From assembly GCA_944321445.1 (NCBI GenBank), contig CALULJ010000012.1, positions 1-47,978 of the forward strand: 47,978 nucleotides of DNA, given 5' to 3'. Made by a program: the position numbers and the translations under genes. The DNA comes from an uncultured Collinsella sp. (GTDB taxonomy: Bacteria > Actinomycetota > Coriobacteriia > Coriobacteriales > Coriobacteriaceae). Under the pieces are notes generated by a model that searched no databases, had not been told where the DNA came from, and worked only from the letters and a program-made list of their open reading frames with translations. Shown piece by piece: positions 1 through 47,978 of the stretch. How positions within the stretch are numbered: position 1 is the stretch's first letter; every line of letters starts with the position of its first letter.

Positions 1-1
1 C

Positions 2-940
2 CCCACTGCCGCCTACGGCTCCTTCACGGACGAGGAGAGCGCGCTCGCCTACGTGCGCGGGCAGGGCGCTCCGCTCGTGGTGAAGGCCGACGGCCTGGCG
101 GCCGGCAAGGGCGTCGTGGTGGCGACCGAGCTCGCGCAGGCCGAGGAGGCCGTGCGCGAGTGCTTCTCCGGCGCCTTCGGCGACGCGGGCTCCACGGTGG
201 TCATCGAGGAGATGCTCACCGGCCCCGAGTGCTCGCTGCTGGCGTTCACCGACGGCAAGACCGTGCGCCCCATGGACACCTCGCAGGACCACAAGCGCGC
301 GCTCGAGGGCGACCTTGGCCCCAACACGGGCGGCATGGGCGTGTACAGCCCCGTGCCCATCGTGACCGACGAGGAGCACGCCGCCATGGAGCAGATCATG
401 GACGACGTGGTGGCCGAGCTCGCCGCCGAGGGCATCGATTACCGCGGCTGCCTGTACGGCGGCTTCATGCTCACGCCCGCCGGCCCCAAGGTGCTCGAGT
501 TCAACGCGCGCTTCGGCGACCCGGAGACCCAGGTCATCCTGCCGCGTCTGGAGAACGACCTGGTCGAGGTCATGCTGGCCTGCGCCGAGCGGCGCCTGGA
601 CGCCGTCGAGCTCTCCTGGCGCCCCGAGTACGCCGTGTCCGTCGTCCTCACGAGCGCCGGCTATCCCGGCTCGTACGAGAAGGGCAAGGTCATCACCGGT
701 ATCGAGGACGCCGAGGCCATGGAGAGCGTGACCGTCTACCACGCGGGCACGCGCGTGGGCGAGGACGGACAGGTGCTCACCGACGGCGGCCGCGTGCTCA
801 ACGTGACGGCGCTCGCGCCCACGTTCGAGGCTGCGCGCGATCTGGCCTACGCAGCTTGCGATTCAATCGACTTCGAGGGCAAGACGCTTCGCCACGACAT
901 CGGCCTGCGCGCGCTGCGCGGCCGTGAGGCGTGGGACTAA
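2..940 (+). CDS. purD: Phosphoribosylamine-glycine ligase (GARS), 3' part
   Basis: Catalyses ATP-dependent joining of glycine to 5-phosphoribosylamine, the second step of de novo purine synthesis, in the cytosol. The reading frame is open from base 2 and the N-terminal (biotin-carboxylase-like) domain lies outside the window, so about 312 residues are visible. The segment begins in the ATP-grasp region with PTAAYGSF and the strongly conserved [16 protein letters not shown]. It continues with [17 protein letters not shown], the [15 protein letters not shown] loop and [13 protein letters not shown], all typical of GARS, and ends with the small C-terminal domain ([12 protein letters not shown]). 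The TAA stop is at 938-940. A short hairpin (967-980) follows without a T-run. Identification is firm; only completeness is limited by the window edge. Confidence 0.97.
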
Positions 941-1323
941 CCGCTTTTCCCTTACTTCTCATAGCGTCCCGTTTGCGGGATGTCGGCGGTGCCTCCACGG
1001 GGGTATTGTTCCAAAGTGTCTCCGAGAGCCCTTGCCTCCCATTCCGCGCGACACGGTTCTTGTTGACATTATGTGAAGAACTTGTGGATTTACAGAGCCG
1101 AGCGTATCGCAGGGTGTGGGTATTTACGCGCCCGCACCTTGCAACAATCCGACAGATATCCAACCACGTGGGTTCAACAACGGCAAAAGGCGTGCTGTTG
1201 CGCAACATTTTTGGTGTTAGAGTGACAAACGAATATCGGGATATTGTCCCAAATGTTCATCAAAATGTCGGGTCGGGTGAGCGAAGGGGACGCAACAGAC
1301 GGGTCGTTGCAAAGGGGTCTGTT
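941..1323. other. purD-adhesin intergenic region
   Basis: 383 bases without a convincing gene; the adhesin frame is open through it but has no credible start there. It is visibly AT-richer than the flanking purD. It holds a small stem (TCCCG/CGGGA, 967-980), a TTGACA hexamer at 1063-1068, and a dyad AATATC-GG-GATATT at 1232-1245 that could be an operator or chance. The long leader suggests that adhesin expression is regulated, but no known riboswitch was recognised. Confidence 0.5.
1063..1090 (+). promoter_or_regulatory. Possible sigma-70-type promoter for the adhesin
   Basis: A perfect -35 hexamer TTGACA (1063-1068) is followed 16 bases later by TGGATT, a poor -10 box (three of six matches). 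The site lies about 235 bases before the adhesin start, so it would imply a long leader. Weak candidate. Confidence 0.25.
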
Positions 1324-4300
1324 ATGGGTCGTTTTGGTAGGAAAAACCTAGCGGGAGGGGGCGCTTCTAAGCTCGTTGCCCGTTGCCTTGCGCTTGCGCT
1401 TTTCACGTTAGCGTGCGTTCCCAGCGCGGCATGGGCGGCGTTGGAAGACCACACCGTATCGGGCGTGTCTCCCCAGGGGACCACTATCAATCTGTTCGAT
1501 TATTGGACGGACGCACAGAATAGCCCCGACAATGGCGACGTGGCGGACTATCAAAAGATTGGCATCAACAAGGACCATGCGCTCAAGTTTGGTATGGGCA
1601 TGGGCGGAGATTCGAGCGAAACTACAAACGCCAGCAATCTTAATAAGTGGACGCAGAGCGCGCGTCCGCGCTTCGGTATCGTCGCGGATACGCTTGGCGC
1701 CGACGGTTACCCGCTGCTGAACAACGGTAACGTAGGCAGCAGCCAGTCGCTCGCATACCTTTTCGATGCAACGCCTCTTGAAGGGAAGCAGGCGTATCTG
1801 GGTACTCAGGGTCTGTTGCAGATCGACAAAGCGGGCTACTACTATTACAACAGCCAGGTGAATTTCGCTGAATTCAAGAGCCAGAGCAACGCGTTCACGC
1901 TCTACGACACGTGGGGCGTTATGGCTGGCGGCGCTTCGCCTAACGGGCAGTTCTTCCCGTTTAACACGGCGAGCCAGGTGCTGAAAGAGCAAGGCGATAA
2001 GCTTGTCCAGACGACCCTTAATTCCAAGAACAAGGTTATCAACCATTATTTCGGCATGACCATGTCGACGCGCTTCGTGCAGCGCTGGAGTGGCCACACG
2101 GACGAGACTAAAAAGACGGCGGTCACCTACAACTTCTCGGGCGATGACGACGTTTGGATTTTCATCGATGATGTGCTTGTGGCGGACCTCGGCGGCATTC
2201 ACGATAAATCGTCGGTAGAGATCAACTTCGCCACGGGCCGTGTTGTTGTGTACAGAGATGCCAACAACAACAATGTGTTTGATTCGGGTACGGATACGGA
2301 GTATGCGAATAAAACGCTCAAGGAGATTTTTACTGCCGTTGGCAAAGAGACGGGTTTCATGGGTGATACCTTTGTAGACAACAGCTATCACACGCTGAAC
2401 TTTTTCTATTTGGAGCGCGGCAATACCGACTCCAACATGTCGCTTAAGTACAACCTTGTGACCACGCCCGAAACCGACATTCAAAAGATCGACCAGACGG
2501 GTACGGCGCTTTCCGGCGTAACCTTCCGGGTGTACGACTACACCGACGACAATCAGGGTGACCTTATCTGCGAGGTCACAACGGACATCAACGGCTCGGT
2601 GGTGCTGACCGACAACACGGGATTTCCTATCACGCTCGAGGAGCTTTATGACAGCAAGAATGTGAGGAAGCTGAAGCTCGTTGAAAGCAATCCCAAACCG
2701 GGATATCGCGATTCGGGCGATATCATCCTTGACCTCCAAAAGAAGGTAGGGCCTGCGGGAAAGCTTGAGTCGACCGTGGCTACGAGTAGCAACTACTGGG
2801 AGACCGGCGTCTATGCACTCCCCAAGGTGCTTACAAGCGCGGCGGACAATGTTAAGGTGGATGGCAAGGCGCTCACGGACGAACAGATCGAGAGTGGCAC
2901 GATGTTTGTCGTGATCGAAAAGAAGGTCGGTGACGAGTGGCGCCCTGTGTACGGTGACCCCATCAACGGCTGGACTGTGCTGGCTGGTGACTCGGAGGAG
3001 AATATCCTTGAAGCGGCGAAGAGCACCGCATCGGTGTTCCGCCTGGCTTCGTCGGGCGCCTACGAGACGACGATCGACGACCTTCCCGGTGACATTCTCG
3101 ACTACGTCTTTTTCGACGGTGAGAATGACAGCGATGGTGACGGCCAGCTTTACCGTGGCGTGTACTACTACACCGAAGCGGGAAGCCTGGATGATGCCAA
3201 TGCTGAGAACACGTTGGTGATCGACAATTCCAATGAGTTCGCACGCCAGTTCTCGGTGCGCCTCTACATCCCGAACATTATGAATCGCTTCATCGTTCAG
3301 AAGCTCAGCCCCGAGGGCGAGCCTTTGGACGGCGCCACCTTTGCGCTTTACGACGAGAACTCTGCCGTTCAGGTCGATGGCGAGTGGGTGCTGGGCAGCA
3401 ATCCCACGATGGTTGGCGAGCCTAAGGAGACTCGCACACTCCATCGCAATCCGGATCAGATCGACCTCGAAGGTGCGGCGATTTTTGACAAGCTTAAGCC
3501 GGGCCTGTACTGGCTCCATGAGGAGTCGGCGCCTAAGGGGTATCTCACCAACACGGCACTCACCAAGATTATCGTTAACGACTCCGGCGTCTATGCCGAC
3601 GCGGGCGTTGAGGGCGACGGCATCGAGGTTTCGCGCGGCGTGGGCCGTCTGGTGAAATCGATGCGCCAGTTTGCCGTGAACAATCAGGTGGATTCGTCCC
3701 TGCATGACATTACGGCGATGCCGTACTTGGCTAAAAGCGTAAACGCTACCACTATTACGTGGAACGAAGAGGCCGCTGCCGAAAAGCCGCTGTCTCTTCA
3801 CTTCAGTGACAAGACAGATACCGTGCTCGATTACGTGGCCGACGCAGGCTCCGAGCAGTACTACACCACCGACACGGGTGTGGCCACGCTCAAAATATTG
3901 CAGAACTATAATTTCACCCATGGTGAGGGCTACAAGCAGGATCTGGGTGACAAGGATCTTAGCAACCTGTACACCGGTGTGACCCTGGTTCGCGTGACCG
4001 ACGCACGGATTGAGAACGCCAAGCACGCCTATGATGCAGATAATCCGACCGCCATCATCGATGGTCAGTTGGTGGGCGTGGGCAGCAAGATCATCTATAA
4101 GGTGACCTGGATTAACGATGCGGTTGATGAGGATGGAAACCCGGCCCCGGCCACAGTCAAGGTGACGGATAAGATTCCTGACGGCACGGAATACGTTGAC
4201 GACAGCGTAAGCAACGAGGGCAAGTACGACCCTGAGACCAAAACCATTACCTGGGATCTGAGCGTGCAGGAGCCCTATGCCACGGGTGAGGTGTGCTTTA

Positions 4301-7300
4301 CCGTTAAGGTGATCGATGATGCGGTTAACCATGATACGGTAAAGAATCAGGCAACTATTTATCTCGGTGAGGATGATCCTGGTCATACGACCAACGTGGT
4401 GGAGAATCCCGTTCCCGAGAAGGACGTTTTCAAGCCGAGCGACCCCGGTGTGAGTATCGACGGCAAGAAGGTAAGCGTGGGCGATGAGCTGCTGTACAAG
4501 GTGACCTTCACGCTTACCGAAGATGCCGACAAGGTGGTCGTGACCGACACCGTTCCCGCCGGCACGGAGTATGTTGATAACTCCGCCACTTACGATGGCA
4601 TCGAGACCAATAGGCTTATCACCTGGACGTTTGAGAACAAGAAAAAGGGCGACAAGATCGAGGTTTCCTTCACGGTAAAGGTGACTGAGGACGCGGTGAA
4701 CCTCGATTCCGTCAACAACACCGCCGCCATCCAGCTGGGGGAGAACGGCCCGGAAATCCAGACCAACACGACGCACAACGAGGTGACCGGCGAACTGACC
4801 ATTTCCAAAACGGTCAAGCTTGCGGGCAGCCAGGATGGGGTAACCGATAATTCTCAAAAGTTTGAGTTCACAATCGATGTGACCGATGCCGCCGGCAACC
4901 CTCTTACGGGTACGTACACGGCTTCCGGCGGTGAGAACATTACGAGCCTGACCTTTGATCAGGGGTCTGCACGGTTCTCATTGGCGGGCGGTCAGTCGCT
5001 TACCATTACGGGCCTTCCTGCGGGTGCGAAGTACACGGTGAAGGAAACCCCGGTCGTGGGCTATAAGCAGGTTGAACCCGCAGGCGGCGAACCTGCTGAA
5101 GGAACGATTCCGGCCACTGGTTCCGCAACTGCTGCGTTCACCAATATCTACGATGTCCGGGAGGTCGACTACGATGCAATGGTTGGCCTGCAAATCAAGA
5201 AGAACCTTACGGGCCACGACATCGTGGGCAACATGTTCGCGTTCACGCTGACGCCGATCAACAAGAATGCTCGGGCCAAGCTGAAGGCCCCTGTGACGGT
5301 GAACACCTCGGGCGCCAATATGTCGATCGAGGGTGAAAATGCCGGCGTGGCCAGCGAAAGCGTGCCCATGGACATCGGCCTGACGTTCACCGGTGACGAT
5401 GCGGGCAAGACCTTTACCTTCGAGGTTTTCGAGGCTCAGGGCAGCGATGTCGGCTATACGTACGACGATTGTAAGTACAGCCTGGAGATCAAGGTGACAG
5501 ACGAGTCTGGTGTCCTGACGGTTAAAACCTACGTAGACGGTGACCTTAAGAGCACGGTTACCGCGACGCATGAAACAAAAGCCGCCGAACCCGTGACGCT
5601 TGAGTTCAACAATTCGTACAGCGCGGGCACCGCGAGCATCGATCTCAAGGCCACGAAGACGCTGTATAACAACGACATGACGGCGGGACAGTTCATCTTC
5701 CAGGTAACGGACGCCAAGGGCAATAAGGTTGCTGAGGGCACGAACACGTCTGCCGCAGACGGCAAGCCTGGCGAGGTGACGTTCGATCAGATTTCCTACA
5801 CCACCGCTGACCTCAATGATGCTGTCGCCGATGGCTCCGCCAGCATCAGCCGCGGGGACGATGGTTCTACGGTTTACACCTTCGTCTATACCGTGTCCGA
5901 GGTGGCGCCAACGCAGCCTGGCATGACGCCGATTACCGGTTCCTTCTCCGTTACGGTTAAGGTGACCGACAATGGTGCGGGCGCGCTGTCCACCGAGGTT
6001 ATCTACCCTGAAGATTCCAACGGAACACTGGCCTTTAAAAACAAGTACGGCACGGATGACGAGGCGAGCATCACCCTCAACGGCCAGAAGAACTATGTGA
6101 CTGATGGGGCGACCGCGGCGCCGAACATCGTGGGCAAGTACACCTTCAAGGTCACCGGTACCTTTGATGATGGGAAGCCGCTGCCCAATGAGCTCATGCC
6201 TCGAACGAAGGAAGTTGTCCTCGACGAGTCGATGGGAATCGATTTCGGTACGATCACCTACACCATCGAAAACGTCTTTGGCGCGCAGAGCGGTTCTGGT
6301 GAAGATGCCGACGAAGGTGCTGACGCCCAGGCTGTGGCGCAGAAGCGCACCAAGGTGCTTGTCTACACCATTACCGAATCCGGCGAGGTCGAAGGCGTGA
6401 CCAACGACCTCAAGGCCTCGAAGACCGTCACGGTCACGGTGACCGATAACGGCGATGGCACCATCACTGCTACGAAGAGCACTGATGGCGAACTTCATGA
6501 CTTTGACTTCGTGTTTACCAACACCGCGGATCCCGATCCCGAGCCAGAGCTCGGAAATCTGGTTATTTCCAAGCAAGTGCAGGATGTCAACGGAGACCCG
6601 GTAACTTCTGACACGACGGACTTCACCTTCACGGTCAAGTTGACCGATGAATCTGGCGAGCCCGTGACGGGCACCTATGCCGCATCGGGTGTCGACGGCA
6701 TTAACGAGCTGATCTTCGACGATGAGGGCGAAGCGACCGTTAAGTTGAGCCACGGCGAGAAGCTTACCGTCCAGGGTCTGCCTGCAGGTGCGAAGTACAC
6801 GGTGACCGAGACTTCGGTTTCTGGCTATACGCAGGTCAAACCCGAGAATAATGCTTCCGACGCCGGCACTATCAAGGCCGATGAGGATGCGGTTGCCGCG
6901 TTCGTGAATCGCGTGACGCCTGTCACCGAGCCCGATCCGGATCCGACCTCGGTCGAGCTCGGCGGCTCCAAGGTGCTCAAGAACGGCGAGCTCCGCAAGG
7001 GTGCCTTCACCTTCCAGCTGCTTGACGCCAACGGCGAGGTTATCCAGGAAGTGACCAACGCCGCGGACGGTACGTTCGTCTTCGACAAGATCAAGTACAC
7101 CGAAGCGGGTATCTACACCTACACGATTGTCGAGGTTGTGCCCGCGGACGACGACCCCGCTACCGATGGTATCCAGCATGACGGCATAACGTACGACACG
7201 ACCGAATACACCGTTAGGGTCGTTGTCCGCGACGTCAACAACGACGGTGCGCTCGAGGTCGTGAGGGTGACCTACAACGGTAAGGTTGAGGAGCCCGTGT

Positions 7301-7641
7301 TCACCAACGTGCTGACGCCCGGCCCCGGAGGCCCTGGCGATCCCGAGGACCCCGAGGATCCGACCGATCCGGAGGATCCCGAAGACCCCGATGAGCCGAC
7401 CGATCCCGAAGACCCCGGCGACCCGGATGATCCCGGCGAGCCCAGCGACCCGGGTGAGCCGAGCGACCCCGGCGAGCCGAGCGACCCCGGCGAGCCGGGA
7501 GAGCCTGCCGAGCCCGGTGAGCCCGGCGATGGCGTCCCGCAGACGGGGGACAGCACTCTGTTCGCGGTGGTCGCCGCTGTCGCGGCCGGCGTCGTGCTCC
7601 TTGCGGCCGGCCTCGCCTCCAAGCTTCGCGTGCGCCGCTAA
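1324..7641 (+). CDS. Giant wall-anchored adhesin/pilin-like protein (fibro-slime, SpaA-like and FctA-like domains, VPQTG anchor)
   Basis: 2105 residues. The ATG at 1324 is chosen because AAAGGGG (1311-1317) precedes it and a signal peptide follows (basic MGRFGRKN, hydrophobic core, cleavage near AWA at 36-39). Residues ~48-375 resemble a fibro-slime domain (FSGDDDVWIFIDDVLVADLGG at ~271, TLNFFYLERG near the end). SpaA/Cna-B-like segments start at ~383 and ~657, and DUF11-like repeats (KVTDKIPDGTEYVDDS, VVTDTVPAGTEYVDNS) at ~906 and ~1038. Isopeptide-type pilin domains of the FctA/Spy0128 kind start near 1288, 1436, 1581 and 1877, with related TISKTVK/VISKQVQ domains near 1156 and 1744. An acidic Pro-rich spacer (~1999-2069, DPEDP and GEPSDP repeats) leads to VPQTG (2071-2075), one membrane helix and an RVRR tail, a sortase sorting signal with V for L. 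Base use is AT-richer than its neighbours. The likely role is host or surface attachment; the ligand is unknown. Confidence 0.9.
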   Translation: MGRFGRKNLAGGGASKLVARCLALALFTLACVPSAAWAALEDHTVSGVSPQGTTINLFDYWTDAQNSPDNGDVADYQKIGINKDHALKFGMGMGGDSSETTNASNLNKWTQSARPRFGIVADTLGADGYPLLNNGNVGSSQSLAYLFDATPLEGKQAYLGTQGLLQIDKAGYYYYNSQVNFAEFKSQSNAFTLYDTWGVMAGGASPNGQFFPFNTASQVLKEQGDKLVQTTLNSKNKVINHYFGMTMSTRFVQRWSGHTDETKKTAVTYNFSGDDDVWIFIDDVLVADLGGIHDKSSVEINFATGRVVVYRDANNNNVFDSGTDTEYANKTLKEIFTAVGKETGFMGDTFVDNSYHTLNFFYLERGNTDSNMSLKYNLVTTPETDIQKIDQTGTALSGVTFRVYDYTDDNQGDLICEVTTDINGSVVLTDNTGFPITLEELYDSKNVRKLKLVESNPKPGYRDSGDIILDLQKKVGPAGKLESTVATSSNYWETGVYALPKVLTSAADNVKVDGKALTDEQIESGTMFVVIEKKVGDEWRPVYGDPINGWTVLAGDSEENILEAAKSTASVFRLASSGAYETTIDDLPGDILDYVFFDGENDSDGDGQLYRGVYYYTEAGSLDDANAENTLVIDNSNEFARQFSVRLYIPNIMNRFIVQKLSPEGEPLDGATFALYDENSAVQVDGEWVLGSNPTMVGEPKETRTLHRNPDQIDLEGAAIFDKLKPGLYWLHEESAPKGYLTNTALTKIIVNDSGVYADAGVEGDGIEVSRGVGRLVKSMRQFAVNNQVDSSLHDITAMPYLAKSVNATTITWNEEAAAEKPLSLHFSDKTDTVLDYVADAGSEQYYTTDTGVATLKILQNYNFTHGEGYKQDLGDKDLSNLYTGVTLVRVTDARIENAKHAYDADNPTAIIDGQLVGVGSKIIYKVTWINDAVDEDGNPAPATVKVTDKIPDGTEYVDDSVSNEGKYDPETKTITWDLSVQEPYATGEVCFTVKVIDDAVNHDTVKNQATIYLGEDDPGHTTNVVENPVPEKDVFKPSDPGVSIDGKKVSVGDELLYKVTFTLTEDADKVVVTDTVPAGTEYVDNSATYDGIETNRLITWTFENKKKGDKIEVSFTVKVTEDAVNLDSVNNTAAIQLGENGPEIQTNTTHNEVTGELTISKTVKLAGSQDGVTDNSQKFEFTIDVTDAAGNPLTGTYTASGGENITSLTFDQGSARFSLAGGQSLTITGLPAGAKYTVKETPVVGYKQVEPAGGEPAEGTIPATGSATAAFTNIYDVREVDYDAMVGLQIKKNLTGHDIVGNMFAFTLTPINKNARAKLKAPVTVNTSGANMSIEGENAGVASESVPMDIGLTFTGDDAGKTFTFEVFEAQGSDVGYTYDDCKYSLEIKVTDESGVLTVKTYVDGDLKSTVTATHETKAAEPVTLEFNNSYSAGTASIDLKATKTLYNNDMTAGQFIFQVTDAKGNKVAEGTNTSAADGKPGEVTFDQISYTTADLNDAVADGSASISRGDDGSTVYTFVYTVSEVAPTQPGMTPITGSFSVTVKVTDNGAGALSTEVIYPEDSNGTLAFKNKYGTDDEASITLNGQKNYVTDGATAAPNIVGKYTFKVTGTFDDGKPLPNELMPRTKEVVLDESMGIDFGTITYTIENVFGAQSGSGEDADEGADAQAVAQKRTKVLVYTITESGEVEGVTNDLKASKTVTVTVTDNGDGTITATKSTDGELHDFDFVFTNTADPDPEPELGNLVISKQVQDVNGDPVTSDTTDFTFTVKLTDESGEPVTGTYAASGVDGINELIFDDEGEATVKLSHGEKLTVQGLPAGAKYTVTETSVSGYTQVKPENNASDAGTIKADEDAVAAFVNRVTPVTEPDPDPTSVELGGSKVLKNGELRKGAFTFQLLDANGEVIQEVTNAADGTFVFDKIKYTEAGIYTYTIVEVVPADDDPATDGIQHDGITYDTTEYTVRVVVRDVNNDGALEVVRVTYNGKVEEPVFTNVLTPGPGGPGDPEDPEDPTDPEDPEDPDEPTDPEDPGDPDDPGEPSDPGEPSDPGEPSDPGEPGEPAEPGEPGDGVPQTGDSTLFAVVAAVAAGVVLLAAGLASKLRVRR

Positions 7642-7782
7642 CGGCGATTCCGTGCCCCGGGGTGGCTGCACCGCCGCCCCGGTATCTCCATTTCGGTGCC
7701 AAGCCATCCGACGGCTTAGCATATAGCCGCCTTGTGCGGCGGGGCCGGCAAGCGGAATTCCGACCTCCGTCCCGGCCTTTCA

Positions 7783-7821
7783 GCCCGGTTCCAGACCCGA
7801 CCCTGGAGCCGGGCGTTTTTT
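7783..7821 (+). terminator. Rho-independent terminator after the adhesin
   Basis: A 12-bp stem with one mismatch (GCCCGGTTCCAG against CTGGAGCCGGGC) and an 8-base loop is followed by a run of six T at 7816-7821. It lies 142 bases after the adhesin stop. Confidence 0.85.
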
Positions 7822-7864
7822 ATGCCGCGCGGCCCCATGGCGGGCAGGCCGGGGCACCTCATTT

Positions 7865-7919
7865 CTTCACCTCACTTCAACCTCACTTCTATCTAAAGTG
7901 AGGTTGAAGTGAGGTGAAG
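7865..7919. repeat. Perfect 24-bp inverted repeat built from an internal direct repeat
   Basis: Arms 7865-7888 and 7896-7919 are perfect reverse complements separated by 7 bases (CTATCTA). Each arm is itself a near-direct repeat of a ~10-mer (CCTCACTTCA / CCTCACTTCT). There is no T-run. It lies in the 7642-8018 gap, which otherwise holds only the adhesin terminator and a -10-like TACAAT at 8002-8007. Confidence 0.8.
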
Positions 7920-8001
7920 GCGAGGCTGCCCCGTATCCGGGGACAAGCTCGAGATATCTCGTGCTCCTTTTGTCCGGGACTCATAATGGCCTGATGGTCG
8001 C

Positions 8002-8007
8002 TACAAT
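8002..8007 (+). promoter_or_regulatory. -10-like TACAAT before the 8019 ORF
   Basis: TACAAT lies 11 bases before the ATG at 8019. No good -35 box is visible. The same hexamer recurs upstream of several genes in this window (carA, the moaE-like gene, upp, the atp operon), which gives it modest support. Confidence 0.3.
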
Positions 8008-8018
8008 AAGCATCGCAC

Positions 8019-8235
8019 ATGACCACACGTAAGGGAGCAACCACGGAAGAGCAGGATTTGAATACCCAAGAGACTGCCGACGACGCTGCCGAAGAGGAAT
8101 ACGTCCCTGCGCTCGTGCTCGGTGCGCCACTGACCCGTACGGCCTTCCTGCGCGAAGTGGATAAAGATGTCGATTATGCATCGCTCGTGGCGCGGGCGAT
8201 GGCCCATCAACGCCGTCTGGTGATGTCAATCGGGC
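8019..8235 (+). pseudogene. Possible hypothetical ORF remnant, frame lost near 8225
   Basis: I do not recognise this protein. The first ~70 codons from ATG 8019 look coding: acidic start TTEEQDLNTQ, then YVPALVLGAPLTRTAFL and DYASLVARAMAHQRRLVM, with codon choices like the neighbours. After about 8225 the frame turns Cys/Arg-rich, as shadow frames do. A frame offset by one base gives a more protein-like product (AVPPDGAFSGAPPFQGGV) up to 8445, but that runs through the pyridoxamine kinase terminator. The 8228-8345 stretch also carries inverted segments (GCCGCCCTG at 8251 against CAGGGCGGC at 8323), so it may be a structured repeat that interrupts a gene. A TTG at 8058 could be an alternative start. 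Low confidence that it is expressed. Confidence 0.3.
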
Positions 8236-8384
8236 CCCGAGGCGCATGCTGCCGCCCTGAAAGGCGCAGCATCGCCGCGGGCGGTGCCTCCGGACGGTGC
8301 TTTCAGCGGCGCACCACCCTTCCAGGGCGGCGTTGCGATGCACGATCGACGTTTTTATCCAAGTTTCGGATCGGCATGCCCGGG

Positions 8385-8433
8385 ACGAAAGAAAACGGCG
8401 CGTTCGAAGGGCTTCCCAGTCCGAACGCGCCGT
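8385..8433 (-). terminator. Rho-independent terminator of the pyridoxamine kinase gene
   Basis: Read on the minus strand, a perfect 12-bp stem (ACGGCGCGTTCG with CGAACGCGCCGT; arms 8395-8406 and 8422-8433, 15-base loop) is followed by TTTTCTTTCG. It begins 22 bases past the kinase stop codon. Confidence 0.85.
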
Positions 8434-8454
8434 CTAGATCAATGAGGCGATTTG

Positions 8455-9348
8455 CTATCTCAGCAGGTCGGCAACGCGGCCCAAATTGGTCTCGAAAGAA
8501 ACGCCGCGCTCCTGGAACTGCGGCTGCTGGGCCGAGACCAGCATCGCGTCGTGCACGAAGTCGCCCGCGAAGGTGACGGACTCGCGCAGGGTGCGGCCGG
8601 CCATGATGCCCGCGAGCAGGCAGGATGCGTACAGGTCGCCCGTGCCGTGCAGCATGTAGGGCAAAAGCTCGTTGCTCACCTCGAAGAACGCGCCGCCGGC
8701 GGTCCCCACGAAATTGCGGATCTGCCCGTCGCCGCGCTGGATGCCTTTCAGCACCACGTTGTGCGTGCCCTTTGCAAGCAGAGCGTCGGTCAGGCGGTGC
8801 GCCTCATCGTCCGAGATGTTCTCGCCCGCCCATGCGTCGCCGATGGGTTCGCCCAGAATGATGGCGGCCTCGGTGAGGTTCGGCGTCAGTACGTCGGCGC
8901 CTTCGGCGAGCTCGGCCATCGCGGAGCACAGCTCGGGGGTGTAGGTGGGGTAGACCTTGCCGTGGTCGGCCATGACGGGGTCGACGATGCGCAGCGCATC
9001 GGGATACATAGCGTACAGGTCGCGAATGCGGTCGACCTGCTCGGGCGATCCCAAAAAGCCGGAGTACACGGCGTCGATATCGACGCCGATCTTGCTCCAG
9101 GCCGCCAGGTAATCGGGCAGCATATCGGTGGTGTCATGCATGTACCAGCCCGGGAAGGCCGTGTGCGAGCTGAACAGCGACGTGGGCACGGGGCACACGT
9201 CGCAGCCGGCGGCAGATAGCACGGGGATGGCGACGGCGAGCGAGCACTTGCCGTATCCGCACAGGTCGTGCACGGCGGCAACGCGCGGGATGTACCCGCC
9301 TTCGCGCTGGTAGACGGGTTGGTCAGGGCTGGTGATTGCGTTGGACAT
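8455..9348 (-). CDS. pdxY: Pyridoxamine/pyridoxal kinase (PdxK/PdxY family)
   Basis: Phosphorylates pyridoxal, pyridoxamine or pyridoxine in salvage of vitamin B6; a cytosolic ribokinase-fold enzyme. 297 residues, a normal length. Family hallmarks are VAAVHDLCGYGKCSLAVAIP near residue 24, VCPVPTSLFSSHTAFPG, YSGFLGSPEQV, DPVMADHGKVY, LTPNLTEA and the C-terminal nucleotide/anion-hole motif HGTGDLYAS, in which the usual catalytic Asp is present. The ATG at 9348 is preceded by AAGAGGAA at good spacing. It is transcribed alone, with its own terminator at 8385-8433, and diverges from carAB across a repeat-filled gap. The sequence does not settle whether it prefers pyridoxamine or pyridoxal, so the symbol is a family assignment. 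Confidence 0.9.
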   Translation of the reverse strand: MSNAITSPDQPVYQREGGYIPRVAAVHDLCGYGKCSLAVAIPVLSAAGCDVCPVPTSLFSSHTAFPGWYMHDTTDMLPDYLAAWSKIGVDIDAVYSGFLGSPEQVDRIRDLYAMYPDALRIVDPVMADHGKVYPTYTPELCSAMAELAEGADVLTPNLTEAAIILGEPIGDAWAGENISDDEAHRLTDALLAKGTHNVVLKGIQRGDGQIRNFVGTAGGAFFEVSNELLPYMLHGTGDLYASCLLAGIMAGRTLRESVTFAGDFVHDAMLVSAQQPQFQERGVSFETNLGRVADLLR

Positions 9349-9451
9349 AGTGATTCCTCTTTCTTTTCCGCGGACTTATGGACCAGCGTACGAAGACACC
9401 TTAGTACGTTTGAGTGGCCTCGGCACCCAGAAATCTCAATCGCAACACGCT

Positions 9452-9810
9452 CGACGCACTTCTCCCCAGGGGAGAAGTGCGTCGCCGGGAGAAGCCCGTT
9501 TCACGGATGTATACAGCCAGCTTGTCTCCGCAGGATATCGTTCGAAAAATGTATAAAGATTAGGCGCCGGTGGTCGGAGCAGCTGTAACAACGGATGTTC
9601 GGGACGAAATTTCGGTGTCCTTCGTCCATATGGCGGATACCCGCTAGCAAAACCCCAGTTGTTTCCTGCGACGTTTCCAAGGGATGTCGCCCGTACGGGC
9701 GGAGGAGACCTAAATTTCGTCCCGAACTTCCTCCAAAGGGCTATACATCCGATTTTGGGCTCGAAGCCGCCCCGTGGCGACGCACTTCTCCCCAGGGGAG
9801 AAGTGCGTCG
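9452..9810. repeat. ~360-bp nested inverted-repeat element bounded by two identical 33-bp palindromes
   Basis: Two identical 33-base palindromes (9452-9484 and 9778-9810; CGACGCACTTCTCCCC, A, then its reverse complement) bracket inner complementary arms. These are CGGATGTATA at 9504-9513 with TATACATCCG at 9742-9751, and GTTCGGGACGAAATTT at 9597-9612 with its perfect complement at 9712-9727. No ORF of note lies inside. It occupies most of the 9349-9979 gap between the divergent pyridoxamine kinase and carA genes; the remainder holds the carA promoter region. Confidence 0.85.
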
Positions 9811-9918
9811 GCCAAGCCGCCCTTCATCCCATCTGGACAAATGCTGAATAAATCGTGCGCCAACCGTGACAATCGTGAATAAACGGCAAACAATGCCGCG
9901 CCCGCCGGGCAAACCGCC

Positions 9919-9924
9919 TACAAT
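9919..9924 (+). promoter_or_regulatory. -10-like TACAAT before carA
   Basis: TACAAT lies 55 bases before the carA start. No clear -35 is seen 16-18 bases upstream. Neither an arginine nor a pyrimidine attenuator was recognised in the short leader. Confidence 0.4.
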
Positions 9925-9979
9925 ACCCCTAGGCCATTCGACCTTTAAACCGGTACCGAGAGACCGAGAAGGAGAGCAG

Positions 9980-11398
9980 ATGGAGCACACCACCGCCATG
10001 GGCATCGAAGTCCAAAAGGCAGCGCCGAGCGAGCTGGCTCAGCGCGTCATCGCACAGACAAGCAAGGGTTACAACGGTCCCGCGATCCTCATGTTGGAGG
10101 ACGGGACCGTTTTTTATGGGCGTTCCTGCGGCGCGCCCGGCACGGCGACGGGAGAGGTGTGCTTCAACACCTCGCTCGAGGGCTATTTCGAGGTCCTCAC
10201 GGACCCCTCGTACGCAGGGCAGATCGTGACCATGACCTACCCGCAGATCGGCAACTACGGCATCGACCCCGCCGACGTTCAGAGCGCCTACCCGGGCGGG
10301 TCCGACCGTGGCGCCAACACGCCAGCGCTGCGCGGCATGGTCGTCCACGACATGTGCGCGGTGCCGTCCAACTGGCGCAGCACGGTGAGCCTGCCACAGT
10401 ACCTGAAGGATAACGGCGTCGTGGCCATCGAGAACGTCGACACGCGCGCGCTCGTGCGCCACCTGCGCGACAACGGCGCCCAGAAGGGCATCATCTCCAC
10501 CGAGGTCTTCAGCCTGCCCGAGCTTGCCGACAAGCTCGCCGCCGCTCCCTCGCTGGTGGGCGAGAACCTCGTGCGCACCGTGAGCTGCGCCGAGCCGCAC
10601 TCCTACGCCGCGGCAGACCTGCCTGCCGAGCACGCGTTCGCCTCCGCCGCTGCGCCCGCGCAGCCCAAGTACCGCGTGGTCGCCTACGACTGCGGCATCA
10701 AGCGCGGCATCCTCGAGGGCCTCGTGCGCGTTGGCTGCGAGCTCACCGTCGTGCCGTGGGACACCCCGGCCGCCGACGTGCTTGCCCAGAACCCCGACGG
10801 CGTGTTCCTCTCCAACGGCCCGGGCGATCCGGATGCCGTGGAAGAGACCTATTCCCAGGTCGAGAAGCTCATCGGCCAGGTGCCGCTGTTCGGCATCTGC
10901 CTGGGCCACCAGATGATCAGCTTGGCCTGCGGCGCTCAGATGGAAAAGCTCAAGTTCGGCCACCGCGGCGGCAACCAGCCGGTCATGAATCTGCTCTCCC
11001 GCCGCGTGGAAATCACCGCACAAAACCACGGCTTCGGCCTCGTGTTCCCCAGCCTGGGCGCGCTCATCCCCGAGCTCTCCGGCGGCATCTCCGAGCACCC
11101 CGCCGACGGCGACCTGCGCTTCTGGGCCGAGCGCGGCATCGCTCCCGTGGTCGACAATGCGCGCTTCGGCCGCATCCGTCTCACCCACGTGAACCTCAAC
11201 GACGGCACGGCCGAGGGCATCCAGCTGCTCGACCGTCCCGCCTTCTCCGTGCAGTACCATCCTGAGGCCGCACCCGGCCCCACCGATGCGCACTACCTGT
11301 TCACCGCGTTCGCCCGCCTCATGGACGGCGAGCCCGACTACCTGAACATCGACATCGCCAAGGACCGCCTAGCCGGCTGGACCTTCGCCAGCGAATAG
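9980..11398 (+). CDS. carA: Carbamoyl-phosphate synthase, small (glutaminase) subunit
   Basis: Hydrolyses glutamine and channels ammonia to CarB, which makes carbamoyl phosphate for pyrimidines and arginine. 472 residues; ATG 9980 is chosen because GAAGGAGAG (9968-9976) precedes it. This leaves a tail of ~35 residues before the usual start of the family (GPAILMLEDGTVFYGRS), so the protein is somewhat long. The N-terminal CarA domain (TGEVCFNTSLEGYFEVLTDPSY, ITMTYP-like, RALVRHLRDNGAQKGII) is followed by a class I glutamine amidotransferase domain. That domain has nucleophile Cys307 in FGICLGHQ, the QNHGFG segment, and His427/Glu429 in QYHPEA. It is followed by carB after 168 bases, presumably as one transcription unit. 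Confidence 0.97.
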   Translation: MEHTTAMGIEVQKAAPSELAQRVIAQTSKGYNGPAILMLEDGTVFYGRSCGAPGTATGEVCFNTSLEGYFEVLTDPSYAGQIVTMTYPQIGNYGIDPADVQSAYPGGSDRGANTPALRGMVVHDMCAVPSNWRSTVSLPQYLKDNGVVAIENVDTRALVRHLRDNGAQKGIISTEVFSLPELADKLAAAPSLVGENLVRTVSCAEPHSYAAADLPAEHAFASAAAPAQPKYRVVAYDCGIKRGILEGLVRVGCELTVVPWDTPAADVLAQNPDGVFLSNGPGDPDAVEETYSQVEKLIGQVPLFGICLGHQMISLACGAQMEKLKFGHRGGNQPVMNLLSRRVEITAQNHGFGLVFPSLGALIPELSGGISEHPADGDLRFWAERGIAPVVDNARFGRIRLTHVNLNDGTAEGIQLLDRPAFSVQYHPEAAPGPTDAHYLFTAFARLMDGEPDYLNIDIAKDRLAGWTFASE

Positions 11399-11449
11399 CA
11401 ATCACGGAGACGCCCGCAGGGATAAGGAAACGACCACGGAGACGGGCTT

Positions 11450-11537
11450 CCGTAGCGCCCGAGATTGCCTTGAACGAGGAGGGAGCACGCCTAACGCGCG
11501 GCGACCGACGAGTGAAAGGCAGGGCCGGGCGCTACGG
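11450..11537 (+). promoter_or_regulatory. 12-bp inverted repeat in the carA-carB gap
   Basis: CCGTAGCGCCCG (11450-11461) is perfectly complementary to CGGGCGCTACGG (11526-11537), 64 bases apart, in the 168-base carA-carB spacer. A folded spacer this close to the weak carB ribosome site could tune subunit balance; that role is inference. Confidence 0.5.
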
Positions 11538-11566
11538 GAGGCCGAAGGGATAGAGAAGAGTTCACC

Positions 11567-14857
<3,291 letters not shown>

Positions 14858-14872
14858 CCCCCTCAACCCGAC

Positions 14873-14976
14873 CGGCCGGACTGAGGCACCCGATCTTGCC
14901 GCTCAAGCCTTCGGGCGCCGCACGCAAGGCGTGCGCCCTCGGCTTTCACGGCAATCTCGGGCACCTCAGCCGGCCG
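14873..14976. repeat. Long imperfect hairpin downstream of carB
   Basis: CGGCCG (14873-14878) pairs with 14971-14976. Pairing continues inward (CTGAGG..ACCCGAT..TTGCCG against CGGCAA..ATCTCGGG..CCTCAG) to GCACGC-AAG-GCGTGC at the tip. No T-run follows, so it is not a standard terminator, although it could stop or stabilise the carB transcript. Confidence 0.75.
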
Positions 14977-14992
14977 TACATCCGGGTTGGCG

Positions 14993-15083
14993 TCTCTGGG
15001 GACGGGGGTGCCACGCGCCACTTTGTCCTCTCTGGGGACGGGGGTGCCAGGGGACATTTTGTCTCCATCTGGGACAGGCCTGG
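14993..15083 (+). repeat. Tandem copies of the GGGGACGGGGGT...GGGACAGGCCT repeat
   Basis: The 21-base unit TCTCTGGGGACGGGGGTGCC+A occurs identically at 14993-15013 and 15029-15049. The second copy extends through AGGGGACATTTTGTC to GGGACAGGCCTGG. A diverged third copy of the longer form lies at 29411-29462, so this is a dispersed repeat family. Confidence 0.75.
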
Positions 15084-15191
15084 CTGCTTTGTCGCTGTTT
15101 GCCGCCTCGCTGCGTGTTCGCGGCGGGGCGGCTCCTTGTTTGCAGAATATGCAGCGCCGCCCCGGTCCCGCGTCCTGTCCGCGCGCCCGGC

Positions 15192-15197
15192 TATACT
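15192..15197 (+). promoter_or_regulatory. -10-like TATACT before purE
   Basis: TATACT lies 71 bases upstream of the purE start; no clear -35 box. No purine riboswitch was recognised in the leader. Confidence 0.35.
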
Positions 15198-15267
15198 GAA
15201 TGTGTTTGCAGTCAAGGGACGGGCGCCCGCGCGACCCGTCGCCGCTCTCGACATTGGAGGCCATCGC

Positions 15268-15741
15268 ATGGCAGATACCGCAGAAAAGACCCCGCTCGTC
15301 GGCATCATCATGGGCTCGAAGTCCGACCTTCCCACCATGGAGGGCTGCACGGCAGAGCTCGAGCGCCTCGGCGTCCCCTACGAGCTGGTGATCGCAAGCG
15401 CGCACCGCACGCCCGACAAGGTCCACGAGTGGGCGGGCACCGCGGCCGACCGCGGCATCAAGGTCATCATCGCCGCCGCCGGCAAGGCCGCGCACCTGGG
15501 CGGCGTCGTCGCTGCCTTCACCCCGCTGCCGGTCATCGGCGTGCCCATGAAGACGAGCGACCTGGGCGGCCTCGATTCGCTGCTCTCCATGGTGCAGATG
15601 CCCTCCGGCGTGCCCGTGGCCTGCGTTGCCATCAACGGCGCCAAGAACGCCGCCATCTACGCCACGCAGATCCTGGGCGCCACCATGCCCGAGTACCGCA
15701 CGGCCATCGAGGACTTCAAGCGCGAGATGGCCGAGGCGTAA
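15268..15741 (+). CDS. purE: N5-carboxyaminoimidazole ribonucleotide mutase (PurE class I)
   Basis: Converts N5-CAIR to CAIR in purine synthesis; forms a cytosolic octamer. 157 residues, the normal length. Motifs are [12 protein letters not shown] near the N-terminus, [51 protein letters not shown] and a C-terminal helix, the class I pattern. ATG 15268 follows TTGGAGG with 7-base spacing. Class I PurE normally needs PurK to make its substrate, and purK is not adjacent or elsewhere in this window. The sortase gene follows after 95 bases. Confidence 0.96.
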
Positions 15742-15836
15742 AACACGTCTCGCTCCGGGCGGCCTCTTCATGTGGAGGCCGCCCGTTTTCCATATGCAGT
15801 GGAAGAGGAATCGCAAGGGAAGAGATGGGAGAACCT

Positions 15837-17291
15837 ATGGACAGTCGGGACAACGTGAACCCTGCCGTGCCTTCGGACGGTGCGCAGTCGACGCAGGCCC
15901 CGCTGCCCACCCCGCGCATGCGCATGGTGCCCGCAGGCTCGCATTTCTCCAAACCCGCTTCCGACTCGGGCGCCGAGGAGGAGTCGTCGTCGGTCGCCCG
16001 TCCTGCGGGCGCGCGCTTCGCGGCGAAAGGTTCGCAGCCACAAACCCCCGCTGCCGAGGTGCGTCGACGTGGAACGCGCTTTGCCCCGACGCCTCTCACG
16101 GGTACCGAGAGCTCCGCTCCTGCGCCGGAAGCGCGCGCCGATTCAGCGGCGGCGCCCGCGCTGGATACCGCGGCACCCCGTCCTGCGGGCGCCCGATTCC
16201 GCCCGGCCCCAACTTCCGCTTCAAACGAAAACCCCAGCCCAGAAGGCCGCCCCGCCGGCACCCGTTTCGCGCGTCCTGCGGCCGATGCCCCTGCTACGAC
16301 TTCCGCCCCAGCGGGCACCCGCTTTGCGTCCGTTCCCTCTCCCGACCAGGAACCCGCAGCTCCCGCCGCCGCTCCTGCCGAGCCTGCTGCGGCGACGGCG
16401 CAGATTCCCGTTTCGCGCGTAAAGGGCAACGACGTCCCGCAGATTCCCTTCGCAAGCACGACGAACGCCGCCGCAACCGGCAGCGCCCCTGCCTCCGCCG
16501 CAAACGACGGCGCCGCTCCCAACAACAAATCTCGCCGCAAGGGCAAGATCCTCTCCACGATTCTCATCGTCTTGGGCATCATCTTGCTGCTCGTGGCAGG
16601 TGGCCTGTTCATCGCGACCCAGCTTCGCTACCAGGAGGCGCAGTCGACCTACACCGAGCTCGAGCAGTACACAGTCACCTCGGACGAGGGAGAAGGCATT
16701 CCCGACGTCGATTTCGCTGCGCTGCAAGCGGTCAATCCGGACGTCATCGGTTGGATCTACATTCCCGGCACGCCCATCAACTACCCCGTTGTCCAAACCG
16801 ACGACAACACGACCTATCTGCACACGCTGGCCGACGGCACGCGCAACGCGTCGGGCGCGATCTTCATGGACATGGACGACACCGCGCCGGGCATGATCGA
16901 CCAGCAGACGACGCTCTACGGCCACCACACCTACGACGGCGCGATGTTCCAAACCATCGATTGGGCGCGCGACCAGGCGGAATTCGACAAGATCGGTAAG
17001 GTGTACTACATCACGCCCGACACCACCTACACGCTTACGCCGCTGTTCGTCTCGCGCATCGAGGACACCTATGTCGACGCGCGCACGCCGAGCTTCACCG
17101 AAGCGGGCACCTCGCTCACCAGTTACCTGCAGGATCTGTACACCATGGCGCAGGCGACCGCGCCCGACGCGGAGGAGCGCATCGCCTCCGCCGACCGCGT
17201 GCTCAGCCTCGTGACCTGCGCGGGCGAAATCATCCCCCGTACCACGCGCGCTGTCATGGTCTGCACCGTCGACGAGGCCGTCTCCCACTAG
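15837..17291 (+). CDS. Class B-like sortase with a repeat-bearing cytoplasmic N-terminus
   Basis: Membrane transpeptidase that cleaves sorting signals and links surface proteins to the wall or to each other. 484 residues from ATG 15837, which has GGGAG five bases upstream; ATG 15825 is an alternative. Residues 1-235 are Pro/Ala-rich, predicted disordered and cytoplasmic. They contain six copies of a PAG[A/T]RF-type heptamer at 31-37, 55-61, 76-82, 115-121, 138-144 and 157-163. A basic patch (KSRRKGK) and one membrane helix (238-262) follow. The extracellular domain has NPDVIGWIYIPGTPINYPVVQ, typical of class B, then catalytic YGHH (363-364), Cys461 in SLVTC and Arg471 (RTTR). Class B enzymes are usually ~240 residues, so the tail is the oddity. 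The giant adhesin with a VPQTG signal, 8 kb upstream, is a plausible substrate, not a proven one. Confidence 0.92.
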   Translation: MDSRDNVNPAVPSDGAQSTQAPLPTPRMRMVPAGSHFSKPASDSGAEEESSSVARPAGARFAAKGSQPQTPAAEVRRRGTRFAPTPLTGTESSAPAPEARADSAAAPALDTAAPRPAGARFRPAPTSASNENPSPEGRPAGTRFARPAADAPATTSAPAGTRFASVPSPDQEPAAPAAAPAEPAAATAQIPVSRVKGNDVPQIPFASTTNAAATGSAPASAANDGAAPNNKSRRKGKILSTILIVLGIILLLVAGGLFIATQLRYQEAQSTYTELEQYTVTSDEGEGIPDVDFAALQAVNPDVIGWIYIPGTPINYPVVQTDDNTTYLHTLADGTRNASGAIFMDMDDTAPGMIDQQTTLYGHHTYDGAMFQTIDWARDQAEFDKIGKVYYITPDTTYTLTPLFVSRIEDTYVDARTPSFTEAGTSLTSYLQDLYTMAQATAPDAEERIASADRVLSLVTCAGEIIPRTTRAVMVCTVDEAVSH

Positions 17292-17337
17292 GGGAGTGCC
17301 GGTCGAACCGAGGCCAACGCAATGCGCGCATAAATCT

Positions 17338-17423
17338 AACCCCCTGCAAACTTTGGGGAAACCCACACCTGGAGGCGCAACCGGGCATCCGGGTGTGGGT
17401 TTCCCCAAAGTCTGCAGGGGGTT
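17338..17423. repeat. 32-bp inverted repeat between convergent sortase and regulator genes
   Basis: Arms 17338-17369 and 17392-17423 are complementary in 31 of 32 positions, with a 22-base loop. The arms contain CTTTGGGGAAACCCACACC and its complement. Lying between convergent genes, it may end both transcripts, although no T-run adjoins it. Confidence 0.85.
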
Positions 17424-17459
17424 GACAAATCCCAATCCCACAGCAAGACGGCACCGCGC

Positions 17460-18290
17460 CTACCGCGGAAGCACCGACTCGTACGTTCGCTTAAGCCCTC
17501 GCAACGATTCGAGCCGCTGCGTCGCCACTCCGTCCAGCTGCGCCGCAACCGCCACGACGAGCGCATCCACCAGCGCCACCGCACTTGCCATCGAGTGATA
17601 TTCGAGCGGCTCCCCGCGATACACCAACAGCTCGATGTCCGCCTGCACGCTGGATCCGCGCTGTGGCCTTCCGGTAAATAGCAGCGACGTCGCCCCTACC
17701 GATCGGGCGTATTCGATGGCGATGCGGCTCTCCTCGGGCAGTCGTTGGAACCCAAACGTCACCACGACGCTTTCCGGTTCTGCATGCACCAGTCCTTCGA
17801 ACAGCTCGGATCCGCCCGCCGGCACGGTTTCGACCCATTTCCCAAACCGCGCAAGCCTAAACCGCAGCAGCTCCGCACAGGCAGCCGCCGCGCCCTTTGC
17901 ATGCAGCAGCACCGATGGCGCCTCGGCAATCGCCTGCGCTGCTCGCTCGAACGCCTGCACGTTCAGTCGCTGTGACGTGACGCCCAGATAATTCTGCTGC
18001 CGCTCCAAAAACGCCTGCGGAGACGTCGGCCCATCGCCAATACTCGCAGCCATCTTTTCTGCCGGGCCAAGCGTCCCCGCCGCCACTGCGCTCTTGAGCT
18101 CCTTGAAGTCGCGAAATCCCGCATGGCGTGCAAACCGCGAAACAGTCGCATCGGACACGCCGAGCCGCGTTGCCAGCTGCTGGATGGGCATGACCAAAAA
18201 CTCAGTCGGATTCGCCGAGATAAAGTCGATGATGGTGTGCTCAGCCTGCGTGTACATCACGCCTTGCTTGAACAGTGATGTGGGGGACAT
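17460..18290 (-). CDS. RpiR/MurR-family transcriptional regulator (HTH plus SIS domain)
   Basis: 276 residues. The N-terminal HTH (about residues 1-80) shows IQQLATRLGVSDATVSRFARHAGFRDFKELK, diagnostic of the RpiR family. The C-terminal part is a SIS (sugar-phosphate isomerase) domain, with FERAAQAIAEAPSVLLHAKG and VVVTFGFQRLPEESRIAIEYARSVGATSLLFTG. Such regulators sense phosphosugars or related phosphates. It is the last gene of a minus-strand run (ECF S component, ATPase, EcfT, PHP protein), 60 bases after the PHP stop, so it may be co-transcribed and control that operon. The start at 18290 has only a weak ribosome site (AGGT). An internal ATG at 18257 (MYTQAEHT), preceded by AAGCAAGGCG, is a credible alternative. 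Confidence 0.88.
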   Translation of the reverse strand: MSPTSLFKQGVMYTQAEHTIIDFISANPTEFLVMPIQQLATRLGVSDATVSRFARHAGFRDFKELKSAVAAGTLGPAEKMAASIGDGPTSPQAFLERQQNYLGVTSQRLNVQAFERAAQAIAEAPSVLLHAKGAAAACAELLRFRLARFGKWVETVPAGGSELFEGLVHAEPESVVVTFGFQRLPEESRIAIEYARSVGATSLLFTGRPQRGSSVQADIELLVYRGEPLEYHSMASAVALVDALVVAVAAQLDGVATQRLESLRGLKRTYESVLPR

Positions 18291-18350
18291 ACAGATACCT
18301 GCACAATCGGGAAAACATACGTCTAGAAGTGCGGCTTGACCCTCGCCGCT

Positions 18351-19148
18351 TTATGCAGCCGGTCCGGCCAAAATCGTCTCCACATAGCTTCCGCCCAGGC
18401 GGTCGATCTCCTTCAGTGCCCGCTTCAGCGTTGCCGCCGTCAGCACGCGGAACTCCAGGTCATCGGCAAGCTCAATCTCAAATTCGCGCGCATGCACCTG
18501 CGCGAACAGCTCGTCGAAGGTCGTGCAGCGCCGCGCCATGCGCGTCGCCACGCACCGGTACTGGAACGCCTGGTGCGTATCCGACCCCGACACCACTGGC
18601 AGCCCGCCTGCCCGAGCGGCAAACGCATACGTCTGCTCAACCGTGCGCGTCCGGTCGTGCGCCAAGTCCTTCCCGTTCAGGTCCACAAACTCAAACCGCG
18701 CCACCTGCTCGTCAGAAAGCGTGGGAATCCGTCCCGGCTCGCGAAACGGATGCGCCGCGCCAAAGTGCAGCCCGCGTCGTGCGACCTCGTCCGCCAGCTC
18801 GTCGAACGGCAAAAAGTTCCCCTTGGCCTTGTGCGGCTCCAGCGCCGCGTTGAAATGCAAGATATCTTCCATCGGCCCCAGCACCAGCGTGTGCCCGCTT
18901 TCGGCGATATCCGCCTCCATCCCGGGGAACACCAGCAGCCCGTTCACGTCAAATGCATCGCCCACCTGCGGATACCTCGACGAGATATCGGCGTACACCT
19001 GCCGAAAACCCTGCGTGTTGAAGTGCTCGGTCAAGCAGATGGCATCGAGTCCCGCTCCCTTTGCTGCGGCGAACAGCCAATCGGTGTAGGCGGGCGAGAA
19101 CTCGAGGTACTTGGCAAGCTTGCCATGGGTATGAAAATCGATGATCAC
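18351..19148 (-). CDS. PHP-domain metal-dependent phosphoesterase
   Basis: 265 residues. Begins at GTG (19148-19146), chosen because GGAGG lies about 8 bases upstream and the codon overlaps the EcfT stop as GTGA, indicating translational coupling. PHP metal-binding motifs are in order: DFHTHGK at the N-terminus, LTEHFNTQG, FPGMEAD, GAAHPF and SGSDTH. The family includes histidinol phosphatases and nucleoside-phosphate phosphoesterases; this short stand-alone form is of unknown substrate. A PHP protein coupled to an ECF transporter suggests it acts on the imported molecule or a phosphorylated derivative of it, which is inference. Confidence 0.85.
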   Translation of the reverse strand: MIIDFHTHGKLAKYLEFSPAYTDWLFAAAKGAGLDAICLTEHFNTQGFRQVYADISSRYPQVGDAFDVNGLLVFPGMEADIAESGHTLVLGPMEDILHFNAALEPHKAKGNFLPFDELADEVARRGLHFGAAHPFREPGRIPTLSDEQVARFEFVDLNGKDLAHDRTRTVEQTYAFAARAGGLPVVSGSDTHQAFQYRCVATRMARRCTTFDELFAQVHAREFEIELADDLEFRVLTAATLKRALKEIDRLGGSYVETILAGPAA

Positions 19149-19984
19149 AGGAGGACCTCCAACGCAGCGGGACAGGCAAAGCAGCACGCGACCCAAGCGG
19201 CGCTCACGAAGGCAAACACGGCCTCGCGACGTCCGGCGTGCAGCGACGACAGCTTAATCTTCAGCACCTTCATGTTGGTCGCGGCGTAGCGATACCCCTT
19301 GAGCTCAAGCGCCTCGACGGTGGTGCGGGAGCGCTTGGCGGTGTTCAGCATGAGCGGATAGAACGATTGCACGATGGTTTTCACCTGGTAGATGACCCAA
19401 CGCACCTTGCCGCCGAACGTGTCGTGTTCCGGCGCGCGCCCGCGCATGCGGTACGACAGCAGGATGTTCTGCATCTCTTCCATCAGGATGGGCAGAATGC
19501 GGTACGCGAAGCTTATGGAAAACGACAGGCGCTCGGGGCATCCAAACCACAGCAAGCCGTTCGAGAGCTTGTCTGGGTCCAGCCCCGAGAACACCGTGAT
19601 GCTCGCAAGCGACACCGTCGCCACTTTGAGCGTCAGCACCAGCAGCGGCGCAAGCGTCGACATGTCACCGCCAAACAGCAGCGACGCTACGAACATGTAC
19701 CCGGTTTGCGAGAACACGCCGAGCGCGAACACGAACAGCACGAGCGGCGCCACGCGCGCAAGCCGTGTCGTGATGGCCGTGAGCACAAACATTCCCATAA
19801 GCACCACGACGTCGTTCAAAAACCACGGCACCAGCGCGAAAAACAAATACCACAGCAAAAGGACACGCGGATCCAGCTGGGCAATCGGCGTGTCGTCGTT
19901 GCCGTACGCGTTCTTCAGCACCTGATCGCGCAAAAAATCGATGGACACCTTGTCCATGATGTTTTCAGAGAGCTTTTCCATCAT
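19145..19984 (-). CDS. ecfT: ECF transporter transmembrane component EcfT
   Basis: 279-residue membrane scaffold that couples the two ATPase domains to a substrate-binding S component. Several hydrophobic segments are visible (LLLWYLFFALVPWFLND, VVVLMGMFVLTAI, PLVLFVFALGVF, TLKVATVSLASITVFSG). The cytoplasmic coupling-helix signature appears as SYRMRGRAP and, further on, VEALELKGYRYA, the two Ala-Arg-Gly-like motifs of EcfT. It overlaps the ATPase gene upstream (ATGA, 19981-19984) and the PHP gene downstream (GTGA), so the three are tightly coupled. Confidence 0.92.
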   Translation of the reverse strand: MMEKLSENIMDKVSIDFLRDQVLKNAYGNDDTPIAQLDPRVLLLWYLFFALVPWFLNDVVVLMGMFVLTAITTRLARVAPLVLFVFALGVFSQTGYMFVASLLFGGDMSTLAPLLVLTLKVATVSLASITVFSGLDPDKLSNGLLWFGCPERLSFSISFAYRILPILMEEMQNILLSYRMRGRAPEHDTFGGKVRWVIYQVKTIVQSFYPLMLNTAKRSRTTVEALELKGYRYAATNMKVLKIKLSSLHAGRREAVFAFVSAAWVACCFACPAALEVLL

Positions 19985-21822
19985 GCGGCATCGCCTTCTT
20001 CGTACTCATGTGCATAGCGGGCGCGTGTTGAGGAAGGGGAGAAGGAGGGAGCTCCGGCGCGTTCGCCCGCCACCCCGTGCTCCTTCATCTTCTGCCACGC
20101 GGGGAAGCAGCCCAGAAACGCGTCGAGCGTATAGCACGCGGCGCTGCAGTCGAGCGCTTGCCCCATCGCGAAAATCTCAGGCGGGCGGATACCCGACCGC
20201 TCGACCACGTCGGCGTTCATAAAGATCTCGTCCGGCGTGCCGTCGCCGATGATCTCGCCGTCGCACAGCACGATGATGCGATCCGCGAACTGGCAAACCA
20301 GCTGCATGTCGTGGGTCGCGATCACCACGGTGTCCGTGACGCCGCGCAGGTCGGCTATGAGCCGGGTAATCTCTTGCCGCGTGCCAATGTCCAGATTCGC
20401 GGTCGGTTCGTCCAGCAGCAGCACCGGAGGGTTCAGCGCGATGCCGATGGCAAGCGAAGCACGGCGCATCTGGCCGCCCGACATCAGGCGCCCGTCGTGG
20501 TCGGCGAGTTCGGTCAGTCGGAAGCGTCCCAGCAGCTCATCGGTGCGCGCAGCAGCGTCATCGACCCCGCGCGCTCGCATGGCGAACTCGATGTCGGCGC
20601 GAATCGAATCCTTGATGAACATCTGCTCGGGGTTCTGATACACCAGCGACAGCTTCTCCGACAGCTCGTCGGGGCCCATTCCGCGCGTCGGCGCGCCATC
20701 CAGCAAAATCTCGCCTGCCTGCGGTTTGATCAGCCCGTACAGGAGCTTCATGAGCGTCGATTTGCCAGCGCCGTTCGAACCCACGAGCGCAATCTTCTCG
20801 CCGCGCTGGATATCGAGGTCGAGTCCCTCGAACACACGCCGTGGCGCCCCCTTCACGCTGCGATAGCTTACGCTCACGTTGCGGAATCGCACAATCGGGT
20901 CGGCGGAGAGGGAGGAACCTCCCGCGTCGGCCGTGCGGTCTGCACCTTCATCAGAGCCCGCACGATCGGCGGGCGGGATGAACGGAATTCCCGAGAACGC
21001 CGCGAACCCTTCCTCCACCGTCGTGGGCAGCGGCGCCCGCTGCGGCAAAGCGCCGGCGTGTTTGAGCTCGCGACCTGCCAACGCAATCTGCGGCGGATGC
21101 ACGTCGCTTGCCTCCAGGTCTTCGAGCTGCTGCAGCGCCTCGTGTGCCGGCAGCGTCCATGCGATGGTGCCGTTGCGCATGAGCGCGGCAGACTTGCAAT
21201 ATTTCGCGATGAAATCGGTGTGGTGCTCGATGACGATGATCGTCTTCCCGTGATTCTCGTTGAGGTCGCGCAGTACCTCGTAGGTTTTCTGAGCATGGTA
21301 CGGGTCGAGTTGCGCCACGGGCTCGTCCAGCACGATGACCCCCGGTTCCAGCGCAATTGCCCCCGCGAGCGCCAGCAGGTGCTTCTGCCCGCCCGACAGC
21401 TGCCATATGTACGATTCGGCGCGGTCGGACAATCCGCAGAGGTCGAGGGCACGCATGCCGCGCTCGATGTAGTCGTCGTACGCATAGTTCAGGCACGAGA
21501 ACGACGCTTCGTCCAGCACAGTCGGTCGCACGAGCTGATTCTCAAAATCTTGATATACGTATCCAATTTTCCGCGCCAGCTCGCCGATCTGCGCCGTGGC
21601 GGCGTCGATGCCGCCCACGGTGATCGTCCCGGTAAGATCGCCAACGATGAACTGCGGAATCAGCCCGTTCATCGTTTTGCAGAGCGTTGATTTTCCGCAG
21701 CCGTTCGCCCCCATGATGGCTAGAAAGTCGCCCTCCGGAACGTCCAGGCAGACGTTCCGGAGGGTAGGGGCTGCTGCGCCGGGATATGTGAAAGTCACAT
21801 CTTCAAGGGTTACAGCAGACAC
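19981..21822 (-). CDS. ECF transporter fused double ATPase (EcfA-EcfA')
   Basis: 613 residues holding both energy-coupling ATPases in one chain. Domain 1: Walker A GANGCGKST (38-46), Q-loop region YQDFENQ, signature LSGGQ (142-146), Walker B VIVLDEP (166-168). Domain 2: Walker A GSNGAGKST (348-356), Q-loop VYQNPEQMF, signature MSGGQ (447-451, Met for the usual Leu), Walker B VLLLDEP (471-473). The linker (~245-305) is long and low-complexity, and a ~50-residue C-terminal extension (after RPPEIFAMG) has no recognised function. The S-component gene ends only 11 bases upstream and ecfT overlaps downstream. The dedicated arrangement suggests a group I ECF system serving one substrate. Confidence 0.93.
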   Translation of the reverse strand: MSAVTLEDVTFTYPGAAAPTLRNVCLDVPEGDFLAIMGANGCGKSTLCKTMNGLIPQFIVGDLTGTITVGGIDAATAQIGELARKIGYVYQDFENQLVRPTVLDEASFSCLNYAYDDYIERGMRALDLCGLSDRAESYIWQLSGGQKHLLALAGAIALEPGVIVLDEPVAQLDPYHAQKTYEVLRDLNENHGKTIIVIEHHTDFIAKYCKSAALMRNGTIAWTLPAHEALQQLEDLEASDVHPPQIALAGRELKHAGALPQRAPLPTTVEEGFAAFSGIPFIPPADRAGSDEGADRTADAGGSSLSADPIVRFRNVSVSYRSVKGAPRRVFEGLDLDIQRGEKIALVGSNGAGKSTLMKLLYGLIKPQAGEILLDGAPTRGMGPDELSEKLSLVYQNPEQMFIKDSIRADIEFAMRARGVDDAAARTDELLGRFRLTELADHDGRLMSGGQMRRASLAIGIALNPPVLLLDEPTANLDIGTRQEITRLIADLRGVTDTVVIATHDMQLVCQFADRIIVLCDGEIIGDGTPDEIFMNADVVERSGIRPPEIFAMGQALDCSAACYTLDAFLGCFPAWQKMKEHGVAGERAGAPSFSPSSTRARYAHEYEEGDAA

Positions 21823-21833
21823 AAGGCGGCTCC

Positions 21834-22676
21834 CTAGGCGTTCCTAAGCTGCGCGGAACGACGTGCCCAGAAGGCAACGATCAGGGCGACAACCGCGGCA
21901 ACGCCTATGCCTGTGAAGATCGCGATCTGGCTCTCTGCCCATTCAGCCTCCCACTCGATGATCGAGAAGCCGGCCTTCGACACGCAGGCCACCACAATCG
22001 CGACGATAAAGCCCACGGCAGACCAAGCGATGACGCGTCCGCTCAGGGTCGGGGCGGCGTCGTTTTCCGGCGTGCGCGGCTTGCAGCCCAAAAGCGGCTC
22101 GATCTTGCCGTACAGGCGCGGGACCAAAAACAGCGTGGGCAGCAGGCAGAACAGGATGCCCGAGAAGCACAAATCGTTCAGGAAGGCGAAGCCCTCGGTG
22201 GCAAAGACCGATTCGGGCAGGCCGGCGACGGCCTCGAAGTCATCGACGGCTACCTGGACCTTCACGATGTCCACCACGGCGCTCATGGCGAGTTGAATGG
22301 CCGGACCGGTGATGGCGGCGATGGCGACCTGCTTAGCGTTACGGGGGTCGCGGACCATGAGGCCTGCGATGTAGACGCCGATGGTCACAGTGAGGAACTT
22401 CTCGAGCTCACCAAGCCCGCCGAACTGGCCAAGCATAATCTCGGAAAACACGAGCTCGCCGGTGGCAGCGCCCAGGGCGGCGGACAGCGGATCGAAGAGC
22501 ATCGCGAGCGTCAGCGGGATGAACAGAAAGAATTCGACGGACAGCTCGACGATGCCGATTTGCACCGACGGAATGAGCTCAGAGATGAGCGTCGCCAAAC
22601 CGTACAACGACATGGACAGTACGAAGACCATGAGCTTTTGGGACTGCGTCGCCCCTCGCTCGGCATACGTAGACAT
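21834..22676 (-). CDS. Putative ECF transporter S component, substrate unknown
   Basis: 280 residues, strongly hydrophobic. About seven or eight likely membrane helices are visible, including LMVFVLSMSLYGLATLIS, FFLFIPLTLAMLF and VIAWSAVGFIVAIVVACV. It is the first gene of the ECF operon, and the ATPase gene starts 11 bases later. No vitamin-specific signature (BioY, ThiT, RibU, CbiM type) was recognised. It is longer than most S components (~180-200), with the excess mainly in the C-terminal ~80 residues (two extra helices and a KPRTPENDAAP loop). Start 22676 follows AGAGGGGAG. Membership of the S class is inferred from context and hydrophobicity. Confidence 0.7.
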   Translation of the reverse strand: MSTYAERGATQSQKLMVFVLSMSLYGLATLISELIPSVQIGIVELSVEFFLFIPLTLAMLFDPLSAALGAATGELVFSEIMLGQFGGLGELEKFLTVTIGVYIAGLMVRDPRNAKQVAIAAITGPAIQLAMSAVVDIVKVQVAVDDFEAVAGLPESVFATEGFAFLNDLCFSGILFCLLPTLFLVPRLYGKIEPLLGCKPRTPENDAAPTLSGRVIAWSAVGFIVAIVVACVSKAGFSIIEWEAEWAESQIAIFTGIGVAAVVALIVAFWARRSAQLRNA

Positions 22677-22710
22677 GGATGGACTCCCCTCTTTCAGTGG
22701 CCTTTTTGGC

Positions 22711-22780
22711 CGGGTTCTGTTGCCGGCGCACTCGGTGCCGACGCAGATAAAGATAGGAGCCTACCTGCTGAAATCGTTAA
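22711..22780 (-). promoter_or_regulatory. Structured 5' leader of the ECF operon, possible riboswitch-like element
   Basis: Read on the minus strand, two adjacent stems precede the S-component gene: GCAGGTA...TATCTGC (one G-U pair), whose loop holds GGCTCCTATC, then GTCGGCAC...GTGCGCCGGC with a small bulge. These are followed by AACAGAACCCGG and a GGCC-AAAAA-GGCC hairpin 20-odd bases before the ribosome site. GGTAGGCTCCTAT and GGCAACAGAACC recall pieces of the M-box (ykoK) magnesium aptamer, but the element is too short and not a true match. Treated as an unassigned candidate. Confidence 0.4.
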
Positions 22781-22974
22781 GGGGTCCGTAAATTGAAAAT
22801 AAGCTTTCGCGGGACGGAACCATGAAAAAAATTTCGTCTGCAATCGGGTGTGAGCATCCATCGTGCCCATCTCTATGCAAACCGCTCAAATCTCCTCTTT
22901 ACAGTTTTCTTATAAACGATGCTTTTCGCGTTTGGTAACGCGAGCAGCGCCCTGTTTCTCTTCGGGGTTCTGGG

Positions 22975-22980
22975 TACAAT
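22975..22980 (+). promoter_or_regulatory. -10-like TACAAT before the MoaE-like gene
   Basis: TACAAT lies 69 bases before the ATG at 23050; the -35 region is poor. The 373-base gap 22677-23049 holds this site, the ECF leader on the other strand, and otherwise nothing recognisable. Confidence 0.35.
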
Positions 22981-23049
22981 ACTGCCCGTTCTATTGGCTT
23001 TTCGGGCGCGCCCTCCTCGTGACGTCCCGCTGCCTACCAAGGAGTTCTC

Positions 23050-23457
23050 ATGGCACAGAGCATGCCTTCCATTGATGCCTGGCTCGCCGAGGCCAAGGCC
23101 GACCCCAGCTTCCGCGCGTGCGGCATGTACCTCGTCCACAACGGGACCGTCCGCGAGACGCCCAAGGCCGAGGTCCGCGGCATCGAGACCGACGGCGTGC
23201 AGCCCGGCAGCAAGGTCGGCAGCATGGTGTTTTCCTACGATCGCGCGAAGGTCGACGCCGCCGTCGACGAGGCGCGCCGCCTTCCCGGCATCGGCTACGT
23301 GCGCGTATGGCTCAACGAGGGCGAACTTTCTGTGGGCGACGACATCATGCTCGTGCTTATCGGCGGCGACATCCGTCCGCGCGTCATCGATGCCCTGCAG
23401 CAGCTGGTTGGCACCATCAAAAACAAGTGCGTTTCCGAGGTCGAGCGCCCCGCGTAG
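23050..23457 (+). CDS. Small MoaE-like protein (molybdopterin synthase large-subunit fold)
   Basis: 135 residues; ATG 23050 with AAGGAG six bases upstream. Similarity to MoaE is seen in HNGTVRETPKAEVRG near residue 30, YVRVWLNEGELSVGDDIMLVLIGGDIRPRVIDALQQ and the closing IKNKCVSEVE. Residues that in MoaE form the acidic/basic active site are only partly matched: the usual lysine-rich PIWK-type motif is absent, although Lys residues occur in TIKNKC. No moaD, moaA, moaB or moaC is adjacent. It may be a diverged, possibly non-catalytic MoaE paralogue, or a stand-alone member of a MoaE-like family. Two large inverted repeats follow its stop codon. Confidence 0.6.
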   Translation: MAQSMPSIDAWLAEAKADPSFRACGMYLVHNGTVRETPKAEVRGIETDGVQPGSKVGSMVFSYDRAKVDAAVDEARRLPGIGYVRVWLNEGELSVGDDIMLVLIGGDIRPRVIDALQQLVGTIKNKCVSEVERPA

Positions 23458-23470
23458 CCCCAGCGCGCAC

Positions 23471-23654
23471 CGTTTCCCCAGGATTAACTTCTTACGAAGC
23501 GTTTGTGTATGGGTTTTCGGCCGCCCTCGAAGTAGACGCTCAAACAGGCATCCTTCCGACCTGCGCTTTTGTCGGCCAGACTCGTCGGGCTACTCGGGCA
23601 AAGCGCAAAAACCCATACACAACCGCTTCGCCAGACGTTAATCCTGGGGAAACG
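23471..23654. repeat. Long-stem repeat element R1 (90-nt loop with AGTAG/CTACT)
   Basis: Outer arms of 18 bases (23471-23488 and 23637-23654, CGTTTCCCCAGGATTAAC) are perfect. They run into a further 29-base stem (23489-23517 and 23608-23636) with four mismatches, containing GTGTATGGGTTTT. The 90-base loop (23518-23607) carries AGTAGAC 13 bases from its start and CTACT 13 bases from its end. Member of a four-copy family in this window (R1-R4). Confidence 0.85.
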
Positions 23655-23715
23655 CTGGCAGCCAGCGCCGATCGAGCGCCGCCATCTCCGTCCGAGTGGC
23701 AAAATCCAGGGACTT

Positions 23716-23890
23716 TGTGGCGCATAACGTCTTGCGAAGACCTCGTGTGCAGGTTTTTGAGGCCCGCCCGAGTAGACACGCTATAGTGCGCAGATAAAAT
23801 GCCTGGTCGGCGATGTATCGGCTTAGACGTCTACTTTTGAGGTGGCGAAAAACATGCACACGAGGTCTTCGCAAGACGTTATGCGCCACA
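23716..23890. repeat. Long-stem repeat element R2 (89-nt loop with AGTAG/CTACT)
   Basis: Arms 23716-23758 and 23848-23890 are complementary in 42 of 43 positions and contain CGAAGACCTCGTGTGCA. The 89-base loop (23759-23847) carries AGTAGAC 12 bases from its start and CTACT 12 bases from its end. R1 and R2 lie in tandem, 61 bases apart, and together fill the 476-base gap between the convergent MoaE-like and PF06541 genes. Confidence 0.88.
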
Positions 23891-23933
23891 AGCCTGCCGG
23901 GTTTCAGCCCCCAAACAGCCCAAATCTTGCCAT

Positions 23934-25241
23934 CTACGCCTTCGGCGCCAGCACCTCCGCGTTCGCATTGCCAGAATCAATACGACCGGAGTTATCGGGA
24001 TGGATCGTCATGCTCTGGAACCGATGCTCCATATACTGGTTGTCGAAGTTCTTCGCGTAAAACTCCTCGACCGGCGAGCTGGGCGCAATATCGCTCACCC
24101 GCTCGAACCAGCAGTCCAGCGCTTGCAGCGTCATAACCGCATTTACCAGCATCAACACAGCGCAGAGCGTCGTGAACGAGTAGCATGCCTTCCAGGGAAT
24201 CAGGTTGATGAGCCCAAGCAGACGCGGCAGCAGCACCTTGATCCATACGAGCCCCAGCACGCCCCAGATTCCGGCGAACATCGTCGACGTGCGCCCGTCG
24301 CACAGCGCAGCGATAGGGTCGGGAATCACGCCGAACAGCATCGACCCCGTATAATCCCAGGCCACGGCACCAAACGCGGTCTGCATGAACCAGCTCACGG
24401 CGTACTCGAACGCCCCGCCGATCACCGCACTCACCAAAAAGATAATCACGACGTTCTTCCTATAAAACCGGTTGAGCGCCACGGTCATAAGCACCGCGCC
24501 CACGCCATAGATGGGGGAGAAGGGCCCGAACAGCAGCCCCGCGCGATCCTGGTACACGCCTGGGTCGACGACGGTCATATGCCAAATGACCTCGAGCACG
24601 AGTCCCAGCACGCTGCACACCATGAACACCCAGAACAGATTGAAGAAATTGAGCTTGATATAGCCCTCGCCGGTCTCGTCGCGCCCGAGCATGCCCTCCT
24701 CGGCCGCCTCACGCTCCTGCATGCTGCGCAGGCGCGCCTGCAGGTCGCGCTCTTCGCGCAGCGTCGGGTCGATGGTGACCGAAATCACCAGCAAAATCAC
24801 GAGCTGGATGGCGGGCTGGATGAGCTGCCCGCCGATGCCGTTGAGCATCACGGCGATGACCATCTGCGCAATCGTGATGGCAATGAGGACTTCCGACCAT
24901 ATGGCTGCGTTGCGCCGGCGGTTTTTGAGCAGCGAATAGCCGAAGCGAATGAGCAGCACCGACGCCACGAGTGAAAGCAGCACGTTGATAACGGTGACGA
25001 CGATGGTGAGCGTCGGGTCGCTCGCGACGCTCAGGTGCTCGGGCGACCTCACCACGACCAGCGCGACCACGGCGATGAGCATCACGATGAGTGGCAGCAT
25101 GATGATGCCGTCGGCCATGCACAAGATGCCGTACACCTTCAGGTAGCGGGGGATCTTCTTCTGCTCATCGGTGCTGGGGCTCAGAGGGTCCAACTGATTG
25201 GACATGCCGCCGCGCACGGCGGCACGTTTCGATGCGCTCAC
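23934..25241 (-). CDS. Putative ABC-transporter permease-type membrane protein (PF06541 family)
   Basis: 435 residues. GTG 25241 is taken as start because AAGGAG lies seven bases upstream; an ATG at 25205 (MSNQLDPL) has no ribosome site. After a short polar N-terminus there are about four helices (YGILCMADGIIMLPLIVMLI and so on), then a charged loop (LREERDLQARLRSMQEREAAEEG). The C-terminal domain resembles the PF06541 'putative ABC transporter permease' family: FFNLFWVFMVCSVLGLVLEV, DRAGLLFGPFSPIYGVGAVL, IGGAFEYAVSWFMQ, AWDYTGSMLFGVIPDPIAALCDGRTSTMFAGIWG. No ATPase or binding protein is adjacent, so a transport role is a family label only. It is monocistronic. Confidence 0.7.
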   Translation of the reverse strand: MSASKRAAVRGGMSNQLDPLSPSTDEQKKIPRYLKVYGILCMADGIIMLPLIVMLIAVVALVVVRSPEHLSVASDPTLTIVVTVINVLLSLVASVLLIRFGYSLLKNRRRNAAIWSEVLIAITIAQMVIAVMLNGIGGQLIQPAIQLVILLVISVTIDPTLREERDLQARLRSMQEREAAEEGMLGRDETGEGYIKLNFFNLFWVFMVCSVLGLVLEVIWHMTVVDPGVYQDRAGLLFGPFSPIYGVGAVLMTVALNRFYRKNVVIIFLVSAVIGGAFEYAVSWFMQTAFGAVAWDYTGSMLFGVIPDPIAALCDGRTSTMFAGIWGVLGLVWIKVLLPRLLGLINLIPWKACYSFTTLCAVLMLVNAVMTLQALDCWFERVSDIAPSSPVEEFYAKNFDNQYMEHRFQSMTIHPDNSGRIDSGNANAEVLAPKA

Positions 25242-25654
25242 GGGTTTGCTCCTTATCATGCTGACGAACGGTGGTGTCAGGGTGCGGAATTCGGCCAAAG
25301 GATAACGGACGTACACCCCTTCTTCCCCCGCGGGCTAAACCTATTCCAAGAATGGGAAAATAACCCGATTAACGTGGGTTTTTCTTCATAAAACAGATTG
25401 TGAGCACTGTCCGTTTCGGCGCATTGATATGCTGCAAGCACCATGTTGCTCACGCGCATGTGCATGTTGGGCGCGCGGCCCTTGCAACCGGTCGCGCGCC
25501 CGTTTTGTGTGCAGGCCAGGCGGCCATAAGGCGGCAGCGCCCGCAGCCCCGCTCAAGCCCTTCGTAAAAACCTATCGACATCTTCGGAATCCGTGCCGTG
25601 CGCGTGCCTGCGTGCCATAATGTGCGGGTCGTTTACCGCATCCGAAAGGTAGCT
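25242..25654. other. Divergent gap between PF06541 gene and purF
   Basis: 413 bases with no supported gene. It contains a short AACCC...GGGTT stem followed by five T (around 25362-25386) and the GC-rich hairpin annotated at 25469-25506. Apart from these, nothing recognisable. Confidence 0.5.
25469..25506 (+). terminator. GC-rich hairpin with short T-run in the purF leader
   Basis: GGGCGCGCG (25469-25477) pairs with CGCGCGCCC (25493-25501), followed by G and four T. It lies ~150 bases before the purF start with no plus-strand gene upstream, so if functional it would act as an attenuator of purF rather than a gene-end terminator. Confidence 0.5.
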
Positions 25655-27268
25655 ATGATTCAAGAATCCCCGCGCGCCGCAGCCTGCGCCCCCATCGCCC
25701 CCGCCTCCGACGACACCCTCCATGAAGAGTGCGGCGTCTTTGGCGTGTGGGCACCCGACCGCGACGTCGCGCGTCTCACGTATTTCGGTCTGAAGGCGCT
25801 GCAGCATCGCGGCCAGGAATCTGCGGGCATCGCGGTGGGCGACGGCGGCACGGTGATGGTCCGCAAAGACCTCGGCCTCATCGACCAGGTCTTTTCCGAT
25901 GCCGACCTTTCCACGCTCACCGGCCAGCTCGCCGTGGGCCACGTGCGCTACGGTACCGCGGGCGCCAAGAGCTGGGAGGCCGCGCAGCCGCACCTCTCCA
26001 CCATCAACGACGTTATCATCGCGCTCGCGCACAACGGCACGCTCGTCAACACCGACGAGCTGCGCCGCCAGCTCATCGAGCTGGGCGTGCCCTTCCTCTC
26101 CAATTCCGACTCCGAGGTCGCCGCCAAACTCATCGGCTACTTCACCCAGCGCACGCACCATCTGCGCGAGGGCATCCGCAAAACCATGGAACTCGTGCGC
26201 GGCGGCTACGCCATGACGCTCATCAACGAGCAGGCGCTCTACGCGTTCCGCGACCCCTACGGCATCCGCCCGCTCGTGCTGGGGCAGCTGGTGGAAGAAC
26301 CGACCGCCGAGTCGCCCGCGACCGGCGGCTGGGTCGTGGCGTCCGAAACCTGCGCCCTCGACATCGTGGGCGCCACCTACGTGCGCGACATCCGTCCCGG
26401 CGAGATTCTGCGCATCTCCGCCGACGGCCTCGTGTCCGAACAGGGCGTGCCGTGCGCCGCGGAGAGCGCCGAGTGCATCTTCGAGCAGGTCTACTTCGCC
26501 CGCCCCGACTCCATCATGGGCGGCAAGTCCGTCTACGCCTGCCGCTACGACATGGGCCGCCAGCTGGCACGGGAGAACCCGGTCGACGCCGACATGGTCA
26601 TCGGCGTGCCCGATTCGGGCCTGCCACCGGCGGAGGGCTACGCGCACGAAAGCGGCATCCCCTTCGGCGAGGGCCTCATCAAAAACCGCTATGTGGCCCG
26701 CACGTTCATTCAGCCCACGCAGGAGCTGCGCGCCATGGGCGTCCGCATGAAGCTGAACCCCCTGCGCGACAACATCGCCGGCAAGCGCCTCGTGGTCATC
26801 GATGACTCCATCGTACGCGGTACCACCATGGTGCAGCTGGTGAAGATGCTGCGCCAGGCGGGCGCGGCGGAGGTTCACGTGCGCATCAACTCGCCCGAGG
26901 TCGTGTGGCCGTGCTTCTACGGCATCGATACCGACGTGCAGGCGCAGCTCATCAGCGCCAACAAGACCGTGGACGAAATCTGTGCCTACATTGGGGCCGA
27001 CTCGCTGGGATTCCTGTCGGTCGAGGGCCTGCTCGCCTGCGTGCCTGCCATCGGCGAGGCGCCCGCCGCGGGCTGCCCTGCGCGCGGCTACTGCACGGCG
27101 TGCTTCACCGGCGTGTACCCCATCGCCATCCCCGAGAGCTTCGGCCGCGACAAATTCATGCCCGGCTACGATCCCTGCAACCTCACCGACAGCCCGCTGC
27201 TGCCCCGCGACGTCGTACGCGTCAAGGAGAACGACCACAGCTGGGAGGCCGCGCACCCAGGCAAGTAG
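25655..27268 (+). CDS. purF: Amidophosphoribosyltransferase (glutamine PRPP amidotransferase)
   Basis: Commits PRPP to purine synthesis by forming 5-phosphoribosylamine with glutamine as ammonia donor. 537 residues; ATG 25655 follows GAAAGGT. The N-terminal 25 residues are a propeptide, and the nucleophile after processing is Cys26 (EE-CGVFGVWAP). Glutaminase motifs follow (LQHRGQESAGI, GHVRYGT, AHNGTLVN), then the phosphoribosyltransferase domain with the PRPP loop VVIDDSIVRGTT (~380-391). Cysteines 274, 420, 480 and 483 sit where the [4Fe-4S] ligands lie in the Bacillus subtilis enzyme, so this is the oxygen-sensitive iron-sulphur type, fitting an anaerobe. A 66-bp palindrome separates it from purM. 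Confidence 0.97.
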   Translation: MIQESPRAAACAPIAPASDDTLHEECGVFGVWAPDRDVARLTYFGLKALQHRGQESAGIAVGDGGTVMVRKDLGLIDQVFSDADLSTLTGQLAVGHVRYGTAGAKSWEAAQPHLSTINDVIIALAHNGTLVNTDELRRQLIELGVPFLSNSDSEVAAKLIGYFTQRTHHLREGIRKTMELVRGGYAMTLINEQALYAFRDPYGIRPLVLGQLVEEPTAESPATGGWVVASETCALDIVGATYVRDIRPGEILRISADGLVSEQGVPCAAESAECIFEQVYFARPDSIMGGKSVYACRYDMGRQLARENPVDADMVIGVPDSGLPPAEGYAHESGIPFGEGLIKNRYVARTFIQPTQELRAMGVRMKLNPLRDNIAGKRLVVIDDSIVRGTTMVQLVKMLRQAGAAEVHVRINSPEVVWPCFYGIDTDVQAQLISANKTVDEICAYIGADSLGFLSVEGLLACVPAIGEAPAAGCPARGYCTACFTGVYPIAIPESFGRDKFMPGYDPCNLTDSPLLPRDVVRVKENDHSWEAAHPGK

Positions 27269-27294
27269 CGTGCCGCGCGCGGGAGACGCCGCTC

Positions 27295-27360
27295 TGGGAA
27301 AAAGGGGACAGGCACTTATTTCCCACCGGTGGGAAATAAGTGCCTGTCCCCTTTTTCCCA
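27295..27360. repeat. Perfect 66-bp palindrome, copy 1
   Basis: Left half 27295-27327 and right half 27328-27360 are perfect reverse complements with no spacer, centred on CCCACCGGTGGG. Each half includes GGGGACAGGCACTTATTTCC or its complement, and the right half ends in CCCCTTTTTCCCA. It lies between purF and purM. As RNA it would form a hairpin followed by T-rich sequence and could act as a terminator on either strand. A near-identical copy is at 34010-34075. Confidence 0.92.
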
Positions 27361-27467
27361 CGCCCCCGTCCCCGGTGATTTCACGCGATACAGCCGGCCC
27401 TGTCCTCATCGGTACGGTCGGCTGGTATCATCTTGAGCAGGTAGGACCTCCTTTCGAAAGGATGCGC

Positions 27468-28571
27468 ATGAGCGATACACCTAAGCACGTCACATATGAG
27501 GACGCCGGCGTCGACACCGCCGAGGGCGGCCGCGCGGTCGACGCAATCAAGCAGATGGTGGCCGAGACGAACCGTCCCGAGGTCATCGGCGGTATCGGCG
27601 GCTTCGGCGGCCTGTTCTCCGCCGCTGCGCTTAAGGACATGGAGGATCCCATCCTCATCTCCGGCACCGACGGCGTGGGCACCAAGCTCGTGCTCGCCCA
27701 GATTCTCGACCGCCACGAGACCGTGGGCCAGGACCTCGTTGCCATGTGCGTGAACGACATCCTCGCCTCCGGAGCCGAGCCCCTGTTCTTCCTCGATTAC
27801 ATCGCCATCGGTCACATCGAGGCCGAGCATATGGCCAAGATCGTGAAGGGCGTGGCCGACGGCTGCAAACTCTCCGGCTGCGCGCTCGTGGGCGGCGAGA
27901 TGGCCGAGCACCCCGGCGTCATGCGACCGGATGACTATGACCTGGCCGGCTTCGCCGTGGGCGTCGTCGACCGTCCCAAGATGCTCGACCCGGCAAACGT
28001 CCGCCCTGGCGACGTCATCTTGGGCCTGCCCTCCACCGGCGTGCACTCCAACGGCTACTCGCTCGTGCGTAAGGTCATCGGCGTCGACGGCGTCGTGCCC
28101 GGCACTCCTGAGGCCGCGGCCAAGAAGGCTGAGCTCGAGAGCATCGAGGTCGCGCCTGGCCTGAACCTTGCCGACGCGCTGCTCGCGCCCACGCGCATCT
28201 ACGTGAAGCCCATCCTTGAGCTGCTGCGTTCCGGCGCGCCCGTGCACGCGCTCGCCCACATCACGGGCGGCGGCATCACCGAGAACCTCAACCGCGCGCT
28301 GGCCTCCGACGTCGACGCCGTGGTGGATCGCCGTGGCAGCGAGATGGGCTGGGACGTTCCGCCTGTCATCACCTACATCGCCAATCAGGCCGAGCTCGCC
28401 CCCAACGAGGCCTGCAAGACCTTCAACATGGGCGTGGGCCTGTGCATCATCTGCGCGCCCGAGGACGAGGCTGCCGTCACGCAGAAGCTCGTCGAGCTCG
28501 GCGAGAAGCCGTTCCGCGTGGGCACCTGCGTCGCCGGCTCTGGCAAGGTGGTGTACTCCGATGAGCAGTAG
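27468..28571 (+). CDS. purM: Phosphoribosylformylglycinamidine cyclo-ligase (AIR synthetase)
   Basis: Closes the imidazole ring to make AIR using ATP. 367 residues, slightly above the usual ~345. Motifs include YEDAGVDTAEGGRAVDAIK, IGGFGGLF, ISGTDGVGTKLVLAQ, VAMCVNDILASGAEPLFFLDYIA, GGEMAEHPGVM, GLPSTGVHSNGYSLVRK, THIYVKP-like TRIYVKP and HITGGGITENL, all classic PurM. ATG 27468 is preferred because GAAAGG lies six bases before it; an in-frame ATG two codons earlier exists. The ribosome site lies in a 12-base palindrome CCTTTCGAAAGG (27450-27461), which could partly mask it. The last 11 bases overlap purN. Confidence 0.97.
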   Translation: MSDTPKHVTYEDAGVDTAEGGRAVDAIKQMVAETNRPEVIGGIGGFGGLFSAAALKDMEDPILISGTDGVGTKLVLAQILDRHETVGQDLVAMCVNDILASGAEPLFFLDYIAIGHIEAEHMAKIVKGVADGCKLSGCALVGGEMAEHPGVMRPDDYDLAGFAVGVVDRPKMLDPANVRPGDVILGLPSTGVHSNGYSLVRKVIGVDGVVPGTPEAAAKKAELESIEVAPGLNLADALLAPTRIYVKPILELLRSGAPVHALAHITGGGITENLNRALASDVDAVVDRRGSEMGWDVPPVITYIANQAELAPNEACKTFNMGVGLCIICAPEDEAAVTQKLVELGEKPFRVGTCVAGSGKVVYSDEQ

Positions 28572-29391
28572 CGATGAGTACCGTCGTTTGGTCGAGGAGG
28601 CGGGGCTGTCGCCCGAGGCGCTGCCGAGCGACGCGTTTTTCACCGCGAACGTTGACGGCGAGCTTGCCCGCGCGGCGGCTCAGGCGGCTGATCGCGCTGC
28701 TGCCGCGGAGGAGCTCGACATCCCTGCCAGCAACGACATCCAGGCCGCGCGCGCCGCTGCGCGAGCGGCAGGCGAGGAGCTCGAGCCACTGAAGATCGGC
28801 GTGCTCATCTCCGGTTCCGGTACCAACCTGCAGGCGCTCATCGACCGCATCGCCGACGGCTCGCTCAACGCCACGATCGAGCTCGTCGTGTCGAGCCGCC
28901 CGTCCGCGAAGGGCTTGCAGCGCGCCGAGCGCGCGGGTATCCAGACCCTCACGCTTTCCAAAGAGATCTACGCCGACCCCATCGCGGCCGACGAGGTCAT
29001 CGCGCACGAGCTCATGGCGCACGGCGTCGAGTACGTCATCATGGCCGGCTACATGCGCATGGTCCGCGACCCGCTGCTGGCAACGTTCCCCGACCGCATC
29101 GTCAACCTGCATCCGGCGCTGCTGCCGAGCTTTCCGGGTGCACATGCCATCGACGACGCGTATGAGCGCGGCGTCAAGGTCACAGGCGTGACCGTCCACT
29201 TCGCCAACGCGGCCTACGACGCCGGCCCCATCATCGCCCAGCGTGCGCTGCCGGTGGAGGAGGGCTGGGACGTCGATACCCTCGAGGCCCACATCCACGA
29301 GATCGAGCACGAGCTGTACCCGTATGTGGTCCAGCTGCTCGCCGACGGCCGCATCCACGTGCGCGACGACCTCACCGTCGCCATATCCTAA
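28561..29391 (+). CDS. purN: Phosphoribosylglycinamide formyltransferase with N-terminal extension
   Basis: Transfers formyl from 10-formyl-tetrahydrofolate to GAR in purine synthesis. 276 residues from the ATG at 28561, which overlaps the purM end and has AAGGTGG upstream. The PurN core starts at about residue 78 (LKIGVLISGSGTNLQALID). It continues with IVVSSRPSA-like VVSSRPSAKGLQRAERAGI, MAGYMRMV, and the catalytic Asn-His pair in NLHPALLPSFPG and Asp in AAYDAGPIIAQ. The ~77-residue N-terminal extension is acidic and Ala-rich (AAAQAADRAAAAEELDIPAS) and is not part of the usual ~200-residue enzyme. No alternative start close to the core was seen, so the extension is probably translated. Confidence 0.95.
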   Translation: MSSSDEYRRLVEEAGLSPEALPSDAFFTANVDGELARAAAQAADRAAAAEELDIPASNDIQAARAAARAAGEELEPLKIGVLISGSGTNLQALIDRIADGSLNATIELVVSSRPSAKGLQRAERAGIQTLTLSKEIYADPIAADEVIAHELMAHGVEYVIMAGYMRMVRDPLLATFPDRIVNLHPALLPSFPGAHAIDDAYERGVKVTGVTVHFANAAYDAGPIIAQRALPVEEGWDVDTLEAHIHEIEHELYPYVVQLLADGRIHVRDDLTVAIS

Positions 29392-29400
29392 AGAGGCCAC

Positions 29401-29463
29401 CCTGTCCCCATTGGGGACGGGGGTCCCAGGGGACACTTTGTCCTCTCCTGGGACAGGCCTGCC
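29401..29463. repeat. Third copy of the GGGGACGGGGGT...GGGACAGGCCT repeat
   Basis: 29411-29460 matches 15031-15080 at roughly four of five positions (TTGGGGACGGGGGTCCCA, AGGGGACACTTTGTC, TGGGACAGGCCT). Internal complementarity (CCTGTCCCC with GGGGAC; TGGGAC) suggests a hairpin. It lies directly after the purN stop, before the terminator. Confidence 0.7.
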
Positions 29464-29474
29464 GCCAATCAATA

Positions 29475-29522
29475 GCGACCTGCCCACCATTTGGTTTCGC
29501 CAAAGGGGGGCAGGTCGCTTTT
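29475..29522 (+). terminator. Rho-independent terminator after purN
   Basis: GCGACCTGCCC (29475-29485) pairs with GGGCAGGTCGC (29508-29518). Partial inner pairing (CATTTGG with CCAAAGG) is seen and TTTT follows. The rest of the 310-base gap up to prmC holds a repeat copy upstream and a -10-like TATAGA at 29658-29663. Confidence 0.88.
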
Positions 29523-29701
29523 GGTTTTGGCTCCGGCGGGCTTGTCGGGTATCGGTTGGAACCTTCGGGAAATCCGACAAGAATTCACCCTAAAACTCAA
29601 ATCTGCACCTGCTTACGGCTCATTTTCCCATTGCGGCCCTCGGCGCGAAGCGCGTGCTATAGAATCGCTGGCAACGGAAGCGGTGGTGAAAGGAGCGCGA
29701 C

Positions 29702-30829
29702 ATGGACGTGTGGACCGTCAAGCGATGCCTCGATTGGACGAACGAATATCTCGAGAGCAAGGGCGACGAGAACCCGCGCCTTTCTGCCCAGTGGCTCCTC
29801 ACCTCCGCAACCGGGCTGGCGCGCATCGAGCTGTACACGAACGCCGACCGCCCGCTGTCGCCCGACGAGCTCGACGCCATGCACCGTATGGTCATCCGCC
29901 GCGCCAAAGGCGAGCCGCTCCAATACATCGTGGGTGAAACCTCCTTCCGCACCATCGACATCATCTGCGAGCCCGGTGTGCTCATCCCGCGCCCGGAAAC
30001 CGAGATGCTCGTCGAGGAGGTGCTCACCTATCTGGACCGTGAGGTGTTCGAGGAAGACGGCGAGGCCCCCCGCCGCACGAAGGCCGCACTGCCCTGGAAC
30101 GCCCAGGTCGAGGCCATGCGCCAGGCGGAAGAGGAGAAGCAGCGCGAGCAGGAGCAAGAGGCAAAAGAGCAGGCGGCGGAAGAGCTCGAGGCCTCCGACG
30201 AGCAGCCGGAGCCCGAGCAAGAGCCCGAGCCCGAATCAGCCCCGCGCAAGCCCCGCGCGGCGCGCATCCTCGAGGTCGGCTGCGGCACGGGCTGCATCAC
30301 GCTGTCGTTTGCCGCGGAGCGCGCGGGGCGCGTGACCTGCGTGGCGACCGACATTAACCCCCAGGCGGTCGCGCTCGCGTGCCGCAACCGCGACGCGCTG
30401 GGCATCGCGCCCGAGGTCGCGGATTTCCGCGAGGGCAATCTGGTTTCCCCGCTCGATCGCGAAACGGAATGGGGTACGTTTGACGTGCTTGTTTCCAACC
30501 CGCCCTACATTCCCACCTCCGTGCTTGCCGAAGAGGTTCCGGCGGAAGTCAAGGAGTTCGAGCCGCACCTGGCGCTCGACGGCGGCGCCGACGGTCTCGA
30601 CATCTTCCGCCGTCTGGTTAACGCAGCGCCCAGCATGCTCAAGCCGGGCGGCCTGTTCGCCTGCGAGCTGCACGAGACCACGCTCGACGCCGCTGCGGAA
30701 ATCTGCCGACGAGCGGGCTTTGAGCGGGTGCGCATCGCGCGCGACCTCGCGGGCAGGCCGCGCTTCGTCCTCGCATGCGTCCCCGAACCCGTCGTCCAAT
30801 CCGCTCGGGAGCGTTTCGCCCGCCGCTAA
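29702..30829 (+). CDS. prmC: Release factor glutamine methyltransferase with acidic insertion
   Basis: Methylates the GGQ glutamine of peptide-chain release factors with S-adenosylmethionine. 375 residues against the usual ~280. ATG 29702 follows GAAAGGAG. An N-terminal helical domain (RRAKGEPLQYIVGETSFRT, PGVLIPRPETEMLVEE) precedes the SAM domain (ILEVGCGTGCITLSFA at ~188; catalytic NPPY at 266-269 in VSNPPYIP; FEPHLALDGGADGLDIFRRL). Between them, about residues 115-183, is a Glu/Gln-rich, probably coiled insertion (QAEEEKQREQEQEAKEQAAE, then EPEQEPEPE), replacing what is normally a ~10-residue link. prfA, the common partner, is not adjacent. A -10-like TATAGA lies at 29658-29663. Confidence 0.94.
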   Translation: MDVWTVKRCLDWTNEYLESKGDENPRLSAQWLLTSATGLARIELYTNADRPLSPDELDAMHRMVIRRAKGEPLQYIVGETSFRTIDIICEPGVLIPRPETEMLVEEVLTYLDREVFEEDGEAPRRTKAALPWNAQVEAMRQAEEEKQREQEQEAKEQAAEELEASDEQPEPEQEPEPESAPRKPRAARILEVGCGTGCITLSFAAERAGRVTCVATDINPQAVALACRNRDALGIAPEVADFREGNLVSPLDRETEWGTFDVLVSNPPYIPTSVLAEEVPAEVKEFEPHLALDGGADGLDIFRRLVNAAPSMLKPGGLFACELHETTLDAAAEICRRAGFERVRIARDLAGRPRFVLACVPEPVVQSARERFARR

Positions 30830-30975
30830 CGGCATCCCGCCGCAAAGAAATCGACCTCCACGCCGCGCACACACAACGTCCCCTCGGCCGGCCCCTCGCC
30901 GATTTGTATTTCCCGTTTGGCAACTAGGTTGAGTCTACCGGCTCCATGTGTGCCGCACGCGTGAGACAATGCAGC

Positions 30976-30996
30976 GAACCGTATTGCGTACGGTTC
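30976..30996. repeat. Small inverted repeat upstream of the Sua5/YrdC gene
   Basis: GAACCGTA (30976-30983) and TACGGTTC (30989-30996) with a 5-base loop. It could be an operator or a weak transcription-end structure for prmC; no T-run. Confidence 0.45.
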
Positions 30997-31113
30997 GGGA
31001 AACGCCGTAGAACCCATTGCGCATCCCGGCACATCGGCCGGCCATGTACGCATGCCTTCGCAAGCGCTTCCCTCGGTAAAACGTTTCTTCACGGCGGAAG
31101 GAGAGGAAGTCGC

Positions 31114-31797
31114 ATGCAGCGAATCTATCGAGTGGCGCCGGATGCCCATCCGCATCCTCTGGCGATTCGCGATGCAGCGACTGTGCTCCAGGCGGGCGGG
31201 CTCGCCCTCGTCCCAACCGAGACCGTGTACGGCGTGGGCGTCTCCGTCGCAGCGTACGCTGGCTCGCAGGACATGCCGGACGAGACCACCGGCTACGCGC
31301 GCATCTTCTCGCTCAAGCAGCGCGATGTGCGCCAAACCGTGCCCTGGCTCGTCGCTGGGGTGGACGCGCTTGACCGCTTTGGCGTCGACGTCCCGCCCCA
31401 AACCTACCGCCTCGCCCAGGCGTTTTGGCCGGGCGCCCTCACGCTCATCGTGAAGGCCGCCCCGTGCGTCCCCGCGTTCATGCAGGCAGATGACGGTACC
31501 GTCGCCCTGCGCGCGTCGGCGTCCCCGGTCATCCAAGCGCTGATCCGCGTCTGCGCCTCGCCTCTTGCCGTCACGAGCGCCAACACGCATGGCATGCCCG
31601 CGCCGGTATCGTTCGACGACGTCGAGCCGCGCATCCTTGCCGGCGTCGACGCTGCCATCGATGCCGGAACCACGCCGTGCCGTGATGCGTCGACCATCAT
31701 CTCGACGCTCGACGGTACGTGCCGCATCATCCGCCAAGGCGCGCTTTCCGCCGAGCGCATCCAGTCCGCGCTCTCATCGTCTTCCGCCCTCGATTAA
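31114..31797 (+). CDS. Sua5/YrdC/TsaC-family threonylcarbamoyl-AMP synthase
   Basis: Makes threonylcarbamoyl-adenylate for the t6A37 modification of tRNAs that read ANN codons. 227 residues; ATG 31114 has AAGGAGAGG upstream. YrdC-fold motifs are AATVLQAGGLALVPTETVYGVG, IFSLKQRDVRQTVPWLV (in place of the usual KxRP..PL), FWPGALTLIVKA, VALRASASPVIQALI, LAVTSANTHGMPAP and STIISTLDGTCRIIRQGALS. The KRP segment departs from consensus (KQRDVRQT). The protein stops after the YrdC domain, so it lacks the Sua5 C-terminal domain and is TsaC-like. glpK follows after 11 bases, so they may be co-transcribed. Confidence 0.9.
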   Translation: MQRIYRVAPDAHPHPLAIRDAATVLQAGGLALVPTETVYGVGVSVAAYAGSQDMPDETTGYARIFSLKQRDVRQTVPWLVAGVDALDRFGVDVPPQTYRLAQAFWPGALTLIVKAAPCVPAFMQADDGTVALRASASPVIQALIRVCASPLAVTSANTHGMPAPVSFDDVEPRILAGVDAAIDAGTTPCRDASTIISTLDGTCRIIRQGALSAERIQSALSSSSALD

Positions 31798-31808
31798 GGG
31801 GAAATCCC

Positions 31809-33356
31809 ATGGCCTACAGCCTCACCGACCTCGGTTTTGTCGATCACGTCAACAACACCATCCCCGGCAGCAGCTACATCATGGCGCTCGACTCCGGCAC
31901 CACCTCGGTGCGCGCGATCATCGTCGACGAGTACGACTGCATCGTCGCCCAGGCGTCCAAGCCCATCCACACCATGTATCCGCAGCCCGGCTGGGTCGAG
32001 CAGGATCCCACCGAGATCCTCGCGTCCCAAATCGCCGTGATGGCAGAGGTCCAGTTCAAAAGCGGCATCCACTCCGACCGCATCGCCGCGCTCGGTCTTT
32101 CCAACCAGCGCGAGACCTGCGTGGTGTGGGATCGCGACAGCGGCCAGCCCATCTACAACGCCATCGGCTGGCAGTGCCGCCGCACGGCCCCCATCGTCGA
32201 CGAGCTCATCGCCGCCGGCTACGAGGATGTCATTCGCCAAAAGACCGGGCTTAAGCTCGACCCGTACTTCTCCGGCACCAAGATTAAGTGGATTTTGGAC
32301 AACGTGAGCGGCGCGCGCGAGGCGGCGGAGGCCGGCGAGCTCATGTTCGGCACCATCGACACCTGGCTCATCTACAACCTTACCAACGGTCTGGTTTACG
32401 CCACGGACATGACCAACGCCAGCCGCACCATGCTCTACAACATCCATACGCTGGAGTGGGACGACGAGCTGCTCGATATCCTAGGCATCCCGCGCTCCAT
32501 GCTGCCCGAGGTCAAGTGGAGTTCGGACGACTACGGCCACGTATCGAGCGAGGTCATGACCCACACGCCACCGATCACGGGCGTTGCCGGCGACCAGCAG
32601 GCGTCGTTCTTCGGCCACTGCTGCTTCAACAAGGGCGACACCAAGAACACCTACGGCACCGGCTGCTTTTTGCTCATGAACACGGGTGACGAGGTCGTGC
32701 ATTCCAACAACGGCCTCATCTCGACCATCGGCATCGCCGAGGGCGGCAAGGTCTCCTACTCGCTCGAGGGCTCCATCTTCCACGCGGGCTCCGTTATCCA
32801 GTGGCTGCGCGACAAGCTGGGCATCATCAAGCATGCGGCAGATACTGCCGCCATCGCGCAGTCGGTGGAGGGAAACGACGACTGCTATCTGGTGCCCGCC
32901 TTCAGCGGCCTGGGCGCCCCTTGGTGGGATCCCATGGCGCGCGGCCTCATCACCGGCCTCACCGCCGCATCCGATCGCGCCACGCTTGTGCGCGCGGCGT
33001 GCGAGTCCATGGCCTACCAGAGCTACGACGTGCTGCGCTCCATGGAGGCGGACGCCGGCATGAAGCTCGCCGAGCTTTCGGTCGACGGCGCCGCCTCGCG
33101 CAACGACTTCATCATGCAGTTCCAGGCGAATCTGCTGGGCATCCCCGTCGTGCAAACGGAGGCCGTCGAGACCACGGCCCTCGGCGCGGCGTACCTGGCG
33201 GGCCTCGCGGTGGGGTATTGGGAGGACCGCGATGAGCTTCAGGCCGACCACGCGCTGGGTAAGCGGTTCATGCCGGCGGGGGAGGAGCGCGAGATCGCGC
33301 ACTGCCTGTCCGGTTGGCACGATGCCGTGGCGCGTACCCGAACCGTGATACAGTGA
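31809..33356 (+). CDS. glpK: Glycerol kinase
   Basis: Phosphorylates glycerol to sn-glycerol 3-phosphate with ATP. 515 residues; ATG 31809 with AAGGGGAAA upstream, just after the previous stop. FGGY-kinase motifs are IMALDSGTTSVRAIIVDE, QPGWVEQDPTEI, ALGLSNQRETCVVWDRDSGQPIYNAIGWQCRRT, DPYFSGTKIKWILDN, DTWLIYNLTNG, TDMTNASRTMLYNI, GVAGDQQASFFGHCCFNKGDTKNTYGTGCFLLMNTG and ETTALGAAYLAGLAVGYW. The N-terminus carries ~20 extra residues (MAYSLTDLGFVDHVNNTIPG) before the usual start. No glpF or glpD/glpO neighbour is present. Confidence 0.96.
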   Translation: MAYSLTDLGFVDHVNNTIPGSSYIMALDSGTTSVRAIIVDEYDCIVAQASKPIHTMYPQPGWVEQDPTEILASQIAVMAEVQFKSGIHSDRIAALGLSNQRETCVVWDRDSGQPIYNAIGWQCRRTAPIVDELIAAGYEDVIRQKTGLKLDPYFSGTKIKWILDNVSGAREAAEAGELMFGTIDTWLIYNLTNGLVYATDMTNASRTMLYNIHTLEWDDELLDILGIPRSMLPEVKWSSDDYGHVSSEVMTHTPPITGVAGDQQASFFGHCCFNKGDTKNTYGTGCFLLMNTGDEVVHSNNGLISTIGIAEGGKVSYSLEGSIFHAGSVIQWLRDKLGIIKHAADTAAIAQSVEGNDDCYLVPAFSGLGAPWWDPMARGLITGLTAASDRATLVRAACESMAYQSYDVLRSMEADAGMKLAELSVDGAASRNDFIMQFQANLLGIPVVQTEAVETTALGAAYLAGLAVGYWEDRDELQADHALGKRFMPAGEEREIAHCLSGWHDAVARTRTVIQ

Positions 33357-33399
33357 GATGGGGAGCACAGCACCCAGTTTTTTAGAGAAGGGAATTGTC

Positions 33400-33837
33400 A
33401 TGCGTGTAGCCATCGCCTCCGATCACGCCGGTTTCGAGCAGAAGCAGCAGCTCGTCGACTTTCTTGCGCAGGACCTCAAGCTCGACGTGATGGACCTCGG
33501 CCCCGATACGGACGACCGCGTTGACTATCCCGATTACGCCGCGCTGGTTGCGCGCGCCGTCGCCGACGGCTCCGTCGACCGCGGCGTCCTTGTGTGCGGC
33601 ACCGGCATCGGCATGGCGCTTGCAGCCGACAAGGTCGCCGGCGTGCGCGCCTCCTCCATCACGACGCCCGACTTCGCCGACCTCTTCCGCCGCCACAACG
33701 ATGGCAACGTCATCTGCCTTTCCGGCCGCTTCGTCGACTTGCAGGTGAACGAGGAGATCCTCAAGGTCTTCCTCACCACCGAATTCGAAGGCGGCCGCCA
33801 CGCCCAGCGCGTCGCCAAGATCATGGCCCTAGACTAG
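33400..33837 (+). CDS. rpiB: Ribose-5-phosphate isomerase B
   Basis: Interconverts ribose 5-phosphate and ribulose 5-phosphate, feeding PRPP synthesis. 145 residues, a typical length. RpiB/LacAB motifs are VAIASDHAGFEQKQ at the start, DDRVDYPDYA, GVLVCGTGIGMALAADKVAGVRAS with the catalytic Cys, and RRHNDGNVICLSGRFVD. ATG 33400 follows GAGAAGGGA. A perfect hairpin (33842-33869) and two further inverted repeats follow. The RpiB versus allose-6-phosphate or galactose-6-phosphate isomerase distinction rests on the overall pattern and the absence of sugar-operon neighbours. Confidence 0.93.
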   Translation: MRVAIASDHAGFEQKQQLVDFLAQDLKLDVMDLGPDTDDRVDYPDYAALVARAVADGSVDRGVLVCGTGIGMALAADKVAGVRASSITTPDFADLFRRHNDGNVICLSGRFVDLQVNEEILKVFLTTEFEGGRHAQRVAKIMALD

Positions 33838-33841
33838 GTTG

Positions 33842-33869
33842 GTTCCGCGGTTCTACCGAACCGCGGAAC
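33842..33869. repeat. Perfect 12-bp hairpin after rpiB
   Basis: GTTCCGCGGTTC (33842-33853) and its complement (33858-33869) with a 4-base loop TACC start four bases after the rpiB stop. No T-run, so its role as terminator is uncertain. Confidence 0.7.
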
Positions 33870-33882
33870 TGCTCGACGCTGC

Positions 33883-33981
33883 GCGGCCGCCTGGCGAGGC
33901 GATCTGGGTCTCAATCGTCGGGCATGGGCGGAAGCCCTATGCCCTCCTCTTTCGGCCCACCTCGCCTCGCCAGGCGGCCGC
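33883..33981. repeat. 20-bp perfect inverted repeat with 59-base loop
   Basis: Arms 33883-33902 and 33962-33981 (GCGGCCGCCTGGCGAGGCGA and complement) are perfect. It lies in the rpiB-upp gap (33838-34162), which is filled by three successive inverted repeats and contains no ORF of note. Confidence 0.85.
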
Positions 33982-34009
33982 TCGCTGACTGAGTGCTCCA
34001 CCTGCGGGT

Positions 34010-34075
34010 GGGAAAATGGGGACAGGCACTTATTTCCCACCGGTGGGAAATAAGTGCCTGTCCCCTTTTTCCCAA
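34010..34075. repeat. 66-bp palindrome, copy 2 (one mismatch)
   Basis: Halves 34010-34042 and 34043-34075 match the 27295-27360 palindrome, differing by one base in the left arm (AAAATGGGG for AAAAAGGGG). It lies upstream of upp and ends in CCCCTTTTTCCC on the plus strand. Confidence 0.92.
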
Positions 34076-34122
34076 CCAATGGGCGGTCCCCGTCTCCGCA
34101 AGGCTCGGCGCGGCAACGGCGC

Positions 34123-34128
34123 TACAAT
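34123..34128 (+). promoter_or_regulatory. -10-like TACAAT before upp
   Basis: TACAAT 34 bases before the upp start. The 66-bp palindrome ends 47 bases upstream of it, so any -35 box would lie between the two; none is convincing. Confidence 0.4.
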
Positions 34129-34162
34129 AGCCACCAGAGGTTCCCCGTGACTGGAGGTATTC

Positions 34163-34810
34163 ATGGCTGTTGCATTCGATGCGTCTCGCGTGACGGTGGT
34201 CGATCACCCGCTCGTGCAGCACAAGCTGTCCATCCTGCGCGATGAGCGCACGGGCACCACGCAGTTCCGCGACCTGGTGCGCGAGCTCGCCCGCTTCGAG
34301 GCGTACGAGGCCACGCGCGACCTGCCGCTGGAAGACGTCGAGATCACCACGCCCATCTGCACGACGACGGCCAAGCAGATCTCCGACCGCAAGCTCGCGG
34401 TCGTCCCCATCCTGCGCGCCGGCTTGGGCATGGTCGACGGCGTGCTCGACCTGATCCCCGCCGCTCGCGTGGGACACTTGGGCATGTACCGCGACGAGGT
34501 CACCCACGAACCCCACGAGTACTACGCCAAGCTCCCCGGCGATATCGCCGAGCGCACCTGCCTGGTCGTCGATCCCATGCTCGCCACGGGCGGCTCGGCG
34601 ACGGCGGCCCTGCAGTACCTGCGCGCGCAGGGCGCAACCGACGTCCGCTTCCTGTGCATCGTCGCCGCTCCCGAAGGCCTCGCGGCCGCGCTCGAGGCGG
34701 ATCCCGACGTGCACATCTACACCTGTTCCATCGACGAGGGCCTGAACGACGCCGCCTACATCGTGCCCGGCCTGGGCGACGCGGGCGACCGCATCTTCGG
34801 CACACTCTAG
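34163..34810 (+). CDS. upp: Uracil phosphoribosyltransferase
   Basis: Salvages uracil with PRPP to UMP. 215 residues, the normal length; ATG 34163 with TGGAGG about seven bases upstream. Motifs are [61 protein letters not shown], the PRPP loop [12 protein letters not shown], and the uracil-binding C-terminus [22 protein letters not shown]. It precedes the ATP synthase operon with a 190-base gap, so it is probably a separate unit. Confidence 0.97.
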
Positions 34811-34941
34811 CCTGCGCCCCGCCCTGCCCCACCCGCCGTGGGCAAGCCAACCTTGCTCCACGCCCGCTGTCCCGCGTACCAAATGTGTGCGTTCTATAGA
34901 ATGCCACCCCATCCCGCGCGCCTGCCGCGGCGTCAAGCCCC

Positions 34942-34947
34942 TACAAT
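34942..34947 (+). promoter_or_regulatory. -10-like TACAAT before the atp gene cluster
   Basis: TACAAT lies 54 bases before the small membrane-protein gene that opens the cluster. The -35 region (CTGCCG) is weak. Confidence 0.4.
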
Positions 34948-35000
34948 CGGGTCTCCACGCGTCCCGCGCCGCGCGAGCACCTCGTCCCAGGAGACACCGC

Positions 35001-35291
35001 ATGCCGCTCGCATCGTCCCATATCGTGCCGTTTATCGGCGGAATCGTGCTCTCCGTCGTCGGCTACGCGCCGCTTGCCGTCGCGTTGCACCTGGTGCGCA
35101 GCGGCCGTGTTACACCTCGTATGGGGTTGGGCGGGCTCGCCGTCGCCGTGTCGTTTGGCCTGCTCACCGTCATAGAGGGCATTGCCTGGCTGTTAATCCC
35201 TCAGTCTTTCCTTGCCCTCAGCATCGGTTTGGCGCTAGGATACGTGGTTGTGCTGTCGTATTTGGCATTCATTGCGCTCAGGTGGCACTGA
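35001..35291 (+). CDS. Small membrane protein at the AtpI position
   Basis: 96 residues with about three membrane helices (IVPFIGGIVLSVVGYAPLAVAL, MGLGGLAVAVSFGLLTVIEGIAWLLI, LALSIGLALGYVVVLSYLAFIAL). ATG 35001 follows CCAGGAG. It sits 41 bases upstream of atpB, exactly where many bacteria carry atpI, a poorly conserved helper for c-ring assembly. No sequence motif proves homology to AtpI, so this is a positional suggestion. It is probably the first gene of the ATP synthase transcript. Confidence 0.75.
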   Translation: MPLASSHIVPFIGGIVLSVVGYAPLAVALHLVRSGRVTPRMGLGGLAVAVSFGLLTVIEGIAWLLIPQSFLALSIGLALGYVVVLSYLAFIALRWH

Positions 35292-35332
35292 TACCAAAGC
35301 CATCCGCAATGGCCTGCGAGGAGGATTACACC

Positions 35333-36133
35333 TTGGAAGCGTTCGCATTGCTGCCCGACGAGATCAACCATCTCGTCTCGGAGTTCCATTCCATCCCGGT
35401 TCTGGGCGACCTCATGATGGGACTCACGCAGTACACGTTTTGGCTCATCGCATCCGCCGTTCTACTGCTCGTCCTCATGTTCGTGTTCGTGAAGCGTCTG
35501 TCGCTCGTTCCGCACGGCGTGTTCATGAACATGGTCGAGTGGGGCGTCTCGTTCGTGCAGGATGACGTGTGCAAGCAGATCATCGGCAAGAACTGGAAGA
35601 AGCACTTCCCGTTCCTCGCCACGCTGTTCTTCTTCATCCTTGCGAACAACGTCGTCGGCGTCATCCCGGGCATGAAGCCGGGCTCCGGCACCATCTCCAC
35701 CACCGCCGCGCTCGCCGTCGTCGTCTTCATCTACTTCATCGCCTGCGGCGTCCGCACGCACGGCCCCATCGGTTACCTCAAGAGCCTGGCCCCCGAGGGC
35801 GTCATGTTCCCGCTGAACGTGCTCATCTGGATCATCGAGGTCATCTCGACCATCCTGCGCCCCATCACGCTGGCCATCCGTCTGTTCTGCAACATGTTCG
35901 CCGGCCACATCGTCATGGGCTCGTTCGCCATCATGGTCACGCTGTTCGCGCAGCCGCTGCTCGAGCAGGTCACCGCGTCCAACGTGCTTGCGGCCCTGCC
36001 CGGCGTGCTGTTCGCCTTCATCCTGCTGGTCATCTACGCCATCGAGATCTTCGTGGCGTTCGTCCAGGCCTACGTCTTCACCATCCTCACCGCGGTCTAC
36101 ATCCAGGAGGCCGAGGAGACGGAGGAGGAGTAG
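35333..36133 (+). CDS. atpB: ATP synthase Fo subunit a
   Basis: Membrane stator subunit that forms the half-channels for ion entry and exit at the c-ring. 266 residues from TTG 35333, chosen because a strong GAGGAGG (35318-35324) lies 8 bases before it; an ATG at 35309 has no ribosome site and the GAGGAGG would then be coding. Motifs are FPFLATLFFFILANNVVGVIPG, the essential Arg in ITLAIRLFCNMFAGH, and a C-terminal helix pair ending IFVAFVQAYVFTILTAVYI. An acidic tail (EAEETEEE) follows. Confidence 0.95.
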   Translation: MEAFALLPDEINHLVSEFHSIPVLGDLMMGLTQYTFWLIASAVLLLVLMFVFVKRLSLVPHGVFMNMVEWGVSFVQDDVCKQIIGKNWKKHFPFLATLFFFILANNVVGVIPGMKPGSGTISTTAALAVVVFIYFIACGVRTHGPIGYLKSLAPEGVMFPLNVLIWIIEVISTILRPITLAIRLFCNMFAGHIVMGSFAIMVTLFAQPLLEQVTASNVLAALPGVLFAFILLVIYAIEIFVAFVQAYVFTILTAVYIQEAEETEEE

Positions 36134-36241
36134 TGCCCGCGCACGCCGCGCGCATCTCAGTTCGGTACCGAGCGCACACGCGCTTGATATAAACGGTTGT
36201 TTTCAAATGCACGAAGGGTGCATGCAACTAAAGGAGGAATT

Positions 36242-36436
36242 GTGGGAGTTATCGGTTACGGCCTCGGTGTTATCGGTGCTGGTCTTGCAATCGGCCTTGC
36301 TGCCTACGGCTGCGCCACCGCCATGGCGCGCCAGCCCGAGATCCAGGGCCGCGCGTTCACCGTCTTCATCATGGGCGCCGCCTTCGCAGAGGCTCTGGCC
36401 CTGATCGGCTTCGTCGTTGCCCTGGTTGTCCAGTAA
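36242..36436 (+). CDS. atpE: ATP synthase Fo subunit c
   Basis: Ring subunit of the rotor: a two-helix hairpin of 64 residues. It starts at GTG 36242, four bases after AAAGGAGG. Helix 1 has the Gly/Ala repeat GLGVIGAGLAIGLAAYG. The polar loop is ARQPEIQG. Helix 2 carries the ion-binding carboxylate Glu50 in GAAFAEALALIGF. The neighbours of Glu50 (Ala rather than the Thr of Na+-binding rings, and no Gln/Glu at the helix 1 site) suggest a proton ring; this is an inference from sequence only. Confidence 0.96.
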   Translation: MGVIGYGLGVIGAGLAIGLAAYGCATAMARQPEIQGRAFTVFIMGAAFAEALALIGFVVALVVQ

Positions 36437-36482
36437 GACCGCCCGTACAGGGAATGCAGCCAGTCCCAAGGGAGTAGAAGCC

Positions 36483-37082
36483 ATGAAACTTGATCACATC
36501 CGTGTGTCTGCAGCCCTCGCTGCGGCCGCGTGCATGGTGCCCTCCGTGGCGTTTGCGGAAGAGGGCGGCGCCAGCGGCGCTGACATCCTCATCCCCAAGC
36601 CCGCAGAGTTCATCCCGGCGCTCGTGATCTTCCTCATCATTCTGGCGCTGCTGTGCAAGTTCGCGTGGCCGAGCGTTATGGCCATGTTCGAGCAGCGCGA
36701 GAAGACGATCGAGGACAGCATCAAGGAGGCCGAGGCCACGCGCGAGCACGCCGCCGAGACGCGCCGCCAGGCCGATTCGGTCATCGCCGATGCGCGTCGC
36801 CAGGCGTCCGACATCGTGCTTGCCGCCCGCTCTGACGCCGAGAAGGAGCGCGCCCGTATCGTTGCCGACGCCCATGACGAGGCCGAGGACATCATCTCCA
36901 AGGCCCACGACCGCGCCGACGATGAGCTTCAGCGCGCCTACGCGTCCGCGACCGATTCCATCGCCAAGGTGTCGGTGGCCGTGGCGGGCAAGATCGTGGG
37001 CGACGCGCTCGCCGACGATCCGGCCAAGCAGAAAGAGATCATCAAGAAGTACCTAGCGGAAGTGGGTAGCCTCCATGCCTAG
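36483..37082 (+). CDS. atpF: ATP synthase Fo subunit b, with signal-peptide-like N-terminus
   Basis: Peripheral stalk that links Fo to F1. 199 residues; ATG 36483 follows AAGGGAG. The usual b layout is seen from ~residue 40: a membrane helix (FIPALVIFLIILALLCKFAWP), then VMAMFEQREKTIEDSIKEAE and a long charged helix to the C-terminus. Before it is an extra ~27 residues that read like a cleavable signal peptide (RVSAALAAAACMVPSVAFA-EEGG), which standard AtpF lacks. No second b' subunit gene is present. The last 8 bases overlap atpH. Confidence 0.95.
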   Translation: MKLDHIRVSAALAAAACMVPSVAFAEEGGASGADILIPKPAEFIPALVIFLIILALLCKFAWPSVMAMFEQREKTIEDSIKEAEATREHAAETRRQADSVIADARRQASDIVLAARSDAEKERARIVADAHDEAEDIISKAHDRADDELQRAYASATDSIAKVSVAVAGKIVGDALADDPAKQKEIIKKYLAEVGSLHA

Positions 37083-37548
37083 TAGCGACCGCATCGAGAG
37101 CCGCAAGCTCGAGACATACGCGCGCACGCTGCTGGAGGCCTCCAAGACCGAGGACCACGTCTACGAGAACATCGCGCCGCTCATCGCCCAGTCCGAGGCG
37201 TCGCCCGAGGTTCTCGCGGTGCTTGCCAAGATGTCCGAAGAGGGCGACCTGGACAAGCTTCCCGATGTCCTCGATCTGTACCGCAGCATGGTCGACGAGG
37301 AGCAGGAGGTCGTGGGCGTGCACGTCACGACGGCCATCCCCCTCGACGACGAGCTGCGCGACATGATCACCCAGAAATGCGAGTCCGATCTCGAGTCCCG
37401 CGTGTTTCTCATCGAGCACGTGGACCCCACGATCATCGGCGGCATCATCCTGTCCGCCCGCGGCCAGCGCCGTGACGCCTCCGTGCGCACACAGCTCGAG
37501 ACCGCGCGCAAGGTGATGACGCAGAATACGAAGAAGAGGGAGGTATAG
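37075..37548 (+). CDS. atpH: ATP synthase F1 subunit delta
   Basis: Connects the b stalk to the top of the alpha-beta hexamer. 157 residues, slightly shorter than the usual ~178; the N-terminal helical bundle appears reduced. Recognised by its place and by the C-terminal motif DPTIIGGIILSARGQRRDASVRTQLETARKVM, which matches the delta/OSCP signature. It overlaps atpF by 8 bases, and atpA starts 4 bases after its stop. Confidence 0.92.
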   Translation: MPSSDRIESRKLETYARTLLEASKTEDHVYENIAPLIAQSEASPEVLAVLAKMSEEGDLDKLPDVLDLYRSMVDEEQEVVGVHVTTAIPLDDELRDMITQKCESDLESRVFLIEHVDPTIIGGIILSARGQRRDASVRTQLETARKVMTQNTKKREV

Positions 37549-37551
37549 CGT

Positions 37552-39156
37552 ATGTCCGAGGCAATCAGCGCTCAGAATATCGAGCGCATCCTGGAACAGC
37601 GCCTCCTTGACCTCAGCGCCACGGTCGACACCCAAGAGGTGTCCACGGTCGCCGAGGTCGGTGACGGCATCGCGCACGTCGCCGGTCTCCAGCGCGCCAT
37701 GGCGGGCGAGCTGCTCGAGTTCACCAGCAGCTCCACGGGCAAAGCCGTCTATGGCCTTGCCCAGAACCTGGACCGCGACGAGGTCGGCGCCGTTCTGTTC
37801 GGCGACGTCGAGCTCATCAAGGAGGGCGACACCTGCCGCACGACCGGCCGCGTCATGGACATCCCCGTCGGCCGCGGCATGCTCGGCCGCGTGGTGAACC
37901 CGCTCGGCCAGCCCATCGACGGCAAGGGCCCCATCAACGCGACGCACCGTCGCCCCATCGAGTTCAAGGCTCCCGGCGTCATCGCGCGCAAGCCCGTGTG
38001 CGAGCCCGTCCAGACCGGCCTGCTCGCCATCGACTCGATGGTGCCCATCGGCCGCGGCCAGCGTGAGCTCATCATCGGCGACCGCAAGACCGGCAAGACG
38101 GCCATCGCCATCGACGCCATCATCAACCAGCGCGGCAAGAACATGGTGTGCATCTATGTCGCCATCGGCCAGAAGGCCTCGACCGTCGCCGCCATCCGCG
38201 AGACGCTCGCCAGCCACGGCGCACTCGACTACACCATCATCGTGTCCGCCACCGCGGCCGATTCCGCGCCTATGCAGTACATCGCTCCCATGGCGGGTGC
38301 CGCCATCGGCGAGTTCTTCATGTATAACGGCGAGAACGGCGAGCCGGCGAGCGCATCGAACCCCGGCGGCCACGTGCTCGTGGTCTACGACGACCTGTCC
38401 AAGCAGGCCGTCGCGTATCGTCAGATGTCGCTGACGCTGCGTCGTCCGCCGGGACGCGAAGCCTACCCGGGCGATATCTTCTACCTGCATTCGCGCCTGC
38501 TCGAGCGCGCCTGCAAGCTCTCCGACGAAAACGGTGGCGGCTCGCTGACGGCGCTCCCGCTCATCGAGACGCAGGACGGCGACGTGTCGGCCTACATCCC
38601 CACGAACGTGATTTCCATCACGGACGGCCAGATCTACCTGCAGGGCGACCTGTTCAACCAGGGTCAGCGCCCGGCTGTCGACGTCGGCATCTCCGTGTCG
38701 CGCGTCGGCGGTGACGCCCAGACGAAGGCCATGAAGCAGGTCGCGGGCAACCTTCGCCTCGACCTCGCCGGCTACCAGGAGCTCCAGGGCTTCACGCAGT
38801 TCGGCTCCGACCTGGATGCGTCGACGCAAAAGCAGCTCACGCACGGTTCGCGCATGACCGAGCTGCTCAAGCAGAAGCGCTTCCGCCCCATGACCGTCGC
38901 CGACCAGGTGTGCGCGCTGTACGCCGGCAACAAGGGGTACCTGGACGACCTGGACATCTCCGAGGTCCTGCCCTTCCGCGACGGCCTGCTCACGTTCATG
39001 AACGGCGCCTACGCGAAGCTCCTCGAGCAGATCGGCGACGCCAAGATCGATGACGCCCTGGGCACCCAGCTCGAGGCGGCCATCGCCGAGTACAAGAACC
39101 AGTTCGTGTCCGCACGCGAGCAGCAGGCCGCGCCCGCTGCCGGCGAGACGGCATAA
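37552..39156 (+). CDS. atpA: ATP synthase F1 subunit alpha
   Basis: Non-catalytic nucleotide-binding subunit of F1. 534 residues, slightly longer than ~505-515 through a short C-terminal tail ([13 protein letters not shown]). Motifs are [11 protein letters not shown] in the beta-barrel domain, [20 protein letters not shown], Walker A GDRKTGKT (176-183), [33 protein letters not shown] and [10 protein letters not shown]-like [19 protein letters not shown] with the arginine finger. The frame starts at ATG or an equivalent codon immediately after atpH. Confidence 0.98.
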
Positions 39157-39172
39157 AGGAGCACGCAGCCCT

Positions 39173-41511
<2,339 letters not shown>

Positions 41512-41516
41512 GCGCC

Positions 41517-41915
41517 ATGCCCATGAACCTGCGCATCGTCTGCCCCGACTCGTGTGCCTTCGACGGCACGGTGGCCTTCGTGACCGTCCCCACCACGGAC
41601 GGCGAGATGGGCATCGCGCCGCTGCACGCGAGCGAGATCAGCACCATCGGCCCGGGCTACGTGCGCGTGTGCGACGAGCGCATGGGCCAGGTCGACCACA
41701 CCCTGGCTGTGAGCGGCGGTTACGTCGAGGTTTCCGGCGACAAGATCATTGTCCTGGCCAATCGCGCCCGTGACCTCGCAACAGTCGACCGCGAAGAGGT
41801 TCAAGCTCAGATTCAAGGTTTTGAAGACCAGTTGAGCGTTTTGTCAGAGAACGATGCACACCGTGCCTACCTCTATAATGAAATCGCATGGTGTAAACTG
41901 CTGCTCGATTTCTAA
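41517..41915 (+). CDS. atpC: ATP synthase F1 subunit epsilon
   Basis: Regulatory rotor subunit that can inhibit ATP hydrolysis. 132 residues. The N-terminal beta-sandwich (LRIVCPDSCAFDGTVAFVTVPTTDGEMGIAPLHA, VSGGYVEVSGDKIIVLANRA) is complete and the C-terminal helical pair (DREEVQAQIQGFEDQLSVLSE) is present. ATG 41517 follows GGAGG within the atpD end. The last gene of the operon; a GC hairpin follows. Confidence 0.95.
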   Translation: MPMNLRIVCPDSCAFDGTVAFVTVPTTDGEMGIAPLHASEISTIGPGYVRVCDERMGQVDHTLAVSGGYVEVSGDKIIVLANRARDLATVDREEVQAQIQGFEDQLSVLSENDAHRAYLYNEIAWCKLLLDF

Positions 41916-41958
41916 GCACTCGGCTGCCTTCAGACCGCGCAGCGCAGACATCCAACAT

Positions 41959-41990
41959 CATGCCCGGGGCGCATAACCTCGGGCATGTTT
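41959..41990 (+). terminator. Hairpin with short T-run after atpC
   Basis: CATGCCCG (41959-41966) pairs with CGGGCATG (41980-41987), followed by TTT. A modest terminator for the atp operon; murA begins only 28 bases downstream, so read-through into murA is likely. Confidence 0.55.
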
Positions 41991-42017
41991 GTATGGACCG
42001 AACGAAAGGGAACGCGC

Positions 42018-43301
42018 TTGGATATCATTCGCGTCGAAGGCGGATACAGCCTCAACGGGAGCGTGCAGGTTTCGGGAGCGAAGAACTCCGCCCTGAAGCT
42101 TATGGCCGCGACCCTGCTTGCGCCGGGCACGACGGTTCTCCAAAACGTGCCCAACATTTCCGACGTTCACGTCATGGGCAAGGTTCTGAAGCGCATGGGC
42201 GCGACGATCGACGTCGTTGACGAGCACAGCCTTGCTATCGATACCTCGCAGGTCGACTCTTGGGAGGCGCCGTACGACCTCGTCGCCAAGATGCGCGCCT
42301 CGACCGCGGTCATGGGCCCGCTGCTGGGCCGCTTCGGCCGCGCCAAGATCGCCATGCCGGGCGGCTGCAACCTGGGCGCCCGCAAGATCGATATGCATAT
42401 CCTGGGCCTTGAGGCGCTGGGCGTGTCCTTCGATACCGATCACGGCTACATCTATGCCGACGCCGGTGAGGGCATGGTCGGCACCACGGTGACGCTTGAG
42501 TTCGCAAGCGTCGGCGCCACCGAGAACCTCATCATGGCTGCCGTGCGCGCCAAGGGCACCACGGTGATCGACAACGCCGCGCGCGAGCCCGAGATCGTGG
42601 ACCTCGCCAACATGCTGAACGACATGGGTGCCCAGATTTCAGGCGCCGGCACTCCGGTCGTGACGATCGAGGGCGTCGAGGAGCTCCATCCCGTCACGCA
42701 CCGCGTGGTCGGCGACCGCATCGAGGCGGGTACCTTCATCGTCGCCGCAGCCCTCATGGCCGGCGACGAGGGCGTCGAGATCACGGGCTTTTCCACCGTC
42801 CATCTGGGCATGGTCATCAAGAAGTTCGAGCTCATGGGCCTCAATATCGAGCGTATCCCCGGCGGCGTGCGCGTGTATCGCGCCCAGCACATCCGTCCCA
42901 TGGACATCCAGACGCTACCGTTCCCGGGCTTTCCCACCGATATGCAGGCGCAGGCCATGGTGCTCTCTGCGCTCGCAGACGGCAGCTCCATCATCACCGA
43001 GAACATTTTCGAGAACCGCTTCATGTTCGCATCCGAGCTGGTGCGCATGGGTGCGGACATCCGTATCGAGGGCCACCACGCCATCATTCACGGCGTCCCC
43101 GGCTTCTCGGGCGCGCAGGTCTCCTCTCCGGACCTTCGCGGCGGAGCGGCCTTGGTCGTCGCCGGCCTCATCGCCGACGGCCGCACCGAGGTCTCTGCAA
43201 TTCACCACATCGATCGCGGCTATGAGCACTTCGTTGAGAAGCTCGTCGGTCTCGGCGCCCATGTGGAGCGCGTGAGCGTGCCCGATTCCCTTGACGACTA
43301 G
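42018..43301 (+). CDS. murA: UDP-N-acetylglucosamine 1-carboxyvinyltransferase
   Basis: First committed step of peptidoglycan synthesis: transfers enolpyruvate from PEP to UDP-GlcNAc. 427 residues from TTG 42018, chosen for GAAAGGGA upstream and because the family normally begins LDIIRVEGG...; an ATG at 41985 would add 11 residues and lie in the atpC terminator stem. Motifs are VSGAKNSALKLMAATLL, the Cys117 loop PGGCNLGARKID (Cys, not the fosfomycin-resistant Asp), VPTLGDE-free central region, FPTDMQAQAMVLSALADGSS and IHHIDRGYEHFVEKL. The LCP gene follows after 12 bases. Confidence 0.97.
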   Translation: MDIIRVEGGYSLNGSVQVSGAKNSALKLMAATLLAPGTTVLQNVPNISDVHVMGKVLKRMGATIDVVDEHSLAIDTSQVDSWEAPYDLVAKMRASTAVMGPLLGRFGRAKIAMPGGCNLGARKIDMHILGLEALGVSFDTDHGYIYADAGEGMVGTTVTLEFASVGATENLIMAAVRAKGTTVIDNAAREPEIVDLANMLNDMGAQISGAGTPVVTIEGVEELHPVTHRVVGDRIEAGTFIVAAALMAGDEGVEITGFSTVHLGMVIKKFELMGLNIERIPGGVRVYRAQHIRPMDIQTLPFPGFPTDMQAQAMVLSALADGSSIITENIFENRFMFASELVRMGADIRIEGHHAIIHGVPGFSGAQVSSPDLRGGAALVVAGLIADGRTEVSAIHHIDRGYEHFVEKLVGLGAHVERVSVPDSLDD

Positions 43302-43313
43302 GCAGGTAGCTGC

Positions 43314-44477
43314 ATGAAGAAGAAGCCCGTTCAGGAATCCAGGCGCCCCAGCACCGGCGCTGCGAGCCGAATCTACAGCCGCGAGAATGTGAGCCGCTAC
43401 TCCGAGCGTGCGCGCCAGCGCCGCCGCGGTCACGCTATCCGTCGCGGCATCCTCATCGGCGTCATTGCGCTGTTCGTGTGCGTGGGCACCGCCGCGGGCT
43501 CGTGGATCTCGCAGGTCATGGGCCGCATCAATAACGGCGAGATCATCACGAGCGACCTGCTGACCACGCTGCTCGACACCAACGTGACGCAGGAGCCGTT
43601 CTACATGCTTCTCCTGGGCACCGACGGCCGCCCGGGCGAGGATTCCTATCGCGCCGACTCCATCGTGCTGGCTCGCATCGACGCGCCCGAAAAGGAAGTC
43701 ACGCTCATTTCCATCCCGCGCGATACCAAGATCGAGTACGACGGGAAGACCATCAAGATCAACGCGGCGCATGCCTACGACGGCGCCGAGGGTATGGTCG
43801 AGGCGGTCAACGAGCTGTGTGACGTCGAGATCTCCCACTACGCCGAGATCAACTTCGAGGGCATGCAGGCGCTTGTCGACGCCCTGGGCGGTGTCGAGGT
43901 CAACGTGCCCGATCGCATCGACGACCCCAAAGCTGCCGACTTCGTGATCGAGCCGGGCCTGCAGGTACTCAACGGCGAGCAGGCGCTCGCGTTCTGCCGC
44001 TCGCGCGCCTACGTCGATGGTGACTACACCCGCATGCGTCACCAGCGCATCTTTCTAGCGGCGCTCGCCAACACCATCCTGAACAAGATGGACGTCGGCT
44101 CGCTGCCCGGAATCATCAACTCGCTGTCCAACATGGTCGTGACCGACCTTGGCATCCAGGACATCATCAACCTGGTGAACGCCATGCGCGGCATGGATAC
44201 CGACAACATTTGGACGGCCAACCTGCCTTCGTGGGCGGGTGACGACACCTGGATTGGTGGCCAGAGCTACGTCTTCGTCGACGAGGAAGAGCTCGAGAAG
44301 ATGATGGACCGTGTGAAGGCCGGCGAGGATCCCAAGGGTCCGCAGACCATGGGCGATACCGGCGGCACCTCCACGACCACTGGCGACCTCTCCAACAACG
44401 AGGCCTCCGACTGGGCATACGGCACCGCAACCACGAGTGGGTCAAGCTCGAGCTCCGACGAGGACTCCGAGGAATAG
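43314..44477 (+). CDS. LytR-CpsA-Psr family cell-wall ligase
   Basis: Membrane-bound enzyme that attaches undecaprenyl-linked glycopolymers to peptidoglycan. 387 residues. A basic cytoplasmic N-terminus (RERARQRRRGH-like) precedes one membrane helix (45-64), then the LCP domain. Its motifs are FYMLLLGTDGRPGEDSYRADSIVLARIDA, VTLISIPRDTKIEYDG, INAAHAYDGAEGMVEAVNELCDVEI, GGVEVNVP, LNGEQALAFCRSRAY and DYTRMRHQRIFL, which supply the conserved Arg and Asp residues that bind the polyprenyl phosphate. The tail is a Ser/Thr/acidic low-complexity stretch. It lies 12 bases after murA, so the two wall genes are probably one unit. Confidence 0.94.
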   Translation: MKKKPVQESRRPSTGAASRIYSRENVSRYSERARQRRRGHAIRRGILIGVIALFVCVGTAAGSWISQVMGRINNGEIITSDLLTTLLDTNVTQEPFYMLLLGTDGRPGEDSYRADSIVLARIDAPEKEVTLISIPRDTKIEYDGKTIKINAAHAYDGAEGMVEAVNELCDVEISHYAEINFEGMQALVDALGGVEVNVPDRIDDPKAADFVIEPGLQVLNGEQALAFCRSRAYVDGDYTRMRHQRIFLAALANTILNKMDVGSLPGIINSLSNMVVTDLGIQDIINLVNAMRGMDTDNIWTANLPSWAGDDTWIGGQSYVFVDEEELEKMMDRVKAGEDPKGPQTMGDTGGTSTTTGDLSNNEASDWAYGTATTSGSSSSSDEDSEE

Positions 44478-44498
44478 CCCGCACTGCAAGGAATACTG

Positions 44499-44559
44499 CG
44501 AGCAGGGGCCGCCGGCATGTGCCGGCGGCCCCTGCTCGTACCGGGCAACGCCCGGTTTT
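44499..44559 (+). terminator. Tandem hairpin terminator after the LCP gene
   Basis: A perfect ~18-bp stem (44499-44517 with 44520-44538, CGAGCAGGGGCCGCCGGC) is followed directly by ACCGGGC-AAC-GCCCGGT (44540-44556) and TTT. The second hairpin is a standard intrinsic terminator; the first is an unusually long companion. Confidence 0.85.
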
Positions 44560-44586
44560 CTGGGCCTTGCTGCACACAACGATTTA

Positions 44587-44723
44587 CGAAGACCCCGTGT
44601 GCACGTTTTCAGCGTCCATCCAAGTAGACCTTCGAAGCGACAAACACGCTACCTGCGGTTCTGTAGAGCGGCTGGCGCCGCACTACTCACAGCGTGCCCA
44701 AAAACGTGCACACGAGGTCTTCG
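44587..44723. repeat. Long-stem repeat element R3 (90-nt loop with AGTAG/CTACT)
   Basis: Arms 44587-44609 and 44701-44723 are complementary in 22 of 23 positions and contain GTGTGCACGTTTT. The 90-base loop (44610-44699) has AGTAGAC 13 bases from its start and CTACT 12 bases from its end. Stem sequence resembles R2. Confidence 0.85.
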
Positions 44724-44770
44724 TTTTATATTGCGTTACCCCGGTCAGACGCCGCGCAATATAAATCGAA

Positions 44771-44897
44771 GCAGTTGTGTATGGCTTTTCAGCGGTATCC
44801 AAAGTAGACGCCAAACCTCCAATCGATTTACCAGGCATTTCTTTGATTCAGAGAGCCACGCTACTTCGGGAATCCGCTCAAACCCATACACAACTGC
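44771..44897. repeat. Long-stem repeat element R4 (90-nt loop with AGTAG/CTACT)
   Basis: Arms 44771-44789 and 44880-44897 pair in 17 of 18 positions (GCAGTTGTGTATGG). The 90-base loop (44790-44879) has AGTAGAC 13 bases from its start and CTACT 14 bases from its end. Stem sequence resembles R1. R3 and R4 lie in tandem in the 44478-44988 gap between convergent genes; the last 90 bases of that gap hold nothing recognised. Confidence 0.82.
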
Positions 44898-44988
44898 TCC
44901 GTAAAACGTTATGCATCTCGGCTGAGGATAAAGAATTCAGCTTTTTGGGCCATTCTACCCGAAACAAGTGGGCCCTATTTGCCCCCAT

Positions 44989-46191
44989 TTAGCCGAGGCG
45001 CAGCGCTTTGAGCAGCGGTCGGCGCGTCAGTGCATCGAAGGCAAGGAGCACGACGATCACAATAAGGCTTGCAATTACGCCCGCGCCAAGCAGCATGCCG
45101 GCTGCAAGCGTGAGGTTCTCGTTCGCGGCGACACCGGTGGCAATGCGGGCAAACAGACCGTCAATCGCTCCGCGCCAGACCGTATAGAACATCGACTGCA
45201 AGATATAAAACCCCAAAATACCCGAGGCGGCGCCGCGAATCAACGCATGGCTGCGCGGCGAAGCATCCGTCTCATGTTGCGGCCGCTTTGAAAACGCGGC
45301 CGCAAGCAACGAGAGCGCGGCCAGTGCGAGCGACAGGGCAGACGTCGATTTAAACGACAGGGCAACGATCGCATTGGTCGCACCGGCAAACGCAAGAACC
45401 TCTTCGAGGCCCACGACGGCAACGCAAGCGCACGCCAGCGCAGCTGCCCAGGAAACGTTCGGCCGCTTCGCGGCCGAACGCACCTCACCAATCAAACCGC
45501 CGCAGGCGTACGCCGCAACGTAGCTCACAGCGCTCATGAGCTTGCGCCATTCCAGCAGCCCACGCTCTGCCTCGCCGGGCGACACAAACGCGATGTACGC
45601 ATTGACCAGGTATACAGCGGCAATAATCAAGCAAACGAGCAAGCCTCGGCGCGGGCAGCGCTCCCACATCCAACCCATAACGGGCGTCACGACCATGACG
45701 GCAAGATACACCCAAATAAATTCAAGTCCACCAAGCAGCCAAGCCGTTTCGCGTACAGAAATGCCAGGCATGGGCGTCACCAGGTAGCTCACTGCAAGAG
45801 CGAGCGCGGCATACAGCGCGACCGAGATTCCGATCACCGCGGCGCGCCGTCCTGCCTTGCGAAGCTGTGCACCCCAATACCCATCGCCGCGCGATGCACG
45901 GGCGCATCCGGGCAGCAAAAAAAACCCCGAGATCATAAAGAAGACGCAGTTGCCATAGGCACCCAGCAGGTTGATGAAGCCCAGTGCGCCCGATGCAACC
46001 GGGCAGCTCGCCATGATGGCGCCGATGTCGCCGCCGCGCGCGGCAGCCAAAGCCGCCGCCGCGTCCCCGGCGGCCATCCAGGCCATGGCCTGCGCAAACA
46101 CAGGCTGGAAGGTGTGGAACACCGCGATGGCGACGATGGCGGCAAGCCGCAGCGCCTCTATGCGCACGTTGCGCGCGGGCTTTTGAACCAT
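44989..46191 (-). CDS. Membrane acyltransferase (acyltransferase family 3)
   Basis: 400 residues with about ten membrane helices. ATG 46191 is chosen for the strong GGAGGTGA five bases upstream; the frame is open slightly further. The N-terminus NVRIEALRLAAIVAIAVFHTF matches the family opening, with conserved Arg and the His26 thought to be catalytic. Then come YGNCVFFMISGFFLLPG, WLLGGLEFIWVYLAVMVVTPVMGWMW and a C-terminal helix set. Family 3 enzymes O-acetylate or succinylate wall glycans, exopolysaccharides or lipids. The wall genes murA and LCP lie opposite, which makes a surface-glycan substrate plausible but unproven. pepT lies 43 bases upstream on the same strand. Confidence 0.82.
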   Translation of the reverse strand: MVQKPARNVRIEALRLAAIVAIAVFHTFQPVFAQAMAWMAAGDAAAALAAARGGDIGAIMASCPVASGALGFINLLGAYGNCVFFMISGFFLLPGCARASRGDGYWGAQLRKAGRRAAVIGISVALYAALALAVSYLVTPMPGISVRETAWLLGGLEFIWVYLAVMVVTPVMGWMWERCPRRGLLVCLIIAAVYLVNAYIAFVSPGEAERGLLEWRKLMSAVSYVAAYACGGLIGEVRSAAKRPNVSWAAALACACVAVVGLEEVLAFAGATNAIVALSFKSTSALSLALAALSLLAAAFSKRPQHETDASPRSHALIRGAASGILGFYILQSMFYTVWRGAIDGLFARIATGVAANENLTLAAGMLLGAGVIASLIVIVVLLAFDALTRRPLLKALRLG

Positions 46192-46234
46192 CGGGTCACC
46201 TCCACCTTCCAGCCGCAGGCTCAACCGGTGCGCG

Positions 46235-47479
46235 CTACGCGAAGCGCGCCACCAGCTTTTCCAGCACGTCCACCATCGTTTCCAGCGACGACACGGGGAT
46301 GAACTCGTTCACGCCGTGGCAGCAGTACACACCCGTCGACAGGTTCGGGCAGGGCAGCCCGCGGAACGAAAGCTGCGCACCGTCCGTGCCGCCACGAATC
46401 GGCAGCACCTGCGGCGTGACGCCCGCCGCCTCGAAGGCCTCCTTGGCCACGTCGATAAGCTGGGGATACTCCGCTACGACCTCTGCCATGTTGCGATACT
46501 GCTGCTTCATGGACACCGTTACGCGCTGCTCGCCCAGGCGCGCGTTCACAAAATCGGCCGCGCGCTGCATGAGGTCGATCTTCTCCTGGAAGCGCTTGGC
46601 GTCGTGGTCGCGCACGATGTAGCGGGCGGTCGCGTGCGTCACCGTGCTCGAAACGCCCTCGATGTGGATGAAGCCCTCGTAGCCCTCCGTGTGCTCGGGT
46701 CGCTCGCACGCGGGCAGCAGGCTGTGGTACTCAGCGAACAGGTTCGACGCATTCACCATGCGGTCCTTGGCGTCGCCCGGGTGGATGGAAAAGCCCTCGA
46801 AGTCAACGGTGATCTCACAGGCGTTGAAGCACTCCCATTCGAGCTCGCCGATGGGGCCGCCGTCGACCGTGTAGGCGTAGGTGCATCCGAACGAGGGGAT
46901 GTCCAGCAGCTCGGCGCCGTGGCCAATCTCCTCGTCAGGGCAGAAGCAGATGCCCAGCGCGGGGTGGGGGAGTTCCGGGTTGGCGGCGATGCGCGCGACG
47001 AGCGCCATGATCTCGGCGACGCCCGCCTTGTCGTCACCGCCCAAAAGCGTCGTGCCGTCGGTGCACACCAGATCCTCGCCCACAAGCTCGCGCAGCGCGG
47101 GCACCTTCTCGGGCGTCAGCGCCACGGGCTTGCCGTCGACGGTGCCGCACACCAGGTCGCCGCCCGCATAGGACACGATGTGGGGCTTTACGCCCGCGCC
47201 CGGCGCCACCTCGGTGGTGTCGAGGTGGGCGATAAGCCCAAGGGCGGGGCGGTCCTCGGCCCCGGCGCTGGCGGGAATGTGTGCGGTCACGTACGCGTGC
47301 TCGCTTACGGCAACATCGAGCGCCCCCAGCTCGCGCAGCTCGTCGGCAAGCAGGTTCGCAAGGTCAAACTGGCACGCCGACGATGGAACCTGGTCGCAGT
47401 TTGCATCGCTGGACTGCGTGTTGATCTGAACATAGCGCAAGAAGCGCTCAAGCACATCGGATTGCTGCTGGTACGACAT
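46235..47479 (-). CDS. pepT: Peptidase T (tripeptide aminopeptidase)
   Basis: Releases the N-terminal residue from tripeptides; an M20-family dizinc enzyme in the cytosol. 414 residues, close to the usual 408. ATG 47479 follows AAAGGAG. Motifs are LIAHLDTTEVAPG with metal-binding His and catalytic Asp, TTLLGGDDKAGVAEIM with the bridging Asp, CFCPDEEIGHGAELLD with the catalytic Glu pair, AYTVDGGPIGELEWECFNA, FSIHPGDAKDRMVNA, PIRGGTDGAQLSF and the terminal His in CHGVNEFIP. The frame is open well upstream, but those codons overlap the divergent DtxR-type gene and look like shadow. Confidence 0.96.
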   Translation of the reverse strand: MSYQQQSDVLERFLRYVQINTQSSDANCDQVPSSACQFDLANLLADELRELGALDVAVSEHAYVTAHIPASAGAEDRPALGLIAHLDTTEVAPGAGVKPHIVSYAGGDLVCGTVDGKPVALTPEKVPALRELVGEDLVCTDGTTLLGGDDKAGVAEIMALVARIAANPELPHPALGICFCPDEEIGHGAELLDIPSFGCTYAYTVDGGPIGELEWECFNACEITVDFEGFSIHPGDAKDRMVNASNLFAEYHSLLPACERPEHTEGYEGFIHIEGVSSTVTHATARYIVRDHDAKRFQEKIDLMQRAADFVNARLGEQRVTVSMKQQYRNMAEVVAEYPQLIDVAKEAFEAAGVTPQVLPIRGGTDGAQLSFRGLPCPNLSTGVYCCHGVNEFIPVSSLETMVDVLEKLVARFA

Positions 47480-47626
47480 ACGGCTCCTTTGTGAAAACGG
47501 TTGCAAAGCTCGCGGCGCAACGCGGATGGTGTGCCGCTCCATCCGTACTCTAGCACGCAACGCGGTTTCCCGACACAGCGTCAGTTGCGGTAAACTGGTG
47601 CCCATATTCGACGAGAGGACGTGCCC

Positions 47627-47978
47627 ATGGATACCACCGACATTTCGCGCGAGCTGCACCTGACGGTTGCCAACGAGGACTATCTGGAGTGCATGGTTCG
47701 CCTGGAGCGCGAGGGCGCGCAGGGCGAGGGGATCCGCTCGGTCGATATCGCCCAGCAGCTCAATGTGTCGAAGGCCTCGGTCAACAAGGCCGTCACGGTG
47801 CTCAAGGAGCAGGGCTTGGTCGAGCAGTCGCATTACGGCAAGGTCGTCCTCACCGACGCCGGCCGCGCCCAGGGTAACGCCGTCTGGTACCGCCACCGCC
47901 TGCTGCGCACGTTCCTCATCCAGGAGCTTGGCGTTCCCTTCGAGCGCGCCGATTCCGAGGCGTGCATGATGGAGCATG
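47627..47978 (+). CDS. DtxR/MntR-family metal-dependent regulator, 5' part
   Basis: Iron- or manganese-responsive DNA-binding repressor. 117 residues are visible and the frame runs off the window. ATG 47627 follows GAGAGGA. The winged HTH is clear: LHLTVANEDYLECMVRLERE, IRSVDIAQQLNVSKASVNKAVTVLKEQGLVEQ, then the wing YGKVVLTDAGRAQG. The start of the dimerisation/metal domain (WYRHRLLRTFLIQELGV) contains Cys and Glu/His in SEACMMEH, matching the primary-site ligands of DtxR (Cys-x-x-Glu-His). The metal specificity cannot be read from this part. It diverges from pepT across ~147 bases. Confidence 0.92.
   Translation, partial: MDTTDISRELHLTVANEDYLECMVRLEREGAQGEGIRSVDIAQQLNVSKASVNKAVTVLKEQGLVEQSHYGKVVLTDAGRAQGNAVWYRHRLLRTFLIQELGVPFERADSEACMMEH

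Follow-up and report, generated by a model that had tools for sequence, protein, structure and literature searches.

The R1 and R2 elements

The window analyzed here, a stretch of 47,978 nucleotides from an uncultured Collinsella sp., carries a gene for a MoaE-like protein (23050–23457, plus strand) and, convergent with it, a gene for a membrane protein (PF06541, ABC_trans_CmpB; 23934–25316, minus strand). The gap between the two genes is almost filled by a pair of long inverted repeats, R1 and R2. The stop codon of the MoaE-like gene ends 13 bp ahead of R1, and the 3′ end of the membrane-protein gene lies 42 bp past R2.

R1 is read on the plus strand. Its 5′ arm, referred to below as type A, spans 23471–23517 and pairs with an inverted 3′ arm at 23608–23654, giving a stem of 47 bp and a loop of 90 nucleotides. 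The loop holds the left half-site AGTAGAC (23531–23537), which is conserved in alignments A1 and A2, the centre motif GACCTGCGCTTTT (23558–23570; consensus CTACCTGCGGTTTT), which sets the direction of the element, and the right half-site CTACT (23590–23594). R2 is minus-oriented, judged by its centre motif. Its type B arm (23715–23758) and the second, inverted arm (23848–23891) form a stem of 44 bp around a loop of 89 nucleotides, in which AGTAGAC (23771–23777) and CTACT (23831–23835), both as read on the plus strand, enclose ACCAGGCATTTTAT on the minus strand (23794–23807), a degenerate copy of CTACCTGCGGTTTT. An initial annotation of this DNA had described two long-stem elements with loops of 90 and 89 bases, with AGTAGAC beginning 13 (R1) or 12 (R2) bases past the stem and CTACT ending 13 or 12 bases ahead of the opposite arm; the coordinates bear out each of these placements.

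Both elements fold very stably, at –96.9 kcal/mol for R1 (z –10.4) and –111 kcal/mol for R2 (z –11.6), and none of 200 dinucleotide shuffles folded equally well in either case. An intrinsic terminator was considered for R1 and R2 and rejected, given the loops of 90 and 89 nucleotides and the absence of a T-run past the 3′ arm.

A second tandem pair lies elsewhere in the window, composed of R3 (type B; 44585–44725, plus strand) and its partner R4 (type A; 44765–44903, plus strand). Around the gap between R3 and R4 (44710–44780), the facing flanks are mutually inverted, TTTATATTGCG ... CGCAATATAAA, 19 nucleotides apart; the pairs at loci L011 and L018 are likewise joined by shared linkers. The window also holds other inverted repeats. 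A palindromic repeat, GGTGGGAAATAAGTGCCTGTCCCCTTTTTCCCA, occurs at 27282–27373 and 34006–34077, as well as at loci L014, L018 and L020. A 33-bp palindrome, CGACGCACTTCTCCCC-A-GGGGAGAAGTGCGTCG, occurs twice about 290 bp apart (9452–9486 and 9776–9810), with a further 50-nucleotide inverted repeat between them (9593–9731). At 17338–17423, arms of 39 nucleotides that are 92% complementary face each other across an 8-nucleotide loop, between two convergent genes whose ends are at 17291 and 17460.

Arm alleles and copies in the source genome

The genome from which the window comes holds at least 22 copies by covariance model, R1 to R4 among them; 21 were collected by DNA search, from fetched loci and with a stem finder, and covariance model R1 added the copy at C1:18755. 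The arm-to-arm length is 159–161 nucleotides across the 21 aligned copies. The stems of R1 and R2 had been taken as nearly unrelated, a view that has to be corrected: both are alleles, of equal length, of one arm. Type A reads CGAAG-CNG-TTGTGTATGGGTTTT and type B reads CGAAG-ACC-TCGTGTGCAGGTTTT; both types recur in the genome, and outer modules mix between them.

A degenerate pattern for the inner arm found 21 forward and 21 reverse sites. As 41 of these 42 sites lie in or adjoin the arms of known elements (the exception is C31:5199), and nearly all of them form inverted pairs 102–104 bp apart, the arms almost never occur alone. This near-absence of solitary arms is unusual for decaying transposon copies.

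Conserved geometry and tandem pairing

The order of parts is arm, about 12 nucleotides, GAGTAGAC, about 20 nucleotides, CTACCTGCGGTTTT, about 20 nucleotides, GTCTACTC, about 12 nucleotides and inverted arm. Related genomes have arms with no sequence relationship to those in the window but an unchanged geometry, with loops mostly of 85–91 nucleotides. Single genomes carry several arm families side by side. The arms thus change wholesale, between genomes and also between families inside one genome, and remain paired. In genome G001 the arm motif has 64 sites (33 forward and 31 reverse; the reversed control gave 0), which line up in arrays that repeat every 41 bp and measure about 105 bp across the core, and some arms bear a second outer unit. 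Insertion into palindromes already in place was rejected for G001, where no arm motif was seen outside core-centred arrays.

The six tandem pairs of the source genome all combine a type A with a type B element, which chance would give there in a few per cent of cases. Tight tandem pairs (less than about 400 bp) in G041, G034, G023, G053, G110 and G043 also mix arm families, with a chance level that is higher because these genomes have more arm families; the same-family pairs that were seen stand at least 520 bp apart. Pairing of unlike arms may reflect function, or merely the instability of identical palindromes placed close together.

With covariance model R1, 65 of 100 relatives gave a match, among them all genomes of the same genus. 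Covariance model R2 drew on 32 arm-diverse copies and found matches in 130 of 259 genomes from the order Coriobacteriales: the whole genus, the family except for one genome (G046), many members of family f5 and one genus of family f2, with scattered weak matches elsewhere in the order. The element is present in all 45 members of the genus. In a phylum-wide sample of 396 genomes, the same model matched 18 genomes within the order and one weakly outside it (E 2e-4, where the E-values of both models are rough). The core pattern also matched Collinsella tanakaei, Collinsella sp. An2 and Enorma phocaeensis. The viral, phage and plasmid collections searched yielded no elements.

Stem covariation and the strand test

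A covariance model combined with a covariation analysis had been proposed as the check on R1 and R2, and it returned many copies with a constant loop length, AGTAG/CTACT kept and strong covariation in the stem. Among 32 diverse copies, all 25 stem pairs show double changes, and 91% of stem cells are paired, compared with 58% after column shuffles and 33–43% after sliding. The inner positions behave differently. AGTA/TACT is almost invariant in the same copies, and the neighbouring inner pairs are unpaired in about one third of them; AGTAG/CTACT is therefore best read as two inverted sequence boxes and not as a covarying helix. The five-base-pair helix of the initial annotation accordingly finds no covariation support. 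One clade has GAGCAC/GTGCTC as its boxes, a two-sided change compatible with either reading, and the inner spacers of some individual copies are able to pair.

Selection on one RNA strand should tolerate G.U mismatches more than A.C mismatches. With orientation set by the asymmetric centre, the arms of 116 copies contain 42 G.U and 43 A.C mismatches (95% interval for the G.U share, 0.38–0.60), a comparison blind to an RNA transcribed randomly from one strand or the other. When 52 tandem contexts were oriented by their flanking genes instead, the counts were 20 and 19. This equality argues against selection on one RNA strand and suggests that the arms are palindromic as DNA. Within a copy, the two arms agree slightly better with each other than with same-type arms from other copies; correction of the palindrome, or folding of a DNA strand, could produce this. 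No element matched Rfam, either in the window at gathering cut-offs or at six related loci at E up to 0.1. The earlier proposal of selection on an RNA fold is thus not supported: given a negative strand test and an inner helix without support, the covariation does not lead to the RNA conclusion.

Orthologous sites, gene context and mobility

At two orthologous sites in the genus the element is kept in place, in 15 and 16 sequences. Counting both sites, 108 of 139 positions are invariant in the boxes (arms, half-sites and centre), 52 of 103 in the spacers and 90 of 185 in the flanks (Fisher, p 2e-5 for boxes against spacer and p 1e-7 for boxes against flank, with box limits set by hand and positions that are not independent of the tree). 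Part of this conservation could stem from gene conversion between copies. At the second site three species have no element, and about 225 bp are replaced by 13–24 bp; in these empty-site comparisons neither a clean insertion boundary nor a target duplication is visible. At the first site other species hold an unrelated repeat instead. Another repeat, about 200 nucleotides long and hairpin-ended (GCAGGTAGAGCATAAGTCAGCGAAA...GTTACGCGGTTTGGTAAAACCGCGTAAC), takes the place of the palindromic element, or comes after it, at the same site in Collinsella genomes G016, G044, G038, G002, G032, G010 and G013 (loci L159–L165), and was also seen at L154, L155, L157 and L158. Its first bases, GCAGGTAGAG, are the centre motif CTACCTGC in reverse complement, and it has no Rfam match.

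With genes predicted by a hexamer-based caller, the copies lie between convergent genes in 47 cases, between tandem genes in 52 and between divergent genes in 9, and 7 overlap a called gene; the excess of convergent over divergent neighbours is clear (47 against 9, p 3e-7). The elements are thus multi-copy, extragenic and promoter-avoiding, and in these respects REP/BIME-like in the broad sense. Core orientation is weakly biased with respect to GC skew (74 against 48, p 0.02, for G048, G028, G034, G161 and G192 together), and the bias is not significant in any of the five genomes singly; a replication-strand polarity of the core was therefore rejected. As a separate observation, the core tends toward the G-rich strand in G048 (18 against 8), a tendency that is not clear in the other four.

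Among 132 neighbouring proteins, the 25 most frequent families include no mobile-gene family, and the neighbours showed neither a recurrent integrase nor a cassette array. The statement that no transposase is nearby holds for the copies examined. Mobility of a REP/REPIN-like kind may occur. The distribution of Y1 transposases does not follow that of the elements: Y1_Tnp (PF01797) has no match in several element-rich genomes, among them G001, G034, G041, G053, G056 and G057, and has two matches in the source genome.

One arm family of G034, CAAAAATGACGGAAATGCGCAAAT, has spacers that are alike, which indicates recent amplification. Its copies directly follow a GC hairpin with a T-run, which lies 5′ of the oriented core; the seven terminator-adjacent copies (L101, L107, L109, L110, L111, L114 and L118) were read by eye, and the script scored only some of them. 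They look as though inserted at terminators and are evidence that this family spread recently with a site preference. A general targeting of terminators was rejected, as the arrangement was seen in this one G034 arm family only. At one well-studied site, an element sits between two inward-pointing intrinsic terminators.

Discussion

Several known classes of repeat share features with these elements. A non-autonomous transposon (MITE), with the arms as terminal inverted repeats, a transposase acting in trans and copies that have no host function, would account for short, dispersed, extragenic copies with long inverted ends and no coding capacity, for their presence/absence polymorphism between species, and for the G034 family, in which the spacers are alike and the seven copies all have a GC hairpin with a T-run on one and the same side of the oriented core. 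It is nonetheless unlikely. The interior is conserved across genomes while the ends vary, which is the reverse of a transposon family; decayed fragments are almost lacking, the arm motif being essentially confined to elements in G001 and in the source genome and solitary or truncated arms being nearly absent; and the boxes are conserved at orthologous sites across many species. Neither a cognate transposase nor a target duplication was found, no mobile gene recurs among the 132 neighbours (a transposase at an unlinked position may exist), the phage, plasmid and viral collections hold no copy, and the empty sites show no clean insertion boundary. The least probable of the mechanisms we considered is that of a REPIN-type element, in which a RAYT (Y1/HUH) transposase would act on single-stranded hairpins and spread the copies, with AGTAG as the GTAG tag of a REP sequence. 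REPINs and GTAG-tagged REPs have variable spacers and conserved arms, as the present elements do, and these extragenic palindromes carry GTAG/CTAC at both half-sites; but Y1_Tnp is missing from the element-rich genomes listed above, GAGTAG lies about 12 nucleotides interior to the arm and not at the foot of a REP hairpin, and the elements are several times longer than REPs of 20–40 bp.

A structured RNA whose long stem varies and whose apical loop is conserved would fit the extreme stem covariation, the very stable folds and the position of most copies downstream of genes. The equality of G.U and A.C mismatches under both orientations, the unsupported inner helix, the lack of an Rfam match and the site enclosed by inward-pointing terminators argue against it, and we consider it distinctly improbable. 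Recognition by shape could also leave a stem free to drift, as at a folded single-stranded recombination site of the integron attC type. The resemblance extends to a long stem of constant shape with little sequence conservation, to the matching of arms within a copy and to the genome-specific arm families, as attC sites are species-specific. However, the elements are dispersed singly or in pairs, with no gene-cassette arrays and no recurrent integrase among their neighbours; the AAC/GTT core of attC is absent from the arms in most genomes, although it is present in the outer arms of the source genome; and inside each genome the arms are conserved as sequence. An attC-like site is in our judgment highly unlikely.

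The account to which we give about an even chance is that R1 and R2 are copies of a Coriobacteriales-wide family of REPIN/BIME-like extragenic palindromic DNA elements, putative protein-read sites that multiply and are kept by selection. Each element would be a symmetric array of boxes on double-stranded DNA, in which two arm boxes (about 17–47 bp, with an inner end that is usually ...TTTT) face each other around a core in which a directional centre (CTACCTGCGGTTTT) lies between two half-sites in inverted orientation (GAGTAGAC / GTCTACTC). Proteins would read these boxes as DNA sequence: the core would be bound by a factor conserved in the order, and the arms by lineage-specific factors, one for each arm family. 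The sites would multiply and be replaced within genomes in the manner of REPINs and BIMEs, and selection would retain established copies, which may serve chromosome topology or mark boundaries between genes. In favour of this account are copies that occur in many genomes and, apart from one weak match, were seen within the order; the covariation of every stem pair; mismatches that show no RNA-strand bias; the exact spacing; the invariance of the boxes at the two orthologous sites; the excess of convergent over divergent neighbours; the recent amplification in G034; and the species in which the element is missing from an orthologous site. Weighing against it are the closer agreement of arms within a copy, the possible share of gene conversion in the conservation at orthologous sites, and the inner spacers able to pair in some copies. 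Overall, the evidence favours a binding or mobile site in DNA over a folded RNA.

Like the REP, REPIN and BIME sequences of Enterobacteria and Pseudomonas, the elements are dispersed, extragenic, promoter-distant and palindromic, have lineage-specific sequences, and consist of paired inverted units with variable spacers and a GTAG/CTAC motif. They differ in their much longer arms (17–47 bp, for a total of about 120–190 nucleotides), in a conserved asymmetric core common to genomes with unrelated arms, in their exact spacing, and in the lack of a RAYT in several element-rich genomes. ERIC/IRU, YPAL, Correia (CREE) and BOX sequences are multi-copy, non-coding, intergenic imperfect palindromes of 100–200 bp, and BOX has repeatable internal units, as do the arms here. 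Each of those families keeps one sequence, whereas here the arms are swapped wholesale and the core and spacing stay constant. Extragenic palindromes are long known and common; what differs is a family that keeps its interior core and replaces its long arms with the spacing held to within a few bp. We did not find such a family in the open-access papers searched, and it is apparently undescribed.

A further reading, which we offer tentatively and hold to be possible but not probable, is that of a new class of chromosomal nucleoprotein site with modular specificity, in which an order-wide core is combined with exactly spaced, inverted arm boxes that are swapped as units between lineages, with several versions per genome and unlike versions in tight tandem pairs. 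If this modular reading is true, rapidly diversifying readers of the arms would exist alongside one conserved reader of the core.

For the discovery of RNAs, the elements provide a natural case of covariation that resembles an RNA yet fails the strand test. Stem covariation by itself does not prove an RNA, and discovery pipelines call for the corresponding caution. Collinsella and its relatives, which are common gut commensals, carry the family in abundance, and the elements offer a direct means of searching for unknown DNA-binding partners.

Follow-up and report, generated by a model that had tools for sequence, protein, structure and literature searches.

The stretch of DNA analysed here (the window; 47,978 nucleotides of an uncultured Collinsella sp.) is contig C12 of a 2.36 Mb assembly comprising 84 contigs. 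It harbors two pairs of long palindromic elements, R1-R2 and R3-R4, with the following features at the two loci:

23050-23457, plus strand: predicted MoaE gene, left of R1-R2
23495-23630, plus strand: element R1, type B
23735-23871, minus strand: element R2, type A; core in minus orientation, palindrome extending to 23715-23891
23934-25241, minus strand: putative ABC-type IV transporter gene, right of R1-R2
43314-44477, plus strand: predicted LytR-CpsA-Psr-family gene, left of R3-R4
44587-44723, plus strand: element R3, type A, 137 bases; GTGT..ACAC span 44597-44713; model positions 1-136
44623-44629, plus strand: inner box AGTAGAC of R3, with its mate CTACT at 44683-44687
44650-44662, plus strand: central core of R3, TACCTGCGGTTCT, at the dyad centre
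44725-44765, no strand: facing outer arms of R3 (TTTATATTGCG, 44725-44735) and R4 (CGCAATATAAA, 44755-44765), read from the sequence
44767-44901, plus strand: element R4, type B, 135 bases; GTGT..ACAC span 44777-44891
44803-44809, plus strand: inner box AGTAGAC of R4, with its mate CTACT at 44861-44865
44830-44839: core variant of R4, ACCAGGCATT
44989-46191, minus strand: predicted acyltransferase gene, right of R3-R4

R3 and R4 are imperfect palindromes separated by approximately 44 bases. The initial annotation had described them as a second tandem pair, 20.7 kb away from R1 and R2, and positions, folding and the genome-wide family showed that both pairs are real. The predicted folds of R1 to R4 were 4.5 to 8.3 standard deviations below those of 200 dinucleotide shuffles on either strand, and 0 of 200 shuffles was equally stable. 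Since shuffles were never as stable and a query with R3-R4 recovered the family genome-wide, the four elements are not chance palindromes. The stem sequence is GTGTATGG in R1 and R4 (type B) and GTGTGCA in R2 and R3 (type A); hence, stem types alternate as previously described and each locus holds one element of either type in opposite order, i.e. B,A followed by A,B. The GTGT-to-ACAC spans of R1 to R4 measure 116, 117, 117 and 115 bases. Also the proposed common geometry of the inner boxes was found, with AGTAGAC at 44623 and 44803 and CTACT at 44683 and 44861. The “90-base loops” assigned to the elements kept their geometry, but they are no open loops: each is the inside of a longer palindrome whose centre is fixed. 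Between the two elements, the facing outer arms TTTATATTGCG of R3 and CGCAATATAAA of R4 pair with each other, rather than each with its own far arm. Finally, both loci had been placed between genes pointing at each other, and predicted convergent gene pairs indeed flank R1-R2 and R3-R4.

The window contains additional repeats. Near-identical palindromes at 27295-27361 and 34008-34074 (GGGGACAGGCACTTATTTCCCACC...) resemble REP/REPIN repeats of a different family. Nested inverted repeats are present at 9452-9810, with 35-base arms CGACGCACTTCTCCCCAGGGGAGAAGTGCGTCG at each end and a second palindrome (9593-9731) within. A 39-base inverted repeat, 92% complementary and with an 8-base loop, is located directly past a gene end (17338-17423), and a very long open frame of approximately 2067 codons with internal repeats (family D4; 1441-7641) probably encodes a surface protein.

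Anatomy of the element family and conservation of its arms

A BLAST query with R3-R4 and a subsequent arm search detected 22 elements at 16 loci of this genome, 11 of type A and 11 of type B, confirming the element family and showing that it is larger than initially annotated. Three candidate rows (two on C23 near 14,600 and one on C72 near 1,459) were excluded from the 22, because they lie within coding sequence and do not follow the plan of the element. A covariance model built from the 22 (model R1) recovered all of them at scores of at least 94.8 bits over the full model length, while three extra matches at 19.7-31.2 bits were left out of the count. The GTGT-to-ACAC span is 115-117 bases in 22/22 elements. 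A genome-wide table of both stem types had been suggested as a check; it lists one A and one B element at six of the 16 loci and a single element at the other ten, with 11/16 loci convergent.

The plan of each element is strictly palindromic: outer arms are followed at a distance of 12-13 bases by the boxes AGTAGAC/GTCTACT, and the core TACCTGCGGTTT occupies the symmetry centre. In the alignment of the 22 elements, left arm, AGTAGAC, GTCTACT and right arm are in one register (columns i and 138-i). The core deviates by no more than 0.5 base from the dyad centre in 40 of 42 scored elements, three of 45 elements having been set aside for a weak core match. Its ACC-TGC-GGT is able to close as a tip, and the subsequent TTT gives the element a direction. 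Element C39 carries an extra inner palindrome around its own core, which looks as if one side had been copied from the other. At loci L067-L070 of genome G001, further copies of the arm motif TTGTACCAGTTT flank the elements on both sides, some of them 20-30 bases out, generating a nested double palindrome.

Within type A and within type B, identity amounts to 89-91% for the arms, 90-100% for the AGTAG/CTACT boxes and 70-74% for the core. The four spacer blocks are 30-45% identical, which is near the level of unrelated DNA, and they differ equally within and between types; despite this divergence, element length is held to within a base or two. The combination of nearly random spacers, arms of about 90% identity and fixed length indicates that arms and boxes are kept in place. 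The best-matching pair of copies in this genome shares merely 73% identity. The copies are old with arms and boxes kept, which is at odds with a heap of decaying transposon copies. Moreover, arms vary on both sides together. Among 28 elements from 12 genomes, 228 double-change cells were counted, involving 25 of 29 pairs; 94.4% of the arm cells were paired, a value reached by 0/500 shuffles, and sliding the register by 1-3 positions left 37-45%.

Strong predicted folds and positions at gene ends would be compatible with an RNA element, either a bidirectional terminator or a structured non-coding RNA, but several results speak against this improbable alternative. Arm mismatches in three sets were G-U in 7, 8 and 15 cases versus A-C in 9, 7 and 16 cases. 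There is no excess of G-U and therefore the palindrome looks maintained as DNA, although this comparison is blind if both strands serve as RNA. No T-tract terminator, i.e. a GC hairpin followed by a run of T, was found in the region around R3-R4 (44300-45200). Reading of the sequence assigns the gene upstream of R3 its own GC hairpin (44500-44537), ahead of R3, and such a hairpin is likewise present in two element-free relatives; the initial suggestion of bidirectional transcription-end elements gains no support from these results. In addition, Rfam at the gathering cut-off detected tRNA and no other family in the window and in sets of 12 and 19 loci (Collinsella-1, RF01700, is assumed to be among the families searched and was not matched at gathering score), and a low-threshold search of R3-R4 and ten loci gave no convincing weak match.

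Pairing, gene context and turnover of the elements

All six close pairs in this genome consist of one A and one B element, with start-to-start spacings of 147-240 bases and varying orientation of the core within pairs. Among 15 close-pair rows from several genomes (gap ≤150; L209 and L211 probably represent the same locus from two MAGs, and L358 has a weakly called second member), 14 had arms that fitted their own partner arm better than those of the neighbouring element. The margin was merely 1-2 of 16 positions in three of these 14 unlike-arm rows, which involve related arm types, and the fifteenth row contains an ET30 element whose two arms belong to different types. Close neighbours of unlike arm type are the rule; one same-type pair, with a gap of 388, was seen in G001. 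Initially, the recurrence of mixed pairs had been taken to suggest a functional unit of two hairpins or a pairwise mode of spread. The mixed composition stands, in this genome as in the 14 of 15 rows, but 10/16 loci carry single elements, neither spacing nor core orientation is constant, and convergent gaps are no commoner among pairs than among singles (3/6 versus 8/10). A two-hairpin functional unit is therefore not needed, and we consider it unlikely that A and B act together, the small margin in the three rows with related arm types being a further point against it. If same-type pairs were lost through deletion between their repeated arms, the identical pattern would be left, and this explains mixed pairs equally well. 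We favour such deletion over a required pairing, which is the less likely cause, because identical arms at a distance of 150-250 bases are deletion-prone; nearby identical repeats are generally prone to loss through slippage.

The 16 loci of this genome comprise 11 convergent, five codirectional and no divergent gene gaps, as judged with a purpose-made simple gene caller (one element, on C80, overlaps a predicted gene by 104 bases). Among all neighbouring gene pairs in the same stretches, the 16 element loci included, 23/116 are convergent and 25 divergent. In other genomes, 42 placeable loci (two overlapping a predicted gene, with seven more at an edge uncounted) were convergent in 14, codirectional in 22 and divergent in six cases, as compared to 23/169 convergent among element-free pairs. 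Hence, the proposed preference for convergent gaps applies to this genome and is weaker elsewhere.

Occupancy of individual sites differs between relatives. The orthologous gene gap in G012 and G016 lacks R3-R4; it is short and still contains a GC hairpin. At 30 loci of the R3-R4 neighbour gene, element matches were obtained at the window's own locus only, whereby absence rests on the model search for about half of these loci (minus orientation) and the other neighbour gene differs in many. A conserved placement at the gap between K+ transporter and nitroreductase genes was rejected: 36 genomes have the gene, 30 were scanned as loci, and the element was present in one of the 30 (G000) in addition to G032, which was seen separately. 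Placement at this gap is therefore not general in the genus.

Between the C. tanakaei strains ET30 and ET10, which are colinear at 80-86%, one gap differs in having two elements in ET30 versus none in ET10, and another in having two versus one. In two gaps both strains have an element, albeit with different arms (GTTTAGGGGACGG in ET30, GTTTACGGTTCGG in ET10), which could be due to replacement or independent insertion. ET30 also has recent near-copies of the element, 91% alike, at separate sites. At L121 of ET30 (2380-3110), compared with L176, two palindromes separate the halves of a REPIN-like repeat, the ET10 counterpart of which is compact, and repeats of the GGTTGGGGACGTGTTC type are abundant nearby. 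The C. aerofaciens-like genomes (a label used here for G006, G018, G023, G442 and close relatives) provided a well-aligned presence/absence site of approximately 510 bases, which exceeds the length of the element and might reflect a deletion. Neither the ET30/ET10 gaps nor this site provided a clean empty site revealing a target site duplication. An 8.4 kb segment between two elements in G006, G018 and G023 was considered as a transposon, but its content is a series of ordinary conserved genes. Recurrent neighbour genes were also dismissed as partners, since most recurrences traced back to the same locus or genome (nine proteins from six loci in the largest cluster). Scanned neighbour genes are ordinary, and no gene for a binding protein or for mobilisation was found among them.

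Species-specific locations with empty gaps in relatives, the filled versus empty and pair versus single gaps of ET30 and ET10, the near-copies in ET30 and the lack of occupied divergent gaps in this genome would also be expected of a purely selfish, MITE/REPIN-like miniature mobile element. In this case, a transposase would recognize the arms in trans, the elements would have no role for the host, and the bias for gene ends would reflect survival where promoters are unbroken. We regard this as possible, though on the doubtful side. Dead copies should decay evenly, yet spacers are near random while arms remain about 90% alike. Furthermore, no autonomous element with A/B ends was detected in this genome (R3-R4 query; assembly 97% complete), where A/B ends occur essentially only as element pairs. 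PF01797 (Y1_Tnp), the domain of RAYT-type transposases, has two matches in the window's genome and none in G001, G005, G025, G031 and G032, all of which have element matches; RAYT as sole mobiliser was therefore rejected.

Distribution, related systems and interpretation

Model R1 matched in 39 of 58 relatives, mostly of the same genus. Of the matched elements, 24 were inspected by eye; they have arms unrelated to A or B (e.g. TTGTACCAGTTTT, GTTTAGGGGACGGTTTT, GTTCTGCCGCAGTTTT) along with unchanged boxes and core, the inner box being GAGCAC instead in G006, G018 and G023. Run over 396 genomes from across the phylum, a further model (model R2) gave at least 17, every one of them from family f1 or f5; strict filters and eight candidates scored per genome make this a lower bound. 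A loop-only pattern, which carries no arm information, was run over 84,980 species genomes and yielded 46 matches in 43 stretches, whose record titles place every one of them in Coriobacteriia (Collinsella, Enorma, Coriobacteriaceae, Candidatus Olsenella and Candidatus Limicola). Inverted arms scoring at least 11 enclose 45 of the 46 matches and the remaining one scores 7, the random 99% point being 8. Phage and plasmid records contained no family match. In viral contigs the type B pattern had 0 matches, and a single match of the loop pattern, in AT-rich DNA without outer arms, was taken as chance. A literature search, which was thin on subscription papers, returned no description of this palindrome family in the accessible parts of the sources, PMC3733652, PMC8040213, PMC13155455 and PMC2864571 included.

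The core word ACCTGCGGTTT occurs 30 times in 0.68 Mb of examined loci versus 0-3 times (mean 0.4) for 40 permuted words, a count biased by the choice of loci for elements. In 120 genomes from this order, the 12-base core word was found 490 times versus 12 times for its reversed form. Of 75 sampled core sites (71 distinct), 40 lie in an inverted repeat scoring at least 14, as compared to 6/264 random positions, and their arms are often unrelated to those of the window (GGCCCATCTACTACGTTT and AACTATGCCGGTTTACGGGGCT in G442; TTTCGACTTATGCACGATTTTT in G037, which belongs to another family). Approximately half of the sampled sites lack a strong palindrome and some resemble coding sequence; therefore, the core alone is no proof of an element. 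At L043 (G000:C1, around 7617 and 9229), the core word GTGACCTGCGGTTTT forms part of another repeat, whose two copies are spaced by about 1.6 kb, with no strong enclosing palindrome. Speculatively, Coriobacteriales might carry an order-wide system of long palindromes, in which arms switch among many unrelated dialects, several per genome, around a fixed core ACCTGCGGTTTT. The core, exposed at the tip of an extruded cruciform, would be read by a conserved enzyme or chromatin protein, dialect-specific partners would read the arms, and tandem copies would be kept only if of unlike dialect. We hold this broader proposal to be rather unlikely.

Among known systems, the elements resemble REPIN/REP sequences with their RAYTs in having inverted conserved arms around a variable spacer, in their dispersed intergenic location and in their species-specific arm families, of which several exist per genome. 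Unlike REPs, which measure 20-40 bases according to the accessible part of PMC3733652, they have a fixed length of approximately 135-190 bases, contain inner boxes and share a core that occupies the dyad centre. They also differ from REPIN/RAYT systems by their presence in genomes without detected Y1_Tnp. When compared with the GTAG/CGTC tag of REPINs, the AGTAGAC box lies inside, 12-13 bases from the arms and away from the base of the hairpin. Separate REP-like repeats exist in Collinsella genomes as well.

MITEs, including ERIC/RU and Correia-like elements, are short non-coding palindromic elements; the elements described here are likewise gained and lost between species and possess terminal inverted repeats, but decay unevenly, and no partner insertion sequence or target duplication was found. 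YPAL sequences are long palindromes at gene ends of Yersinia, a similar setting in a host of another phylum, and we know of no species-switching arms around a shared core in YPAL. Lineage-specific motifs are shared with DNA uptake sequence dialects and other protein-bound genome signatures, which often form inverted-repeat pairs at the ends of genes. Unlike DNA uptake sequences, the elements number merely 22 copies here and have a long fixed architecture. Variable arms around a fixed asymmetric core resemble structured recombination sites, and the palindrome, folded as a single strand, might then serve as the site of an integron- or recombinase-like system. No gene cassettes, cassette arrangement or integrase neighbour as for integron attC sites were seen in the gene contexts examined, and we consider this reading very unlikely.

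Taken together, the reading we favour, though with slightly less than even confidence, is that R1 to R4 are old, dispersed, REPIN/MITE-like long non-coding DNA palindromes of Coriobacteriales, which would serve as sites for a trans-acting DNA-binding factor. A sequence-specific protein would bind the arm dialect (A or B) together with the boxes in trans, and such binding, on double-stranded or cruciform DNA, would keep arms and boxes conserved. Copies may spread rarely, in a REPIN/MITE-like manner, and would persist mainly at the 3’ ends of genes. Their role there would most probably be that of a DNA roadblock or a nucleoid-organising site, and not RNA termination. Several observations count against this reading. 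No gene for a binding protein or for mobilisation turned up among the scanned neighbours, the bias towards convergent gaps is weaker in other genomes, where six of 42 loci are divergent, and a clean insertion with a target duplication was not seen. In addition, moving copies should often share spacers, and the best pair in this genome is just 73% alike.

Common gut bacteria (Collinsella, Enorma and Olsenella-like) appear to possess a family of repeats that follows a clear code, composed of fixed geometry, a conserved core and fast-changing arms. This palindrome code accounts for a class of long palindromes in these genomes and is a direct handle on finding the protein that reads it. With spacers near random and arms and boxes conserved, the family provides a clean test case for distinguishing a living cis-element from a decaying mobile one.
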